Assembly: GCF_025847205.1 (NCBI RefSeq)
Contig: NZ_JAOYTH010000003.1
Span: forward strand, 310,001-374,000
Source: Pararhizobium sp. YC-54
GTDB taxonomy: Bacteria > Pseudomonadota > Alphaproteobacteria > Rhizobiales > Rhizobiaceae
Reading direction: 5' to 3'
DNA length: 64,000 nucleotides
Both the position numbers and the translations under genes were made by a program. Position 1 is the stretch's first letter. Each line of letters opens with the position of its first letter. This document shows, piece by piece, positions 1-64,000 of this stretch. Under the pieces are notes generated by a model. It searched no databases and had not been told where the DNA came from. It saw only the letters and a program-made list of their open reading frames with translations.

Positions 1-1384
<1,384 letters not shown>

Positions 1385-1385
1385 G

Positions 1386-2513
1386 TCAGCGGTCCTTCGG
1401 ATCGAGCGCATCGCGCAGGCCGTCGCCGGCAAAGTTCAGCGAGAACAGGGTGAGGACGAAGAAGATCGCCGGGAAGATCAGAAGCCACGGCGCCGACTGG
1501 ATGTTGTTGGCACCTTCGGCGATCAGCGCGCCCCAGCTTGTCAGCGGCGCCTGGACGCCGAGGCCGAGGAAGGAGAGGAAGCTTTCCAGCAGGATCACCT
1601 TCGGCACCACGACGGTGACGAAGACGACGACCGGGCCGATGGTGTTGGGGATGATGTGGCGGCGGATGATCTGCCAGTCGGTCAGCCCGAGCGCTTGCGC
1701 CGCACCGATGAACTCGCGCCGTTTCAAGGCCAATGTCTGGCCACGGACGATGCGCGCCATGTCCAGCCATTCCACCGCGCCGATGACGAGGAAGATCAGG
1801 ATGAACGAGCGGCCGAAGAACACGACGAGCACGACGACGAGAAAGACGAAAGGCAGCGAATAGAGGATTTCGACGAACCGCATCATGACATTGTCGATGC
1901 GGCCGCCGACATAGCCGGAGGTTGCGCCATAAAGCACGCCGATCGAGAGCGAAACGAGGCTGGCGAGCAAGCCAACGGCGATCGAGATCTGGCCGCCGAG
2001 CATGACGCGGGCCATCAGGTCGCGACCGTTCGAATCCGTGCCGAACAGGAAATATTCCCGCGAGACACTGCCGGTGAGCTTCAGCGTCTTGCCATCGTCT
2101 TCGGTCGCCAGCACCTGTGTGTTTTCGAATTCGTTGGCCCGGTCGAAATAGCGCGTAGCGCGCGGATCGATCGGCGTGTCGGAGGTCACGGTGGCCGTGA
2201 AGGTCTGGCCTTCGACGGCAAACTCCTTCAGCTCGACGCGTGCCCGCCCGGTAACGCCTTCCATCACGTCCTCAAGGCTGGATGCATCCGGCCGGGGTTC
2301 CAGGCTCGGCGGCACCGACACATAGGACGGAAACACCTGGTCATAGGTGTGGCTGATGAAGTAGGGGCCGAGAAACGAAAACAGGGTGATCAGCACCAGG
2401 GTGACGCAGCCGGCCATGGCGGCACGGTTGCGGCGGAAGCGCATGGTGGCGAGTTGAAACAGGCTCCTGCTTGCGGTTTCCGGCGGCAGTTCTGCGGTGA
2501 CGATATCAGTCAT
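1386..2513 (-). CDS. Oligopeptide ABC transporter permease, OppC type
   Basis: Inner-membrane permease of the oligopeptide importer, 375 aa. It has an N-terminal segment RFRRNRAAMAG and a first membrane helix at about residues 34-55. About 100 residues of soluble, presumably periplasmic, sequence follow before the FGTDSNGRDL motif and the cluster of membrane helices. The EAA loop reads AAQALGLTDWQIIRRHIIPN. OppC proteins are usually nearer 300 aa, so the segment between the first helix and FGTD is enlarged, as in YejE-like permeases. The start overlaps the 3' end of the upstream permease gene by 8 bp. The substrate cannot be read from the sequence. Confidence 0.92.
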   Translation of the reverse strand: MTDIVTAELPPETASRSLFQLATMRFRRNRAAMAGCVTLVLITLFSFLGPYFISHTYDQVFPSYVSVPPSLEPRPDASSLEDVMEGVTGRARVELKEFAVEGQTFTATVTSDTPIDPRATRYFDRANEFENTQVLATEDDGKTLKLTGSVSREYFLFGTDSNGRDLMARVMLGGQISIAVGLLASLVSLSIGVLYGATSGYVGGRIDNVMMRFVEILYSLPFVFLVVVLVVFFGRSFILIFLVIGAVEWLDMARIVRGQTLALKRREFIGAAQALGLTDWQIIRRHIIPNTIGPVVVFVTVVVPKVILLESFLSFLGLGVQAPLTSWGALIAEGANNIQSAPWLLIFPAIFFVLTLFSLNFAGDGLRDALDPKDR

Positions 2514-3429
2514 GGCGAACCCTCGGATCGAGAAGGCCGTAGAGAATATCGACCAGAAGATTGAAAACGATGACGAAGATGGCGATCAGCACCACGGTTC
2601 CCATCACCAGCGTGTAATCGCGGTTGATCGCACCGAGGACGAAATAGCGCCCGACGCCGGGAATGGTGAAGATCGTCTCGACAACCGCCGAGCCGGTCAA
2701 AAGTGCGGCTGCGGCGGGTGCCAGATAGGAGACGACCGGCAGCATGGCGGCGCGCATCGCATGGGTGATGACCACCGTGCGCGACGGCAGGCCGTAGGCG
2801 CGGGCCGTGCGGATATGGTCGGTGTGCAGCGCCTCGATCATCGAGCCGCGCGTCAGCCGGGCAAAGACCGCCAGCTGCGGCAAGGCGAGCGCGATCATCG
2901 GCAGGATCAGGAAGCGAAAGGAACCGTCGCCCCAGCTGCCGGCGGGAAGCCAGGCAAGCGTGATGGCAAAGATCAGCGTGAGGACCGGGCCGACCACGAA
3001 ATTGGGCACCGTGACGCCGACGGTCGAGACCGACATGATCATGAAATCGAGGAAACTGTTTTGCCTGAGCGCCGCGATGGTGCCGGCAAGCACGCCGCCG
3101 ACGAGAGCCAGCAAAAGCGCATAGAAACCAAGCTCCATCGAATAGGGCAGGCCCTTGCCGATCAGTTCGGCAACGGTGTTGTCCTTGTAGATGTAGCTGG
3201 GTCCGAAATCGCCGGTAACGGCATTGGTGATGTAGGTGAGGTACTGGTTCCAGAGCGGCTGGTCCAGATGATACGTCGCCATCAGGTTCGCCATGGTCTG
3301 CGGCGGCAGCGGACGTTCGAGATTGAAGGGGCCGCCGGGGGCGAACCGCATCAGGAAGAAGGAAATCGTGACGACGATAAACAGCGTCGGCACGGCGCTC
3401 GCAAGGCGGCGCAGGACAAAGGAGATCAT
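2506..3429 (-). CDS. Oligopeptide ABC transporter permease, OppB type
   Basis: Second membrane subunit of the importer, 307 aa. The start MISFVLRRLASAVPTL at 3429 is the canonical OppB beginning; a longer in-frame extension to 3474 would run into the intercistronic hairpin and is rejected. The protein has the usual first helix, the RFAPGGPF motif typical of OppB/DppB (about residues 30-40), several further membrane spans, and the cytoplasmic loop ARAYGLPSRTVVITHAMRAA that contacts the ATPase. It sits between the binding-protein gene and the OppC gene in a four-gene minus-strand operon. Confidence 0.93.
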   Translation of the reverse strand: MISFVLRRLASAVPTLFIVVTISFFLMRFAPGGPFNLERPLPPQTMANLMATYHLDQPLWNQYLTYITNAVTGDFGPSYIYKDNTVAELIGKGLPYSMELGFYALLLALVGGVLAGTIAALRQNSFLDFMIMSVSTVGVTVPNFVVGPVLTLIFAITLAWLPAGSWGDGSFRFLILPMIALALPQLAVFARLTRGSMIEALHTDHIRTARAYGLPSRTVVITHAMRAAMLPVVSYLAPAAAALLTGSAVVETIFTIPGVGRYFVLGAINRDYTLVMGTVVLIAIFVIVFNLLVDILYGLLDPRVRHD

Positions 3430-3442
3430 GGTTTTGCTCTCT

Positions 3443-3477
3443 GACGTGACGCGCGGCGGCCAAAGCCGCCGCACGTC
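3443..3477 (-). terminator. Intercistronic hairpin after the binding-protein gene
   Basis: A GC-rich inverted repeat (GCGGCGGC, loop CAAA, GCCGCCGC, extended by GACGTG/CACGTC) fills the gap between the solute-binding protein gene and the permease gene. There is no clean T run. Hairpins here commonly stabilise or attenuate the message so that the binding protein is made in excess over the membrane subunits. Confidence 0.5.
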
Positions 3478-3485
3478 AAAATCCG

Positions 3486-5084
3486 TTATTCGGAAACGCT
3501 CAGGAAGCGGCTGAGATGCGCGTTGACCGCGTTATCCTGCCAACCCTTCACCTTGTCGGACACCAGCCAGAGGTCAGCCTGGGTCAGGAACGGCGCGATC
3601 GGCTGTTCCTTCATCAAAAGCGCTTCGGCGTCATGAAGCAGCTTGGAGCGGACAGTCGGATCGACCTCCTCGTAGGACTTCTTCATCAGGGCGTCGAACT
3701 CGGGGTTCTCGAAGTGGCCGTAGTTGAAGGTCTTGTTCGAGGAGAGGCTCAGCGCCAGGAAGTTTTCGGCGTCGGCATAATCGGCAACCCAGCCGGCGCG
3801 GGCAACGTTGAACTTGCCGCCTTCCTGCAGGTAAGCATAGTGCGAGGAGACGTCGAGGTTGACCATCGATACCTTGGCACCGAACGTGTTCTTCCACATG
3901 TCGGCGACGGCGGTCGCAACACGCTCGTGGTTCGGGTTGGTGTTGTAGCGGATCTCGATGTTCAGCGGCTTGCCGCCTTCGCCGTAGCCGGCTTCCTTCA
4001 TCAGCTTGAGCGCCTCGTCTTCGCGGTCGAGCTGCGACTTGTCGGCGAAATCGGCCTTTGCCGGATCGCCGTAGCTGGCCATGCCCGGAGGCACCATCGA
4101 GTAGGACGGCAGCTGCGAGCCCGAGTAGATTTCCTTGGCGAGGAAGTCGCGATCGACGGCCATGGAGAGCGCCCGGCGAACGCGGACGTCGCTATAGGGC
4201 TCCTGGCGGGTGTCGAAGGCATAGTAGTAGGTCGCCAGCGTCGGCGACACATGCACCTGCTCGCCGTGGGACGCGCGCAGGCGCTCCAGCTGGTCGGCCG
4301 AGAAATTGTAGGCGAGGTCCATTTCCTTGGCCTCGAAACGCCGCACGGACGCTGCCTGGTCGTCGATCGGGTAGAAGATTACCTTGTCGATCTTGACGTT
4401 GGCGGCATCCCAGTAGGACGGGTTCTTTTCAGTCGTCAGGCTGTCGTTCGGCGTATGGGCGACGAGCTTGTAGGCACCGTTCGAGACCATGACGCCCGGC
4501 TTGACGAAATCGGCGCCGTTCTTTTCGACGCTTGCCTTGGAAACCGGCAGGGCCGTCTGGTGCGCGAGCAGTTCCAGGAAGAAGGGGGTCTGGCGTTCAA
4601 GGGTGATTTCAAGCGTTTTTTCGTCGATGGCCTTCAAGCCTAGCTGATCGACGGGAACCTCGCCCTTGTTGACCTTTTCGGCGTTCTTGATCGGGAAAAG
4701 GATGTTGGCATAGCCCGCTGCCGTCTTCGGATCTTCAACGCGCTGGAGGGAGAAGACGAAGTCCTCGGCGGTGACCGGCGATCCATCCGACCACTTGGCA
4801 TCAGCGCGAAGCTTGAAGGTGTAAACGAGACCATCGTCTGAGAGATCCCAGGTTTCGGCAGCTCCCGGCACGACCTTGCCGGCCGCATCATAGATGGTCA
4901 GGCCCTCATAAAGGTCCTTCAGAATGAACTCTTCGATGTTGATCGAGGTGTGGGCCTGGTCGAGCGTCTGCGGCTCGCCGGCATTGCCACGGTGCAGCAC
5001 GGTTTCCGCGAGCGCGGGGCTCGCGCCGATGAGAATTGATCCAAGCAGCATTGCTGTGCGGAGGTTGATTTTTGCCAATGTCAT
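3486..5084 (-). CDS. Oligopeptide ABC transporter substrate-binding protein, OppA family
   Basis: Periplasmic solute-binding protein of 532 aa that delivers peptides to the permease pair. The start at 5084 is chosen because GGAGAAC lies just upstream and because the protein then begins with a clean signal peptide (MTLAKINLRTAML..., cleavage probably after ASPALA, about residue 27). A 23-residue longer frame lacks these features. The mature protein starts with the family pattern GNAGEPQTLDQ and DLYEGLTIYD, and carries the family 5 motif WSDGSPVTAEDFVFS. It is the first gene of the minus-strand operon. OppA/MppA-like specificity (peptides) is inferred from family only. Confidence 0.92.
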   Translation of the reverse strand: MTLAKINLRTAMLLGSILIGASPALAETVLHRGNAGEPQTLDQAHTSINIEEFILKDLYEGLTIYDAAGKVVPGAAETWDLSDDGLVYTFKLRADAKWSDGSPVTAEDFVFSLQRVEDPKTAAGYANILFPIKNAEKVNKGEVPVDQLGLKAIDEKTLEITLERQTPFFLELLAHQTALPVSKASVEKNGADFVKPGVMVSNGAYKLVAHTPNDSLTTEKNPSYWDAANVKIDKVIFYPIDDQAASVRRFEAKEMDLAYNFSADQLERLRASHGEQVHVSPTLATYYYAFDTRQEPYSDVRVRRALSMAVDRDFLAKEIYSGSQLPSYSMVPPGMASYGDPAKADFADKSQLDREDEALKLMKEAGYGEGGKPLNIEIRYNTNPNHERVATAVADMWKNTFGAKVSMVNLDVSSHYAYLQEGGKFNVARAGWVADYADAENFLALSLSSNKTFNYGHFENPEFDALMKKSYEEVDPTVRSKLLHDAEALLMKEQPIAPFLTQADLWLVSDKVKGWQDNAVNAHLSRFLSVSE

Positions 5085-5735
5085 TTTTTGTTCTCCTTCC
5101 CCTCTTTTAGGTTGTGAAGCGGCGAGAGAATGCCAATTTTCCGGCAAAGGCAAGGCTATTTATACCGCCCCAAACGCCGCGCTGTCGCTGACGGACAAGT
5201 ATCTATAGCGCTTCGGTTGCATTTCAATCACGTCGTTTTCTGGCAAATTTGCGTCCTATGAAATGCCATTGCGGAAGGGCATCCGTGCCAATTACGCAAG
5301 TTCGCGTATTATTTCAGGCAGTTTACGTAATATGTATTCTCAGGTTGCCGTTCTATGGAAACGAACTTGCAACCGCCTTCCTTGCCGCTGCAAAAGGACC
5401 ATGACGGCGCGCGCCGGAACGTAACGGGTACAGTAACCAAGTAATCAACTTCTGATTGTGCTTGATGATTTGCCAAAAAAATGCAGGATAATTTGTCCAC
5501 AACGTCCCTCCTGTAACGTTTCCGGCCGCCCGGGGTTGTCATTTGCGGCGCAGTGCCCGGTTGCCAAACCCGGATCATCAATTATGGTGCAGGCAAATCC
5601 GCCCCCAACATTCGCCAGGAGGCCTGGTCGCGATACCGGTTGGCTTTTGTAGGGAGCACTTCTGCTCAAGCGGAGAATAAGACGCGCCACCATGATCAGG
5701 ACCGGTGGCGCCGAGACAACGGGAGACTTCTGACG
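5085..5735. other. Intergenic region between divergent oligopeptide-transport and aldolase operons
   Basis: About 650 bp separating the peptide-transport operon (minus) from the aldolase gene (plus). It must hold both promoters. Reading frames here are short, cross-strand and unrecognisable. The part at 5215-5345 is markedly AT-richer than its surroundings. I see no RNA gene and no convincing named operator. Confidence 0.5.
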
Positions 5736-6782
5736 ATGGCATTGATCACCTTGCGGCAGCTTTTGGACCACGCCGCTGAAAACAACTACGCGCTACCCGC
5801 CTTCAATGTGAACAATCTGGAATATATTCAGGCTGTCATGCGCGCCGCCGATGCCACGGATTCTCCTGTCATCCTGCAGGCAAGCCGCGGTGCACGCGCC
5901 TATGCCGGCGATGCCTTCCTGCGTCATCTGATCCTCGGGGCCACGGAAGAATATCCGCATATCCCGGTCTGCTTGCATCTCGACCATGGCGACCAGCCCT
6001 CGACCTGCATTTCGGCGATCACCAACGGCTTTACCTCTGTCATGATGGACGGCTCTCTGCTGGCCGACGGCAAGTCGATCGCAAGCTACGAATATAATGT
6101 CGGCGTCACCGCCGAAGTCGTAAAGATCGCCCATGCCGCCGGCGTTTCCGTCGAAGGCGAGCTCGGCTGTCTCGGCAACCTGGAAACGGGCGCCGGCGAA
6201 AAGGAAGACGGCCACGGCTTCGAAGGCAAGCTGTCGCGCGAGGAACTGCTGACCGACCCGGAACAGGCCTTCGATTTCGTCGAAAAGACCGGGGTCGATG
6301 CGCTGGCCGTCGCCATCGGTACGAGCCACGGTGCCTACAAGTTCACCCGCGCGCCGGATGGTGACATCCTCTCGATCGAGACCATCGCCAAGATTCACAA
6401 GCGCCTGCCGAACACCCATATGGTCATGCATGGGTCATCGTCGGTGCCGCAGGACCTGCAGGACCTGTTCAACGAATTCGGCGGCAAGATGAAGCAGACC
6501 TGGGGCGTGCCCGTCCACGAAATCCAGAAGGCTATCCCGCTCGGCGTCCGCAAGGTCAATATCGATACGGATCTGCGGCTGGCCTTCACCGGCGAAATCC
6601 GCAAGCATCACCTGCAGAACCCCGACAATTTCGACCCGCGCAACTACCTGAAGCCGGCGACCGCCCACATGGTCGAAGTCTGCAAGGAGCGCTTCATTGC
6701 CTTCAACGCAGCAGGCCAGGCATCGAAAATTCGCGTCAAGCGTCTGCCCGATATGGCAAAGGCCTATTCAAAGGCCGCCTGA
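5736..6782 (+). CDS. fba: Class II fructose-bisphosphate aldolase
   Basis: Reversible cleavage of fructose 1,6-bisphosphate to dihydroxyacetone phosphate and glyceraldehyde 3-phosphate, in the cytoplasm. The protein is 348 aa, typical of the Calvin-cycle-type (CbbA/Fba) class II subgroup. Visible motifs are [10 protein letters not shown] at the N-terminus, the zinc-binding HLDHG (about residue 80), VEGELGCLG and MHGSSSVP with a further zinc-ligand histidine, and VNIDTDLR near the C-terminus. The ATG at 5736 is chosen because family members start [13 protein letters not shown]; the frame is open further upstream but that sequence is unlike the family. Followed by gluconate-metabolism genes. 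Confidence 0.93.
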
Positions 6783-6790
6783 GGACGCAT

Positions 6791-6815
6791 TGTGGCGGGA
6801 AGATTTCCCGCCACA
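6791..6815 (+). terminator. Hairpin between aldolase and gluconate dehydrogenase genes
   Basis: Perfect 11-bp inverted repeat (TGTGGCGGGAA, 3-nt loop, TTCCCGCCACA) starting 9 bp after the aldolase stop. No T run follows, so it may be an mRNA-stabilising or partial-termination structure inside a transcript instead of a full terminator. Confidence 0.5.
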
Positions 6816-6836
6816 TCCGGCTTCGAGGGCAATTGC

Positions 6837-7604
6837 ATGAGCTTTCCGCTGTTTGACCTGACCGGCCGGCGCGCCCTGATCACCGGTTCAAGCCAGGGTA
6901 TCGGGTTTGCCCTGACGGAAGGCCTCGCTGCCCACGGCGCCGAGGTCGTCGTCAACGGCCGTGATGTTGATAAGGTCGAAGCGGCCGTCTCTGCCCTCAG
7001 GGACAGCGGCCATATTGCCAATGCTGCGGCCTTCGATGTGACCAGCAGCAACGCTGCTGCCGAAGCTGTTGCCGTCATCGAGAGCGAAATCGGCGCGATC
7101 GATATCTTGGTCAACAATGCCGGCATGCAGTTCCGTTCGCCGCTGGAAGATTTCCCGGCCGACAAATGGGAACAGCTGCTGGCAACGAATATCTCCAGCG
7201 TCTTTTATGTCAGCCAGGCCGTTGCCCGCTTCATGATCGGCCGGGGCCGGGGCAAGATCGTCAACATCGCCTCGGTCCAGAGCGAGCTCGCCCGCCCCGG
7301 CATCGCGCCCTACACGGCGACGAAGGGCGCGGTCCGCAATCTCACCCGTGGCATGTGCGCCGACTGGGCCCGGTACGGTTTGCAGATCAATGCGATCGCG
7401 CCCGGCTATTTCAGGACGCCGCTCAATCAGGCGCTGATCGACAATCCGGAGTTTTCCGACTGGCTGGAAAAGCGCACACCCGCAGCGCGCTGGGGAAATG
7501 TCGAAGAGCTGGTCGGCTCGGCGGTGTTTCTGGCAAGCAACGCTTCTTCCTTTGTGAATGGACACACGCTCTATGTCGATGGCGGGATCACAACCTCTCT
7601 TTGA
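6837..7604 (+). CDS. idnO: SDR-family gluconate 5-dehydrogenase
   Basis: Short-chain dehydrogenase of 255 aa, most like gluconate 5-dehydrogenases that interconvert D-gluconate and 5-keto-D-gluconate with NAD(P). It shows the cofactor motif GSSQGIG (about residues 17-23), NNAG, the catalytic serine in IASVQS and the YTATK active-site pair, and the C-terminal GHTLYVDGG signature of this subgroup. The ATG at 6837 is preferred over an upstream in-frame start that lies within the hairpin. Its 3' end overlaps the gluconokinase reading frame, which supports a gluconate/idonate role. Exact substrate is inferred. Confidence 0.8.
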   Translation: MSFPLFDLTGRRALITGSSQGIGFALTEGLAAHGAEVVVNGRDVDKVEAAVSALRDSGHIANAAAFDVTSSNAAAEAVAVIESEIGAIDILVNNAGMQFRSPLEDFPADKWEQLLATNISSVFYVSQAVARFMIGRGRGKIVNIASVQSELARPGIAPYTATKGAVRNLTRGMCADWARYGLQINAIAPGYFRTPLNQALIDNPEFSDWLEKRTPAARWGNVEELVGSAVFLASNASSFVNGHTLYVDGGITTSL

Positions 7605-8124
7605 AAATGCGGGCCTGCCGGTGATCGTCATGGGCGTCAGCGGCTGCGGCAAGACCTCGGTCGGCGAACGGCTGGCGGAAGCGCTGAACTGCCGGTTCAT
7701 CGAGGGCGACAGCCTGCATCCACCTGCCAATATCGAGAGAATGTCGGCCGGCATTCCGCTGACCGACGACGACCGCTGGCCGTGGCTCGACATTATTGGC
7801 GGGCTGATCGGCGACAGAGTCGCTCGCGGCGAGCGGATCATCGTATCCTGCTCGGCATTGAAGAAAATCTATCGCGACCGGTTGCGGGCAGCGGCGGGCG
7901 GCCGTCTGGCCTTCGTTTTCCTGGAAGGCTCTCGCGCCGTCTTCGAGAAACGGATGCGGGCCCGCGCCGGTCATTTCATGCCGGCATCGCTGCTCGACAG
8001 CCAGTTCGCCACGCTGGAGCCACCGGCAGGCGAGCCTGACGTGGTGACCGTCGATGTCGACCTGCCCCTTGCTTCCATCGTCGAGAAAGCCCTGGCCGGA
8101 CTCAAAGATTTTCCGGCGCGCTGA
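7579..8124 (+). CDS. gntK: Gluconokinase
   Basis: Phosphorylates D-gluconate to 6-phosphogluconate with ATP, feeding the Entner-Doudoroff and pentose phosphate routes. About 181 aa, the usual size of the small GntK P-loop kinase. Walker A is GVSGCGKT near the N-terminus; the family motifs EGDSLHPPANIERMSAGIPLTDDDR and SCSALKKIYRDRLR are clear. The coding region overlaps the end of the dehydrogenase gene in another frame. ATGs at 7558, 7573 and 7579 are all possible; 7579 gives the most family-like N-terminus. Overlap implies translational coupling with the dehydrogenase. Confidence 0.88.
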   Translation: MAGSQPLFENAGLPVIVMGVSGCGKTSVGERLAEALNCRFIEGDSLHPPANIERMSAGIPLTDDDRWPWLDIIGGLIGDRVARGERIIVSCSALKKIYRDRLRAAAGGRLAFVFLEGSRAVFEKRMRARAGHFMPASLLDSQFATLEPPAGEPDVVTVDVDLPLASIVEKALAGLKDFPAR

Positions 8125-8220
8125 GGCGCGGCACAGCAAAAGTGCTTTACAACACTGCCTGCCTTTGATCTGTCAGGCGGCGGGACTGCAAGGGCACTGG
8201 ATTTCAAGGGAAGAGGAAAC

Positions 8221-9060
8221 ATGAAACTTTTGCGCTACGGGCCGATCGGCTCTGAAAAGCCGGGCGTTCTCGACAGGGATGGCCAGATCAGAGATCTCAG
8301 CGGCGTCATCGCCGATGTCGGCGGCGACGCGATCAGCGACATGGGCTGGGCGAAGGGCCTCGACATCGGCAGCCTGCCCTTCGTCGGCGGCAGCCCGCGC
8401 CTTGGCGCCTGCGTTGCTGGCACCGGCAAATTCATCTGCATCGGCCTGAACTACGCCGACCACGCCGCCGAAACCGGCGCCGCGGTTCCACCGGAGCCGG
8501 TGATTTTCATGAAGGCGACCTCGGCCATTGCCGGTCCGAACGATGACATCCTCATTCCGCGCGGGTCGGAAGCGACCGACTGGGAAGTCGAGCTGGGGGT
8601 GGTTATCGGCAAAAAAGCCAAATACGTTTCCGAAGCAGACGCACTGGAGCATGTCGCCGGCTATTGCGTCATCAATGACGTTTCCGAGCGCGATTTCCAG
8701 ACCAAGCGTGCCGGCCAGTGGACGAAGGGCAAGTCCTGCGACACCTTTGGCCCGACGGGCCCCTGGCTGGTCACCAGGGACGAAGTCGCCGACCCGCAGA
8801 ACCTCAAGATGTGGCTGACCGTCAACGGCGTCAGCAAGCAGAACGGGTCATCGAAGACCATGGTCTACGGTGTTGCGCACGTCGTCAGCTATCTCAGCCA
8901 GTTCATGACCCTGCACCCCGGCGATATCATCTCCACGGGAACGCCGCCCGGCGTCGGCATGGCCTTCAAGCCGCCGCAATATCTCAAGGCCGGCGATGTC
9001 GTCGAGCTCGGGATCGAGGGCCTGGGAACGCAGAAGCAGACCTTCGTCGCCGACGTTTGA
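8221..9060 (+). CDS. Fumarylacetoacetate hydrolase family protein
   Basis: 279 aa with the FAH fold. It has the metal-binding GLNYADHAAE motif (about residues 76-85), EVELGVVIGKK with two acidic ligands, YCVINDVSERDFQ, and GDIISTGTPPGVGMAF near the end. These enzymes hydrolyse or isomerise C-C bonds of 2,4-dioxo acids. The nearest named types are 2,4-diketo-3-deoxy-L-fuconate hydrolase, ureidoglycolate lyase and HHDD isomerase. A GAGG ribosome-binding site precedes the ATG. Lying next to gluconate genes, a sugar-acid role is plausible, but the substrate cannot be decided from sequence. Confidence 0.85.
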   Translation: MKLLRYGPIGSEKPGVLDRDGQIRDLSGVIADVGGDAISDMGWAKGLDIGSLPFVGGSPRLGACVAGTGKFICIGLNYADHAAETGAAVPPEPVIFMKATSAIAGPNDDILIPRGSEATDWEVELGVVIGKKAKYVSEADALEHVAGYCVINDVSERDFQTKRAGQWTKGKSCDTFGPTGPWLVTRDEVADPQNLKMWLTVNGVSKQNGSSKTMVYGVAHVVSYLSQFMTLHPGDIISTGTPPGVGMAFKPPQYLKAGDVVELGIEGLGTQKQTFVADV

Positions 9061-9081
9061 TGGCTGCCGTAAATTCGATGA

Positions 9082-9110
9082 GGGCGCGGTTCGGTATCGC
9101 GCCCTTTTTC
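9082..9110 (+). terminator. Rho-independent terminator after the FAH-family gene
   Basis: GGGCGCG stem, nine-base loop, CGCGCCC, then TTTTTC. It lies between the plus-strand FAH-family gene and the minus-strand phnF gene. Confidence 0.8.
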
Positions 9111-9116
9111 ATGCGC

Positions 9117-9854
9117 TCAGGTTTCGATCTTCAGCTTGACGCGATCGGCGGCAAAGCGGGTCCGCGAAAATTGGACCGGCACACCCTCCGGGTCGGCATT
9201 GATGGCAGTCGCCTCGATGACGATGGCGCCGGGCGAAAGCCGGAGCAATGCCAGTTCGCCGGCATCGGCGTGGCGTGCGACAAGCTCTGTGGAGATGCGC
9301 ACATAATCCGCCAGACCCTGCGCTGCGAAGGCCTTTGTGATCGAGCGCAACCGTTCAAACTCTTCGGCCATGGCCGGAAACCGGCTTTGCGGGAAAAAGC
9401 TGGTGGAACAGGAAACGGGCCGCCCATCGGCACTGCTGACCAGATCGAGCTGGATGCAGAGGGCGCCGGGATCGATTTTCAATCCCTTTGCGACGTCGCC
9501 CGCAACCGGCACTGTCGCCTTGGCCAGCAGCCTTGCCTCTGTCTCGCGGGCCTGATCTCCAAGCCCCTGTGAAAACCGTGTACGCCGTGAAATCGGAAAA
9601 CTCAGCCGTTCCTTGCGCTGGATCATCGTGCCCCGGCCCTGGATCGCCTGGACCAGACCTTCATTCGCCAGCGCGGCCAGGGCGCTGCGCACCGTGTGGC
9701 GGTTGACACCGAATTGTCCGGCAAGCACGGTTTCCGGCGGCACCATGCCCGTTTGATCGTAGTCGCCATTGCTGATCGACAGCCGGATAAGATCAGCGAT
9801 CTGACGCCAGAGGGCGACGCCGGTTTGGCGCTCGACCGCTTTTTTCGCATTCAT
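9117..9854 (-). CDS. phnF: GntR/HutC-family phosphonate utilisation regulator PhnF
   Basis: 245 aa transcription factor expected to control the adjacent phn operon. The N-terminus (about residues 10-80) is a GntR winged helix-turn-helix, with VLAGQFGVNRHTVRSALAAL as the recognition region. The rest is a UTRA effector-binding domain, including the conserved PVSCSTSFFP segment. It is divergently transcribed from phnG across a 76-bp gap that holds an inverted-repeat operator candidate, the usual arrangement for autoregulation and control of phn genes. Confidence 0.9.
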   Translation of the reverse strand: MNAKKAVERQTGVALWRQIADLIRLSISNGDYDQTGMVPPETVLAGQFGVNRHTVRSALAALANEGLVQAIQGRGTMIQRKERLSFPISRRTRFSQGLGDQARETEARLLAKATVPVAGDVAKGLKIDPGALCIQLDLVSSADGRPVSCSTSFFPQSRFPAMAEEFERLRSITKAFAAQGLADYVRISTELVARHADAGELALLRLSPGAIVIEATAINADPEGVPVQFSRTRFAADRVKLKIET

Positions 9855-9900
9855 GTCACAAGCCCGTCATGTGGAGGTCTTAAAAGCTGAATATCAGATG

Positions 9901-9923
9901 TATAGTTGTCTATATTAATAGAC
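9901..9923. promoter_or_regulatory. Candidate PhnF operator
   Basis: Two overlapping inverted repeats in the phnF-phnG gap: TATAG-TTGT-CTATA (9901-9914) and GTCTAT-ATTA-ATAGAC (9908-9923). HutC-subfamily GntR regulators bind AT-rich palindromes built on TATAGAC-like half sites, which matches. Binding by this PhnF is inferred. Confidence 0.55.
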
Positions 9924-9930
9924 ATTTCGG

Positions 9931-10407
9931 ATGGAAGCAATGGACGCGATCAAACAAAATACCGGCATGGCGATGAACGGGCGAAAGCGGGCGATGGGCC
10001 TGCTCGCGCGCGCTTCGACAGCTGAACTGCAGGCTGGCTGGCAGTCAATCGAGCCTAAGCCGGAGGTTCATCCGGTGCGCGGTCCGGAAACCGGCCTTGT
10101 CATGGTGCGCGGCCGCATCGGCGGTGGCGGCGACGCGTTCAATCTTGGAGAGGCGACGGTCAGCCGGGCAACGGTACGGCTCGGTTCCGGCGAAATCGGC
10201 CACGGCCAGCTGCTCGGCAACGACCGGGAGAAAGCACACCTCGCCGCCGTCTTCGATGCGCTTCACCAGCGGCCGGAGCATCGCTCCGTTGTCGATCAGC
10301 TGATCGGCGCGGTGGAAAGACGCATCCATGCCGAAGACCGCAAGCATGCCGAGCAGACCGCGGCGACACGGGTCGATTTCTTCACCATGGTCCGGGGAGA
10401 CAACTGA
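9931..10407 (+). CDS. phnG: Phosphonate C-P lyase system protein PhnG
   Basis: Subunit of the PhnGHIJ C-P lyase core complex; with PhnI, PhnH and PhnL it converts alkylphosphonate and ATP to ribose-1-phosphonate triphosphate. Up to 158 aa; MGLLARASTAELQAGW near the N-terminus and GLVMVRGRIGGGGDAFNLGEATVSRA are characteristic. The precise start is uncertain: ATGs at 9931, 9940 and 9967 are in frame and none has an ideal ribosome-binding site. The stop codon overlaps the phnH ATG by one base. Confidence 0.92.
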   Translation: MEAMDAIKQNTGMAMNGRKRAMGLLARASTAELQAGWQSIEPKPEVHPVRGPETGLVMVRGRIGGGGDAFNLGEATVSRATVRLGSGEIGHGQLLGNDREKAHLAAVFDALHQRPEHRSVVDQLIGAVERRIHAEDRKHAEQTAATRVDFFTMVRGDN

Positions 10408-11027
10408 TGGGCGCTCACACCGAAATCCACGCCAGCGCCTATGCCGGCGCTTTCACTGATCCCGTCTTTCAGTCGCAGTCGGTCTTCCGCGCGCTGATGG
10501 ATGCCATGGCCCGACCCGGCACGATCATGCCGCTCGGCGCTTCCGCAACGCCGCCAGCACCGCTCGGCGCCGGCGCCGGGGCGATCGCGCTCACCCTTTG
10601 CGACGACGGCACGCCCGTATGGCTGACGAACGCCCTCGTTCAGTCCTCCGTTCCCGCCTGGCTGTCCTTCCACACCGGCGCACCGGTGACGGAGATCAAG
10701 CCCGAGGCCCGTTTCGTTTTCATCGAGGCCGGCGGCATCGTCCCGGGTTTCGACCAGTTCGCGCTCGGGACACAGGAATATCCTGACCGCTCGGCCACAC
10801 TCGTGATCGAAATCGCTTCGCTGACCGGCGGGCCTGAATTTTTTGCAAGAGGTCCAGGCATCAAGGATGAAGCAATCATTTCGCCCAAAGGCCTGCCGGA
10901 TATTTTCCTGACGCTCTGGACGGAAAACCGGGGCCTGTTTCCCCGCGGTGTCGATCTGATCCTCGTTGCCGGCATGGATGTCCTGTGCCTGCCGCGCACC
11001 ACCAAGCTTCGCCGTCGGGAGGTCTGA
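10407..11027 (+). CDS. phnH: Phosphonate C-P lyase system protein PhnH
   Basis: 206 aa subunit of the C-P lyase core complex, related in fold to PLP transferases but without cofactor. Recognisable family sequence: FTDPVFQSQSVFRALMDAMARPG at the N-terminus and GPGIKDEAIISPKGLP in the centre, ending in RTTKLRRREV. The start overlaps phnG by one base (TGATG), and phnI begins 3 bp after its stop, so phnG-H-I are coupled. Confidence 0.94.
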   Translation: MGAHTEIHASAYAGAFTDPVFQSQSVFRALMDAMARPGTIMPLGASATPPAPLGAGAGAIALTLCDDGTPVWLTNALVQSSVPAWLSFHTGAPVTEIKPEARFVFIEAGGIVPGFDQFALGTQEYPDRSATLVIEIASLTGGPEFFARGPGIKDEAIISPKGLPDIFLTLWTENRGLFPRGVDLILVAGMDVLCLPRTTKLRRREV

Positions 11028-11030
11028 TCC

Positions 11031-12140
11031 ATGTATGTTGCTGTCAAGGGCGGCGAAGCCGCTATCGCCAATGCGCACCAGCTTCTCGCCGACCGCCGCC
11101 GCGGTGACCGGTCGTTGCCGGCCATCTCGATCGACCAGATCGTTGCCCAGCTCGGCCTGGCGGTCGATCGCGTCATGGCGGAAGCCTCGCTCTACGATCG
11201 TGAACTCGCAGCGCTTGCCGTGCGCCAGGCACGCGGCGATATGATCGAGGCGATCTTCATCCTGCGCGCCTATCGCACCACCCTGCCGCGTTTCGGCATG
11301 TCGGTGCCGGTGGACACCGCTGCCATGAAAATCGAGCGCCGCATTTCGGCAACCTACAAGGATCTTCCGGGCGGCCAGCTGCTCGGCCCGACATTCGACT
11401 ATACCCACCGCCTGCTCGACCCGTCGCTCCTGTCCGATGAGCCGGTTGCCGAGCCCACACGCCGGGCGGCGGACGAAAGCGCGATGATGCGGGTCTCCGA
11501 CATCCTCGCCGGCGAAGGCCTGATCGAGGGCGACGGCCAGATGCCGGAGGATCATGTGCCGGGCGACCTGACACGCGAGCCGCTGGAATTTCCGCTGAAC
11601 CGCGACCTGCGCCTGCAGGCCTTGGCGCGCGGCGACGAAGGTTTCCTTCTGGCGCTCGCCTATTCCACTCAGCGCGGCTATGCCCGCACCCATCCTTTCG
11701 TCGGTGAGGTTCGCATTGGCGAAGTCGACGTGGAACTCGATATTCCGGAACTCGGTTTTGCCGTGTCGCTCGGCCCGATCCAGGTGACCGAATGCCAGAT
11801 GGTCAACCAGTTCCAGGGTTCGACCAAGAACCCGCCGCAGTTCACCCGCGGTTACGGCCTCGTCTTCGGCCAGAGCGAACGCAAGGCAATGGCGATGTCG
11901 CTGGTCGATCGTGCCCTTCGCGCCGGGGAATTCGGCGAGGATATCGTCGCCCCGGCGCAGGACGAAGAATTCGTCATCTCGCATTCCGACAACGTTCAGG
12001 CGACCGGCTTCGTCGAGCACCTGAAGCTGCCGCACTATGTCGATTTCCAGGCCGAGCTCGATCTCGTTCGCCGCATGCGCGCCGAATACGACGCGAAGTC
12101 CGGCATCGACAAGGACGGGGCCCGGGAGGCAGCCGAATGA
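11031..12140 (+). CDS. phnI: Alpha-D-ribose 1-methylphosphonate 5-triphosphate synthase subunit PhnI
   Basis: 369 aa nucleosidase-like subunit that displaces adenine from ATP by phosphonate in the C-P lyase pathway. Family hallmarks: MYVAVKGGEAAI start, FILRAYRTTLPRFG, and the C-terminal half with QGSTKNPPQFTRGYGLVFGQSERKAMAMS and a histidine-containing SHSDNVQATGFVEHLKLPHYVDFQAEL segment. The stop overlaps the ATG of the following FosX-like gene (ATGA), so that gene is embedded in the core operon. Confidence 0.95.
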   Translation: MYVAVKGGEAAIANAHQLLADRRRGDRSLPAISIDQIVAQLGLAVDRVMAEASLYDRELAALAVRQARGDMIEAIFILRAYRTTLPRFGMSVPVDTAAMKIERRISATYKDLPGGQLLGPTFDYTHRLLDPSLLSDEPVAEPTRRAADESAMMRVSDILAGEGLIEGDGQMPEDHVPGDLTREPLEFPLNRDLRLQALARGDEGFLLALAYSTQRGYARTHPFVGEVRIGEVDVELDIPELGFAVSLGPIQVTECQMVNQFQGSTKNPPQFTRGYGLVFGQSERKAMAMSLVDRALRAGEFGEDIVAPAQDEEFVISHSDNVQATGFVEHLKLPHYVDFQAELDLVRRMRAEYDAKSGIDKDGAREAAE

Positions 12141-12556
12141 TCGAGGACCTCTCCCACATCACCTTCATCGTCAGCGATCTCGACCGGATGACGGACATTC
12201 TGGAAACAGTTTTCGGCGCCACGGAAGTCTATGCCAGCGGCGAAAAACCGTTCTCTCATTCGCCCGAGAAGTTTTTCACCATCGGCGACCTTTGGATCGC
12301 GATCATGCAGGGCAAGAGCCTGAGCGAGCGGACCTACAACCATGTCGCCTTCAAGATCCGCGACGAGGACGTCGATATCTATCTGGAGCGCATTCGTTCG
12401 CTCGGACTGGACGTGATGCCGCCAAGGCCACGTGTCGAAGGCGAGGGCCGGTCGATCTATTTCCACGACGCTGACAATCATCTGTTCGAGCTGCACACCG
12501 GCACGCTCGCCGAAAGGCTTGAAACATATTCCCGCTTGAAGGAGGCAGCCGAATGA
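12137..12556 (+). CDS. fosX: FosX-type fosfomycin epoxide hydrolase-like protein (vicinal oxygen chelate superfamily)
   Basis: 139 aa glyoxalase-fold protein. The expected FosX metal ligands are present at His7, His69 and Glu118, and Glu44, the residue that activates water in FosX hydrolases, is conserved. Other family sequence includes SERTYNHVAFKI and YFHDADNHLFELHTG. FosX adds water to the epoxide of fosfomycin, itself a phosphonate. The gene is coupled by ATGA overlaps to phnI upstream and phnJ downstream, so it belongs to the C-P lyase operon. A closely similar phn-operon FosX is known from Mesorhizobium loti, where fosfomycin activity is weak. The physiological substrate here may be another phosphonate; resistance is not shown by sequence. 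Confidence 0.85.
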   Translation: MIEDLSHITFIVSDLDRMTDILETVFGATEVYASGEKPFSHSPEKFFTIGDLWIAIMQGKSLSERTYNHVAFKIRDEDVDIYLERIRSLGLDVMPPRPRVEGEGRSIYFHDADNHLFELHTGTLAERLETYSRLKEAAE

Positions 12557-13431
12557 CTGACCTTGCCACATACAACTTCGCTTACCTCGATGAGCAGACC
12601 AAGCGGATGATCCGCCGGGCGATCCTCAAGGCGATTTCGATACCCGGCTATCAGGTTCCGTTCGCGTCGCGCGAAATGCCAATGCCCTACGGCTGGGGCA
12701 CCGGCGGCGTGCAGGTGACCGCTGCAATCCTCGGACCTGCCGACGTTCTGAAGGTGATCGACCAGGGTGCCGACGATACCACCAACGCCGTCTCCATCCG
12801 TGCCTTCTTCCAGAAGGTCGCCAATGTCGCGGTGACCACCAGGACCCGCGAGGCGACGATCATCCAGACGCGCCATCGCATTCCGGAGGAGACGCTGACG
12901 GCCGGCCAGACGCTGGTCTATCAGGTGCCGATCCCCGAACCCCTGCGCTTCCTCGAACCGCGCGAGACCGAAACCCGCAAGATGCATGCGCTGGAAGAAT
13001 ACGGCCTCATGCATGTGAAGCTCTACGAGGATATCGCCCGCAACGGCCACATCGCCACGACCTATGCTTATCCGGTCAAGGTCGAGGGCCGCTACGTCAT
13101 GGACCCCTCGCCGACGCCGAAGTTCGACAATCCGAAAATGCACATGTCGGAAGCGCTGCAGCTGTTCGGCGCCGGCCGCGAAAAGCGCATCTACGCGGTT
13201 CCCCCCCATACCGACGTCGTCAGCCTCGATTTCGAGGATCATCCGTTCGAGATCCAACATTTCGACAAGCCCTGCGCGCTTTGCGGAGCCGAGCATGTCT
13301 ATCTCGACGAGGTCGTTCTCGACGACAAGGGCGGCCGCATGTTCGTCTGTTCCGATACCGACCATTGCGAGGATCGCCGCGAACATGGCCACGCCGGCGA
13401 AATGCTGGCGCGGCAGGAGGCGGCGGAATGA
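12553..13431 (+). CDS. phnJ: Alpha-D-ribose 1-methylphosphonate 5-phosphate C-P lyase PhnJ
   Basis: Radical-SAM enzyme that breaks the carbon-phosphorus bond, releasing the alkane and 5-phosphoribosyl 1,2-cyclic phosphate. 292 aa. Counting from the ATG at 12553, cysteines fall at 241, 244, 266 and 272, the same positions as the iron-sulfur and catalytic cysteines of the Escherichia coli enzyme (segments CALCGAEHVY and CSDTDHCEDRR). Typical PhnJ sequence precedes them (FAYLDEQTKRMIRRA, MPMPYGWGTGGVQVT). Coupled to the FosX-like gene by ATGA. A palindromic repeat separates it from phnK. Confidence 0.97.
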   Translation: MTDLATYNFAYLDEQTKRMIRRAILKAISIPGYQVPFASREMPMPYGWGTGGVQVTAAILGPADVLKVIDQGADDTTNAVSIRAFFQKVANVAVTTRTREATIIQTRHRIPEETLTAGQTLVYQVPIPEPLRFLEPRETETRKMHALEEYGLMHVKLYEDIARNGHIATTYAYPVKVEGRYVMDPSPTPKFDNPKMHMSEALQLFGAGREKRIYAVPPHTDVVSLDFEDHPFEIQHFDKPCALCGAEHVYLDEVVLDDKGGRMFVCSDTDHCEDRREHGHAGEMLARQEAAE

Positions 13432-13473
13432 GCCGTCCGGCGGAATATCTGAATCAGAATGCTTGGTGGGTTT

Positions 13474-13649
13474 ACCCCTCTCTGTCACTTCGTGACATCT
13501 CCCCCTCAAGGGGGGAGATCAAACCGCGGTTGTCTCTTGATCCGTCTTTGCTCAAGTTTTGGCAAGCTCGAAAGGTTTGCAGGGTCGGAGTTGGAGCCCA
13601 GCCGATCTCCCCACTTGAGGGGGAGATGTCCGACAGCACAGAGGGGGGT
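13474..13649. repeat. RIME-like mosaic palindromic element inside the phn operon
   Basis: Two arms of about 46 bp, roughly 13474-13520 and 13604-13649, are inverted copies of each other. They share CCCCTCTGT-like outer ends, GACATCTCCCCCTCAAG and GGGGAGATC. Each arm is also internally palindromic around CTCAAG. The arms flank about 80 bp of unrelated sequence. This structure matches the rhizobial intergenic mosaic elements (RIME class). It occupies most of the 253-bp gap between phnJ and phnK and would form strong RNA hairpins. Confidence 0.75.
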
Positions 13650-13684
13650 AATACCCCGATCCGTGAAATCACCGAGGTACGCCC

Positions 13685-14461
13685 ATGACCGCCGTCCCGC
13701 TTCTCAAAGTCAACGATGTCTCGAAATTCTATGGCGGCCGCACCGGGTGCCGCAACGTTTCCTTCGAGCTCTGGCCAGGCGAAGTTCTCGCCATTGTCGG
13801 CGAATCCGGCTCCGGCAAGACGACGCTGCTCTCCTGTCTCTCCACCCGGCTGATGCCCAGTTCCGGCATTGTCGAATACCATATGCGCGACGGCCACTAC
13901 CGCGATCTTGCCCGTATGAGCGAGGCCGAGCGCCGCTTTCTGATGCGCACCGACTGGGGCTTCGTGCACCAGAACCCCGCCGATGGCCTGCGTATGACGG
14001 TTTCGGCCGGGGCCAATGTCGGCGAGCGGCTGATGGCGGTCGGCGACCGGCACTACGGCAATATCCGTGCGACGGCAGCCGACTGGCTGCGCCGCGTCGA
14101 GATCGAGGAAGACCGCATCGACGATCAGCCGCGCGCCTTTTCCGGCGGCATGCGCCAGCGCCTGCAGATCGCCCGCAATCTCGTCACCTCCCCGCGCCTG
14201 GTGTTCATGGACGAGCCGACCGGCGGTCTCGATGTCTCGGTTCAGGCCCGCCTGCTCGACCTGGTGCGCGGTCTCGTCCACGACCTTGGCCTCTCTGCCA
14301 TCATCGTCACGCACGACCTCGCCGTCGCCCGGCTTCTCTCACACCGCATGATGGTGATGAAGGATGGCTTGGTGATCGAGCAGGGTCTCACAGACCGGGT
14401 GCTCGACGATCCGCGCGAGCCCTACACCCAGCTTCTCGTTTCCTCGATTCTGCAGGTCTGA
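13685..14461 (+). CDS. phnK: Phosphonate C-P lyase system ATP-binding protein PhnK
   Basis: 258 aa ABC-type ATPase that docks on the PhnGHIJ core complex and is not a transporter subunit. It has Walker A GESGSGKTT (about residues 38-46), the Q-loop segment GFVHQNPADGLRMTVSAGANVGERLM, which is characteristic of PhnK, signature FSGGMRQR, and VFMDEPTGGLDVSVQ. It is separated from phnJ by the mosaic repeat and from phnL by a short palindrome. Confidence 0.95.
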   Translation: MTAVPLLKVNDVSKFYGGRTGCRNVSFELWPGEVLAIVGESGSGKTTLLSCLSTRLMPSSGIVEYHMRDGHYRDLARMSEAERRFLMRTDWGFVHQNPADGLRMTVSAGANVGERLMAVGDRHYGNIRATAADWLRRVEIEEDRIDDQPRAFSGGMRQRLQIARNLVTSPRLVFMDEPTGGLDVSVQARLLDLVRGLVHDLGLSAIIVTHDLAVARLLSHRMMVMKDGLVIEQGLTDRVLDDPREPYTQLLVSSILQV

Positions 14462-14507
14462 GCATGGTTCCGAAAAGTGGGAACCGGTTTTCGAACAAAA
14501 CCATGCT
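14461..14507. repeat. Short rhizobial palindromic repeat between phnK and phnL
   Basis: AGCATGGTT at the left and AACCATGCT at the right enclose a second inverted pair, CGAAAA and TTTTCG, around a GTGGGAACCGG centre. The GAAAAGTGGGAACCGGTTTTCG core is a widespread dispersed intergenic palindrome in rhizobia. The left end overlaps the phnK stop codon; the phnL ribosome-binding site (AAGGAG) follows. Confidence 0.7.
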
Positions 14508-14525
14508 CCAAAAGGAGAAATAGTC

Positions 14526-15233
14526 ATGGCCACTCCCCTCGTTGTTTCCGAAGTTGCCAAAAGCTTCACCATGCACCTGCGTGACGGTATCCGGTTGCCG
14601 GTCGTTTCCGGCGTGTCGTTCTCTGTCAGACAAGGCGAATGCGTCGTACTCGGCGGTCCGTCCGGCGTCGGCAAGAGCTCGATCCTGAAGATGCTCTACG
14701 GCAACTATGCCGTCGATGCCGGCCAGATCCTGATCGAACATCAGGGCCATCTGGTCGATCTCGCCCATGCAGCACCCCGCGCGGTGCTGGAAGTCCGACG
14801 CGATACGCTGGGTTATGTCAGCCAGTTCCTGCGCGTCGTTCCGCGCGTGCCGGCATTGGACGTCGTTGCCGAGCCGCTTCTGGCGCGTGGCGTGGCGCAG
14901 GACGAGGCACGCGAAAGGGCGTCCGAGCTTTTGGCAAAGCTCAACCTGCCGCACGAACTTTGGCAGTTGCCGCCAGCGACCTTCTCGGGCGGCGAGCAGC
15001 AGCGCGTCAACATCGCCCGCGGCTTCATCACCGACCATCCGATCCTTCTGCTCGACGAGCCGACGGCCTCGCTGGACGCGAAGAACCGCCGCGTCGTCGT
15101 CGAGATGATTGCCGCCAAGAAGTCTAAGGGCGTTGCGCTGCTCGGTATCTTCCACGACGAGGAAGTGCGCGATGCCGTTGCCGACCGCATCCTCGACGTC
15201 TCCGCTTTCTCGCCGCGAAAGGCTGCGGCATGA
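14526..15233 (+). CDS. phnL: Phosphonate C-P lyase system ATP-binding protein PhnL
   Basis: 235 aa ABC-type ATPase, an accessory of C-P lyase required with PhnGHI for nucleoside-phosphonate formation. It carries Walker [11 protein letters not shown], the PhnL-typical [24 protein letters not shown] region, signature [15 protein letters not shown] and [17 protein letters not shown] precedes the ATG. The stop overlaps the ATG of the hexapeptide-transferase gene (ATGA). Confidence 0.95.
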
Positions 15234-15847
15234 CGATCAAGCTGTCGGAAAGGCCGCTCATCCATGAGACGGCGCGGATCATCGATTGTACGATCGGCCG
15301 CTACACCGAAATCGCCGAGCGCTGCCGTATTTCTGAAACCGAAATCGGCGATTATTCCTACATCATGGAAGACGGCTCGGTCTGGTGCGCGACCATCGGC
15401 AAATTCGCCAATATCGCATCCTCGGTACGGATCAACGCCACCAACCATCCGGTCTGGCGGGCCACACTGCACCATTTTACTTACCGGGCTAAGGATTACT
15501 GGCCGGATGCGGATATGGACCAGGATTTCTTTGCCTGGCGCCGCGAAAACCGCGTCGTCATCGGCCATGATGTCTGGATCGGCCACGGGGCGACCGTGCT
15601 TCCCGGCGTCATCGTCGGCAATGGTGCCGTGATCGGTGCCGGCGCCGTCGTCTCCAGGGATGTGGCGCCCTATACCATCGTCGGCGGCGTTCCGGCAAAG
15701 CTGATCCGGGAGCGTTTCGGCAATGACATTGCCGGCCGCTTCGAGAAGCTGGCCTGGTGGAACTGGGACCACGGCAAGCTGCGCGATGCCCTGAACGACT
15801 TCAGGATGCTCGATGCGGATGCATTCCTTGCCCGACACAATGCCTGA
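15230..15847 (+). CDS. Phosphonate-locus hexapeptide-repeat acyltransferase
   Basis: 205 aa left-handed beta-helix transferase. Hexapeptide repeats run through [48 protein letters not shown] and [32 protein letters not shown], followed by [18 protein letters not shown], the usual xenobiotic/DapH-like ending. It belongs to the acyltransferase subgroup found only in C-P lyase operons. It is translationally coupled to phnL. No phnO is visible in the window, so it may N-acetylate aminoalkylphosphonates in its place; the substrate is unproved. Confidence 0.85.
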
Positions 15848-15860
15848 TTTTTAGCCCGCC

Positions 15861-15882
15861 AATCCCTGCCCGCGCAGGGATT
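15861..15882 (+). terminator. Hairpin after the hexapeptide-transferase gene
   Basis: AATCCCTGC/GCAGGGATT inverted repeat with a four-base loop, 14 bp after the stop codon and just before the Pho box. It lacks a downstream T run, so termination is likely but not certain. Confidence 0.5.
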
Positions 15883-15887
15883 GTGGA

Positions 15888-15927
15888 CTGTAACAAAAAC
15901 TACATCAATCTGACATTCCCCCTTCAT
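15888..15927 (+). promoter_or_regulatory. Pho box upstream of phnC
   Basis: Four heptamers in perfect 11-bp periodicity: CTGTAAC, ACTACAT, CTGACAT and CCTTCAT, each separated by four bases (AAAA, CAAT, TCCC). The CTGACAT unit is one mismatch from the consensus CTGTCAT. This is the pattern bound by PhoB under phosphate starvation, and the homologous Sinorhizobium phoCDET operon is PhoB-dependent. It lies about 60 bp upstream of the phnC start. Confidence 0.8.
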
Positions 15928-15989
15928 CAACCGCCGTTATGGCAAGGGGCATACCGATGACCGGTACCACTGCCAAAGGATGCGTCCCC

Positions 15990-16826
15990 ATGTTTCAACT
16001 GAAGAATGTAACTCGGCAGTTCGGCAAGAAGATCGCCGTCAACTCGGTTACCTTCGACATCCCGCAAGGCCAGATGGTCGGCATCATCGGCCGGTCGGGC
16101 GCGGGCAAATCGACGCTTCTGCGGATGATCAACCGTCTGAACGACGTATCGTCCGGCTCGATCCATTTCGGCGATCTCGAAGTGTCGTCGCTGCGCGGCG
16201 CCGCCCTTCGCAACTGGCAGCGCGATTGCGCCATGATCTTCCAGCAGTTCAATCTGGTGCCGCGTCTCGACGTGCTGACCAACGTGCTGCTGGGCCGTCT
16301 CAATCACCGCTCCACGGTTCTCAGCATCCTCAACATGTTCACCCGCGAAGAGCGGATCATGGCGATCGGCGCGCTCGAGCGGCTCGGCATCGAGCAGACC
16401 GCGCTGCAGCCGGCGGGTACCCTGTCCGGCGGTCAACAACAGCGCGTCGCCATCGCCCGCGCCCTGATGCAGCAGCCGAAGATGCTGCTTGCCGACGAGC
16501 CGATCGCTTCGCTCGATCCGTTGAACGCCAAGATCGTCATGGATGCGCTGCGCGACATCAACGAGCGGGACGGCATTACCGTCGTCACCAACCTTCACAC
16601 GCTGGATACGGCGCGCAATTACTGCGAGCGCATCATCGGCATGGCACATGGCCAGGTCGTTTTCGACGGCCAGCCGCGCGAATTGACGGCAGCAGCCGTC
16701 GCCGAAATCTACGGCTCGGGCGCGGAACTCGATGAATCGATGACGTCGACCAGCATCAGTATTCCTGCCGCGCAGGACAACACGAAATCCGCCGGCGTCA
16801 AGCCGCTGGCACTGGCCGGGATTTAA
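15990..16826 (+). CDS. phnC: Phosphonate ABC transporter ATP-binding protein PhnC
   Basis: ATPase of the phosphonate (and in rhizobia also phosphate) importer, 278 aa. It has Walker [10 protein letters not shown], the PhnC-typical [23 protein letters not shown], signature [15 protein letters not shown] and [12 protein letters not shown]. The ATG at 15990 is chosen because AAAGGA lies 9 bp upstream and the protein then starts [12 protein letters not shown] like its relatives; in-frame starts at 15939 and 15957 are less likely. First gene of the Pho-box-controlled importer operon phnC-D-E1-E2. Confidence 0.94.
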
Positions 16827-16916
16827 CCGGCCTGCGGGATCGACAGCCCGCGTCAAGGGCAGACCATTGCAACCGAATGTGAACCGGCGCCGCCGGGATA
16901 ACAGGAGAAGACCCTT

Positions 16917-17822
16917 ATGTTGAAGAAAGCACTCTTAAGCGCCGTTGCGCTCTTTGCCCTCGTCGGCCACGTTCAGGCTGAAGACCTCAAGGAATTCCGC
17001 GTCGGCATCATCGGTGGCGAAAACGAAGCCGACCGCCTGCGCAACTACCAGTGCCTCGGCGATCACCTGAAGTCGGCACTGAATGTCGAAAAGGTTTCCT
17101 TCTTCCCGGCCGCCGACTATGACGGCGTTATCCAGGGTCTGCTCGGCGGCACGCTCGACTATGCAGAGCTCGGCGCTTCCGGGTATGCCAAGATCTTCCT
17201 CGCCAAGGCTGACGCCGTCGAGCCGATCCTGACGACCGAACAGTCCGACGGTTCGACCGGCTACTATTCGATCATGGTTGCCCGCAAGGACAAGGGCTAT
17301 GCCAGCGTTGCCGACCTGAAGGGCAAGAAGCTCGGCTTCGCCGATCCGGATTCGACGTCGGGCTACCTCATTCCGAACGTCACCCTGCCGGAAACGATCG
17401 GCATGCCGGTCAAGGAATTCTTCGCTGAAACCGGTTTCGGCGGCGGTCACGAAAACCTCGTTCTCGAAGTGCTCAAGGGCACCTTCGATGCCGGCACGAC
17501 CTTCGGTTCGGGTATTGGCGAGTTCAAGGACGGCTACACGTCCGGCAACCTGCACAAGATGGTCGAGAAGGGCGTTCTGGATATGAATGACCTGGTCGAA
17601 CTGTGGCGCTCGCCGCTGATCCCGAACGGCCCGATCGTCGTCCGCACCTCGTTGAACGACGACATGAAGGCGAAGTTCAAGCAGTTCATGCTCGACCTGC
17701 CGAAGACCGATGCAGCCTGCTTTGCCGGCGTCATGGGCGGCGACTTCAAGGGCTTCGTCGAGGTCAACTCCGACTTCTACAAGCCAATCATCGACGCCCG
17801 CAAGTCGACGATCGGCGGCTGA
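16917..17822 (+). CDS. phnD: Phosphonate ABC transporter substrate-binding protein PhnD
   Basis: Periplasmic binding protein of 301 aa. Signal peptide MLKKALLSAVALFALVGHVQA, cleaved about residue 21. The mature protein has PhnD-family sequence: FRVGIIGGENEADRLRNYQCL, FFPAADYDGVIQGLLGGTLDYAELGASGYA, and the DLKGKKLGFADPDSTSGYLIP segment that lines the phosphonate pocket. AGGAGA precedes the ATG. A hairpin after the gene may keep its mRNA in excess over the permease genes. Confidence 0.94.
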   Translation: MLKKALLSAVALFALVGHVQAEDLKEFRVGIIGGENEADRLRNYQCLGDHLKSALNVEKVSFFPAADYDGVIQGLLGGTLDYAELGASGYAKIFLAKADAVEPILTTEQSDGSTGYYSIMVARKDKGYASVADLKGKKLGFADPDSTSGYLIPNVTLPETIGMPVKEFFAETGFGGGHENLVLEVLKGTFDAGTTFGSGIGEFKDGYTSGNLHKMVEKGVLDMNDLVELWRSPLIPNGPIVVRTSLNDDMKAKFKQFMLDLPKTDAACFAGVMGGDFKGFVEVNSDFYKPIIDARKSTIGG

Positions 17823-17839
17823 TCCCGTCTGAATTCAAG

Positions 17840-17875
17840 CGCTGGCCGGCCATCCCGGCCAGCGTTTCCTTGTTT
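17840..17875 (+). terminator. Hairpin/partial terminator after phnD
   Basis: CGCTGGCCGG, five-base loop, CCGGCCAGCG, then TTTCCTTGTTT. A strong stem with an interrupted T tract between the binding-protein gene and phnE1 would give partial termination or 3'-end protection of phnD mRNA. Confidence 0.6.
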
Positions 17876-17929
17876 AAGCAGTCTCGGGGCATGATGCTCA
17901 GCGAGGCCTCGTGTTTTGCCGGAGACTTC

Positions 17930-18892
17930 ATGGCCGCGTCAGCGCTTTCCACAACCTTGAGCGACAATGGCGCCGTGGTCGAACGCCACTGGCAGGAGCT
18001 TAATCTCCGCCGCCGCATCTACACCTTCCTTGGTCTCGCGCTGCTGGCGGTGGCCCTGTCCGGATCGCTCTGGTTCGCCAACGCGACCAATGCCGGCAAA
18101 TTTTTCGACCGCCTGCCCTATTTCTTCGATTTCGTCGGCGATCTGGTGCCGCGCGACGCCGCCGAGATCGGCCGGGCAATGTTCGACCTGCCCTCGCCCT
18201 ATGACGACGGCAGCCTGAAGTACAATTATCCCGAAGGCCGAATGTATCTGACGGACAGCATCTATGTTCCCGAATATTTCTACAAGATGCTGGAAACGCT
18301 CAACATCGCCATCTTCTCCACCATCTTCGGCATGTTCTTCGGCTTCATTCTCTGTTTCTTTGCCGCGCGCAACCTGATGCCCAATCCGTGGGTTCGCGGT
18401 TTAGTGCGGCGCATCATGGAAATTCTGCGGGCTTTTCCGGAAGTGGTGATCGCGGGCTTTTTCCTCGCAATCCTTTCCTTGGGGGCGATCCCGGCGATAA
18501 TCGCCGTTTCGATCCATACGGTCGGGGCGCTCGGAAAACTGTTCTTCGAGGTTGTCGAAAATGCCGACATGAAGCCGGATGAGGGTCTTCGGGCCGCCGG
18601 CGGCAACTGGTTCGAGCGGGTCTGGTTCGGCATCGTGCCGCAGGTTCTGCCGAACTTCATGAGCTATTTCCTTTTGCGTCTCGAAATCAACGTGCGTGCC
18701 TCGACCATCATCGGCGCGGTCGGTGGTGGCGGTATCGGCGAGCCGCTACGGCTGTCGATCAGCCAGGGTCATGAGGCCAAAACGCTGGCGATCATCATCC
18801 TGTTGTTCTCGACGATCATTGCCGTCGATCAGTTCTCCGCATGGCTGCGCCGCCGCCTCGTCGGCGATCAGGCCTTCCAGCTCGCGCAATAG
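17930..18892 (+). CDS. phnE: Phosphonate ABC transporter permease PhnE (first copy)
   Basis: Membrane subunit of the phosphonate importer, 320 aa. GGAG five bases upstream supports the ATG at 17930; longer in-frame versions overlap phnD and are rejected. One helix (about residues 35-55) is followed by a periplasmic segment of roughly 90 residues with YDDGSLKYNYPEGRMYLTDSIYVPEYF, then the transport core with FCFFAARN-like sequence, EGLRAAGGNWFERVWFGIVPQ as the ATPase-contact loop, and RASTIIGAVGGGGIGEPL. It partners with the second permease gene 9 bp downstream. Confidence 0.92.
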   Translation: MAASALSTTLSDNGAVVERHWQELNLRRRIYTFLGLALLAVALSGSLWFANATNAGKFFDRLPYFFDFVGDLVPRDAAEIGRAMFDLPSPYDDGSLKYNYPEGRMYLTDSIYVPEYFYKMLETLNIAIFSTIFGMFFGFILCFFAARNLMPNPWVRGLVRRIMEILRAFPEVVIAGFFLAILSLGAIPAIIAVSIHTVGALGKLFFEVVENADMKPDEGLRAAGGNWFERVWFGIVPQVLPNFMSYFLLRLEINVRASTIIGAVGGGGIGEPLRLSISQGHEAKTLAIIILLFSTIIAVDQFSAWLRRRLVGDQAFQLAQ

Positions 18893-18901
18893 GAGCGGAC
18901 C

Positions 18902-20410
18902 ATGACCGCAAACACGATGATGAACACTGCACAGATGGAAGCGATCGCTGCCCGCCACCCGCACCTGCTCAAGAGTTCGACCAGCAAGCGCATCCGATCC
19001 GTCCTGATCTTTGCTGGCATCGCCCTCTACATGATCTACAGCTGGTGGTTTTTCTCAATCGGCCAGGTTCTGGTCAACGCCAACTGGGGCATTGCCGGCA
19101 CCTATCTGGCCGACTGGGTGTCCTACGAGGTCCGCCCCGACATCAAGATCGCCAACGATGGCACGATGCAGGTTGTTTACCCGCGTTACTCGCCGCTCGG
19201 TCCCGATGCCAAGCCGGAATGGGTCAAGATCGAGACGAAGATGGTGGACCGTACCATCGATGTCCCGGCCGTGGCACAGCAGGCCGCTCCGAAAAAGAGC
19301 TCAAGCTTCAGCTTCATGGCGCCGAATTCTGCTGTCGGCAGCAGTGCCGGGGCGGGTGCCCGCACGGAAACCCGGACCGAGGAAGTTGTCAGCCGCGCGA
19401 CGGTCAATTTCAATGCCACGACCAGCATTGATGTCGCCAGCGGTACGGTCACCGCCACGCATGCCGGAGAATCCCTGCTGATCGATCTCGATCATTCCAC
19501 CGGCGTCACGCCGCAAGGCGCCTTGCCGGAATGGGCGACGCAGAAGCGCCCGGGCGAAAAGATCACGCTTGCCTTCGGCATGACCGGCTGGGCCGATGTC
19601 GACAAGGAAAAGATCAGCATCCATAACCGCTTTCCCGGCTGGGCCAATTTCATCTTCGACACCAACTCACCGTTCTTCAACAGGTCCTTCGGCGAAGTGG
19701 CGAGCCTGATTATCAGCGGCGAGCGTCTCGATCCCGGCCGCTCCAACCTGTCGCTCGCCTGGAACAACATCCTTTACAATTCCGAATGGCAGCATCTCGA
19801 CGTCTGGACCAAGCTGCTGCAGACCATCGTCATGGCCTTTGTCGGCACGCTGTTTGCCTCGATCATCGCCTTCCCGCTCTGCTTCCTTGCCGCGCGCAAC
19901 ATCACCCGCAACGGTCTGCTCAATCAGGTGACCAAGCGGTTCTTCGACTTCCTGCGGTCCGTCGACATGCTGATCTGGGCGCTGTTCTTCACCCGCGCCT
20001 TCGGGCCTGGCCCGCTTGCCGGCATGTCGGCGATCTTCTTCACCGATACCGGCACGCTCGGAAAGCTCTATTCCGAGGCGCTGGAAAACATCGACGACAA
20101 GCAACGCGAGGGCGTCAAATCGGTCGGCGCCGCGCCCCTTGCCGTGCAGCGTTTCGGCATCCTGCCGCAGGTGCTGCCGGTCTTTGCCAGCCAGGCGCTG
20201 TATTTCTGGGAATCCAATACACGATCAGCGACCATCATCGGCGCTGTCGGCGCTGGCGGCATCGGTCTGAAGCTCTGGGAAGCGATGCGGACGAATTCCG
20301 ATTGGGAAAACGTCTGCTATATGGTTATCCTCATCCTCATCGTCGTGTTCATCTTCGACAGCATTTCCAATCTGCTGCGCTCGCGTCTCATGGGCCAGAA
20401 AACACACTGA
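18902..20410 (+). CDS. phnE: Phosphonate ABC transporter permease PhnE (second copy, with large periplasmic insert)
   Basis: 502 aa, far longer than the usual 260-300 aa PhnE. After a cytoplasmic N-terminus and one helix (about residues 33-57), residues about 58-300 form a soluble, presumably periplasmic, domain. It includes a low-complexity SSSFSFMAPNSAVGSSAGAGA stretch and several beta-rich segments. The C-terminal 200 residues are a standard permease core: TIVMAFVGTLFASIIAFPLCFLAARN, REGVKSVGAAPLAVQRFGILPQVLP and RSATIIGAVGAGGIG. AGGAG precedes the ATG. It corresponds in place and type to PhoT of the Sinorhizobium phoCDET importer. Confidence 0.9.
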   Translation: MTANTMMNTAQMEAIAARHPHLLKSSTSKRIRSVLIFAGIALYMIYSWWFFSIGQVLVNANWGIAGTYLADWVSYEVRPDIKIANDGTMQVVYPRYSPLGPDAKPEWVKIETKMVDRTIDVPAVAQQAAPKKSSSFSFMAPNSAVGSSAGAGARTETRTEEVVSRATVNFNATTSIDVASGTVTATHAGESLLIDLDHSTGVTPQGALPEWATQKRPGEKITLAFGMTGWADVDKEKISIHNRFPGWANFIFDTNSPFFNRSFGEVASLIISGERLDPGRSNLSLAWNNILYNSEWQHLDVWTKLLQTIVMAFVGTLFASIIAFPLCFLAARNITRNGLLNQVTKRFFDFLRSVDMLIWALFFTRAFGPGPLAGMSAIFFTDTGTLGKLYSEALENIDDKQREGVKSVGAAPLAVQRFGILPQVLPVFASQALYFWESNTRSATIIGAVGAGGIGLKLWEAMRTNSDWENVCYMVILILIVVFIFDSISNLLRSRLMGQKTH

Positions 20411-20413
20411 ACA

Positions 20414-20435
20414 GGGTGGCGGATTGTCGCCACCC
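20414..20435 (+). terminator. Hairpin after the importer operon
   Basis: GGGTGGCG, six-base loop, CGCCACCC, beginning 3 bp after the second phnE stop codon. No T run, so it may be a processing or partial-termination structure ahead of the DUF1045 gene. Confidence 0.5.
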
Positions 20436-20526
20436 ATCACGATAATGTCATGAACAGCGCGTAGCGACGGGGTCAAATTGGCCTGTCCGGTCGCTGCTCC
20501 CGTGACATCTTAGCAGGGAATGACCA

Positions 20527-21234
20527 GTGCGCTACGCATTCTATATCTCGCCTGATGAAGACGATCCGCTGAGCGCCGCTGCGGCGCGCTGGCTGGGTGC
20601 GAACCCGTTCACCGGCGAAAGCCGGGACCTTGAGCCCGCGGGCGATTTCGGCGCTGCCGAGCTGACCGCCTTGACCGCCGATCCGCGCCGCTACGGTTTT
20701 CACGGGACGCTGAAGGCTCCCTTCTCGCTTGCGCCGGGCAAAACCGAGGCCCAGCTCCTGGATGATTTCGACGCGTTTTCTGAAGAATGTATACCGTTCG
20801 AGATTCCGGAAATGACACTTGGTCAGCTCGGGCCGTTCTTTGCGCTGGTACCGGCGGACGATTGTCCCGAACTACAGGACTTCGCCGACGAAACGGTGCG
20901 GCGGTTCTCCCCGTTCCGGGCAGCGCTGTCTGAGGCCGATATCGCCCGCCGCAAGCCTGAAACCCTCGGCGATGTGATGCGAAACAACCTGCTTAAATGG
21001 GGATACCCTTACGTTTTCGAGAGTTTCCGGTTCCATATGACGCTGACCGGCCCGGTGCCGGTGGATCGTCAGCCCGCGATGAAGGCCCTGCTGGAGCAGC
21101 GCTTTGCGCCCTTCATTGGCAAACCTCTTGGCGTCACCTCGCTTGCGCTGTTTACCGAACCAGCGCGCGGGACGCCTTTTACAGTTCACTCGCTTTTGCC
21201 GCTCGGCGGCACGTCCAAACGAAAGATGGCATGA
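20527..21234 (+). CDS. DUF1045 phosphonate-locus protein with 2H phosphoesterase motifs
   Basis: 235 aa, read from a GTG start (MRYAFYISPDEDDPL). Two HxT motifs are visible: His59-Gly-Thr61 in YGFHGTLKAPF and His170-Met-Thr172 in FRFHMTLTGP. That spacing is the signature of the 2H phosphoesterase superfamily, which opens cyclic phosphates or RNA 2',3'-cyclic ends. The family is found in C-P lyase loci and is annotated only as a putative phosphonate metabolism protein. No PhnP-type cyclic phosphodiesterase is present in this window, so this protein is the best candidate for hydrolysing 5-phosphoribosyl 1,2-cyclic phosphate released by PhnJ. It is followed one base later by phnM. Confidence 0.85.
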   Translation: MRYAFYISPDEDDPLSAAAARWLGANPFTGESRDLEPAGDFGAAELTALTADPRRYGFHGTLKAPFSLAPGKTEAQLLDDFDAFSEECIPFEIPEMTLGQLGPFFALVPADDCPELQDFADETVRRFSPFRAALSEADIARRKPETLGDVMRNNLLKWGYPYVFESFRFHMTLTGPVPVDRQPAMKALLEQRFAPFIGKPLGVTSLALFTEPARGTPFTVHSLLPLGGTSKRKMA

Positions 21235-21235
21235 C

Positions 21236-22375
21236 ATGACCGTTGAAACCGTTCTCTCCAACGCCCGTATCGTCCTTGAGGACCAGATTCTCAACGGCTC
21301 GGTGCTGATCCGCGACGGCAAGATTGCCGACATCTCGGAAGGCGTGAGCCATACCGGTGAGGATTTCGAAGGCGATTACCTGATCCCCGGCCTGGTCGAA
21401 TTGCACACCGATCATCTGGAAGCCCATTATTCGCCCCGCCCCGGCGTTCGCTGGCTGAAAATGGCGGCGATCCAGGCGCACGATGCGCAGGTCGTCACAT
21501 CGGGCATCACCACCGTCTTCGACTGCCTCAGGATGGGTTCCGACGAGGACGGCGGCTTCGAGCAGGGCGAGATGCGCGATATGGCGGACGCTCTGGCGCA
21601 GGCAGCAAAGGAAAATCGCCTGCGCGCCGATCATCGCATCCATCTGCGCTGCGAAGTCTCGACCGACAACGTGCTGGCGCATTTCGAGGAATTCGAGAAC
21701 GACCCGCAGGTCGGCCTCGTCTCGCTGATGGACCATGCACCGGGCCAGCGCCAGTTCCAGACGATGGACCAGTACACGCTCTACCACAAGAACAAGCGCG
21801 GCCTTTCGGACGAAGCCTTCGCCGCGTTCTGCGCCCGGCAACAGGCGCTTTCGGCCCGGTATGCCGGTCCGCATCGCATCGAAATCGCCAAGGCCTGCGC
21901 CGAGCGTGGCATCACCATTGCCAGCCATGACGACGCCACGTTGGCCCATGTCGAGGAATCGGTCGGCTTCGGCATTCGCCTTGCGGAATTCCCGACCAGC
22001 TTCGAGGCGGCTGAAGCCTCGCATGCGGCCGGTTTGAGCGTGCTCATGGGTGCGCCCAATATCGTGCGCGGCAAATCGCACTCCGGCAACATCGCCGCGC
22101 GCGACCTGGCCGAACGAGGCGTTCTGGATGTTCTTTCGTCGGATTATGTTCCGTTCAGCCTCATCCACGCGCCCTTCGTTCTCTCGGACGAGCTGGAAAG
22201 CGTCAGCCTGCCGAAGGCGCTCGCAATGGTCACCGCAACCCCTGCCCGCACGGTGGGACTGGATGATCGCGGCCGGATCGCCACGGGTCTGCGTGCCGAT
22301 ATCGTGCGTGTCCAGCGCCGCGAAGGCATTCCGGTGGTTCGCTCCGTCTGGCGCGAAGGAAAGCGGGTCGCCTGA
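21236..22375 (+). CDS. phnM: Alpha-D-ribose 1-methylphosphonate 5-triphosphate diphosphatase PhnM
   Basis: 379 aa amidohydrolase-superfamily enzyme that removes pyrophosphate from ribose-1-phosphonate 5-triphosphate before PhnJ acts. The metal-binding HTDHLE motif lies near residue 59. Further family sequence: TTVFDCLRMG, SLMDHAPGQRQFQ, ASHDDATLAHVEES, MGAPNIVRGKSHSGN and LSSDYVPFSL. The ATG at 21236 gives the MTVETVLSNARIVLEDQIL start usual for PhnM; it lies immediately after the DUF1045 stop. The TGATG overlap with phnN shows coupling. Confidence 0.95.
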   Translation: MTVETVLSNARIVLEDQILNGSVLIRDGKIADISEGVSHTGEDFEGDYLIPGLVELHTDHLEAHYSPRPGVRWLKMAAIQAHDAQVVTSGITTVFDCLRMGSDEDGGFEQGEMRDMADALAQAAKENRLRADHRIHLRCEVSTDNVLAHFEEFENDPQVGLVSLMDHAPGQRQFQTMDQYTLYHKNKRGLSDEAFAAFCARQQALSARYAGPHRIEIAKACAERGITIASHDDATLAHVEESVGFGIRLAEFPTSFEAAEASHAAGLSVLMGAPNIVRGKSHSGNIAARDLAERGVLDVLSSDYVPFSLIHAPFVLSDELESVSLPKALAMVTATPARTVGLDDRGRIATGLRADIVRVQRREGIPVVRSVWREGKRVA

Positions 22376-22950
22376 TGCACGGGCAAGGTCAAACGGGCGC
22401 GATCATCGTCGTGGTCGGCCCCAGCGGCGCCGGCAAGGACAGCGTCATCGGCTTCGTGGCGCGGCACTTTGCCGGGCGTGAGGATATCGATTTCGTCCGC
22501 CGCGTCATCACCCGCCCGTCCGATGCCGGCGGCGAGGACCACGAGAGCATTTCCGGCGAGGTCTTCGATAGCCGCCTGTCAGCCGGTGATTTCGCCGTTG
22601 CCTGGCAGGCGCACGGGCTGAAATACGCAATCCCCAGAGACGCGCTGGAAAAGGTGCGGGCCGGCAGGATCCTGATTGCCAATGGCAGCCGTGCGGTGCT
22701 CGGCCAGTTCCGGCAGGCCTTTCCAAGGGTCGCGATCGTCAACATCACGGCGTCGCCGCAGGTGCTGGCCAGCCGGCTGGTTGCGCGCGGTCGCGAGAGC
22801 GAGCAGGATATTCTCAACAGGCTCAAGCGGCAGGTGCCTGATATTTTCGACGAGCCCGATGTAACGACAATCGACAATAGTGGGCCACTTGAGATTGCGG
22901 GATCGAGATTTGCAGCGCTTGTCACTGAGTTGCAAAGTTTTGCCAACTGA
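22375..22950 (+). CDS. phnN: Ribose 1,5-bisphosphate phosphokinase PhnN
   Basis: 191 aa kinase that phosphorylates ribose 1,5-bisphosphate to PRPP, closing the C-P lyase pathway into nucleotide synthesis. P-loop GPSGAGKDS near residue 15, then FVRRVITRPSDAGGEDHESIS and the guanylate-kinase-like DFAVAWQAHGLKYAIP. Its start overlaps the phnM stop by one base. Last gene of the phosphonate block; the next gene is on the opposite strand and ends 3 bp beyond the phnN stop. Confidence 0.93.
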   Translation: MHGQGQTGAIIVVVGPSGAGKDSVIGFVARHFAGREDIDFVRRVITRPSDAGGEDHESISGEVFDSRLSAGDFAVAWQAHGLKYAIPRDALEKVRAGRILIANGSRAVLGQFRQAFPRVAIVNITASPQVLASRLVARGRESEQDILNRLKRQVPDIFDEPDVTTIDNSGPLEIAGSRFAALVTELQSFAN

Positions 22951-22952
22951 CC

Positions 22953-23942
22953 TCAAAGCGCGTTGTCGAGAAAATACCATTGGTCGAGATGGGCGCGGAC
23001 AACCGGTTCTATGACCGAGTTGAGGAGTAAAACGTCATCGATCAGGCGCTCGCCGGGTTTGTTCTCCGGCGGCAAGATGACCGGTTCGAGCGCGAAACCT
23101 TCAAACGACGTGCCGCTGCGCCGCACTGCATAACACGGGCAGATCGTTGCGCCGGTCAAACGGGCGAGCCGGGCGACAACAGCGAGGTTGCCTTCGAGGT
23201 GTGGCGGCCGGCCGAAGAAGGGGCCGCGGATTTTTCCGGCGAAGCCTTCGTCGCAGAAGACCGAGATCGCGCCGCCTTCTTTCAGGATGTTCAACGCCGG
23301 CCGTATGCCGTCCTTGCCGGGTGGCAGCAATCCGTATCCGAGCTTCAAGCGCACCCGTCTGGCGATCCATGCACGCGCCCTGCCGGCGGGCGGCGTATAG
23401 TTGGCGGATGGGGAAAGCCCGAGCTCCACCAGTTTGGGTGCGAATATCTCCCAGTTTCCGAGATGCATGCAGACAACGATCACCGGCCCCTTTGCATAGG
23501 CTTCGGTAAAGTGATGCAGATCATGCCAGGTTGCGCGGCGCGCAAGACGCCCGATGATCGAAAACTCCGTCATGATGCGGCCCTGGTTTTGCCAGCTCCG
23601 CTTGAGAACCTGGTCGCGCTCCTCTTCGGTCGCCTCCGGCATAAGCCGTTTCAGGTTCTTTTGCGTTTTCTTGACGGACGACGTGTGCCAGCGTGGGATG
23701 ACAAATGTCCCAAGCCGGGCGCCTGCCGCCGAGCAGATGCTGGCCGGAACGGCTTTCAATCCGAAGTGCACGGCCAGGTCGAGAAGGTTCTTGATATTGC
23801 CGGTCACGTGATAGCGAAAGGCCGCTTTGCGCCTGTCGCCATCTTTAAACAGGTCGCTCAGTGGTGGCGCGGCGGGAGCGCGGTAAACCCAGGCGGACCG
23901 TTTTGCAGGCCCGCTTTTGGCGTTGTTTGCCGGCTTGGCCAT
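22953..23942 (-). CDS. Lysophospholipid/lipid A acyltransferase family protein
   Basis: 329 aa member of the LpxL/HtrB-type acyltransferase family. The catalytic HX4E motif is HLGNWE at about residues 158-163, followed by the KLVELGLSPSANYTPPAGRARAWIARR and GGAISVFCDEGF blocks typical of the group. These inner-membrane enzymes transfer an acyl chain to a lipid acceptor such as Kdo2-lipid A or ornithine lipid. The gene follows the P450 gene by 6 bp on the same strand, so the two form an operon. The acceptor is not known; it is not the LpxXL locus, which lies elsewhere with acpXL in rhizobia. Confidence 0.85.
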   Translation of the reverse strand: MAKPANNAKSGPAKRSAWVYRAPAAPPLSDLFKDGDRRKAAFRYHVTGNIKNLLDLAVHFGLKAVPASICSAAGARLGTFVIPRWHTSSVKKTQKNLKRLMPEATEEERDQVLKRSWQNQGRIMTEFSIIGRLARRATWHDLHHFTEAYAKGPVIVVCMHLGNWEIFAPKLVELGLSPSANYTPPAGRARAWIARRVRLKLGYGLLPPGKDGIRPALNILKEGGAISVFCDEGFAGKIRGPFFGRPPHLEGNLAVVARLARLTGATICPCYAVRRSGTSFEGFALEPVILPPENKPGERLIDDVLLLNSVIEPVVRAHLDQWYFLDNAL

Positions 23943-23948
23943 GAGGCG

Positions 23949-25403
23949 TTAGACCTTTTCGCGCCGATGCAGCGTCACCGGCAGGCCGCCACGCGGCCGC
24001 AACGTCAGGCGGCATTGCGGCTCGACTTTGGCATTTTCGGCCACCCGCACCGTGAACCGCTGGGCAAGGATCGCCAGGCACAGGATCGCCTCCTGGAGAC
24101 CGAATTGCAGGCCGGGGCAGACGCGCGGGCCGCTGGCGAAGGGAATGTAGCTATAGGGTATGGCCTTGCCGCCATTCATGAAGCGTTCCGGCTTGAACAG
24201 ATGAGCGTGCTTGAAGAAGGCTTCGGTCCGGTGCAGCAGCCAGGGCACGATCAGGACCAGCGAAGCCGGCTTGACGTCGATATCGCCGATCCGGTCGGCC
24301 TCCTTCGCCTGGCGGGCAAGGATCGGCACCGGCGGGTAGAGCCTGAGCGTCTCCTCGATCACGGCGCGGCACCAGTCCAGTTGCGGAATGTCGTCGAGCG
24401 TCGGGACGCGGTTGCCGCAAACGCGGGCGATTTCCTCATGCAGGGATTTTTCGACCCATTGCGCCCGCGACAGCAGGTACCACGCCCAGGTCAATGTCGC
24501 CGCCGTCGTCTCGTGGCCGGCCATGAAAATCGTGGCCGCTTCGTTGCGCAGCGCCACCACGTCGAGCTTCAGTTCCGGATTGCGCTTCTGCCGCCGGACC
24601 AGCAGCTCCACCATCGAATTATCGTCGCCGCGCCCGGCCAGATGGTCCTCGACAACCTGGTCGATGATCCCGTGAATGCGGGAGACGGACCGACGCAGTT
24701 TGGGCGTCCGCAACACGGGCAGCCCCTCGTCGAAGCCGAGGAAATAGCCGATATTGACGGAATCGATCAGCGACTGATAGCTCTCGAACCCCTCGCTGAC
24801 CGCCTTGGCGCCGTCTTCGCCGAGGTCATTGCCAAACACGGCCCGGGAAATGATTTCCGCCGTCAGGCCGGCCATTTCGAACAGCGCGTTGACAGGCGCG
24901 CCGTCGGGAAGCGATTCCCAGCGGTGCACCAGTTCGCTTGCCGTGTTTTCCATGATCTTGCCGAAGGCCGGCACGCGGTTCTTGTGGACGATATCGTTGA
25001 CCAGCGGACGGCGCTGCTTCCAGGTCTCGCCATCCGAGATAAACAGCCCGTCGCCCAAAAGGAATTCCAGTGCACGCCGCATCTGCGGCGTCTTGCGCTC
25101 GAAATTCTCATGACGCTTGGCAACGACATAGCGGATCGCATCCGGCGAATTGACCACGACGACCTGGCGTCCGAAGACCTTCATCGCGGTTACGCGATCC
25201 GTATAGTCGCCTTTGCGCCAGACCGAGAGAAAGTCATGCCGGGCCTTGAGAATGAGATTGAGCGGCCGGCCGGGCTTGCCCCGGTAATAGTCGGCATGGG
25301 CGGGCTCGAACGAATTCTTCCGGAGCTTTTCAATGATATCCGTCGATTGCCGAAAACTGGAGAACATGCTCCGGATGCCCCTGTCTGTGTCCGGTGACGG
25401 CAC
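23949..25403 (-). CDS. Cytochrome P450
   Basis: Up to 484 aa heme monooxygenase. The I-helix oxygen-activation motif AGHETTA, K-helix ETLR (ExxR) and the heme-cysteine loop FASGPRVCPG are all present, so it should be catalytically competent. The overall sequence, including the VFGRQVVVVNSPDAIRYVV and RLYPPVPILAR regions, resembles fatty-acid-hydroxylase-like bacterial P450s more than class I camphor types. The frame opens at a GTG at 25403; an ATG at 25367 is an alternative start. No ferredoxin or reductase gene is adjacent. It is the first gene of an operon with the acyltransferase, which suggests a lipid substrate. Confidence 0.92.
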   Translation of the reverse strand: MPSPDTDRGIRSMFSSFRQSTDIIEKLRKNSFEPAHADYYRGKPGRPLNLILKARHDFLSVWRKGDYTDRVTAMKVFGRQVVVVNSPDAIRYVVAKRHENFERKTPQMRRALEFLLGDGLFISDGETWKQRRPLVNDIVHKNRVPAFGKIMENTASELVHRWESLPDGAPVNALFEMAGLTAEIISRAVFGNDLGEDGAKAVSEGFESYQSLIDSVNIGYFLGFDEGLPVLRTPKLRRSVSRIHGIIDQVVEDHLAGRGDDNSMVELLVRRQKRNPELKLDVVALRNEAATIFMAGHETTAATLTWAWYLLSRAQWVEKSLHEEIARVCGNRVPTLDDIPQLDWCRAVIEETLRLYPPVPILARQAKEADRIGDIDVKPASLVLIVPWLLHRTEAFFKHAHLFKPERFMNGGKAIPYSYIPFASGPRVCPGLQFGLQEAILCLAILAQRFTVRVAENAKVEPQCRLTLRPRGGLPVTLHRREKV

Positions 25404-25468
25404 TGTGAGTCCTGATGGTCGCGACTACCGGATAGCAGCAATTTTGGGTGGCGCAAAATTCTTTCGAC

Positions 25469-25499
25469 AAAGAAAACCCCGCCGTTGGAAACGGCAGGG
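25469..25499 (-). terminator. Rho-independent terminator after the aminotransferase gene
   Basis: Read on the minus strand: CCCTGCCGTT, three-base loop, AACGGCGGGG, then TTTTCTTT. It lies 40 bp beyond the aminotransferase stop. Confidence 0.75.
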
Positions 25500-25539
25500 C
25501 TGATCGTCCTTGGTGACTGTGACGGCGGACGAGACGGTT

Positions 25540-26772
25540 CTAGAGAAGAGCCGCGCAGGCTTTGGTGATCCGCTCCAGCGCTTCGCGCAGTTCCGCTTCC
25601 GAGGTCGCGTAGGAAATACGGAAGAACGGCGACAGGCCAAAGGCGGAGCCCGGCACGACGGCGACGTGGGCATCGTCGAGCAGATAGGCGCAGAAGTCCG
25701 CATCCGTCTCGATCCGCTTGCCACCGGGCGTGGTCTTCCCGAGCATGCCTGCGCATCCGGAAAAGGTGTAGAAGGCGCCCTCGGGTGTGCGGCAATCGAG
25801 ACCTTCGATGGCGTTGAGCGCCGTGACAACCAGATCGCGGCGGCGCTGGAAGCTGGCGGTGCGTTCCGTCAGGAAATCCTGCGGCCCGTTCAGCGCGGCC
25901 ACCGAGGCGGCCTGGCTGATCGAGGAGGGGCAGGACGTCGCCTGGCTCTGCACCACGGCCATCGCCTTGATCAGATCGCGCGGGCCGCCGGCATAGCCGA
26001 TGCGCCAGCCGGTCATCGCATAGGCCTTGGAGACGCCGTTGACGGTCAGCGTCCGGTTTTTCAGCGCCGGTTCAAGGGCTGCCGGGGTCACGAACTTGAA
26101 GCCGTCATAGACGATGTGCTCGTACATGTCGTCGACCAGCAGCCAGACATGCGGGTGCTTCAACAGCACGTCGAGTAGCGGGCGGTAATCGTCCGCACTA
26201 TAAGCGGCGCCTGACGGGTTCGATGGCGAATTCAGCATCACCCAGCGGGTCTTCGACGTGATTGCCGCTTCGAGCTGTGCCGCCTTCAGCCGGAAACCGG
26301 CCTCTGCGTCGCAGGCGATCAGGACAGGCTTGCCCTCGGCGATCTCGACGATATCAGAGTAGGACGTCCAGTACGGCGTCGGGATGATCACTTCGTCGCC
26401 GGGGTTCAGTGTCGCCATCATGGCGTTGAAGAGAATCTGCTTGGCGCCGGTCGCCACCGTGATCTCGTCAAGCGCGTAGGAAACGCCGTTTTCTCTGGCG
26501 AACTTGTCCCGGATCGCCTGCTTCAGTTCAGGCGTACCGTCGAGCGCGGTATATTTGGTCTTGCCGCTCTCAATGGCCTCGCAGGCTGCCTGCTTGACGT
26601 GATCGGGCGTATCGAAGTCCGGCTCGCCGGCGCCCAGAATGATCACCGGCTTGCCGTCGCGCTTCATGGCTTGAGCCCGGGCGCCGATCTTCAGGATCTG
26701 CGAAACGCCGATCGTGGAAATCCGCGAGGCGGGCGCAAAGCCCGCCTCCTCAACCTTGGTGTTGATGGTCAT
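25540..26772 (-). CDS. Class I/II PLP-dependent aminotransferase (aspartate aminotransferase type)
   Basis: 410 aa. Family features: ILGAGEPDFDTPDHVKQAA near the N-terminus, KYTALDGTPELKQAI, NSPSNPSGAAYS, the PLP-binding lysine in VNGVSKAYAMTGWRIGY, and a C-terminal FRISYATSEAELREALERI. Most relatives are annotated aspartate aminotransferase AatA. Here it is the last gene of a run with an AmaB-type aldehyde dehydrogenase, a 2-hydroxyglutarate-type dehydrogenase and HglS. It may therefore transaminate 2-aminoadipate (or lysine) with 2-oxoglutarate. That role is inferred from position only. Confidence 0.88.
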   Translation of the reverse strand: MTINTKVEEAGFAPASRISTIGVSQILKIGARAQAMKRDGKPVIILGAGEPDFDTPDHVKQAACEAIESGKTKYTALDGTPELKQAIRDKFARENGVSYALDEITVATGAKQILFNAMMATLNPGDEVIIPTPYWTSYSDIVEIAEGKPVLIACDAEAGFRLKAAQLEAAITSKTRWVMLNSPSNPSGAAYSADDYRPLLDVLLKHPHVWLLVDDMYEHIVYDGFKFVTPAALEPALKNRTLTVNGVSKAYAMTGWRIGYAGGPRDLIKAMAVVQSQATSCPSSISQAASVAALNGPQDFLTERTASFQRRRDLVVTALNAIEGLDCRTPEGAFYTFSGCAGMLGKTTPGGKRIETDADFCAYLLDDAHVAVVPGSAFGLSPFFRISYATSEAELREALERITKACAALL

Positions 26773-26786
26773 GACCGATCCTTCAA

Positions 26787-28319
26787 TTATTCGATGTCAA
26801 AGGAGACGCCCTGTGCCAGCGGCAGGGCCTTCGAATAGTTGATGGTGTTGGTGGCACGGCGCATGTAGGCGCGCCATGCGTCCGAACCGGACTCGCGGCC
26901 GCCGCCGGTTTCCTTTTCGCCGCCGAACGCGCCGCCGATTTCAGCGCCGGATGTGCCGATGTTGACATTGGCGATGCCGCAGTCGGAGCCGTCAGGCGAC
27001 AGGAAGCGCTCGGCTTCCTGCAGGTCGAGCGTGAAGATCGACGAGGAGAGGCCGGCACCCACTGCGTTGTGATCGGCAACAGCGGCGTCGAAGTCGCTGT
27101 ACTTCATGACGTAGAGGATCGGGGCGAAGGTTTCTTCGGTGACCGGGCCGGCCTGCTTCGGCATTTCAACCAGAGCCGGCTTGACGTAGTAGCTGTTGGC
27201 ATGGCCGAGATCGACGCGTTCGCCGCCGGTGATCGAACCACCATGGGCTTTCGCTTCGGACAGCGCCTTCTGCATGTTGTCGAAGGCCGGCTTGTCGACC
27301 AGCGGACCGACGAGGGCGGTGGATTCCAGCGGGTTTCCGACCGAAACGCTCGAATAGGCCTTCTTCAGGCGCGGAACGAGCTGGTCGTAGACGCTTTCAT
27401 GGACGAACAGGCGGCGCAGTGTGGTGCAACGCTGCCCGGCCGTGCCCATGGCGCCGAAGGCGATGGCACGCAGTGCCATGTCGAGATCGGCCGACGGGCA
27501 GACGATGCCGCCATTGTTGCCGCCGAGCTCAAGGATGGCGCGGGCAAAACGCTTGGCAAGGCGCGGACCGACATCGCGGCCCATGCGGGTGGAACCGGTT
27601 GCCGAAACCAGCGGTACCTTCGGGTGGTCGACAAGCACTTCGCCAATGGCGCGGTCGCCGATCAGCACCTGCGTCAGTCCATCCGGCGCATCGCCGAAGC
27701 GAGCAATGGCGCGATCAAGGATAGCCTGGCTTGCAAGTGCGGTCAGCGGGGTCTTTTCCGACGGCTTCCAGACGACGGCATTGCCGCAGACGATTGCCAG
27801 CGCCGCGTTCCATGCCCAGACGGCGACCGGGAAGTTGAAGGCGGAGATGACGCCGATGACGCCAAGCGGATGCCAGGTTTCCATCATGCGGTGGCCGGGA
27901 CGCTCGGTCGCGATCGTCAGGCCGTAGAGCTGGCGGGAGAGACCGACGGCGAAATCGCAGATGTCGATCATTTCCTGGACTTCGCCGAGACCTTCCGAGG
28001 TGATCTTGCCGGCCTCGATCGAGACCAGACGGCCGAGATCGGCCTTGTGGGCGCGCAGTTCTTCGCCCAGCAGGCGGATCAGTTCGCCGCGCTTGGGCGC
28101 CGGCACCAGACGCCAGGCGCGAAACGCTGCATCGGCCTTTTCGATCTTGGCTGCGGCTTCAGCAGCCGTTACCGTCTTCAGGCTGGCGATCTGTTCGCCC
28201 GTTACCGGCGAGAAGGAGGCCATGTCGCCGCCTGTGTAAAGATCCTTGGAGACGCCAAGCTTCTCTAAAAGGGCGGCCGTTTCCTGAACGACGTTCACCG
28301 TCTTCGTTGCAATGTTCAT
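26787..28319 (-). CDS. amaB: Aldehyde dehydrogenase, ALDH7/AmaB type (2-aminoadipate semialdehyde / piperideine-6-carboxylate dehydrogenase)
   Basis: 510 aa NAD(P)-dependent dehydrogenase. It has the ALDH7-type N-terminus LEKLGVSKDLYTGGDMASFSPVTGE, the substrate and cofactor blocks GVISAFNFPVAVWAWNAALA and GNAVVWKPSEKTPLTA, ELGGNNG with the general base, and catalytic cysteine in AGQRCTTLRR. ALDH7 proteins oxidise 2-aminoadipate 6-semialdehyde, in equilibrium with piperideine-6-carboxylate, to 2-aminoadipate in lysine breakdown. The gene ends 14 bp upstream of the aminotransferase start, and HglS is encoded in the same cluster, which supports this role. Confidence 0.88.
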   Translation of the reverse strand: MNIATKTVNVVQETAALLEKLGVSKDLYTGGDMASFSPVTGEQIASLKTVTAAEAAAKIEKADAAFRAWRLVPAPKRGELIRLLGEELRAHKADLGRLVSIEAGKITSEGLGEVQEMIDICDFAVGLSRQLYGLTIATERPGHRMMETWHPLGVIGVISAFNFPVAVWAWNAALAIVCGNAVVWKPSEKTPLTALASQAILDRAIARFGDAPDGLTQVLIGDRAIGEVLVDHPKVPLVSATGSTRMGRDVGPRLAKRFARAILELGGNNGGIVCPSADLDMALRAIAFGAMGTAGQRCTTLRRLFVHESVYDQLVPRLKKAYSSVSVGNPLESTALVGPLVDKPAFDNMQKALSEAKAHGGSITGGERVDLGHANSYYVKPALVEMPKQAGPVTEETFAPILYVMKYSDFDAAVADHNAVGAGLSSSIFTLDLQEAERFLSPDGSDCGIANVNIGTSGAEIGGAFGGEKETGGGRESGSDAWRAYMRRATNTINYSKALPLAQGVSFDIE

Positions 28320-28352
28320 GATGAGCTAACTCCCGTTTTCTTGGTCGAAGGA

Positions 28353-29774
28353 CTATCCAAAGCGCACCGCACCGAGATCTCCCGGCGAGGTGATGACTTT
28401 GAGGCCTTGGGCCATGTCCTTGATCTTCTGTTGCGTATAGAGGTCGTAATAGGCCTGGTTTTTCCGGCCGATGGCATGTTCGGCACTGAAGCTGCCGTTG
28501 AAATCCTGAACGGCGATGGCAAACACCCAATCGCGCAGCCGCCGCTCGAAATCCGCGTCCGATGCCGAAGCGCTGTCCTTCGGCACCACCAGATTGAAAT
28601 GCACACCGCCATCGCCGATATGGCCGAAATCGCAGATCGTTACCTCCGGAAAGGCTTGCGGCATATCGGCCTTCATGCGGTCGCAGAAGGCCATGATATC
28701 ACCTCTGCGGAACGAAAGATCGAAGGCGATCAATTTTCCGGAATGCTTGACGCCTTCCGAAAGTGCATGCCGCAGCGACCACATTTCATGGGCCGGACCG
28801 ACGAAGGCGTCAGCGAGCGGTGCTGCGTCGCTCTCCCAGATCTCGGCAAGCACCGCTTCTAGCACCGCATCGAGCGACTGTTCGCCTTCGCGCGGCTCCC
28901 AGGTACGGGAAATTTCAGCAAGGATCACATAGTCGGGCACATTGCCGCCCTGAAAGGGGTTTTTCAGCGAGGGCACATGATCGAGTGCCGCCGTGACGGC
29001 GTTTTTCGAGATGCCCTCGAAAGCCGAGAGATAGGCGCCGAGCCTGTCTTCCATGGCGCGCAGCAACGGCATGACGTGGGCGCCGCTCGCCGGCACCAGA
29101 TAGGCTGTCGCCACCTGCTTCGGCAGCGGCTCGAGGTTGACGACGCATTCGGTGATGATGCCGAAGGCGCCGGATGTGCCGATGAAAACCTGCTTCCAGT
29201 CGATGCCGGTATTGTTCTTGCGCAGGTCCGAGGTCAGGTCGAGGATCGTACCTTCCTCGTCGGCCAGCACCACCTTGATGCCGAGCGTGTTGCGGCGCAC
29301 GTCGCCATATTTCAGGAAGCGCGATCCGCCGGTGTTGGTGGCCAGCATGCCGCCAAGCCGCGGATCGGCGCCAAGGTCGATCGGGAAGAACAGGCGGTGT
29401 TTTTCGAGCTTCTGGTTGACATCAGACAGCCGGAAACCGGCATCGGCACGCAGCGAGCGATTGTTGAGATCGAGATCGAAGCGCTTGGTCATCCGGTCGA
29501 GGCTCAGCACCGCCTGGGCTCCGGTTAAATCCGGCGTGGAGCCGGAAACAAGACCGGTATTGCCGGATTGCGGAATGACAGCGATGCCGTTCCTGACGCA
29601 ATAGGAAACGGCCGCGGAAACCTCTTTCGTGGTTTGCGGGCGCAGGACGATTGCGGCGCGGCCCTCATCGTAGCGTGCGCCGGTCTGGTAAGACGCCACA
29701 TCGCCGCCTCCGGTGACAATGCCCTTGTCACCGAGGATTGCGGTCAGTGCTGCGGCGTGGTTCTGATCGATCAT
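28353..29774 (-). CDS. FAD-linked oxidase, D-2-hydroxyglutarate dehydrogenase type
   Basis: 473 aa flavoprotein of the GlcD/D2HGDH/LDHD family. The N-terminal FAD-binding PCMH domain contains VLRPQTTKEVSAAVSYC, VIPQSGNTGLVSGSTPD and RLGGMLATNTGGSRFLKYGDVR; the C-terminal domain contains FGHIGDGGVHFNLVVP, the metal/substrate motif, and FSAEHAIGRKN. The start at 29774 is chosen because a longer frame would run through the end of hglS. In this cluster the expected substrate is D-2-hydroxyglutarate made by HglS, oxidised to 2-oxoglutarate. D-lactate cannot be excluded from sequence. Confidence 0.85.
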   Translation of the reverse strand: MIDQNHAAALTAILGDKGIVTGGGDVASYQTGARYDEGRAAIVLRPQTTKEVSAAVSYCVRNGIAVIPQSGNTGLVSGSTPDLTGAQAVLSLDRMTKRFDLDLNNRSLRADAGFRLSDVNQKLEKHRLFFPIDLGADPRLGGMLATNTGGSRFLKYGDVRRNTLGIKVVLADEEGTILDLTSDLRKNNTGIDWKQVFIGTSGAFGIITECVVNLEPLPKQVATAYLVPASGAHVMPLLRAMEDRLGAYLSAFEGISKNAVTAALDHVPSLKNPFQGGNVPDYVILAEISRTWEPREGEQSLDAVLEAVLAEIWESDAAPLADAFVGPAHEMWSLRHALSEGVKHSGKLIAFDLSFRRGDIMAFCDRMKADMPQAFPEVTICDFGHIGDGGVHFNLVVPKDSASASDADFERRLRDWVFAIAVQDFNGSFSAEHAIGRKNQAYYDLYTQQKIKDMAQGLKVITSPGDLGAVRFG

Positions 29775-29784
29775 CGCTTCAGCT

Positions 29785-31185
29785 TTACTCCGCTGCCTGC
29801 GCGAGCGAAAGCATCTGTCTGACATCGGCGATCGACGCCTGTTCAATGCCGGCATAATGATCGAACTCGTTCAGCACCTTGGCGCCGAGATCCTGCTCGA
29901 AGCGCTGCTGGTTTGGGCTCGCGACGAATTCCTGGGCGGCATCGTCGCCGAGATTGGATTGGAAGATGCCGGCGGCGCTGACGGGCAGGAAGTCTTCGTA
30001 GACGATCGGGTCGAACTGCACGAGACCGTCAGCAATCAGGCTGTCGAGGCTCTTCGAAACATCGGCCTTTGCCTTGCGGCCCTTGGCGGTCAGCGAATAG
30101 ACGAAATAGCCAAGACCTTCGGCGCGGATACCGGCCCAGCTATCCGGGAACGGGATGAAGGCGTCCGAAAGTGCTTTTTCATACTCTGTCGCATTCGAAC
30201 CGTCAGCCGCCGGGCGAACGACCTTGCGGGAAGCGTTGAGCAGCGCGTCGTAGAGGGCGCGACCCTTCGGGGTGAGCGCAACGCCGCGTTGCTCGATCTC
30301 GCCGAAGCGGGCGGTGTGCGAGCCTTCCTGCCAGCTGCCGTCCGCAGCCTGGAACGAAACCGGTTCTTCCAGCGCCTTGAAGGAGGTTTGGCGCAGAAGG
30401 ATGGCGCATTTGCGGGTCGGCGGGCCTTCGATCGTCGCCTTCGGGGCGATCTTGTAATCGGGCATGCGGGCCTGGACGGCATCGATATCGAGCGTGCGTG
30501 GCGTCAGGTGGTTGATGTGCGGCCCCTTGAACGACACGACATCGGCGATCAGCCGATGGGCATCATGCAGGCGATGGTACATGTCGGGGCTGACATTGGC
30601 CTTGTCGTGCCAGCGGAAGGTTTCCAGCACCTCGGCGACGAAGCGCTCCGCGTCAGCCTTGTCGAGGCCGCCCTGTTTTTCCGCCTTCTCCGTCAGCGCG
30701 ATGGCGCCGTCGGTAAAGATCTGCCGTTTTGACAGGATCTGCTCGGCTTCATCGCGCAAAGCTTCGTCGGCGATCAGGTCAAGCCGCAGCAGCGAGGTGA
30801 AGACGCGAAAGGGGTTTTTCTTCAAGGCCGCATCGCCGACCGGGCGAAAAGCCGTCGAGTGAACCGGAACGCCGGCGGTCGACAGATCGTAGTAACCGAC
30901 CGGCAGCATGCCCATGACGGCAAAGACGCGGCGCATCATCGACAGCTCGGCAGGCGTGCCGAGCCGGATCGCACCGTGGCGTTCCTCGGAGAGGCGCTCC
31001 AGCGAATCCGTGTCCTCAAGCCAGGCCCGCAGATCCGGATCGGCGGCGAGCGTTTCGGCGTTCACCTTGCCCACCAGTTCCATCAGCGTGCCATACGCCG
31101 GCACTTCCGTGCGGTACATGGCCGACATCGCCGCGGAAAAGGCCGAGCGGATAAGGTCGGTGGAAACGAAACTATTCTCTTTCAC
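29785..31185 (-). CDS. hglS: 2-oxoadipate dioxygenase/decarboxylase HglS (DUF1338, YdcJ family)
   Basis: 466 aa iron-dependent enzyme of the vicinal-oxygen-chelate-like DUF1338 family, which converts 2-oxoadipate to D-2-hydroxyglutarate with release of CO2. From the GTG at 31185, His70 (in ERHGAIRLG, with Arg74) and His226 (in GPHINHLTPR) fall where I recall the metal ligands of the Pseudomonas putida enzyme. A third, acidic ligand lies in FGEIEQRG near residue 296. The frame extends upstream to 31665 but would cross the divergent LysR start, so GTG 31185 is preferred. First gene of the proposed lysine/2-aminoadipate operon. Confidence 0.88.
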   Translation of the reverse strand: MKENSFVSTDLIRSAFSAAMSAMYRTEVPAYGTLMELVGKVNAETLAADPDLRAWLEDTDSLERLSEERHGAIRLGTPAELSMMRRVFAVMGMLPVGYYDLSTAGVPVHSTAFRPVGDAALKKNPFRVFTSLLRLDLIADEALRDEAEQILSKRQIFTDGAIALTEKAEKQGGLDKADAERFVAEVLETFRWHDKANVSPDMYHRLHDAHRLIADVVSFKGPHINHLTPRTLDIDAVQARMPDYKIAPKATIEGPPTRKCAILLRQTSFKALEEPVSFQAADGSWQEGSHTARFGEIEQRGVALTPKGRALYDALLNASRKVVRPAADGSNATEYEKALSDAFIPFPDSWAGIRAEGLGYFVYSLTAKGRKAKADVSKSLDSLIADGLVQFDPIVYEDFLPVSAAGIFQSNLGDDAAQEFVASPNQQRFEQDLGAKVLNEFDHYAGIEQASIADVRQMLSLAQAAE

Positions 31186-31234
31186 GGCAGCGCGCCTCGC
31201 AGTATGGAAGGGATAACGGTGATCATTCTCATTT

Positions 31235-31247
31235 CGTATCATATACG
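31235..31247. promoter_or_regulatory. Inverted repeat in the hglS-lysR divergent promoter region
   Basis: CGTAT-CAT-ATACG, an AT-rich interrupted palindrome of the T-N11-A type recognised by LysR regulators, in the 115-bp gap between hglS and the regulator gene. Candidate only. Confidence 0.3.
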
Positions 31248-31300
31248 GGTCGAACGGGCATTGATTGCGACAGTTGTGACTATGATCATGCGAGGCTGGA

Positions 31301-32194
31301 ATGAAGTTGAGCAGAAGACTGGTTCCCGACGTCACCACGCTACAGGCCTTCGAATGTGCCGCACGGCACGGCAGCTTCACGCAGGCGGCCGCCGAACTGA
31401 ACCTGACCCAGAGCGCGGTCAGCCGCCAGATCAAGGACCTCGAAAGCCAGATCGGCGTGCTGCTGTTCGAGCGCGTCCGCCAGCGGGTCATTCTTTCCGA
31501 TGCGGGACAGAAATTCCTGCCAGAGGTTCGCAGGCTACTGACCCAGTCGGAGGAATTGATGGTCCGCGCCATGGCGTCGGCACGCTCGGAATCGACGCTC
31601 TCCGTCGCGTCGCTACCGACCTTTGGCAGTCGTTGGCTGACGCCGCGCCTGCCGGACTTTCTCAATCAGCATCCGGGCACGGTGATCAACATCGCCTCGC
31701 GGTCGCAGCCGTTCGATTTCGAGGAGCAGAATTTCGATCTGGCCATTCACTACGGCCAGCCGGTCTGGGCGCATGCCACCTGCAGCTACCTGTGCAGCGA
31801 GATCATCGTGCCGGTGGCAAGCCCGGCACTTCTTGCCCTCAACCCGATGAAGGATCCGGGAGAACTGGAACACAAACCGCTGCTGCATCTCGCCACGCGG
31901 CCGAAGATGTGGGCGCAATGGTTCGAAAGCAATGGCGGCGAGATGAAGTCGGCCTATCGCGGCAATCGTTTCGACCAGTTTTCCATGGTGATCGAGGCAG
32001 CGGTCGCCGGCCTCGGCTTTGCACTCGTGCCGCGATACCTGATCGAGCAGGAGCTTGCAGCCGACCGGTTGCGTGTCGTTTTCGACCGGCCGATGCAGAC
32101 GGAGAACAGCTATTATCTGGTGGTGCCGGAGGGCAAGCTGGAAAATCCGGTTAGCCAGGCGTTCCGGGCCTGGATCGTCAAGCAGGTCGGCTGA
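31301..32194 (+). CDS. LysR-family transcriptional regulator (GcvA-like)
   Basis: 297 aa. N-terminal winged helix-turn-helix: LQAFECAARHGSFTQAAAELNLTQSAVSRQIKDLE (about residues 15-50), then a periplasmic-binding-protein-like effector domain with GSRWLTPRLPDF and AAVAGLGFALVPRYL, resembling the GcvA/AmpR branch. It is transcribed divergently from hglS over a 115-bp gap, so it most likely controls the lysine/2-oxoadipate operon and itself. The effector is unknown; 2-aminoadipate or 2-oxoadipate would be natural candidates. Confidence 0.9.
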   Translation: MKLSRRLVPDVTTLQAFECAARHGSFTQAAAELNLTQSAVSRQIKDLESQIGVLLFERVRQRVILSDAGQKFLPEVRRLLTQSEELMVRAMASARSESTLSVASLPTFGSRWLTPRLPDFLNQHPGTVINIASRSQPFDFEEQNFDLAIHYGQPVWAHATCSYLCSEIIVPVASPALLALNPMKDPGELEHKPLLHLATRPKMWAQWFESNGGEMKSAYRGNRFDQFSMVIEAAVAGLGFALVPRYLIEQELAADRLRVVFDRPMQTENSYYLVVPEGKLENPVSQAFRAWIVKQVG

Positions 32195-32658
32195 ATGCCA
32201 GATCGTCGCCGCGGCGCAATATAAAAGGTGGAACCTTTCCAGTGCTCCGCGCGTTGCCGGCTGGATGAGCAGTGCCGAAAAGACAACCGTCAGGGGTTTC
32301 GCATCATTTGCTGGGAAGGATGGCCGCGACAACGGCCGTTCTTTGGCGTTGCGACATGGAATTCGTCCGCAGAATTGGCCCCGCTGCTTGCAACACATTG
32401 GCACTACGGCTAAAAAATGCCCAGTTCTTGCATCACGCAGGCCTGACAGCGAAGCGACCGCCGCCTTCACGACCTTACAGGCCCTTCCGGGCCGCGCCAG
32501 AGTCAACGGTTTCTCGCCTGCGCGGGATCTTGCGGCTGATGGCAGAACACAGATGAGTGTTTAGGGCCGTGGCGGCGCAAAGCCAAGCATCAGGGCTACA
32601 GCCCATCCGGCATGACGGCCGGACCCTTCAACACCGCCTGGACCCAGAACCCGTACCC
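32195..32658. other. Intergenic region upstream of ndvB
   Basis: About 460 bp without a recognisable gene; frames here are short and unlike known proteins. It holds a candidate sigma-70 promoter (32389-32417). The ndvB frame is open from 32557, but the start is placed at 32659, which gives the family's usual length. No good ribosome-binding site is visible directly before that ATG. Confidence 0.5.
32389..32417 (+). promoter_or_regulatory. Candidate promoter for ndvB
   Basis: CTTGCA, 17-bp spacer, CTAAAA. The -35 box is close to the rhizobial consensus CTTGAC and the spacing is ideal; the -10 box is only fair. It lies about 240 bp upstream of the ndvB ATG. Confidence 0.35.
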
Positions 32659-35600
32659 ATGAACTTTCAAAATACGCCTTCCACGCCTCCGCGCGAAGCT
32701 GAGATCAAGCCGATCGACTACAATGATTCGATCCGCTCGACCTATTTCACCATCCATGAGCTTCATGAATGCGGCGCAGCGCTCGCCCGCGATGGCGTCT
32801 CGAGCCTTCCGGGCTTCTTTCCCTTCGAGTTCCGTCCACGCCACCGCGAAAATGAAAACGAGATTTTCCGGGTCTACAAGGTTACGGCAACCGATGTCGA
32901 AGCCGGTGCCTCGATTACTCCCGCTGCCGAATGGCTGCTCGACAACCATTATCTGGTCGAGGAGTCCATTCAGGAAGTACGGCGCGACTTTCCGCGCAAA
33001 TTCTACCGGCAGCTGCCGACCCTGCCGGTTGCCGGTACGACCATTCCACGCACGATGGCCCTTGCCTGGCTGTATGTCGCCCACACCCACAGCACGGTCT
33101 CCCGTGAAAGCCTGACCGCCATGGTCGCCGGTTTTCAGGAAAAAGAGACGTTCAAGATCGGCGAACTCTGGGCGCTGCCGTCCATTCTGCGTTTCGTGCT
33201 GATCGAAAACCTCAGGCGCATCGCAATCCGTGTCGATCGCTCGCGCAACATGCGCATTAAGGCCAATGACGTCGCCGACCAGATCGTCCGCCTTGGCATG
33301 CCGGACAAGTTCCAGTCGGTGCTGGCTGAAGCCGAGCCGCTTTGTGCCGACAACACGTTCGTCGCGCAGCTGCTCTACCGCCTGCGGGACGGATCGCAGA
33401 CATCGGGCTATGTCATTACCTGGCTGGAAGAGCAGCTGGAAAAGCGTGGCAGCGATGTCGAGGAGGCTCTGGTCGCCGAACAGAACCGGTTGTCCTCCGG
33501 CAATGCGACGATGAGCAACATCATCCGCAGCCTGCGTGAAATCGATGACAACGACTGGGCCGTCTGGTTCGAAAGCGTCAGCAAGCTGGATGATGCCCTG
33601 CGCGATGCCTCCGACTATGCATCGCTCGATTTCGGCTCGCGCAACAAATACCGCAACACCATCGAGCGGCTGGCGCGGCGTTCGGGCTATAGCGAGCTCG
33701 AAGTCACGCAGATCGCGCTCGATATGGTCAAGGACCAGACCCGTGCCGGCGCCAACCCGGGCGATGTGCTGCATGAGCCCAATGTCGGCGGCTTTCTCGT
33801 CGGCAAGCAGCGCCGCTTGCTGGAATCCAGGATCGGCTATCGACCGTCGATCCTCCAGACGATCATCCGGCTTGGCCGCAAGCTGGACTGGTTTGCGATC
33901 GCCGGGCCGAACATCCTGTTGACCATTCTTGCGATGATCGCCGTCTACATTTTCGTCAGCCCGATGGAAATTCCGACGGGCGCCAAGCTGATCATGCTGT
34001 TGCTGTTTTCCCTTCCCGCCTCGGAAGGTGCGGCCGGCCTGTTCAACACGCTGGTCACGCTCTTCGTCACACCATCACGGCTGGTCGGATACGAGTTCCT
34101 CGACGGGATTCCGGAGGACGCGCGTACACTCGTCGTCGTCCCCTGTCTGATTTCCAAGCGCGATCATGTCGATGAACTCGTGCGCAACCTCGAAGTTCAC
34201 TACCTCGCCAATCCGAAGGGCGAGATCTACTTCGCGCTTGTCAGCGATTGGGTCGATAGCCCGGAGGAGGAAACCGCGGCCGATCTCGATGTGCTGGACT
34301 ATGCCAAGGCCGAGATCGAAACGCTGAGCGCCCGTTACGCCCATGACGGCCGTACCCGCTTCTATCTGCTCCATCGCCGCCGCCTCTACAACGAGGCAGA
34401 AGGCGCCTGGATGGGTTGGGAGCGCAAGCGCGGCAAGCTGCATGAGCTGAACCTGCTTCTGCGCGGCGACAGCGATACCAGCTTCCTGGCCGGTGCCAAC
34501 ACCGTGCCGGAAAACGTCCAATATGTGATGACGCTCGATTCCGACACGCGCCTGATGCGCGATGCGGTGACCAAGCTCGTCGGCAAGCTCTACCACCCGA
34601 TCAACCGTCCGGTCGTCGATCCGGTCACCCAGAAAGTGACAGCCGGTTACGGCATCCTGCAGCCGCGTGTCACCCCGTCTTTGACCACCGGCAGCGATGC
34701 CTCGGCATTCCAGCGCATCTTCTCGATCAACCGCGGTATCGACCCTTACGTCTTCACCGTGTCCGACGTCTACCAGGACATCGCCGGCGAAGGCACGTTT
34801 ACCGGCAAGGGCCTCTATCACGTCGATGCCTTCGAAGCTGCCCTGAAGGGCAAGATCGAGGAGAACGCGGTTCTCAGCCACGATCTTCTTGAAGGTTCGC
34901 TGGCGCATTGCGCGCTGGTCAGCGATGTCGAGCTGGTCGAGGATTTCCCGATCCGCTATGAGGTCGAGATGTCGCGCCAGCATCGCTGGGCGCGCGGCGA
35001 CTGGCAGCTTCTGCCCTACATGTTCAACCTGTCGAACGGCGTCAGCATGCTCGGTCGCTGGAAGATGTACGACAACCTTCGCCGCTCGCTGATCCCCATT
35101 GCCTGGCTGATCGCCTCGGTCATGGGCTGGTATTACATGGAGCCGACCCAGGCACTGGTCTGGCAGTTCGTGCTGATCTTCAGCCTGTTCGTCGCACCCA
35201 CCCTATCCTTGATTTCCGGCCTGATGCCGCGCCGCAACGATATTGTCGCGCGCGCCCATCTGCATGCCGTTCTCTCTGAAATCCAGGCAGCCAATGCCCA
35301 GGTGGCGTTGCGTATCGTTTTCATTGCCCATTCGGCGGCGATGATGGCGGATGCCATCGTGCGCTCGGTTTACCGTACCTTCGTCAGCGGCAACCTGATG
35401 CTGGAATGGCGCACGGCCGCGCAGGTGCAGAGTTCGGCCGGAGGCAGTATCCTCGACTATTACCGTTCGATGTGGATCGCACCGGTCCTGTCGGTCATTT
35501 CGCTCTTGCTTGCGGCGATTTCCGATACCGGCCTTCCCTTCATCGGTATTCCCTTTGCCATGCTCTGGGCCCTGTCGCCGGGCATCGCATGGTTTGTCAG

Positions 35601-38600
35601 CCAGTCCGCCGAGACGGAAGACCAGCTGGTCGTGCCGGACGAGGTCGTCGAGGAATTGCGCAAGATCGCGCGGCGTACCTGGCTCTATTTCGAACAGTTC
35701 GTCACCGCCGAGCAGCATTTTCTGCCGCCGGACAATTTTCAGGAAATTCCCCACCCGATCCTCGCCGAGCGCACGTCGCCGACGAATATCGGCGTCTATC
35801 TCCTGTCCGTCATGTCCGCCCGTGATTTCGGCTGGATCGGTTTTGAGGAAACCATCCGGCGCCTGGAAGAAACGGTTTCCACCATCGACCGCATGCCGAA
35901 ATACCGCGGCCATCTGTACAACTGGTACAAGACCGACACGCTGGAAACGATGGAGCCGAAATATGTCTCCGCCGTCGATAGCGGCAATCTTGCCGGCCAT
36001 CTGATTGCTGTATCCTCGATGTGCCGCGACTGGGCCGAGGCCCCGTCCGCGCATGTCCAGGGCAATCTCGACGGTATCGGCGACGTCGCCTCCATCCTGT
36101 CCGAGGTTCTGACCGGGCTGCCGGACGACCGCAAGACCGTGCGGCCGCTGCGCCGCCTGATGGAAGAGCGGATCACCGGCTTCCATAACGCGCTCGCTGC
36201 CGTCAAGCGCGAGCATGAATTCGCCTCCATCCGGGTGATCAACCTGGCGGTTTTGGCGCGCGACATTCACAAGCTCACGGTCAATCTCGACCACGAGGTG
36301 AAGAGTGCTGAGAGCGGCGAAGTGACGAAATGGGCGACCATGCTCGTCAACACCTGCGAATCCCACATTGCCGACGGCGTCTTCGACCTCGGCGCCATTG
36401 AAGCGCTGCGCCAGCGCCTGATCGTCGTGGGCGACCGGGCCCGCGATATCGCCTTCACGATGGATTTCAGCTTCCTGTTCCGTCCGGAGCGGCGCCTGCT
36501 GTCGATCGGTTACCGCGTCAATTCGAATGAACTTGACGAAGCTTGCTACGATCTTCTGGCGTCCGAAGCCCGTCTCACCAGCCTGTTTGCCATCGCCAAG
36601 GGCGACCTGCCGACCGAGCACTGGTACAAGCTCGGGCGTCCGATCGTGCCGGTCGGCGCGCGCGGCGCTCTGATCTCCTGGTCGGGCTCGATGTTCGAAT
36701 ACCTGATGCCGCCGCTGGTCATGCAGGAGCGTCAGGGCGGCATTCTCAACCAGACCAACAACCTGATCGTCAAGGAACAGATGAACCACGGCCGCCGCCT
36801 CGGCACGCCGTGGGGCATCTCGGAAGCGGCCTTCAACGCCCGCGACCACGAGCTGACCTATCAGTACACCAATTTCGGCGTGCCGACGCTGGGCCTTAAG
36901 CGCGGTCTCGGCCAGAACGCCGTCATCGCGCCCTATGCCTCGATCCTTGCCAGCATGTACGATCCGAAGGCGGCAATCGCCAACCTGGAGCGTCTGCGCG
37001 GACTTGGCGCTCTGGGCGCCTACGGCTTCCATGACGCCGTCGATTTCACGCCGACCCGCGTGCCGGAAGGCAAGACCTGCGCCGTCGTGCGCAATTACTA
37101 TGCCCACCATCACGGCATGTCGATCGCGGCGGTCGCCAACGTCGTCTTCAACGGCCGCCTGCGCGAGTGGTTCCACGCCGATCCGGTCATCGAAGCCGCC
37201 GAACTGCTTTTGCAGGAAAAGGCACCGCGCGATATCCCGATCATCAACACCAAGAAGGAGCCGGAATCGCTCGGCAAGGGACAGGAAGATCTGCTGCGCC
37301 CCGAGGTCCGCGTGATCACCAATCCGCTGGCCAAGGACCGCGAGACGGTGTTCCTCTCGAACGGCCATTATGCGGTCATGCTGACGGCAACCGGTTCCGG
37401 CTATTCCCGCTGGAACGGCCAGACCGTTGCCCGCTGGAAGGCCGATCCGGCCGAGGACCGCTCCGGCACGTTCATCTTCCTGCGTGATACGACGACTGGC
37501 GATTGGTGGTCGGCGACGGCGGAGCCGCGCCGTGCGGAAGGTGAAAAGACCACGACCCGTTTCGGCGACGACAAGGCCGAATTCATCAAGACGGTCGGTG
37601 ACCTCACCAGCGAAGTCGAGTGCATCGTCGCCACCGAGCACGATGCCGAAGGCCGCCGGGTGATCCTGCTCAACACGGGTACCGAGGACCGCTTCATCGA
37701 AGTAACGTCCTATGCGGAACCGGTGCTGACCACGGATGACACCGACAGCGCCCATCCACTGTTTGCCAAGATGTTCCTGAAAACGGAGGTCGATCCGAAG
37801 GGCGACGCCATTCGCGTCACGCGCAACAAGCGCAGCCCCGGCGAGCCGGACATGATGGTGGCACACCTGATCGTCGATAATGCCGCCAGCACCCGCCATA
37901 CCGAGGTAGAGACGGACCGCCGCCGGTTCATCGGCACCGGCCGTACGCTCGCCGAGGCGCAGGCTTTCGATACCGATGCCAAGCTTTCCGGCTCGGACGG
38001 CTATACGCTCGATCCGATTGTCTCGTTGCGCCGCGTCGTGCGCGTGCCGGCGGGCAAGAAGGTCAGTGTGATCTTCTGGACAATCGCTGCGCCAAACCGT
38101 CATGATGTCGATCGCGCGATCGATCGCTATCGCCATCCCGACAGCTTCAACCATGAACTCATCCACGCCTGGACCCGTTCTCAGGTACAGATGCGCCATG
38201 TCGGCGTCACCTCGCAGGAAGCTGCAAGCTTCCAGATGCTTGGCCGCTACCTGGTCTATCCGGACATGCAGTTGCGCGCCGATACCGCCACGGTGCAGGC
38301 CGGTCTTGCGCCGCAATCGGCGCTGTGGCCGCTGTCGATCTCGGGTGATTTCCCGATCTTTTCCGTCCGCATCAACGACGACATCGATCTTGGCATCGCG
38401 CGGGAAGCCTTGAGGGCGCAGGAATATCTTCGCTCGCGCGGCGTCACCGCCGATCTGGTGATCATCAACGAACGTGCCGCTTCCTATGCACAGGACATGC
38501 AGCACACGCTGGACGCCATGGCGGAAAATCTGCGGCTGCGCGGCCTGTCCGACGGCCCGCGCCAGCACATTTTTGCCGTTCGCCGCGATATCATGGAGCC

Positions 38601-41160
38601 CCAGACCTGGTCGGCGCTTCTGTCCGCGTCCCGCGCCGTGTTCCACGCCCGCAACGGCAAGATCTCGGATCAGATTTCGCGCGCCGAAAATCTGCTGGCG
38701 AAGCCGTCGCCCAAGGACGACGTTGCCGCAGCCCCGCTTCTGGCTGTCATCAACGAGGAAAGCAGCGCTAAAAGCGTTAAGATCAACGGCGATGGACTGG
38801 ACTTCTGGAACGGCTATGGTGGCTTCTCCGCCGACGGCCGCGAGTATGTGACCCGGCTGCGCGGCGGCGAAGCGACCCCGCAACCGTGGATCAATGTGAT
38901 TTCCAACGAAACCTTCGGTTTCCATGTGGCAGCCGAAGGAGCCGCTTTCACCTGGGGCCGCAATTCGCGCGACTACCAGCTGACGCCCTGGACCAACGAT
39001 CCGGTGGTCAACCGTCCCGGCGAAGCCATCTTCATCCGCGACATGAACAGCGGTGCGGTCCTGTCGCCTTATGCCGCTCTTTCCCGCCGCAAATCGGTCC
39101 AGTTCGAGACGCGGCACGGCCTGGGTTACTCGCTGTTCAGCAGTGTCCAGGACGGGTTGGAGATCGAAGTCGGCCAGACCGTTCATCGTACATTGCCGGT
39201 GAAATATCTGCGGCTGCGGCTAAAAAACACCTCCGGCGAAGCCCGTACTCTCAAGGTTTACGGCTATGCCGAATGGGTGCTTGGCAACAACCGCGCAAAG
39301 ACGGCGCCGTTCATCCTGTCGCATCAGGATGCGGTGAGCGGCGCGGTTCTGGCGACCAATCCCTACAGCATCGACTATTCCGGCCGCACCGCTTTCCTCG
39401 CGGCCAGCGAAACCCCCGCCAGCTTTACCTCCAGCCGCCGCGAGTTCCTCGGTCAGGCGGGCAGCATCTACGCACCGCAGGCGGTGCTGGACGGCGGTAT
39501 GTTGTCCGGATCCGTCGAAGCCGATGGCGATCCCTGCGCGGCAATTGTCGTCGATGTTGCGCTTGAGGCTGGCGCGAGCCGCGAACTGACGTTCTATATC
39601 GGCGATTCCGACAATGCCGGACAGGCGCTCGAGCACCTCGCAGAGGCGCGCAACAGCACGTTCGAAACGGTTCTTGAAGCCTCCACCAGCTACTGGCAGG
39701 ACTTTACCGGCGTTCTGCAGGTCGAAACGCCCGACAAGGCGTTCAACAACATGGTCAATGCCTGGCTGCCCTATCAGAGCCTCGGTTGCCGGATCCTTGC
39801 ACGCTCGGCCTTCTATCAGTCCAGCGGCGCCTTCGGCTTCCGCGATCAGTTACAGGATACGCTTGCCTTTATCATGCATCGGCCGGAGCTTGCTCGGGGG
39901 CAGATCCTCAACGCTGCCGCACGGCAGTTTGTTGAAGGCGACGTGCTTCATTGGTGGTTGCCGAATACCGGCGCCGGTGTGCGCACGCTGATCTCAGACG
40001 ACGTCGTCTGGCTCGGCCATGCCGTGCAGCACTATTGCTCGGTCACGGGAACCAAGGACATTCTCGATGAGCAGATCGCCTTCATCGAAGGAGCGGCTCT
40101 GGAGCCCGGCCAGCATGACAGCTTCTATCAACCGACCGTGTCGGAGCGGCGGGCCAGCCTCTATGAGCATTGCGCCTTGGCACTTGATCTCGCCATTGCC
40201 CGCAAGGGCGAGAACGGCCTGCCGCTGATCCTCGGCGGCGACTGGAACGACGGCATGAACCGCGTCGGCATCGAAGGACGCGGCACCAGCGTCTGGCTCG
40301 GCTGGTTCCTCGCAGCAACGTTGCGTTCCTTCCTGGTTATCGCCCGCGAGCGCGGCGATACCAAGCGGGTTTCCGCCTGGGAAGCGCATCTCGCCAACCT
40401 CAAGAAGGCCCTCGAAACGGCCGGCTGGGATGGCGGACACTATCGTCGCGGCTATTATGACGACGGGACACCACTGGGATCGGCCGAAAGCAGCGAGTGC
40501 CGGATCGATTCGATCGCCCAGTCGTGGAGCGTACTCTCCGGCGAAGGCGATGCTGCCCGCTCGGCCGAGGCCATGGACGCGGTTCTCGCCGAACTGGCTG
40601 ACGGCGATCACCAGATCATCCGTCTGTTCACGCCGCCGTTGTCCGGAACCGCGCAGGACCCGGGCTATATCAAGGCCTATCCGCCCGGCGTTCGTGAAAA
40701 CGGCGGGCAATATACCCATGCGGCAACCTGGGTGGTGCTGGCGCTGGCCGCACAGAACCGTAGCGACGACGCCTGGAGCGCTTTCCAGATGCTCAATCCG
40801 GTCAACCATTCGAAGGACCGCGAAAGTGCCGATCACTACCGGGTCGAACCCTACGTGGTTGCCGCGGACATCTATGGCGACGGCGGCCTGACGGGGCGCG
40901 GCGGCTGGACCTGGTACACAGGCTCGGCGGCCTGGCTCTACCGTGCTGCAGTCGAAGGCATTCTCGGTATCCGCCGCCAGGGAGGCAAGCTGATCGTCCA
41001 GCCCGTCCTGCCGAAGGACTGGGATGGATTCTCGGCGACGCTGACGATCGACGGCAAGCCGCATGTGATTTCCGTGACCAAAAATGCGGAAAGCGGCGAG
41101 CCGATCGTCAACGTCAATAATACTGTCACAAAAAACGCGCATGAAGGCGTTTTGGTGTAG
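32659..41160 (+). CDS. ndvB: Cyclic beta-1,2-glucan synthase
   Basis: 2833 aa inner-membrane enzyme that initiates, elongates and cyclises beta-1,2-glucan from UDP-glucose; homologue of Agrobacterium ChvB and Sinorhizobium NdvB, which are nearly the same length. Membrane helices lie at about residues 410-475, 810-875 and 905-975. The glycosyltransferase domain between the first two groups has the TLDSDTR motif (about 625), VSDVYQDIAGEGTFTGKG and QHRWARGDW. The C-terminal half is a glycoside-phosphorylase (GH94-like) domain that controls ring size, with GALISWSGSMFEYLMP, GGDWNDGMNRVG and YVVAADIY. The product is needed for hypo-osmotic adaptation and plant interaction. Downstream opgC and ndvA complete the pathway. 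Confidence 0.97.
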   Translation: MNFQNTPSTPPREAEIKPIDYNDSIRSTYFTIHELHECGAALARDGVSSLPGFFPFEFRPRHRENENEIFRVYKVTATDVEAGASITPAAEWLLDNHYLVEESIQEVRRDFPRKFYRQLPTLPVAGTTIPRTMALAWLYVAHTHSTVSRESLTAMVAGFQEKETFKIGELWALPSILRFVLIENLRRIAIRVDRSRNMRIKANDVADQIVRLGMPDKFQSVLAEAEPLCADNTFVAQLLYRLRDGSQTSGYVITWLEEQLEKRGSDVEEALVAEQNRLSSGNATMSNIIRSLREIDDNDWAVWFESVSKLDDALRDASDYASLDFGSRNKYRNTIERLARRSGYSELEVTQIALDMVKDQTRAGANPGDVLHEPNVGGFLVGKQRRLLESRIGYRPSILQTIIRLGRKLDWFAIAGPNILLTILAMIAVYIFVSPMEIPTGAKLIMLLLFSLPASEGAAGLFNTLVTLFVTPSRLVGYEFLDGIPEDARTLVVVPCLISKRDHVDELVRNLEVHYLANPKGEIYFALVSDWVDSPEEETAADLDVLDYAKAEIETLSARYAHDGRTRFYLLHRRRLYNEAEGAWMGWERKRGKLHELNLLLRGDSDTSFLAGANTVPENVQYVMTLDSDTRLMRDAVTKLVGKLYHPINRPVVDPVTQKVTAGYGILQPRVTPSLTTGSDASAFQRIFSINRGIDPYVFTVSDVYQDIAGEGTFTGKGLYHVDAFEAALKGKIEENAVLSHDLLEGSLAHCALVSDVELVEDFPIRYEVEMSRQHRWARGDWQLLPYMFNLSNGVSMLGRWKMYDNLRRSLIPIAWLIASVMGWYYMEPTQALVWQFVLIFSLFVAPTLSLISGLMPRRNDIVARAHLHAVLSEIQAANAQVALRIVFIAHSAAMMADAIVRSVYRTFVSGNLMLEWRTAAQVQSSAGGSILDYYRSMWIAPVLSVISLLLAAISDTGLPFIGIPFAMLWALSPGIAWFVSQSAETEDQLVVPDEVVEELRKIARRTWLYFEQFVTAEQHFLPPDNFQEIPHPILAERTSPTNIGVYLLSVMSARDFGWIGFEETIRRLEETVSTIDRMPKYRGHLYNWYKTDTLETMEPKYVSAVDSGNLAGHLIAVSSMCRDWAEAPSAHVQGNLDGIGDVASILSEVLTGLPDDRKTVRPLRRLMEERITGFHNALAAVKREHEFASIRVINLAVLARDIHKLTVNLDHEVKSAESGEVTKWATMLVNTCESHIADGVFDLGAIEALRQRLIVVGDRARDIAFTMDFSFLFRPERRLLSIGYRVNSNELDEACYDLLASEARLTSLFAIAKGDLPTEHWYKLGRPIVPVGARGALISWSGSMFEYLMPPLVMQERQGGILNQTNNLIVKEQMNHGRRLGTPWGISEAAFNARDHELTYQYTNFGVPTLGLKRGLGQNAVIAPYASILASMYDPKAAIANLERLRGLGALGAYGFHDAVDFTPTRVPEGKTCAVVRNYYAHHHGMSIAAVANVVFNGRLREWFHADPVIEAAELLLQEKAPRDIPIINTKKEPESLGKGQEDLLRPEVRVITNPLAKDRETVFLSNGHYAVMLTATGSGYSRWNGQTVARWKADPAEDRSGTFIFLRDTTTGDWWSATAEPRRAEGEKTTTRFGDDKAEFIKTVGDLTSEVECIVATEHDAEGRRVILLNTGTEDRFIEVTSYAEPVLTTDDTDSAHPLFAKMFLKTEVDPKGDAIRVTRNKRSPGEPDMMVAHLIVDNAASTRHTEVETDRRRFIGTGRTLAEAQAFDTDAKLSGSDGYTLDPIVSLRRVVRVPAGKKVSVIFWTIAAPNRHDVDRAIDRYRHPDSFNHELIHAWTRSQVQMRHVGVTSQEAASFQMLGRYLVYPDMQLRADTATVQAGLAPQSALWPLSISGDFPIFSVRINDDIDLGIAREALRAQEYLRSRGVTADLVIINERAASYAQDMQHTLDAMAENLRLRGLSDGPRQHIFAVRRDIMEPQTWSALLSASRAVFHARNGKISDQISRAENLLAKPSPKDDVAAAPLLAVINEESSAKSVKINGDGLDFWNGYGGFSADGREYVTRLRGGEATPQPWINVISNETFGFHVAAEGAAFTWGRNSRDYQLTPWTNDPVVNRPGEAIFIRDMNSGAVLSPYAALSRRKSVQFETRHGLGYSLFSSVQDGLEIEVGQTVHRTLPVKYLRLRLKNTSGEARTLKVYGYAEWVLGNNRAKTAPFILSHQDAVSGAVLATNPYSIDYSGRTAFLAASETPASFTSSRREFLGQAGSIYAPQAVLDGGMLSGSVEADGDPCAAIVVDVALEAGASRELTFYIGDSDNAGQALEHLAEARNSTFETVLEASTSYWQDFTGVLQVETPDKAFNNMVNAWLPYQSLGCRILARSAFYQSSGAFGFRDQLQDTLAFIMHRPELARGQILNAAARQFVEGDVLHWWLPNTGAGVRTLISDDVVWLGHAVQHYCSVTGTKDILDEQIAFIEGAALEPGQHDSFYQPTVSERRASLYEHCALALDLAIARKGENGLPLILGGDWNDGMNRVGIEGRGTSVWLGWFLAATLRSFLVIARERGDTKRVSAWEAHLANLKKALETAGWDGGHYRRGYYDDGTPLGSAESSECRIDSIAQSWSVLSGEGDAARSAEAMDAVLAELADGDHQIIRLFTPPLSGTAQDPGYIKAYPPGVRENGGQYTHAATWVVLALAAQNRSDDAWSAFQMLNPVNHSKDRESADHYRVEPYVVAADIYGDGGLTGRGGWTWYTGSAAWLYRAAVEGILGIRRQGGKLIVQPVLPKDWDGFSATLTIDGKPHVISVTKNAESGEPIVNVNNTVTKNAHEGVLV

Positions 41161-41184
41161 CTGCCGGCGATTGAATCAGACCTG

Positions 41185-41226
41185 AAACCGGCTTTGCTCC
41201 ATCTGGTGCAAAGCCGGTTTTGTTTT
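41185..41226 (+). terminator. Rho-independent terminator after ndvB
   Basis: AAACCGGCTTTGC, ten-base loop, GCAAAGCCGGTTT followed by TGTTTT. A 13-bp perfect stem 24 bp after the ndvB stop, implying that opgC has at least partly separate transcription. Confidence 0.85.
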
Positions 41227-41291
41227 GATCGCCGGCATCAGTATCGCGTCAATGGGGGCAGGGGCACTGAACTCGGACGAGAACATTCTGA

Positions 41292-42455
41292 ATGCTTCAA
41301 AAGCTGCAATTCGACCCGTCTGCCAACGATGGGCAGATGGGACAAACCCACACGGTCCCCTCCCAGCGTGACACCCGTCTCGACGTCTATCGGGCGCTTT
41401 GCCTGCTCACCATCTTCGTCAATCACGTACCCGGGCAATATCTCGAATACCTGACGACGAAGAACTTCGGTTTCTCGGACTCTGCCGAAGCATTCGTGCT
41501 GATTTCCGGATTGTCCGCCGGGCTTGCCTATGGAGGCAAATTCAATCCCGGCAACCGCCTCGCGCTCAGCCTGAAAATCTGGCGCCGCGCGTTCACGCTC
41601 TACATCGCGCATATCATGACCAGTATCATCACGCTGGCGATCTTTGCCGGTGGTGCGCTCTATTTCGGCCGCCAGGACCTGATCAGCGAGATCAACATCC
41701 GTCCGCTCGTCGATCACACCGAACAGGGTTTTGTCGCCATGGTGCTGCTCGGCCATCAACTGGGCTACAACAATATCCTGTCGATGTATGCCGTCGTCTT
41801 CCTGCTGTTGCCGGGCATGCTGTGGCTGCATGGCCGCAATCCCTTTCTGCTGTTCATGGCATCCGCGGCACTCTGGCTCGCCGCCGGAATCTTCACGATC
41901 GTCCCCATCAATTTCCTCGACGAAGGCTACTGGTTCCTCAATCCATGGTCCTGGCAGTTCCTGTTCGTCATCGGGATGATCTGCATGATGCGATCGCGCA
42001 CCGGAAAACCAATTGTGCGTCACCCGCTATTGGTGGCGATATCTGCCTGCTATGTGACGCTGTCGTTTTTCTGGGTGCTTTTGTCCTGGTGGAACCTCGA
42101 TTTTTCCTATGGCCTGCCGTCGGTGCTGACGGGCTTCGACAAGACCTTTCTGTCGCTTACGCGGTTGTTGCACGTTCTGGCGCTTGGTTATCTGCTGACG
42201 GTCTTTCCGGTGTTCAGCCGCATGACGCGCCTGCGCATCGACCACCCGCTCGTCCTGATCGGCCGGCATTCGCTTCCGGTATTCATCTTCGGGACGATCC
42301 TGGCCATGGTAGGGCAGGTGCTTTTGTTCGTGACGGGGCGCGATCCGCTGTGGGGCGCGCTGTTCGTGCTTGCCGGCATCGGTCTGCACTTTGCCTATGC
42401 CCGCTACCTCGACTGGATCGGCGGGCTCTCGCGGCCTCAAGTCGTGAAGGCATAG
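41292..42455 (+). CDS. opgC: OpgC-family membrane acyltransferase for glucan substitution
   Basis: 387 aa polytopic membrane protein with about ten hydrophobic spans. The N-terminal RLDVYRALCLLTIFVNHVPG and FGFSDSAEAFVLISGLSAGLAYG blocks are the OpgC signature, with a conserved histidine in the first block. OpgC transfers succinyl groups to osmoregulated periplasmic glucans, making them anionic. Position between the glucan synthase and the glucan exporter genes supports the same job on cyclic beta-1,2-glucan. Which group it transfers cannot be told from sequence. Confidence 0.9.
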   Translation: MLQKLQFDPSANDGQMGQTHTVPSQRDTRLDVYRALCLLTIFVNHVPGQYLEYLTTKNFGFSDSAEAFVLISGLSAGLAYGGKFNPGNRLALSLKIWRRAFTLYIAHIMTSIITLAIFAGGALYFGRQDLISEINIRPLVDHTEQGFVAMVLLGHQLGYNNILSMYAVVFLLLPGMLWLHGRNPFLLFMASAALWLAAGIFTIVPINFLDEGYWFLNPWSWQFLFVIGMICMMRSRTGKPIVRHPLLVAISACYVTLSFFWVLLSWWNLDFSYGLPSVLTGFDKTFLSLTRLLHVLALGYLLTVFPVFSRMTRLRIDHPLVLIGRHSLPVFIFGTILAMVGQVLLFVTGRDPLWGALFVLAGIGLHFAYARYLDWIGGLSRPQVVKA

Positions 42456-42481
42456 AAAAGGCCCCGATCCGGGGCCTTTTT
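42456..42481. terminator. Bidirectional terminator between opgC and ndvA
   Basis: AAAAGGCCCC-GATC-GGGGCCTTTTT: a perfect stem flanked by A and T runs, so it works for both convergent genes. It starts directly after the opgC stop codon. Confidence 0.88.
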
Positions 42482-42504
42482 GCTGTTCGTCGTTGCCTTG
42501 GCTA

Positions 42505-44262
42505 TCAGGCCGCCGCGTGGCTCTTGCGGACGTCTTCGTCCGTCAGGATACCGCTTGCCCGCAGCAGGGAGGCAAACCGGCCATTGCTCTGGCTCAGTTC
42601 GGTGAAACCGCCCATCTCGACGATCCGGCCGTGATCCATGAAGATCACCAGATCGGCCTCGCGCACCGTCGACAGGCGGTGGGCGATGATGAAGGTGGTG
42701 CGATCCTTGCGCAGGTTGTCGATTGCCGCCTTGACGCGGTTCTCGGTCTCGACGTCAAGCGCACTGGTCGCTTCGTCGAGCACGAGGATCGGCGCATTCT
42801 TCAGGATCGCCCTGGCAATGGCGATACGCTGGCGTTCGCCGCCGGACAGCCGGTTGCCACGTTCGCCGACGCGGGTGTCGTAACCGCCCTCGCGGCCTTC
42901 GATGAAGTCGGCGGCAGCAGCGGCTTGCGCAGCTTCCATCACTTCGATCAGCGACGCATCTTCGCGGCCAAGGCGGATATTCTCGCAGATCGACCGGTTG
43001 AGCAGGCCTGCATCCTGGAACACGGTGGCGATCGAGCGGCGCAGCGACTTGCGGGTGACGGTCGAGATATCGACGCCATCGACAAGAATCTGGCCACGGG
43101 CCGGCTCATGGACGCGCTGCAGAAGATTGACCAGCGTCGTCTTGCCCGCGCCGGTCGGACCGACGATGGCAATCGTCTGGCCGGCCTTGGCGGTGAACGA
43201 CACGTCGCGCATGCCTTCGGTCGAATTGGCGAAGTTGAACGAGACATCGCGGAACTCGACTTCGCCGCGGACATTGTTCAACTCGCCGGCGTCGGCGGGC
43301 TCTTCGCGTTCACGGACCGAATCCTCCAGCACGAAGAAGTCTTCGAGCTTGGCGCGGGCTTCGAAAATCTGCGTCACAAAGGCTTTCATCTGGTCGAGGC
43401 GGCCGATCAGCAGACCGGCAAAGCCGATGAAGGCAATGACGTCGCCGATGCCCAGTTCGCCCTTCTGCACCAGGAAGGTACCGATGACGAGGATGGCCAT
43501 CATCGAGATGGTCGAAGCCATGCGGTTCAGCGCGCTGGCAAGCGCCCACCAGTCGAGGACCGGCAGCTGGGCGGAGATCAGCTTCTGGGTAAAGTTCTTC
43601 AGTTCGCGGGTTTCAGCCTCGATGCGGTTGTAGCTATGAACAACCGAAACGTTGCTGATCGAGTCGGAGACATGCGAGAAAACCGTGTGATAATGATCCT
43701 CGACGGAAGCCTGGCCTTCCTTGGTACGGGTCATGACGAACTTGCCGACAATGACGTAGAGCACGCCGAGAACGACGAGAACGAGCGACAGCCGAACGTC
43801 CATGGCAAAGGCCGTCGGGATAAGCAGCGTCAGCGCCACCGCGGTCGCCAGATGCTGACGCATGAACTCGAGCCAGAGGCCGAACAGCGTTTCGCAGGCG
43901 CGCAACAGCGTATGCAGCGCATTGGATGTGCCACGCTGGGTATGCCACGACAGAGGCATGGAGATGATCCGGCCGAAGGCTTCGGTGATCAGCGTCGAGC
44001 GGCGCGTATGCGCCAGCCGGTCAGCCTCGCGAGCAACAAGTACGAAGGCGACCGTATTGAAGACGCCGAGGCCTGCCCACATCAACAGCATGGGCGTGAC
44101 GGTCTGTTTGGAGGAGATCGCATCAATGATGCGGCCGAACAGAATGGGCTCCGCAATCGTGATGACCGCCAGGACAATGTTGGCGATGACGATGGCGGAC
44201 ACGCGGAGCTTATGGACGGCAAGATACTGAAGCGCTCTTGCATAGACCTGGAACAATGACAC
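42505..44262 (-). CDS. ndvA: Cyclic beta-1,2-glucan ABC exporter
   Basis: 585 aa half-transporter (homologue of ChvA/NdvA) that moves cyclic glucan to the periplasm. The six-helix membrane domain spans about residues 20-300, starting SLFQVYARALQYLAVHKL as in other NdvA proteins. The ATPase domain has Walker A GPTGAGKTT, signature LSGGERQR, LVLDEATSALD and the H-loop IAHRLSTV. A GTG at 44262 is taken as the start because it gives the family N-terminus and length; the ATG at 44328 would add 22 unrelated residues. Convergent with opgC, divergent from expR. Confidence 0.95.
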   Translation of the reverse strand: MSLFQVYARALQYLAVHKLRVSAIVIANIVLAVITIAEPILFGRIIDAISSKQTVTPMLLMWAGLGVFNTVAFVLVAREADRLAHTRRSTLITEAFGRIISMPLSWHTQRGTSNALHTLLRACETLFGLWLEFMRQHLATAVALTLLIPTAFAMDVRLSLVLVVLGVLYVIVGKFVMTRTKEGQASVEDHYHTVFSHVSDSISNVSVVHSYNRIEAETRELKNFTQKLISAQLPVLDWWALASALNRMASTISMMAILVIGTFLVQKGELGIGDVIAFIGFAGLLIGRLDQMKAFVTQIFEARAKLEDFFVLEDSVREREEPADAGELNNVRGEVEFRDVSFNFANSTEGMRDVSFTAKAGQTIAIVGPTGAGKTTLVNLLQRVHEPARGQILVDGVDISTVTRKSLRRSIATVFQDAGLLNRSICENIRLGREDASLIEVMEAAQAAAAADFIEGREGGYDTRVGERGNRLSGGERQRIAIARAILKNAPILVLDEATSALDVETENRVKAAIDNLRKDRTTFIIAHRLSTVREADLVIFMDHGRIVEMGGFTELSQSNGRFASLLRASGILTDEDVRKSHAAA

Positions 44263-44697
44263 TGTCTTATCCCTCTTGGGCAGTTGGTTTGCAGTGCAAT
44301 GAAAAGCAACAGGGCATTTGCATCGCACGGTTCCTGGAAAGAAAAGAACTGCTTGGAAAAATTACTCATTTCCATCTTTGATGGATGGAAAATCCCAAAA
44401 CCGAACGTCTTCTTCCTCGCTTTTGTCTCTTGATCCACCGCAAATCAGCTTTGGCTTCGCCGCGCAAACTTGATTATGATAAACCGGTGCGCTGAATGGA
44501 AATTCCAGACACCATAAGTTGATCATTCATAGCTTGCTATTTTTGGGACCTTGCAGTTCGTTGACGATGCGGTGTTAGGTGGATTTCAATGGCTGATGCG
44601 GGGATTATCGCGATTGCAACATGAATGGGCGCTGAACGGCACATTCATGTTGCGGCGCAATAGATCCGAGGGACAAAGAATTTTTGAAGGGGTTTTT
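44263..44697. other. Divergent promoter region between ndvA and expR
   Basis: About 435 bp, AT-richer than its neighbours, holding the promoters of ndvA (minus) and expR (plus). A perfect TCCATC-TTT-GATGGA inverted repeat lies at 44371-44385. The expR frame is open from 44551, but the extra residues do not resemble the family. No further gene is recognised. Confidence 0.5.
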
Positions 44698-45438
44698 ATG
44701 AATATCACGTTGCTGGTGCAATTTTTGGCACTGATAGACGAGATGAGGAGCAGGGACGAGATCGTTCAGGAGTTTGAACGGGTTCTCGACCGTTATGGTT
44801 TCGATTTTTATGGGATTATCCGTCAGCCTAAGCCCCACGAGAATCCACTCAGCTTGCTGCTTGCCGGACGCTGGCCGGACGGGTGGCCGCAGATCTATAT
44901 CAAGAAGAAATACGTCATCATTGATCCGACTATCCGTTATCTCGGCCACGCGCAGCGCGGGTTCCGCTGGCGCGATACGATAGTAGCCTTCCGTTCCGAT
45001 CCGCATCGCAAGCGCATGGAGCGCATGATGGTCGAAGCACGCAGCTATGGCCTCTACGATGGATATATTTTCCCTGTTCACGGACGCCGCGGGCTGCTCG
45101 GCAATATGACATTGGGCGGTCGCGTTGTTGATCTCAGCCCGGTGGAAATGAGCATTTTCGACGGCATTGCCAAGAAGATATTCTGGCGCCTGCTCGAACT
45201 GACCGATCCGGATATCCTCGCCCAAATGGTGTCCAGCGTCGATGTGCAGATGACCCGGCGCGAGATGGAGGCCCTGAATTACCTCGCAGACGGGATGACC
45301 TCGAACGAGATCAGCAAGATTCTCGATATCTCCACCCACACTGTGGATTGGTATATGAACGGCATTCAGGACAAGCTGAAGGCGAAAAACCGTCATCACG
45401 CCGTGGCGCTGTCGTTCCGTCTGGGGCTGATTTCCTGA
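44698..45438 (+). CDS. expR: LuxR-family quorum-sensing regulator ExpR
   Basis: 246 aa. The N-terminal autoinducer-binding domain keeps the acyl-homoserine-lactone pocket residues Trp63, Tyr67, Asp76 and Trp91 (equivalent to TraR W57, Y61, D70, W85), in GWPQIYIKKKYVIIDPT and GFRWRD. The C-terminal LuxR helix-turn-helix (about residues 185-240) reads MTSNEISKILDISTHTVDWYMNGIQDKL. GAAGGGG five bases upstream supports the ATG at 44698. The ndvA-expR-pyc order matches the Sinorhizobium meliloti expR locus. No luxI-type synthase gene lies in the window, so it acts as a solo receptor here. Confidence 0.88.
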   Translation: MNITLLVQFLALIDEMRSRDEIVQEFERVLDRYGFDFYGIIRQPKPHENPLSLLLAGRWPDGWPQIYIKKKYVIIDPTIRYLGHAQRGFRWRDTIVAFRSDPHRKRMERMMVEARSYGLYDGYIFPVHGRRGLLGNMTLGGRVVDLSPVEMSIFDGIAKKIFWRLLELTDPDILAQMVSSVDVQMTRREMEALNYLADGMTSNEISKILDISTHTVDWYMNGIQDKLKAKNRHHAVALSFRLGLIS

Positions 45439-45552
45439 TTGAAAATGAATCGTACTTGCGCATCACTCTGAAATTGAACTTCAAGTCATGAAACGCTAAT
45501 AATCCATTTCGCGGTGCAGCATTACCGTGTTTCAAGTCTTGAGGAGTCCGAC

Positions 45553-48500
45553 TTGCCCATCTCGAAAATCCTTGTCGCCAACCGTTCTGAAATTGCCATT
45601 CGCGTCTTTCGCGCTGCAAACGAACTGGGAATAAAAACGGTTGCGATATGGGCGGAAGAGGACAAGCTGGCGCTCCATCGGTTCAAGGCGGACGAGAGCT
45701 ATCAGGTCGGCCGCGGGCCGCATCTTGCCCGTGACCTCGGGCCGATCGAAAGTTACCTCTCGATCGAGGAGATCATCCGGGTCGCCAAGCTGTCCGGCGC
45801 CGATGCCATCCACCCCGGTTACGGTCTTCTGTCCGAAAGCCCGGAATTCGTCGATGCCTGCAAGGCGGCCGGCATCATCTTCATCGGCCCGACCGGCGAC
45901 ACGATGCGGCGCCTCGGCAACAAGGTGGCCGCCCGCAACCTCGCCATCGAAATCGGCGTTCCCGTCGTCCCGGCAACCGAGCCACTTCCCGACGACATGG
46001 CTGAAGTGGCCAGGATGGCCAAGGAAATCGGCTATCCGGTCATGCTCAAGGCCTCCTGGGGCGGCGGCGGTCGTGGCATGCGGGCGATCCGCGATCCAAA
46101 GGATCTGGCGCGCGAGGTGACGGAAGCCAAGCGCGAGGCGATGGCCGCCTTCGGCAAGGACGAGGTTTATCTCGAAAAGCTGGTGGAGCGTGCCCGTCAC
46201 GTCGAAAGCCAGGTTCTCGGCGATACCCACGGCAATGTCGTGCATCTGTTTGAGCGTGACTGTTCGGTCCAGCGCCGCAACCAGAAGGTCGTCGAGCGCG
46301 CCCCGGCTCCGTATCTGACGGAGGCCCAGCGCCAGGAACTGGCCAGCTATTCCACCCGCATCGCCAAGGCGACCAACTATGTCGGCGCCGGCACCGTCGA
46401 ATATCTGATGGATATGGACTCGGGCAAGTTCTACTTCATCGAAGTCAATCCGCGCATCCAGGTCGAACATACGGTCACCGAAGTCGTCACCGGCATCGAT
46501 ATCGTCAAGGCGCAGATCCACATCCTCGAAGGCTTCGCCATCGGCACGCCGGGCTCGGGCGTTCCCAAGCAGGAAGACATTCACCTTAACGGTCACGCGC
46601 TGCAGTGCCGCATCACCACGGAAGATCCGGAGCAGAACTTCATTCCCGACTACGGCCGCATCACCGGCTATCGTTCGGCGTCGGGTTTCGGTATCCGGCT
46701 GGATGGGGGAACGGCCTATCCGGGCGCCGTCATCACCCGCTATTACGATCCGCTCCTGGTAAAGGTGACCGCCTGGTCGCCCAGCCCGCAGGAGACGATC
46801 GCACGCATGGATCGTGCATTGCGCGAATTCCGTATCCGCGGTGTGGCGACCAATCTTACCTTCCTCGAGGCGATCATCTCGCATCCGAAGTTCAAGGACA
46901 ATTCCTACACCACCCGCTTCATCGACACGACGCCCGAGCTGTTCCAGCAGGTCAAGCGCCAGGACCGCGCCACCAAGCTGCTCACCTATCTCGCCGATGT
47001 CACCGTCAACGGCCATCCCGAGGCCAAGGGCCGGCCGAAGCCGAGCGCCGATGCGGCAAAGCCGGTCATTCCGCGCATCCAGGGCGAGATCGTCGACGGC
47101 ACCAAGCAGAAGCTCGATGCGCTCGGCCCGAAGAAGTTCGCCGAATGGGTTCGCGCCGAAAAGCGTGTGTTGCTCACCGATACGACCATGCGCGACGGCC
47201 ACCAGTCGCTGCTCGCCACCCGCGTGCGCACCTATGACATCGCCCGCATCGCCGGCACCTATGCCCGCGCGCTGCCGAACCTGTTCTCGCTCGAATGCTG
47301 GGGCGGCGCGACATTCGACGTCTCGATGCGCTTTTTGACGGAAGACCCGTGGGAGCGCCTCGCCAAGGTGCGCGAGGATGCGCCGAACCTGCTTTTGCAG
47401 ATGCTTCTGCGCGGCGCCAACGGCGTCGGCTACAAGAACTACCCCGACAATGTCGTCAAATACTTCGTCCGCCAGGCGGCCAAAGGCGGCATCGACGTCT
47501 TCCGCGTCTTCGACTGCCTCAACTGGGTCGACAACATGCGCGTCTCGATGGATGCGGTGGCGGAAGAGAACAGGATCTGCGAGGCGGCGATCTGCTATAC
47601 CGGCGATATTCTCAACTCGGCCCGCCCGAAATACGACCTGAAATATTACACCGCGCTGGCTGCCGAATTGGAACGGGCTGGTGCCCACATGATCGCCCTG
47701 AAGGACATGGCCGGACTGTTGAAGCCGGCCGCAGCGACTGTGCTGTTCAAGGCACTGCGCGAGGCAACCGACCTGCCGATCCATTTCCATACCCACGATA
47801 CGTCGGGCATTTCCGCTGCGACGGTTCTGGCCGCTGTCGATGCTGGTGTCGATGTCGTCGATGCGGCGATGGATGCGTTTTCCGGCAATACCTCGCAGCC
47901 CTGCCTCGGTTCGATTGTCGAGGCTCTGCGCGGCTCTGAGCGTGATCCGGGCCTCGATCCGGAATGGATCCGCCGTATCTCCTTCTACTGGGAAGCCGTG
48001 CGCAACCAGTACGCCGCCTTCGAAAGCGACCTCAAGGGCCCGGCGTCCGAAGTCTATCTGCATGAAATGCCGGGCGGCCAGTTTACCAATCTGAAGGAGC
48101 AGGCTCGCTCGCTCGGGCTCGAAACCCGCTGGCACCAGGTGGCGCAGGCCTATGCCGATGCCAACCAGATGTTCGGCGATATCGTCAAGGTGACGCCGTC
48201 CTCCAAGGTGGTCGGCGACATGGCGCTGATGATGGTGTCCCAGGACCTGACGGTTGCCGATGTCAAGAACCCGGCCAAGGATGTGTCCTTCCCGGAATCG
48301 GTCGTGTCCATGCTGAAGGGCGATCTCGGCCAGCCTCCGGGCGGATGGCCGAAGGCGCTTCAGGAAAAGGCGCTGAAGGGCGAAAAGCCCTATACCGAGC
48401 GCCCGGGTTCACTGCTTGCCGATGCCGATCTTGATGCGGAGCGCAAGGCGATCGAGGCCAAGCTGGAACGGAACCTCAGCGATTTCGAGTTTGCTTCGTA

Positions 48501-49011
48501 CCTGATGTATCCGAAGGTCTTCACCGATTACGCCCTGGCCGCCGATACCTATGGTCCCGTCAGCGTGCTGCCGACACCAGCTTACTTCTATGGCCTTACC
48601 GCCGGCGAGGAACTGTTGCCGGAGCTTGAAAAGGGCGTCTCGCTGGTGGTTCAGCATCAGGCCATGAGCGAGCCGGACGAGCAGGCGATGGTCAAGGTGT
48701 TCTTCGAGATCAACGGCCAGCCGCGCCTGATCAAGGTTCCGGATCGCAACCGCGCAGCCTCCAGCACGGCGCGCCGCAAGGCCGATCTCGGTAACGCTGC
48801 CCATCTCGGCGCGCCGATGCCCGGTGTCATCTCGACAGTGACGGTTACCGCCGGCCAGACGGTGAAGTCCGGCGACGTGCTGCTCTCCATCGAAGCGATG
48901 AAGATGGAAACGGCGCTACACGCGGAAAAGGACGGCACGATCGCCGAGGTTCTGGTCAAGACCGGCGACCAGATCGACACCAAGGACCTGCTGATCGTCT
49001 ACGGGGCCTAA
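45553..49011 (+). CDS. pyc: Pyruvate carboxylase
   Basis: 1152 aa biotin enzyme that makes oxaloacetate from pyruvate and bicarbonate, the size of the Rhizobium etli enzyme. Order of domains: biotin carboxylase (about residues 1-460, with the KASWGGGGRGM ATP loop and FIEVNPRIQVEHTVTE), carboxyltransferase (about 535-1000, DTTMRDGHQSLLATRVRT and the metal-site HFHTHDTSG), and a C-terminal biotinyl domain with EAMKMET. A TTG at 45553 with GAGGAG six bases upstream gives the start PISKILVANRSEIAIR found in relatives; a GTG at 45514 is the alternative. Confidence 0.96.
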   Translation: MPISKILVANRSEIAIRVFRAANELGIKTVAIWAEEDKLALHRFKADESYQVGRGPHLARDLGPIESYLSIEEIIRVAKLSGADAIHPGYGLLSESPEFVDACKAAGIIFIGPTGDTMRRLGNKVAARNLAIEIGVPVVPATEPLPDDMAEVARMAKEIGYPVMLKASWGGGGRGMRAIRDPKDLAREVTEAKREAMAAFGKDEVYLEKLVERARHVESQVLGDTHGNVVHLFERDCSVQRRNQKVVERAPAPYLTEAQRQELASYSTRIAKATNYVGAGTVEYLMDMDSGKFYFIEVNPRIQVEHTVTEVVTGIDIVKAQIHILEGFAIGTPGSGVPKQEDIHLNGHALQCRITTEDPEQNFIPDYGRITGYRSASGFGIRLDGGTAYPGAVITRYYDPLLVKVTAWSPSPQETIARMDRALREFRIRGVATNLTFLEAIISHPKFKDNSYTTRFIDTTPELFQQVKRQDRATKLLTYLADVTVNGHPEAKGRPKPSADAAKPVIPRIQGEIVDGTKQKLDALGPKKFAEWVRAEKRVLLTDTTMRDGHQSLLATRVRTYDIARIAGTYARALPNLFSLECWGGATFDVSMRFLTEDPWERLAKVREDAPNLLLQMLLRGANGVGYKNYPDNVVKYFVRQAAKGGIDVFRVFDCLNWVDNMRVSMDAVAEENRICEAAICYTGDILNSARPKYDLKYYTALAAELERAGAHMIALKDMAGLLKPAAATVLFKALREATDLPIHFHTHDTSGISAATVLAAVDAGVDVVDAAMDAFSGNTSQPCLGSIVEALRGSERDPGLDPEWIRRISFYWEAVRNQYAAFESDLKGPASEVYLHEMPGGQFTNLKEQARSLGLETRWHQVAQAYADANQMFGDIVKVTPSSKVVGDMALMMVSQDLTVADVKNPAKDVSFPESVVSMLKGDLGQPPGGWPKALQEKALKGEKPYTERPGSLLADADLDAERKAIEAKLERNLSDFEFASYLMYPKVFTDYALAADTYGPVSVLPTPAYFYGLTAGEELLPELEKGVSLVVQHQAMSEPDEQAMVKVFFEINGQPRLIKVPDRNRAASSTARRKADLGNAAHLGAPMPGVISTVTVTAGQTVKSGDVLLSIEAMKMETALHAEKDGTIAEVLVKTGDQIDTKDLLIVYGA

Positions 49012-49019
49012 ACGCATAA

Positions 49020-49052
49020 AAATGCCCGCCGCGGAAGCCGGGGCGGGCATTT
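49020..49052. terminator. Terminator between pyc and bfr
   Basis: AAATGCCCGCC and GGGCGGGCATTT pair around a ten-base loop. The A/T flanks on both sides suit the convergent pyc and bfr transcripts. Confidence 0.75.
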
Positions 49053-49068
49053 CTGTAGATATGGCGCC

Positions 49069-49554
49069 TTATTCGGCTTCGTTGGCCGGGGCTGCGTTGA
49101 GCTGGCCGTATTTCTCGGCGCCAATCTTGTTGAAGAGCTCGAGCTGGGTTTCGAGGAAGTCGATATGGCCTTCCTCATCCATCAGCAACTCTTCAAACAG
49201 CTTCATGGAAACGTAATCGCCCGCGTCGTGACAGATATCGCGGGATTTCTTGTAGGCCTTGCGGGCGTCGTATTCGCCGGCGAGATCGGCCTCCAGCACT
49301 TCCTTGACCGATTGGCCGATCCGAAGCGGTGCCACTGTCTGAAGATTGGGATGGCCTTCGAGGAAGATGATGCGCGAAACCAGCTTGTCGGCATGGTGCA
49401 TCTCTTCGATGGATTCAGCCCGCTCCTTCTTGGCGAGAAGCGTGTAGCCCCAATCGTCAAGCAGGCGATAGTGAACCCAATATTGGTTGACGGCACCGAG
49501 TTCGAGATACAGCGCTTCGTTAAGCTGCTCGATGACTTTTTTGTCGCCTTTCAA
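49069..49554 (-). CDS. bfr: Bacterioferritin
   Basis: 161 aa four-helix heme ferritin that stores iron. Counting from a TTG at 49554, the ferroxidase residues fall at Glu18, Glu51 and His54 and the heme ligand at Met52, exactly the standard Bfr numbering. GGAGAG lies six bases upstream. The alternative ATG at 49578 adds eight unrelated residues and has no ribosome-binding site, so TTG is preferred. The 5' end overlaps the 3' end of the bfd gene by 35 bp, implying translational coupling. Confidence 0.95.
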
Positions 49555-49831
49555 GATCCGCTCTCCTGTTTTCTTCATGGAATTGTTTGAGGCGGGTCAT
49601 GAAATCAAATATCTGCTCACCCGTCGAGGGGCGGCTGGCATGATATTGCTCGGTGGTGCGGATAATGATGTCGACGACATTCGGGAAACAGCCGCAGCAA
49701 CGGCCGCGCTTTTCCATGGCGTGATAGACTTTTGCAGGGACGATAAGCTGCCAACAGTCCTCATCGAGCATCTCGATGATGGTGTCCTGAATGTCCTTAT
49801 CGGTGATAAAATTGCAGCTACAAACCAGCAT
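49520..49831 (-). CDS. bfd: Bacterioferritin-associated ferredoxin (BFD-like [2Fe-2S] protein)
   Basis: 103 aa. The N-terminal Bfd domain has cysteines at 4 and 6 (MLVCSCN) and at 45 and 48 (within RCCGCFPN), four ligands for a [2Fe-2S] cluster. The C-terminal part is a charged tail of about 40 residues not present in short enterobacterial Bfd. Bfd donates electrons to bacterioferritin heme to release stored iron. The ATG at 49831 is preferred to one 27 bp upstream because MLVCSCN is the usual beginning. It overlaps bfr, so both come from one transcript. Confidence 0.88.
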
Positions 49832-50148
49832 TTCGTCTGCCCGTGATACGCAACGCACTGAATTCTATTCATAAAGCAAAAGCGGATATTTGGTGTCAAC
49901 AAAAAATGTCACTAGGCGAATCACGGCGAATTCACGACTCCATATTAGAGCAGTTCTAAACATGATAAAAAACATCGTGTTTTCATTGGTTTAATATCAG
50001 ACACTTCCCGCTTCTCTGCTCTTCAAACGAGATTCAAGTTTTCTTGAGCGGTACAAATGCCAAACAATTTTTGTTACAGTGATGTGGGAAAATCGGCTTC
50101 GACAACCCTGCATACGCTCGCAGCGCGTGTTGCCGTGCGATTTCAACC
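49832..50148. other. Promoter region of bfd-bfr and spacer to dnaE2
   Basis: About 320 AT-rich bases between the bfd start and the 3' end of dnaE2. It contains an Irr-like palindrome (49945-49959). No reading frame here looks like a gene. Confidence 0.5.
49945..49959. promoter_or_regulatory. Candidate iron-control (Irr-type) palindrome upstream of bfd
   Basis: TTAGA-GCAGT-TCTAA, about 115 bp upstream of the bfd ATG. It resembles the TTTAGAA/TTCTAAA arms of rhizobial iron-control elements recognised by Irr, which often regulate bacterioferritin genes. Match judged by eye only. Confidence 0.35.
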
Positions 50149-53100
50149 TCAGTGAAAATTTCGCCCTTTCGGCATGACGGTTACCGTCCCGGCAATATCG
50201 CTACGCCCCGCTTGGTTGCCGGCCTGCTTGTCGGGTGAAAATCCCTCCATCCCGCTTGACCGTCTCTTCTGCCGATGATCGGCTGTCGGGCGAAGGGCTT
50301 CGCCTGCCCGCTCGCACGCGCCAAAACGGCGGGCCTCACGCTGAAGCAGGCCCAGCATTGGCGTCATATCCTCGATATGATCGGCGACGACATGGATCAC
50401 CCCGCTCTCGCTCTGCAGCTTACCCCTGATTTTCACCAGCCGTGCATTCATGACGACAGACCGGTACCGGTTGAATGTCTTTTCCCAGACGATGGCATTG
50501 GCAACGCCCGTTTCGTCTTCCAGCGTCATGAAAATCACACCCTTGGCCGAGCCGGGCCTTTGCCGCACCAGCACAAGCCCGGCAACGGTAACGAACTGCC
50601 CACTCGCCACACTCAAAAGCCCTCTGTTCTGCAGGATGCCGGCCGCCGTCAATGTATCGCGCAGGAACGAAACCGGGTGTGCTTTCAAGGACAGGGACAG
50701 ATAACGATAATCCTCGATAACCTGCTCGCCCGGCAGCATTTCCGGCAGGCGGATTTCCGGTTCCACCTGAAGATCGGCCCGGTCCGCACGGTCGAACAAA
50801 GGCAGGCTTTCCGCCGCACTCTTCGCATCCAGTGCCCGCACGGCCCAGAGTGCTTCCCGCCGCGAAAGCCCGATGGAACCAAAAGCATCGGCATCCGCCA
50901 GCCGCTCGATATCGGATTTTTGCAATCCCGACCGCAGCCAGAGATCACGCACGGAAGTGTAGCGCCGGCCGCGGTTGGCGACGAGTTTATTCATATCGAC
51001 CTCCGAAAGCCCCTTGACCTGCCGGAAGCCGAGCCGAACCGCTCTTTTCGTCCGGATGTCTTCCCGCATAGCAACATGCCGCTGGTCGATTCTGTCCGCG
51101 TCGAACCCGGCTTCTTCCAGCAGACAATCCCACTCCGAAATATTGATATCAGCCGGCCGCACCTCGACACCATGTTCCCGCGCGTCACGAACCAGTTGCG
51201 ACGGCGCATAAAAGCCCATCGGTTGCGAATTCAACAAGGCCGCGCAGAAGACGTCGGGATAATAGGCCTTGACCCAGGAGGACGCGTAGACGAGCAAGGC
51301 AAAGGAGGCGGCATGGCTTTCCGGAAAGCCATATTCGCCAAAACCCTCGATCTGGCTGAAGCAGCGTTCGGCAAATTCGCGGGGATAGCCGTTCCCGATC
51401 ATGCCGTCGATCATATCCTTCTTGAAGGAATTGACCTGTCCCGATCGTTTGAACGTCGCCATCGAGCGCCGCAACCGATCAGCCTTTGCAGGTGGGAAGC
51501 CTGCAGCCGTAATGGCGATCTGCATTGCCTGTTCCTGAAAGAGCGGAACGCCCAGCGTTCTTTCCAGAACCGCTTTGAGTTCGGGCTTCTGGTAGTCGAT
51601 GGGCCTGTTGTTGCGCACGTCTTCCCGCCGCTTGAGATAGGGATGAACCATGTTTCCCTGGATGGGGCCAGGGCGGACGATCGCAACTTCGACGACAAGA
51701 TCATAGAATCTTTCAGGCCTGAGCCGCGGCAGCATGCTCATCTGGGCGCGGCTTTCGATCTGGAAGACGCCGATCGTGTCCGCCCTGCAGATCATCGCGT
51801 AGACTGCTTTGTCCGTCATGTCGCCGAAGCCGCCAAGCGTGATCTCCCGGTCATAGTGCGTTTGCAGGAGATCGAAGGCCCTCCTCAGACAGGAGAGCAT
51901 CCCGAGAGCGAGAATGTCGATCTTCAGGATGCCGATCGTATCCAGATCGTCCTTGTCCCATTCGACCATGTAGCGCTTGGGCATCGTCGTCGGCATGATC
52001 GGCATGACCTCGTCCAGCCGGTCCCGCGTGATGACGAAACCGCCGACATGCTGGGTCAGGTGCCGCGGAAAGCTCATCAGCTCGGTTGCATATTTGAGAA
52101 CATTGGTCGTCGTCGGATCGGAGAGATCGAGCCCTGCCGCCTTTGCCTCCCGCTCGGACAGATCCTCCGCCGACCAGCCCCAGACCGTGCTGGCGAGGGC
52201 CGATTGCACATCTTCCGACAGACCAAACGCCTTGGCCACTTCACGGCCGGCGGAACGGGCGCGATAGCTTGTCACTGCGGCCGTCAAACCGGCATGTTCG
52301 ATGCCGTATTTTTCATAGATATGCTGGATGACCTCTTCGCGGCGCTCATGCTCGAAATCGACGTCGATATCCGGCGGTTCATTGCGCTCCGTCGAGATGA
52401 ACCGCTCGAACAGAAGCGTCGTTATGGTGGGATCGACTTCCGTGATGCCGAGGCAATAACAGATGACGGAATTGGCGGCGGACCCGCGTCCCTGACACAG
52501 GATTTTCAGCGTGTAGCGGGCGTGATGGACGATATTGCGCACCGTCAGAAAATAATGCTCGTATTGCATCCCCTTGATCAGATCGAGTTCATAGACGATC
52601 TGCGTCGACACCTTTTCAGGAACGCCTTCCGGATAACGTTTCCGGGCACCTTCCCAAGTCAAACGCGCAAGCGTCTCCGCAGGCGTTTCTCCCTTGACGC
52701 CTTCGTCCGGATAGTTGTGCTTCAATTCATCCAGCGAGAATGACAGGTTTTTGAAGAACTTTTCCGTGTTGGCGATCGCCTTTGGATAGGCGCGAAACAG
52801 GCGCGTCATCTCGCGCGCATCCTTAAGGTAACGTTCCGCATTGGGGGCGAACCGGAAGCCAGCCTCGGCAATCGTCACATGCTCGCGGATGGCGGTGACG
52901 ATATCGGCCAGGGGGCGGCGAGCGCTATTGTGATAAAGGGGCTGGTTGCTGGCGATCAACGGGATGCGGCTGCGGGCGGCGAGTGTGGAAAGCGTGGCGA
53001 AAACCTGAGCATCCCGGCCATCATAGAAGGGCGACAGGACCATATGGAATGCCTCGCGGAAGCGTTTTCTCAGACGATCGAGGCATTCCTCCAACTTCTT

Positions 53101-53598
53101 TTGTTCGCGGGCATCGTCCAGTAATGATGGATTGGGAATGAGGGCGAGCATCATCTCGTCTCCCCATTCGATAAGGTCCGCTTCGCTCAGAAGGCACGAC
53201 CCTTTTTGGGTTCTCAGATTTCCGGTGCTCAGCAGGCGGCAGAGATGGGCCCAGCCTTTTCTGGTCCGCGGGAAAGCGAGAATATCCGGTGTACCATCGC
53301 AAAAGACCAGTCTTGCGCCCGGTTGAAAGGGAACGGCTTCCAGAAGCTCCTTTTCCTCTTCTCCCTTCTCGCGAAGTCCTTGATTTTCTTTAATCGTCTT
53401 TTCGTATTCCTCCTTCATTGCCCTGATCTGCGCGTGGGCTCTGACCACGCCTGCGACGGAATTCCGGTCGGCGATGCCCAGCCCGGAGAGTTTCAGGCGG
53501 GCTGCCTGCACCACCATTTCCTCCGGTTTCGATGCCCCTTCGAGGAAGGAGAAATTCGTTCGGACGCCGATCTCGAAAAAGGCGGGTGCGGTGCTCAT
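50149..53598 (-). CDS. dnaE2: Error-prone DNA polymerase DnaE2 (ImuC)
   Basis: 1149 aa alpha-subunit-like polymerase of the SOS mutasome, which performs mutagenic translesion synthesis after damage. It starts [27 protein letters not shown] in the PHP domain, has the catalytic aspartates in [13 protein letters not shown], the QHVGGFVI and [29 protein letters not shown] blocks of the family, and an OB domain near the C-terminus. The ATG at 53598 overlaps the imuB stop (ATGA); a much longer frame upstream is only open reading through imuB. Third gene of imuA-imuB-dnaE2. Confidence 0.95.
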
Positions 53599-55208
53599 GC
53601 GAAGACCCCGTGCATGAACCAGCGCGGCGGCGGCATCTGGCCGTAGAGGCCCTCGCGGTAGAGCCAGAAGCGATGACCGGTATCGTCCTCGAGGCGGAAA
53701 TAATCCCGAGGCTGCGCGTCCGCACCATCGATCCACCATTCCATGGCAAGGCGTTCCGGCCCCTGGCTGCGAGAGACGCGATGCATCACGCGGCGCCACC
53801 GGAAACTTTCGGGCGGCCCCTCCGGTACCTCGGCCAAGGAGACGTCCACCGGCTCCGGTCTGCGGAAAAGCCTGAGAGGGCGCTCGCTGCGGGACCAGGG
53901 AAAACCGCTTGCGACCGGCTTCTTGCCCGATGCAAACCCATGGATGGCCGGGGCTGCGGCCACCGCCCGTTCCGGCACATGGCTCTCGCATAACTGAAAA
54001 TTCTGCAGGCAATCGGCGCCGAGACGGGCTGAAACGCGATCGACAAATCCTGCGAGAGAGGCATCCTTTTGCCGGGCCCCGTCAAAATCCTCCTGCGGTG
54101 TATCAAAGGCTTCATGCCGCATGACGTTGAGCCGCAGAATCTCGAAACCGTAACCGGCATCGAGATCATCATGAACGGCCTGGAGACGCTCGGAAAAGAG
54201 CGCGGCGATCCGCTTGGGATCCCGCAATGGCTGCGAAGCGCCGGCCGCGATGCGAAAGACCCGGCCATCGACCCTAAACAGCATCAGTTCGAAAGCCCGC
54301 CCGCCCGCGCCCCGCTCTTCCAGGCTTGTTTTCAGCGACTGGGCGATCTGACCGGTCAGATAGAGGATATCCTCCTCGGCCTGGACGGGCTCGATCAGGC
54401 GCCGCTCGGCAGAAAGGCTGGCGACGGGCCGGCGCGGAGACACGGGCTCTTCATCACGGCCAAGCGCCTGATCGAGCCGCAGCAGCAGTTGTGTTCCGAA
54501 ACGGCGCGCCAGCGGCGCCCGGGGCGCCATGACGAGATCGCCGATCTGTTTCAAACCGAGCTTCTGCAGCGCGGCGATCGTCTGCTGATCCAGCCGAAGG
54601 GACGCGACCGGCAGGGGCGCCAGCACGGTCTCCATGTCCTCGTCTGCGATAATGCCGCCCCGCCCGAAACGGGAAGCGGCCCAGGAGAGGCCCGGCGCCG
54701 ACGATATGGCGCCGCGAGCGTCGAGCCCCATATGAAAGAGCCGCGCCAGGATATCCGCAAGCAGGGCCTTTTCACCGCCGAAGAGATGGGCGCAGCCGGA
54801 AATATCGAGGAAAAGTCCGTCCCGGCCGTCGAGGGCGACAAGGGGCGTATAACGATCGCACCAGTCGGCGATGCCGTCGAGCAACCGGCGGTCGGCGGCC
54901 AGGTCTTCCTCGACGACATCGAGCTTCGGGCACATGGCCCGGGCTTCCGCCACGCCCTGGTTCTTCCTGAGACCGATCGCCTCTGCCGCTTCGTCGAGCG
55001 CCGTCAGTCGCATCGCATTGTTGAGCCGCGCCGAACAGACGATGGGAGGGGCATCAGGACGCCTGGTCGAGCGCCAGGACAGACCCCAGCTCCTGCGGGC
55101 GACCCGGTCGGTTGGCAGATGCGGGAAGGCGAGAGCCAGAATGCGCTGAGAGCCTGCCCGCAGGCCAAGCACGCTCTGGTTCATGGGCGGGGAAAAACTG
55201 ACGGTCAT
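53595..55208 (-). CDS. imuB: Y-family polymerase-like mutasome protein ImuB
   Basis: About 537 aa. Related to DinB/UmuC polymerases ([41 protein letters not shown] helix-hairpin-helix region), but the N-terminal [18 protein letters not shown] lacks the metal-binding aspartate expected at that place. ImuB proteins act as a hub linking DnaE2 to the beta clamp rather than as polymerases. The start is set at the ATG at 55208, with 55184 as an alternative; either way it overlaps imuA substantially. Coupled to dnaE2 by ATGA. Confidence 0.9.
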
Positions 55209-55983
55209 GGGGATTCCACTCCAGATAGAGGGAGACGGGAGCCGGATTCCGGCTTTTCTCGAGGGTGAGACGGAAAACCGGATTGCCGATGCTGCCGCCA
55301 AGCACCGATCGATCCGGCAAAAGCCGGCTTTTCGCCGGTGCGGGTTCAACCAGAAAGCGGAAGGGAGCGCTGCTTGCCTCCTCCTCTCCGGACTGACGCA
55401 AAAGGAGGAGCGGGCGTCCTGCCGCCTTTGCCCGCAGGCCCAGCCGCCGGCTTTCGGTCAGGCCGAAATGGGCTGAATTGCCCTTCACCTCCAATATGCT
55501 GGCCGAAAAGGCGCCACTTTCGACGGCGGTTTCAGCAAGCCACAGCGCCTCTTCCAGCCTGCGCGGTGCCGCATGCAGGAAGCGCTCCGGCTTCAGCCCG
55601 AAATCTGCAAGCCCCAGCGCATAGGGAATGCCTGTTTCCATCGATGTGACCGTATCGCTGATCCACAGAACCGGCGCGTGATCCGCCTCCGGCTGCTGCT
55701 GGATCAAGACGGCGAGCGCCAGTGCAAAGCCGGTTGCGGCCGTTGCATCGCGCATCAGCTGCGAGCGGATTTCGGACATGCCGTTGAGGGGCAAGCCGCC
55801 TTCCAAAGCATGATCGAGCGCCGGTACGCCCAGCGGCAAACGATGGTTTTCCCTTTTCCTCGCATGGCCGCTCTCGCCGGCCAAGGCTTCCTGCCGGGCG
55901 GCGGCCGCGCAATTGCCTTCCAGCCTTGCTATCTCTTCGCGGAGCGCAAAAAGCCGCTCGCGCGTCATGGGCGTCTGCACCAT
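55054..55983 (-). CDS. imuA: SOS mutasome protein ImuA
   Basis: 309 aa RecA-like accessory protein of translesion synthesis. It has an N-terminal coiled region (MTRERLFALREEIARLEG), the HRLPLGVPALDHALEGGLPLNGMSEI start of the RecA-like core, a VLWISDT segment and a C-terminal [30 protein letters not shown] block typical of ImuA. The last roughly 50 residues are read from DNA that also encodes the start of imuB and look unlike other ImuA proteins. First gene of the cassette; an SOS box lies 22 bp upstream. Confidence 0.88.
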   Translation of the reverse strand: MVQTPMTRERLFALREEIARLEGNCAAAARQEALAGESGHARKRENHRLPLGVPALDHALEGGLPLNGMSEIRSQLMRDATAATGFALALAVLIQQQPEADHAPVLWISDTVTSMETGIPYALGLADFGLKPERFLHAAPRRLEEALWLAETAVESGAFSASILEVKGNSAHFGLTESRRLGLRAKAAGRPLLLLRQSGEEEASSAPFRFLVEPAPAKSRLLPDRSVLGGSIGNPVFRLTLEKSRNPAPVSLYLEWNPHDRQFFPAHEPERAWPAGRLSAHSGSRLPASANRPGRPQELGSVLALDQAS

Positions 55984-56004
55984 GACGTCACTCCAATTCA
56001 AATT

Positions 56005-56019
56005 GTTCCTGTTATGTTC
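56005..56019. promoter_or_regulatory. LexA (SOS) box upstream of imuA
   Basis: GTTC-CTGTTAT-GTTC, a perfect alphaproteobacterial GTTC-N7-GTTC LexA site, 22-36 bp upstream of the imuA ATG. It predicts DNA-damage induction of imuA-imuB-dnaE2. Confidence 0.88.
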
Positions 56020-56153
56020 CTATTGATTCCAGAGCTTCCAGCAAGAGTCAACGGGAATCTCTAAGAATTTATTCCTTGAACCCCCGCATTGAAATTCAAC
56101 CCTCGAAAAACGCTGATGAAATAGCTATATCAGGAGGCAAGCAAGGAGTGCCC

Positions 56154-56588
56154 ATGGCCCGCATAGACCAGAGCGACGATTGGCGGGAACGCCACGCGCC
56201 GACAATCAGCACATTCGAATCCCTGGCGCTGGAGGCTTACAGCCACCTGCCGGAGGAATTCCGGGCGCTGGCCACCGATCTCACCATCGAGATCGACGAC
56301 TTTCCGACCGAGGATGTTTTCGAGGACATGGCGCTTGAAACGCCGTTCGATCTGCTCGGGCTGTTCGAAGGACGCGGCATCGGCGAGCGCTTCACCATGG
56401 AAACCGGCCAGATGCCGAACCGGATCCTTCTCTATCGCCGGCCGATCCTCGACTATTGGGCGGAGAACGAGGAGACGCTGGGCGACATCATCACCCATGT
56501 GCTGATCCACGAGATCGGCCATCATTTCGGCCTGTCGGACGACGACATGGAGCGGATCGAGGCCAGCGTCGAGCATGTCGGCGGCTGA
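56154..56588 (+). CDS. Zinc metallopeptidase-like protein (minimal zincin family)
   Basis: 144 aa single-domain protein with the zinc motif HEIGHH near residue 122 in LIHEIGHHFGLSDDDM, preceded by ETPFDLLGLFEG and PNRILLYRRPILDYW. These blocks define the widespread family of minimal zincin-like proteases with unknown substrates. AAGGAG five bases upstream supports the ATG at 56154. The gene appears to stand alone. Confidence 0.85.
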   Translation: MARIDQSDDWRERHAPTISTFESLALEAYSHLPEEFRALATDLTIEIDDFPTEDVFEDMALETPFDLLGLFEGRGIGERFTMETGQMPNRILLYRRPILDYWAENEETLGDIITHVLIHEIGHHFGLSDDDMERIEASVEHVGG

Positions 56589-56622
56589 GACGGGTTGAAC
56601 CGCCCCAGCCGGCCTTGAAGCG

Positions 56623-56829
56623 TCAGTGTTCGGACAGCTTGGTGTCGGGGGTGTATTCCTTGCCCTCGACATCCTTGACGACGGCCTGGCCGCACATCAT
56701 CGCCCGGGTTTCCTGGTTCCAGGCATAGGTCGGCGAACCATACAGTTCCCATCCCTTGTTGAGGGCCGCCGTGACCTTGTGGCAGAAGGTTGCGTCGTCG
56801 ATGGAGGTCAGCAAGCGGTAGAGTTTCAA
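56623..56829 (-). CDS. DUF1737 domain-containing small protein
   Basis: 68 aa, starting MKLYRLLTSIDDATFCHKVTAALNKGWELYGSPTYAW, the DUF1737 pattern; function unknown. Its ATG overlaps the stop of the CoA-ester lyase gene (ATGA), so the two are cotranslated. Confidence 0.8.
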   Translation of the reverse strand: MKLYRLLTSIDDATFCHKVTAALNKGWELYGSPTYAWNQETRAMMCGQAVVKDVEGKEYTPDTKLSEH

Positions 56830-57734
56830 GGGGCTTTTCCTTTTTTGTTGATAGCGTCTGCCTTGGCGGCGAGCCGCAGGGCTTGGTCGAGGTGAAGACG
56901 CTCGACCATCAGGCCGTTGAGATTGATGACGGCCTTATCTGCATTTGCCGACAGCGCAAAGGCATCGATGATCGACCGGGCCTCGGCAAGGGCGGCATCG
57001 GCAACACCGAAGGCGCCGTTCGCCGGACCGATCTGGGCCGGGTGAATCAGCATCTTGCCATCGAAGCCCATGTCGCGGCCCTGGGCACATTCCGCCGCAA
57101 ACCCGGCTTCATCCCGAAAATCGTTGAAGACGGCATCGATGATGTCGAGGCCGCAGCAGCGGGCAGCAAGCAGGATCTGCATCAGCCAGGCGATGAGGTA
57201 GGTCCGGCCGGGCAGGGCGGGCACGCCGGTGTCCTTGCGCAGGTCATTCAGCCCCGGCACGAAACAATCGAGCCTGCCGCCGCGGGTGCGGCCGGTTTCG
57301 GCAATCGCCGCCGCATTGAGCACGCCGCGCGGGGTCTCGATCATCGCCCAGAGACGCAGGCTGTCCGGCGCATCGTTTTCCGACAGAAAGTCCACGACCG
57401 CCTGGATATCCTGCGGGCTTTCGACCTTGGGCAGCAGGATGGCATCGGGCAAAAGCGTCAAGGCGAAGGCCAGATCCTTTTCGCCGAAGGGCGTCCTCAG
57501 ATCGTTGATCCGGACGATCACTTCGATATCGCTGCGCCGCTCCCGCTTCAGATGAGCGGCCAGCGTCTGGCGGGCGGCGACCTTCTTGTCGATGGAAACG
57601 GCATCCTCGAGATCGTAGATCACCGCGTCGCAGGCAAGGGTGGCGACCTTGCCAAGGGCGCGGGCGTTATCGGCGGGCACGCACAGCACGGAACGGCGCA
57701 GGCGGGCGGGGTGACGGTCAATGGGCGAATTCAT
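56826..57734 (-). CDS. HpcH/HpaI aldolase family CoA-ester lyase (CitE-like)
   Basis: 302 aa TIM-barrel enzyme. It has the family N-terminus RRSVLCVPADNARALGKV, the magnesium-binding acidic motif VIYDLEDAV, ILLPKVESPQDIQ, AMIETPRGVLNAA and the C-terminal GKMLIHPAQIGPAN. Members cleave or hydrolyse malyl-CoA, citramalyl-CoA or beta-methylmalyl-CoA. No citD or citF partner is nearby, so it is a stand-alone lyase or thioesterase and not citrate lyase. Start at 57734 gives the MNSPIDRHPARLRRSV beginning of relatives. Coupled to the DUF1737 gene. Confidence 0.85.
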   Translation of the reverse strand: MNSPIDRHPARLRRSVLCVPADNARALGKVATLACDAVIYDLEDAVSIDKKVAARQTLAAHLKRERRSDIEVIVRINDLRTPFGEKDLAFALTLLPDAILLPKVESPQDIQAVVDFLSENDAPDSLRLWAMIETPRGVLNAAAIAETGRTRGGRLDCFVPGLNDLRKDTGVPALPGRTYLIAWLMQILLAARCCGLDIIDAVFNDFRDEAGFAAECAQGRDMGFDGKMLIHPAQIGPANGAFGVADAALAEARSIIDAFALSANADKAVINLNGLMVERLHLDQALRLAAKADAINKKGKAP

Positions 57735-57848
57735 GCAGCTTTTGTGCCCGGCTTTCGCCATTTTCGCAAGGCAGACCTGTAATACGGAAGTAGGTCTTGC
57801 AACGCGGGGCGGGCGGGCCCACATTTCAGGCAACGAAAGGTGACGACA

Positions 57849-58094
57849 ATGCAAAGCATACGCTCTCTCCTCCTGACAATCGCAGGCATCGCATTCACGC
57901 TGATGGCCTTCGTGTTTACCGCCTCGCTCGGATTGGCCCTCATCGGCATCGCCTCGGTGGTCATGATCGGCACCACGATTGCGGCACGGTTTGCGCCCAA
58001 GCCGGTGCGCGCCACTGCCAGCCGCAATTCCGGGCGCCAGCAGCGCGAACCGCGCATCTGGAACGACGGACGCGGCACGATCATCGACCTGTGA
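57849..58094 (+). CDS. Small membrane protein of unknown function
   Basis: 81 aa. Residues about 5-27 and 28-48 form one long or two short hydrophobic segments (LLLTIAGIAFTLMAFVFTA, LGLALIGIASVVMIGTTIA), followed by a basic tail ending RIWNDGRGTIIDL. GAAAGG eight bases before the ATG supports translation. No function can be assigned. Confidence 0.65.
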   Translation: MQSIRSLLLTIAGIAFTLMAFVFTASLGLALIGIASVVMIGTTIAARFAPKPVRATASRNSGRQQREPRIWNDGRGTIIDL

Positions 58095-58169
58095 AACGCG
58101 TAAAGCCGCCTTTCAGCCTCCCGGCATGCAGATTCTCCTTCATTTCGGCGTGAAATTGCTCTAAACGCT

Positions 58170-58189
58170 GGGCGGAAATTTTTCCGCCC
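58170..58189. terminator. Hairpin upstream of leuD
   Basis: GGGCGGAAA-TT-TTTCCGCCC, a perfect 9-bp stem 23 bp before the leuD ATG. It could end the transcript of the small membrane protein or lie in the leuD leader. Confidence 0.45.
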
Positions 58190-58212
58190 CGTTGAAATCG
58201 AAGGCCATTGCC

Positions 58213-58821
58213 ATGGACAAGTTCGTCAAGCTCACCGGCGTTGCCGCGCCGCTCCCCGTCGTCAACATCGACACGGACATGATCATCCCGAAGGATTACC
58301 TGAAGACGATCAAGCGCACCGGGCTCGGCACCGGACTTTTCGCCGAAGCCCGCTATCATGAAGACGGCTCGCTCAACGAGGATTTCGTCCTCAACAAGCC
58401 CGCCTACCAGAATGCCAAGATCCTGGTCGCCGGCGACAATTTCGGCTGCGGTTCGTCGCGCGAGCATGCTCCCTGGGCGCTGCTCGATTTCGGCATCCGC
58501 TGCGTCATCTCGACCTCGTTTGCCGATATCTTCTACAACAACTGTTTCAAGAACGGCATCCTGCCGGTCGTCGTTTCGCCCGAAGACCTGGAGAAGCTGA
58601 TGGATGACGCCTCGCGCGGCGCAAACGCCATCCTGACGGTCGACCTCGAAAACCAGGAGATCACCGGTCCTGACGGCGGCAAGATCAGCTTCGAACTCGA
58701 CGCGTTTCGCCGCCACTGCATGCTGAACGGCCTCGACGATATCGGCCTGACGCTGGAAAAGGCAACGGCCATCGACACGTTCGAAAAGACCAATGCCGCT
58801 TCGCATCCCTGGGCAGCCTGA
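58213..58821 (+). CDS. leuD: 3-isopropylmalate dehydratase small subunit
   Basis: 202 aa aconitase-swivel subunit that with LeuC isomerises 2- to 3-isopropylmalate in leucine synthesis. Family sequence: [31 protein letters not shown], then [17 protein letters not shown] with the substrate-recognition loop. leuC is not in the window; leuB lies 3.4 kb downstream on the same strand. Start at 58213 is the usual LeuD beginning. Confidence 0.95.
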
Positions 58822-58827
58822 ACCCCG

Positions 58828-59214
58828 ATGCCCAGTCCGCGAAAACTGATCTCTTCCGGCTCGCCGTTTGAAAAGACGGCGGGTTATTCGCGGGCCCTCG
58901 TGCAGGGTGACTGGTGCTTCGTTTCCGGCACGACCGGCTACGACTACCAGACGATGGCCATGCCGCAGACGGTGGAAGAGCAGACCCGCAACTGCCTGAA
59001 GACGATCGAAGCGGCACTGACCGGCGCCGGTTTTTCGCTCAAGGATGCGGTGCGCAATCATTATTACGTAACCGACGCCGCCTTTGCCGATGTCGTCTTC
59101 CCGATTCTGGGCGAAGCCTTCGGCGATATCCGCCCGGCGGCGACGATGGTGGTCTGCGATCTGATCCGCCCGGAAATGCTGATCGAGATCGAAGTCACCG
59201 CCTTCAAGGGCTGA
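58828..59214 (+). CDS. RidA family protein (enamine/imine deaminase-like)
   Basis: 128 aa. Core motifs: GDWCFVSGTTGYD, EEQTRNCLKTIEAALTGAG, and the active-site arginine in IRPAATMVVCDL. RidA proteins hydrolyse reactive 2-aminoacrylate-type imines made by PLP enzymes. It begins 6 bp after leuD and probably shares its transcript; this sequence belongs to one of the Rid subfamilies outside the archetypal RidA. Confidence 0.85.
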   Translation: MPSPRKLISSGSPFEKTAGYSRALVQGDWCFVSGTTGYDYQTMAMPQTVEEQTRNCLKTIEAALTGAGFSLKDAVRNHYYVTDAAFADVVFPILGEAFGDIRPAATMVVCDLIRPEMLIEIEVTAFKG

Positions 59215-59219
59215 CACGA

Positions 59220-59435
59220 TCAGTCCTCGACGAAGGGCGGCCCCAAGGGCTCTTCCAACCCTGCCTTTGCCAATTCCCGGTGATAATAGAGAAACACGCG
59301 GCGCCGGAATGCGATCATCTCGCGCTCCTCATCCGTCTTTGCCTTTGCAAGACGCGCCGCGAACGCTTCCGGGGTGGCCAGCTCAACCGTATCAGTCACA
59401 AAATTCAGCATCTCCCTGGTTTCCTCTGTTTTCAT
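59220..59435 (-). CDS. Small hypothetical protein
   Basis: 71 aa acidic, helical protein (MKTEETREMLNFVTDTVELATPEAF..., ending LGPPFVED). It ends 6 bp from the RidA stop in a convergent layout. The frame continues upstream to 59603 but the extra sequence is arginine-rich and looks non-coding, so the internal ATG is chosen. No family recognised; no strong ribosome-binding site seen. Confidence 0.5.
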   Translation of the reverse strand: MKTEETREMLNFVTDTVELATPEAFAARLAKAKTDEEREMIAFRRRVFLYYHRELAKAGLEEPLGPPFVED

Positions 59436-60192
59436 GGGGCGGACACACAGAACTAAACCGCTTGCGGCCACCCTGCCGAGACAATGACCATCGCGACGGC
59501 AGCGGCGTACACGGCAGCGGAGATGATTGAGCCAGACCGTCGTGGCCACGCGCAGGAAGACATCCGCTGAGGGCGAGCGGGGCGGGGGTTTGATATAGGG
59601 CATAACGGTTCTTCCTCTTATCGGCTGATCGGGACGACAGCAGGAAGCATCCCCGCGCGGTGTCCGCCGTGGTTTTCAAAATCGGTTCATTCGGACGGGG
59701 CACTGGAAACCGCCTCTAATGAGTTAATATAATTGACGCTTTCCAGCGCCCCGTTTGGCGTTCTCTCGGGAGCTTTCCTCCCTACAGACCCCGACTCCGG
59801 ATTCTCTGACCCGGGACGATCGCCGCGACATAGGTTTCCGGTTCCGGCATTCAGCATCACGGTTCCGGTACGTCGCGCTTCTCATCCCGGCATGTGTGCC
59901 ACACAGGCACGCCCGCCCCAAAAGGACAGGGGGAATCCATTTTCCGGGGGCTCTCCTTCCGGTCCGCCTGACGTTCGCAGCCTCCTTGCGGGAGACCACG
60001 AGGCTTTACGTGGAGCGCCAGCTCTGCCTCGCCGCAAACGTCTTGCGGTGCATCCGTGACAGAACGCCATGATCATGACACGGTTTTTCAGGGCGGGGAT
60101 TCTGGGGGAAGAAAATTCCGATAAAACTGTTCGATATCAACGCCGAGACATGTAGCATCCCGTTTGAACATACACGCCAGAAGGGGAAAACC
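59436..60192. other. Long intergenic region without a recognised gene
   Basis: About 750 bp. Frames on both strands are arginine- and proline-rich, have no strong ribosome-binding sites and resemble nothing I know, so I treat it as non-coding. An AT-rich patch TAATGAGTTAATATAATTG at 59718-59736 separates two GC-rich halves and could be a promoter for an untranslated RNA. The last 30 bp hold the DoxX ribosome-binding site. Confidence 0.4.
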
Positions 60193-60645
60193 ATGCTTTT
60201 GAGAATGGAAGCGAAACTCGCCGGTGTCTGCACGCCGGTATTCACCAGCCATCCGGTCCGCTGGCTGGGGCTCCTGGCACTCTGCTCGATTTATATCCTG
60301 AGTGGTGTGACCAAACTGCTGGATTTCGGCGCCGCCGTCGCCGAGATGGAACGATACCAACTTTTGCCGGCAAGACCGATCGCCGCCGTGGTCATCCTTT
60401 TCCAGTTGAGCGCTTCGGCGATGGTCATCAGCGGTTTCTGCCGTTGGATCGGTGCGCTTTCTCTGGCCGTGTTTACAGTGCTTGCAACATTCATTGCCTT
60501 GCGGTTCTGGGAAATGCCGCTGGGGCAGGAGCGTTTCATGACGATGAACTTCTTCTTTGAACATCTCGGGCTGGCCGGAGCCTTTCTTCTTGTCGCCTGG
60601 TACGATCTGCACAAATGGCGCCGGGGCGAGAAGGACTGGAGCTGA
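60193..60645 (+). CDS. DoxX family membrane protein
   Basis: 150 aa with four predicted helices (about residues 24-44, 60-82, 88-106 and 122-140). LLALCSIYILSGVTKLLDF and a later LALRFWEM-like turn are the DoxX pattern. AAGGGG lies just upstream of the ATG. Members take part in quinone-linked or thiol redox steps, but the role here is unknown. The next gene, an alpha/beta hydrolase, is on the same strand 119 bp away. Confidence 0.82.
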   Translation: MLLRMEAKLAGVCTPVFTSHPVRWLGLLALCSIYILSGVTKLLDFGAAVAEMERYQLLPARPIAAVVILFQLSASAMVISGFCRWIGALSLAVFTVLATFIALRFWEMPLGQERFMTMNFFFEHLGLAGAFLLVAWYDLHKWRRGEKDWS

Positions 60646-60764
60646 TCTGCATACCCCCTGTTCAATCGCCTTATTGCATATGCTTTAGTCGTGTTGCAAC
60701 CGACGTGGACGACAGGCATTCTGCCGCCTTGCCTTTCACCCCGCCCTGAAAAGGAACCGCACGA

Positions 60765-61595
60765 ATGAGCATCATCACCACAAAAGACGGAACCGAAATC
60801 TTCTACAAGGATTGGGGCCCGCGCGAGGCGCAGCCGATCGTCTTTCACCACGGCTGGCCGCTGAGCGCCGACGACTGGGACAACCAGATGCTGTATTTTC
60901 TGGCTCAGGGGTTTCGCGTCATCGCTCATGACCGCCGCGGCCATGGACGCTCGACGCAGACATCGACCGGCCACGAAATGGATACCTACGCCGCTGATGT
61001 CGCGGCACTCACTGACGCGCTGGACCTCAAGAATGCCTTTCATGTCGGCCACTCCACCGGCGGCGGCGAGGTCGTCCATTATGTGGCGCGTGCCAAGCCC
61101 GGTCGGGTCGGCAAAGCCGTCATCGTCGGTGCCGTTCCGCCGGTCATGGTGAAATCGGACAACAACCCTGGCGGGCTGCCGATCGATGTCTTTGACGGCC
61201 TGCGCAGCGCATTGCTTGCAAACCGCGCCCAGTTCTTCATCGATGTCCCGACCGGTCCGTTCTACGGCTTCAATCGACCGGGTGCGACGGTCTCCCAGGG
61301 CCTGATCGACAACTGGTGGCGGCAGGGAATGATGGGGGGTGCAAACGCGCATTACGAATGCATCAAGGCTTTTTCCGAGACTGATTTCACCGAGGACCTC
61401 AAGACGATCGAGGTTCCGGTGCTGGTCTTGCACGGAACCGACGACCAGATCGTGCCCTATGAGGACTCCGCGCCGCTTTCGGCAAAACTGCTGAAGAATG
61501 CAACGCTGAAAAGTTACGAGGGGCTTCCGCACGGCATGCTCTCGACGCATCCCGACATCGTCAACCCCGATATGCTCGCCTTCTTCAAGGCATAG
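60765..61595 (+). CDS. Alpha/beta hydrolase, non-heme chloroperoxidase/esterase type
   Basis: 276 aa. Nucleophile Ser97 in GHSTGGGEV, acid in HGTDDQIVPY, histidine in GLPHGM: a complete triad. The oxyanion region FHHGWPLSADDWDNQM and the sequence DRRGHGRSTQTSTGHEMDTYA are typical of cofactor-free haloperoxidase/aryl-esterase proteins (perhydrolases). Natural substrate unknown; acts in the cytoplasm as no signal peptide is seen. Confidence 0.88.
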   Translation: MSIITTKDGTEIFYKDWGPREAQPIVFHHGWPLSADDWDNQMLYFLAQGFRVIAHDRRGHGRSTQTSTGHEMDTYAADVAALTDALDLKNAFHVGHSTGGGEVVHYVARAKPGRVGKAVIVGAVPPVMVKSDNNPGGLPIDVFDGLRSALLANRAQFFIDVPTGPFYGFNRPGATVSQGLIDNWWRQGMMGGANAHYECIKAFSETDFTEDLKTIEVPVLVLHGTDDQIVPYEDSAPLSAKLLKNATLKSYEGLPHGMLSTHPDIVNPDMLAFFKA

Positions 61596-61603
61596 CGCCT
61601 CGA

Positions 61604-61635
61604 GAACCGAAAACCCGGCTGCAGGGACAGCCGGG
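61604..61635 (-). terminator. Terminator for the small secreted protein gene
   Basis: On the minus strand: CCCGGCTG, six-base loop, CAGCCGGG, then TTTTCGG, beginning 29 bp past the stop codon at 61665. On the plus strand there is no T run. Confidence 0.6.
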
Positions 61636-61664
61636 AATCGGGGAGGAAGTCAGGGCAGGGGAAC

Positions 61665-61841
61665 TTATTCGCAGACGCGAATCTTCTTGACGATCAGGTT
61701 GCCGTCATAATCGTAGGTTCTGACCTTCTTGACGTAGCAATAGGGCTGGCAGTCGTCGTTGTAGTAGCCGGCCTGCGAAGGCGCGGCGAAGGAGGCGGTG
61801 GCAATGATGGCAACGGCGGCGGTCAGAACGAACTTGCGCAT
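61665..61841 (-). CDS. Small secreted cysteine-containing protein
   Basis: 58 aa precursor. Signal peptide MRKFVLTAAVAIIATASFAAPSQA (cleavage about residue 24) leaves a mature peptide of about 34 residues with three cysteines and many tyrosines (GYYNDDCQPYCYVKKV...). GGAGAG eight bases before the ATG supports the start; it has its own terminator. Function unknown; similar short tyrosine/cysteine-rich secreted proteins are common in rhizobia. Confidence 0.7.
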   Translation of the reverse strand: MRKFVLTAAVAIIATASFAAPSQAGYYNDDCQPYCYVKKVRTYDYDGNLIVKKIRVCE

Positions 61842-61920
61842 GCGGGGTCTCTCCTTGAAATCGTGCGGATGAGCCTCCCTCATCCAGTGCCCGGACAATC
61901 CCACAGGCCGGGTATCGGCG

Positions 61921-61938
61921 CTGTTCCGAATGGAACAG
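61921..61938. repeat. Inverted repeat in the region upstream of leuB
   Basis: CTGTTCC-GAAT-GGAACAG, perfect 7-bp arms. Could be a hairpin or a protein-binding palindrome; nothing identifies the factor. Confidence 0.4.
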
Positions 61939-61976
61939 GGATTGCCTATCTTCGCGGTTTGCCCGCAAGGAGAAGC

Positions 61977-62153
61977 ATGTCCAAAGTGGACCGCAAGATC
62001 GCGCCCACGGAACGGATGAGTTTCCGTACTGGTCGTTCCATCGGCAGGACCGAAGATATCCCTTGGAAGTTACTCACGTTCGGACAGCCTCGCCCGTTCC
62101 GGCGGGAACTGACAGTCCGCGCACAATTCTTTCCAGAACTGCATTTTCCTTGA
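61977..62153 (+). CDS. Possible small protein
   Basis: 58-codon frame beginning MSKVDRKIAPTERMSF, very basic. AAGGAG sits at ideal distance from the ATG, which is the main support; no family, no conserved motif, and it lies in otherwise non-coding sequence between the small secreted protein gene and leuB. Confidence 0.3.
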   Translation: MSKVDRKIAPTERMSFRTGRSIGRTEDIPWKLLTFGQPRPFRRELTVRAQFFPELHFP

Positions 62154-62219
62154 ACGGAAGTTGCGTTAAGAACGCGCCAACATCTGACAAGCCCACCCTT
62201 CGATCAAGAGGAATGCCCC

Positions 62220-63332
<1,113 letters not shown>

Positions 63333-63358
63333 ATTTCGCCGGATCGAACATATTGGGC

Positions 63359-63395
63359 GGCATCCGGGTCATGGGCCCGGATGCCGTTTTTGTTT
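63359..63395 (+). terminator. Rho-independent terminator after leuB
   Basis: GGCATCCGGG, short loop, CCCGGATGCC followed by GTTTTTGTTT, 26 bp after the stop codon. Confidence 0.88.
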
Positions 63396-63456
63396 GATGG
63401 ACTTGATTGGTTGCCCACGAGGTAACAGATAGGTCTAACGGTTGCCATTCTCCCCG

Positions 63457-63485
63457 GTCATCCTCGGGCTTGACCCGAGGATGAC
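63457..63485. repeat. Dispersed palindromic repeat (GTCATCCTCGGG type)
   Basis: GTCATCCTCGGG-CTTGA-CCCGAGGATGAC, perfect 12-bp arms. This sequence is a widespread intergenic palindrome in alphaproteobacteria. Confidence 0.75.
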
Positions 63486-63553
63486 GGAAAACGGGGACCG
63501 GACAACGAAAAGCAGCGAAGGCCGCGCGTAAAACAATTCGAGAAACCGCCTCC

Positions 63554-64000
63554 ATGGACCGACCGCTTTCCTCTTCCCTCTGGCTTTTGCTGGCGGCGGC
63601 CGTTCTGGTCGCCGCGCTGCTTCCCTTTGACGGTACGATTTCGCAGTGGGCGCAGGGGCTGCCGGGTGGGATTGTTTCCTTCAACGAACGGATCACCGAT
63701 TTCGGCACATTTGCCTGGATGATCTACGGTTCCGGTTCGATCGTCATCATCGCCTATATCCTGCATCGTGTGGTGCACAGCGACGGGTTTTCCTCAAAAG
63801 CCAAGACCGCCTGGCGGTTGGCGCTGTATTTCTTCGTGACGATCGGCAGCGCCAGCGCTCTGGTTCACCTCCTGAAACTGATCATCGGGCGAGCCCGACC
63901 GGAACTTTTCCTGGAGTATGGCGCCCATAGCCTGACGCCCCTTGCCAACGAATGGCTGTTCGAGAGCTTTCCCTCCGGCCATTCGGCCGCGGTCGGATCG
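63554..64000 (+). CDS. PAP2-superfamily phosphatase (3' end outside window)
   Basis: Open to the right edge, 149 codons seen. Membrane spans at about residues 9-24, 56-72 and 89-107. The first PAP2 active-site motif is KLIIGRARP (about 109-117) and the second begins FPSGHSAAVGS at the window edge; the last part with the third motif is missing. Such enzymes dephosphorylate membrane lipids such as phosphatidic acid, undecaprenyl pyrophosphate or lipid A. Start ATG at 63554 gives MDRPLSSSLWLLLAAAVLV. Confidence 0.85.
   Translation, partial: MDRPLSSSLWLLLAAAVLVAALLPFDGTISQWAQGLPGGIVSFNERITDFGTFAWMIYGSGSIVIIAYILHRVVHSDGFSSKAKTAWRLALYFFVTIGSASALVHLLKLIIGRARPELFLEYGAHSLTPLANEWLFESFPSGHSAAVGS

Follow-up and report, generated by a model that had tools for sequence, protein, structure and literature searches.

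The phn locus and its DUF1045 gene

The window, by which we mean the whole stretch of 64,000 nucleotides that was analysed, harbours a C-P lyase (phn) locus with the following features:

9117..9854, - strand: phnF, GntR-type regulator (TIGR02325, 279.3 bits)
9931..10407, + strand: phnG (PF06754, TIGR03293)
10407..11027, + strand: phnH (PF05845, TIGR03292)
11031..12140, + strand: phnI (PF05861)
12553..13431, + strand: phnJ, C-P lyase, which would make the proposed substrate (PF06007, 492.1 bits)
13685..14461, + strand: phnK (TIGR02323, 409 bits)
14526..15233, + strand: phnL (TIGR02324, 344 bits)
15230..15847, + strand: phn-linked hexapeptide-repeat transferase, family phn_thr-fam (TIGR03308, 320 bits)
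15939-20410: phnC, phnD and two phnE-like frames, read from frames only
20527..21234, + strand: DUF1045/TIGR03223 ("RcsF") predicted 2H-fold protein, 235 aa, GTG start (PF06299, TIGR03223, predicted model)
20701..20709, + strand: codons of the first HxT motif, His59-Gly60-Thr61 (regular-expression scan; kept in 77/77 distinct phn-linked copies)
21034..21042, + strand: codons of the second HxT motif, His170-Met171-Thr172 (regular-expression scan; kept in 77/77 distinct phn-linked copies)
21236..22375, + strand: phnM (NF011983, 655.8 bits; TIGR02318, 515.2 bits)
22375..22950, + strand: phnN, ribose 1,5-bisphosphokinase, which would use the proposed product (TIGR02322, 216.4 bits; cut-off 156)

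The preliminary description had called this locus complete from phnG to phnN, and phnF, phnG, phnH, phnI, phnJ, phnK, phnL, the transferase, phnM and phnN are each identified by profile. It had further described a GTG-started, candidate 2H-type protein of 235 aa with HxT motifs at residues 59-61 and 170-172; start, length and motifs are borne out by the open reading frame and the motif scan, and the predicted fold is 2H by comparison of structure models. PhnJ of the window is the single PhnJ match in the whole source genome. Between phnI and phnJ (12137-12556, + strand) lies a FosX/FosE/FosI-family hydrolase (NF000222, 209.8 bits; cut-off 170).

The DUF1045 frame comprises 235 codons free of internal stops, and the phnM ATG at 21236 is located one base past its stop codon. 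No promoter was found on the + strand of the upstream gap by a simple consensus scan. The protein belongs to PF06299 (DUF1045; E 2.5e-57, 193.8 bits, cut-off 24.3) and to TIGR03223, "putative phosphonate metabolism protein" (260.6 bits, cut-off 248.95), which is its sole NCBIfam match; it is no member of the PhnP profile (TIGR03307). H-x-[TS] occurs exactly twice in the protein, as in two-motif 2H enzymes, and this pair is not due to chance, since it is invariant in the distinct phn-linked copies. The Pfam scan gave no match of the 2H models PF02834 and PF13563 to the window protein itself; five flagged relatives exceed the cut-off of one or the other. Sequence-only searches of the PDB, whether started from the protein alone or from a 65-row profile, returned nothing credible, and fold comparison was needed. 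The predicted model has the two-lobed 2H fold, and the folds closest to it are those of enzymes acting on RNA ends or cyclic nucleotides.

That no phnP is visible, as stated at the outset for the locus, is true beyond the window. In the whole source genome (6.24 Mb, 54 contigs, 99.78% complete) no PhnP over the cut-off exists, so that a phnP elsewhere in the genome, which would have spoken against the proposal, was not encountered. The best TIGR03307 matches reach 25.8 and 22.5 bits, far under the cut-off of 272.25. We rejected these two as a hidden PhnP because an RNase Z-like model and another metallo-beta-lactamase family score higher on them, with 141.7 and 221.7 bits, respectively (both below the cut-offs of those two models), as compared to 27 and 36 bits for PhnP.

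DUF1045 and PhnP among genomes encoding PhnJ

Co-occurrence was counted in three partly overlapping samples (192 alphaproteobacteria, 299 Pseudomonadota and 166 Rhizobiaceae); Fisher values for all three ignore phylogeny. Weak PhnP-like proteins (50-102 bits, E <= 1e-12) are present in 122 of the 192 alphaproteobacteria, i.e. 29/34 with and 93/158 without PhnJ. Counting every weak TIGR03307 match as PhnP was thus rejected, and only matches over the cut-off were counted, since the weak ones occur irrespective of PhnJ.

In the phylum sample PhnJ is found in 69 genomes, 53 of which carry DUF1045 and 16 PhnP, with none having both and none having neither. The mutual exclusion proposed as an in-silico check in the preliminary description is thus complete in these 69 genomes, and frequent co-occurrence, named there as evidence to the contrary, amounts to 0/69. 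DUF1045 consequently shows the distribution of a PhnP equivalent, present with PhnJ and absent with PhnP, in 69/69 genomes, the one exception being G135 of the class sample. The 16 PhnP proteins score 296-433 bits and are encoded 3-4 kb from PhnJ; the next match has 108 bits. Among PhnJ-less genomes, DUF1045 occurs in 7/230 (leaving out two partial matches, G355 with 37.8 and G407 with 30.1 bits, though both exceed the Pfam cut-off of 24.3) and PhnP over the cut-off in 0/230. G223, with a PhnJ remnant of 18.9 bits, under the cut-off and with stops, was dropped from this sample.

Within the class sample, 34 genomes encode PhnJ and DUF1045 is found in 33 of them, compared to 10/158 without PhnJ, a count that retains one match under the cut-off (G098, 19.3 bits) and one partial match (G025, 47.5 bits). 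DUF1045 is located less than 9 kb from PhnJ in 27 of the 34. PhnP over the cut-off is present in none of the 192. Among the Rhizobiaceae, all 115 genomes with PhnJ have DUF1045 (115/115), as do 17 of the 51 without PhnJ.

By class, the PhnJ genomes of the phylum sample divide into 49/49 alphaproteobacteria with DUF1045 and, outside this class (n=20), 16 with PhnP and four with DUF1045; PhnP over the cut-off is found solely outside the alphaproteobacteria. The split largely tracks phylogeny, therefore independent switches are few. In the four non-alphaproteobacterial DUF1045 genomes, which represent two families, the gene sits beside phnN inside the phn cluster, both HxT motifs are present and no PhnP exceeds the cut-off. 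The initial reading had confined DUF1045 to rhizobial phosphonate breakdown. Every PhnJ-encoding member of the Rhizobiaceae sample has DUF1045, and this scope is too narrow, as DUF1045 in place of PhnP extends to nearly all sampled alphaproteobacteria bearing C-P lyase and to 4/20 genomes outside the class.

Two side observations concern PhnJ itself. In G345:C103:104374-117931 fragmented DUF1045 matches lie beside two extra PhnJ copies, as if extra phn clusters were decaying. Furthermore, there is a lower-scoring PhnJ type (377-397 bits versus 453-507 for other full-length matches), which is an extra copy in G018:C1, G252:C1, G345:C103, G455:C3, G503:C19 and G529:C7 and the sole PhnJ in G491:C1 and G536:C8.

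Gene order, PhnJ-less loci and a urate-operon paralog

DUF1045 usually travels with phnM, which acts before the lyase, or phnN, the kinase after it, and exceptions exist. Of the phn genes queried, phnM or phnN lies closest to it in 76 of 79 loci; these loci were selected for a phn gene in view, lone copies being excluded, and some overlap the same copy. DUF1045 is located less than 15 kb from PhnJ in 39 of the 53 genomes of the phylum sample, and farther away or on another contig in 14. The position directly before phnM, taken initially as the place of the missing phnP, hence describes the window and is not universal. Six of the 14 distant cases (Rhizobiaceae G234, G238, G300, G334, G397 and G448) have DUF1045 next to phnM and phnN and distant from PhnJ. 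In four (G091, G269, G331, G408) it lies beside other phn-type genes, e.g. a 34-42% phnM-like gene, a transferase or phnC/phnD. In the remaining four (G417, G436, G438, G442) no phn gene accompanies it in the 4.7 to 8.6 kb viewed, and phnM and phnN are in the PhnJ cluster. Likewise, it is alone in G116 and G152 of the class sample, where phnM, and in G116 also phnN, belongs to the PhnJ cluster.

In these six stand-apart genomes (L289-L294, L299-L304) the phn cluster thus has its own phnM, and in five its own phnN; DUF1045 would therefore have to act from afar. In ten frames flanking these clusters, Pfam identified regulators and metabolic enzymes as well as a DUF427 protein and one HD domain, gave no match for three frames and showed no metallo-beta-lactamase, PHP or calcineurin-like domain. 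A local substitute enzyme was accordingly not found in these frames, bar the HD-domain protein, which adjoins phnM in G116 and could be a candidate alternative hydrolase. DUF1045 copies without a phn gene in view have no shared partner (Pfam, 10 neighbours, 6 loci). At L263 (G564:C28, near a contig end) both motif histidines of a DUF1045 copy are replaced and the downstream neighbours are cut off.

Sixteen sites were compared for the 17 PhnJ-less Rhizobiaceae genomes with DUF1045, the site of G469 being left out. Thirteen have phnM and phnN alongside (L269, L271, L272, L274-L277, L279-L284), one phnM only, one phnN only and one neither. The DUF1045-phnM-phnN trios may have been left over when the core was lost, or they may serve a purpose of their own, e.g. 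the remaking of PRPP from ribosyl 1,2-cyclic phosphate. This compound could arise from PRPP breakdown; a published source for this origin was not found in our literature search.

G135 is the only genome of the class and phylum samples with PhnJ and neither DUF1045 nor PhnP. Directly upstream of its phnG lies a gene for a calcineurin-like phosphoesterase (L165:5161-6015, + strand; PF00149, E 2.5e-10), which is a candidate third stand-in for PhnP.

The source genome encodes a second DUF1045 protein:

G000:C18, locus L006:9607-10407, - strand: second DUF1045, first gene of a puuE, uraD, allA, hiuH run

This paralog, in the gene order DUF1045-puuE-uraD-allA-hiuH, is 47% identical to the window protein and scores 256.6 bits against TIGR03223. 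TIGR03223 at its current cut-off of 248.95 joins two groups, since the urate-operon paralog also scores over it. The expectation that the family as such supplies the phosphonate step thus fits the phn-linked copies, and the family is not purely phosphonate-linked. Scanning named genomes, we found puuE or uraD within the 6-kb flank in 80/80 loci, these being the best 80 of 544, chosen by closeness to the paralog. Of these, 79 are titled rhizobia or Rhizobiales. The exception is L209, whose contig bears the title of an Arenimonas MAG, has the rhizobial urate-operon arrangement of DUF1045 and is perhaps misbinned. puuE is encoded on the same strand as DUF1045 in 95/95 urate loci, some of which overlap one another, with a median gap of 91 bases. 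Our literature search, covering few subscription papers, did not find the urate-operon linkage of DUF1045 described.

Motif conservation separates the phn-linked from the urate-linked copies. We compared 181 distinct sequences, dropping frames below 170 aa and near-duplicates identical over their first 200 residues, and loci read later are absent from this set. Both HxT motifs are intact in 77/77 phn-linked copies, in 14/16 without a phn or urate gene in view and in 13/88 urate-linked copies. All 181 sequences retain Arg131. The urate-linked copies have retained the histidines (His59 in 87/88, His170 in 88/88), and one or both motif threonines (Thr/Ser) are missing in 75/88; Thr61 is replaced by V or M in 48/88 and Thr172 by M, P or K in 68/88. 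Loss of either motif across the family, which had been named as evidence against the proposal, is thus seen in none of the phn-linked copies and is widespread in the urate-operon paralogs. A DUF1045 match alone is consequently no marker of cyclic-phosphate function, as the urate paralog is mostly without motif threonines.

In a tree of 110 sequences (40 of 84 urate-linked copies and 70 others) the urate-linked group forms one clade (100/99; all 200 bootstrap trees examined). The clade shares an unresolved fork with Rhizobiaceae copies that are linked to phnM-phnN and with two copies of another family that are linked to phn genes, in a tree whose bootstrap had not settled. Urate-operon DUF1045 is under purifying selection, with a median dN/dS of 0.26 versus 0.13 for puuE (60 pairs, dS 0.1-1.2, near saturation for many). 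Since threonines are lost under continued selection, the sequences suggest that the paralog has changed function. PhnJ-less G467 carries DUF1045-phnM-phnN-puuE-uraD-allA-hiuH in one run (L269). As phnM-phnN lie here between DUF1045 and puuE, L269 appears to be a likely intermediate and suggests that the urate linkage arose when the intervening phnM-phnN were lost, in which case it may be an accident of position.

A joint reading, which we put forward tentatively and consider rather doubtful, would be that DUF1045-PhnM-PhnN is a self-standing unit for salvage of ribosyl cyclic phosphate which the C-P lyase core joined later, and that the urate copy, left behind in Rhizobiaceae, works on a substrate other than a cyclic phosphate in purine catabolism. 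This role is suggested for the urate copy because the His pair and Arg131 are kept and the phosphate-holding threonines mostly dropped.

Proposed reaction, alternatives and implications

DUF1045 of the window is very probably a metal-independent 2H-type cyclic phosphodiesterase replacing PhnP. The basis computed here comprises the family, the predicted fold, the motif conservation, the absence of PhnP, the exclusive distribution and the frequent adjacency to phnM or phnN. The earlier reading of DUF1045 in the place of PhnP is thereby supported by the exclusion in 69/69 genomes and the predicted 2H fold, with no PhnP over the cut-off in the source genome and no loss of either motif among phn-linked copies. 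We infer the substrate, the direction of ring opening, the metal independence and the roles of individual residues as follows. PhnJ would cut the C-P bond, leaving 5-phospho-alpha-D-ribosyl 1,2-cyclic phosphate, which DUF1045 would bind in its interlobe cleft. With His59 and His170 in the roles of general base and acid, and the phosphate held by Thr61 and Thr172, water would open the 2-O-P bond to give ribose 1,5-bisphosphate. PhnN, encoded two genes downstream of DUF1045, would convert the latter to PRPP.

An unlikely alternative is that DUF1045 has another role, the cyclic phosphate being opened by some unlinked hydrolase, such as a housekeeping metallo-beta-lactamase. The weak PhnP-like proteins in most PhnJ-encoding alphaproteobacteria (29/34), as well as the six genomes with DUF1045 apart from a phn cluster having its own phnM, are in favour of such an enzyme. 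However, these proteins all score under the PhnP cut-off and are also common without PhnJ (93/158), none is encoded within 30 kb of PhnJ (nearest 32 kb), and the source genome has no PhnP-like protein at E <= 1e-12. Moreover, the ten frames flanking the six clusters have no metallo-beta-lactamase, PHP or calcineurin-like domain, one HD domain though, and an unlinked hydrolase leaves the exclusion between DUF1045 and PhnP unexplained. The exclusion could instead reflect lineage: DUF1045 would have come down to the alphaproteobacteria and PhnP to other classes by descent, and the two would not be functionally equivalent. The distribution by class agrees with this (49/49 alphaproteobacterial PhnJ genomes with DUF1045, 16/16 PhnP genomes outside the class), but the four non-alphaproteobacterial genomes, from two families, with DUF1045 by phnN in the phn cluster and no PhnP over the cut-off, and the tracking of PhnJ within the class also (33/34 versus 10/158), make a pure lineage effect very unlikely.

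It is extremely improbable that DUF1045 acts generally on RNA or nucleotide 2',3'-cyclic phosphates, as a LigT/CPDase-like phosphodiesterase, and merely sits by phn genes. Such an activity would fit the closest folds, whose enzymes have RNA ends or cyclic nucleotides as substrates, and the 17 Rhizobiaceae genomes that have DUF1045 without PhnJ; against it, the presence of DUF1045 tracks PhnJ, and 15/16 of the PhnJ-less Rhizobiaceae sites are still by phnM and/or phnN.

PhnP (TIGR03307) and DUF1045 would thus have the proposed reaction and the place in the pathway in common, whereas PhnP has an unrelated fold, that of the metallo-beta-lactamases. PhnP is metal-dependent and 2H enzymes are metal-independent. 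The PhnPP-type PHP-family phosphodiesterase of C-P lyase clusters is another unrelated enzyme for the same intermediate, which differs in fold and is reported to remove both ester bonds. Bacillus subtilis YjcG and Escherichia coli LigT are 16-18% identical to DUF1045, and we know of no phn linkage for either. The Arabidopsis cyclic phosphodiesterase (PDB 1fsi/1jh6) shows 12% identity; its substrate carries ADP, not a 5-phosphate.

The proposal that DUF1045 stands in for PhnP is already published for "RcsF"/DUF1045, and the evidence presented here makes it firmer. Both names denote one family, since the database entry "Protein RcsF" (P0215) carries PF06299. A 2023 review (PMC10574752) reports a SEED survey of 54 operons, 27 with phnP and 16 lacking phnP with rcsF, suggests the PhnP role for RcsF and cites the 2009 PhnP structure paper for the survey. 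Martinez 2013 (PMC3840354) states that the 2H protein "RcsF" likely plays the role of PhnP, and that a phnP-less fosmid, which carried many other genes, enabled E. coli lacking phnHIJKLMNOP to grow on methylphosphonate; this growth supports a PhnP-like function indirectly. With reference to Hove-Jensen 2014, PMC8235418 presents DUF1045, encoded next to phnM, as a putative phosphoribosyl cyclic phosphodiesterase with two histidines; the wording "perhaps analogous to phnP" recurs in PMC5649143; and a phosphate-stress proteome table in PMC10132767 has a DUF1045 protein together with PhnI, J, L and M. An enzyme assay of DUF1045/RcsF was not found in the literature searched, which included few subscription papers. 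The published "RcsF"/DUF1045 and the window agree in family, proposal, phn adjacency and phnP-less clusters, and nothing in the window differs. The present counts cover 69 PhnJ genomes as compared to the 54 operons reported in PMC10574752, and tests of fold and motifs are added.

New here are the urate-operon paralog, the PhnJ-less DUF1045-phnM-phnN trio and the calcineurin-like phosphoesterase beside phnG in G135; these three, together with the clusters that have DUF1045 apart, are worth following. The paralog is also a warning that TIGR03223, as cut off now, merges two groups. The clean partition makes the long-standing annotation gap of TIGR03223 directly testable with one purified protein. 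If the proposal is true, alphaproteobacteria bearing C-P lyase, including nitrogen-fixing rhizobia and marine Rhodobacterales releasing methane from methylphosphonate, would use a different enzyme from that of E. coli for the ring-opening step, and surveys taking phnP as a marker of the complete pathway would miss the organisms that rely on DUF1045.
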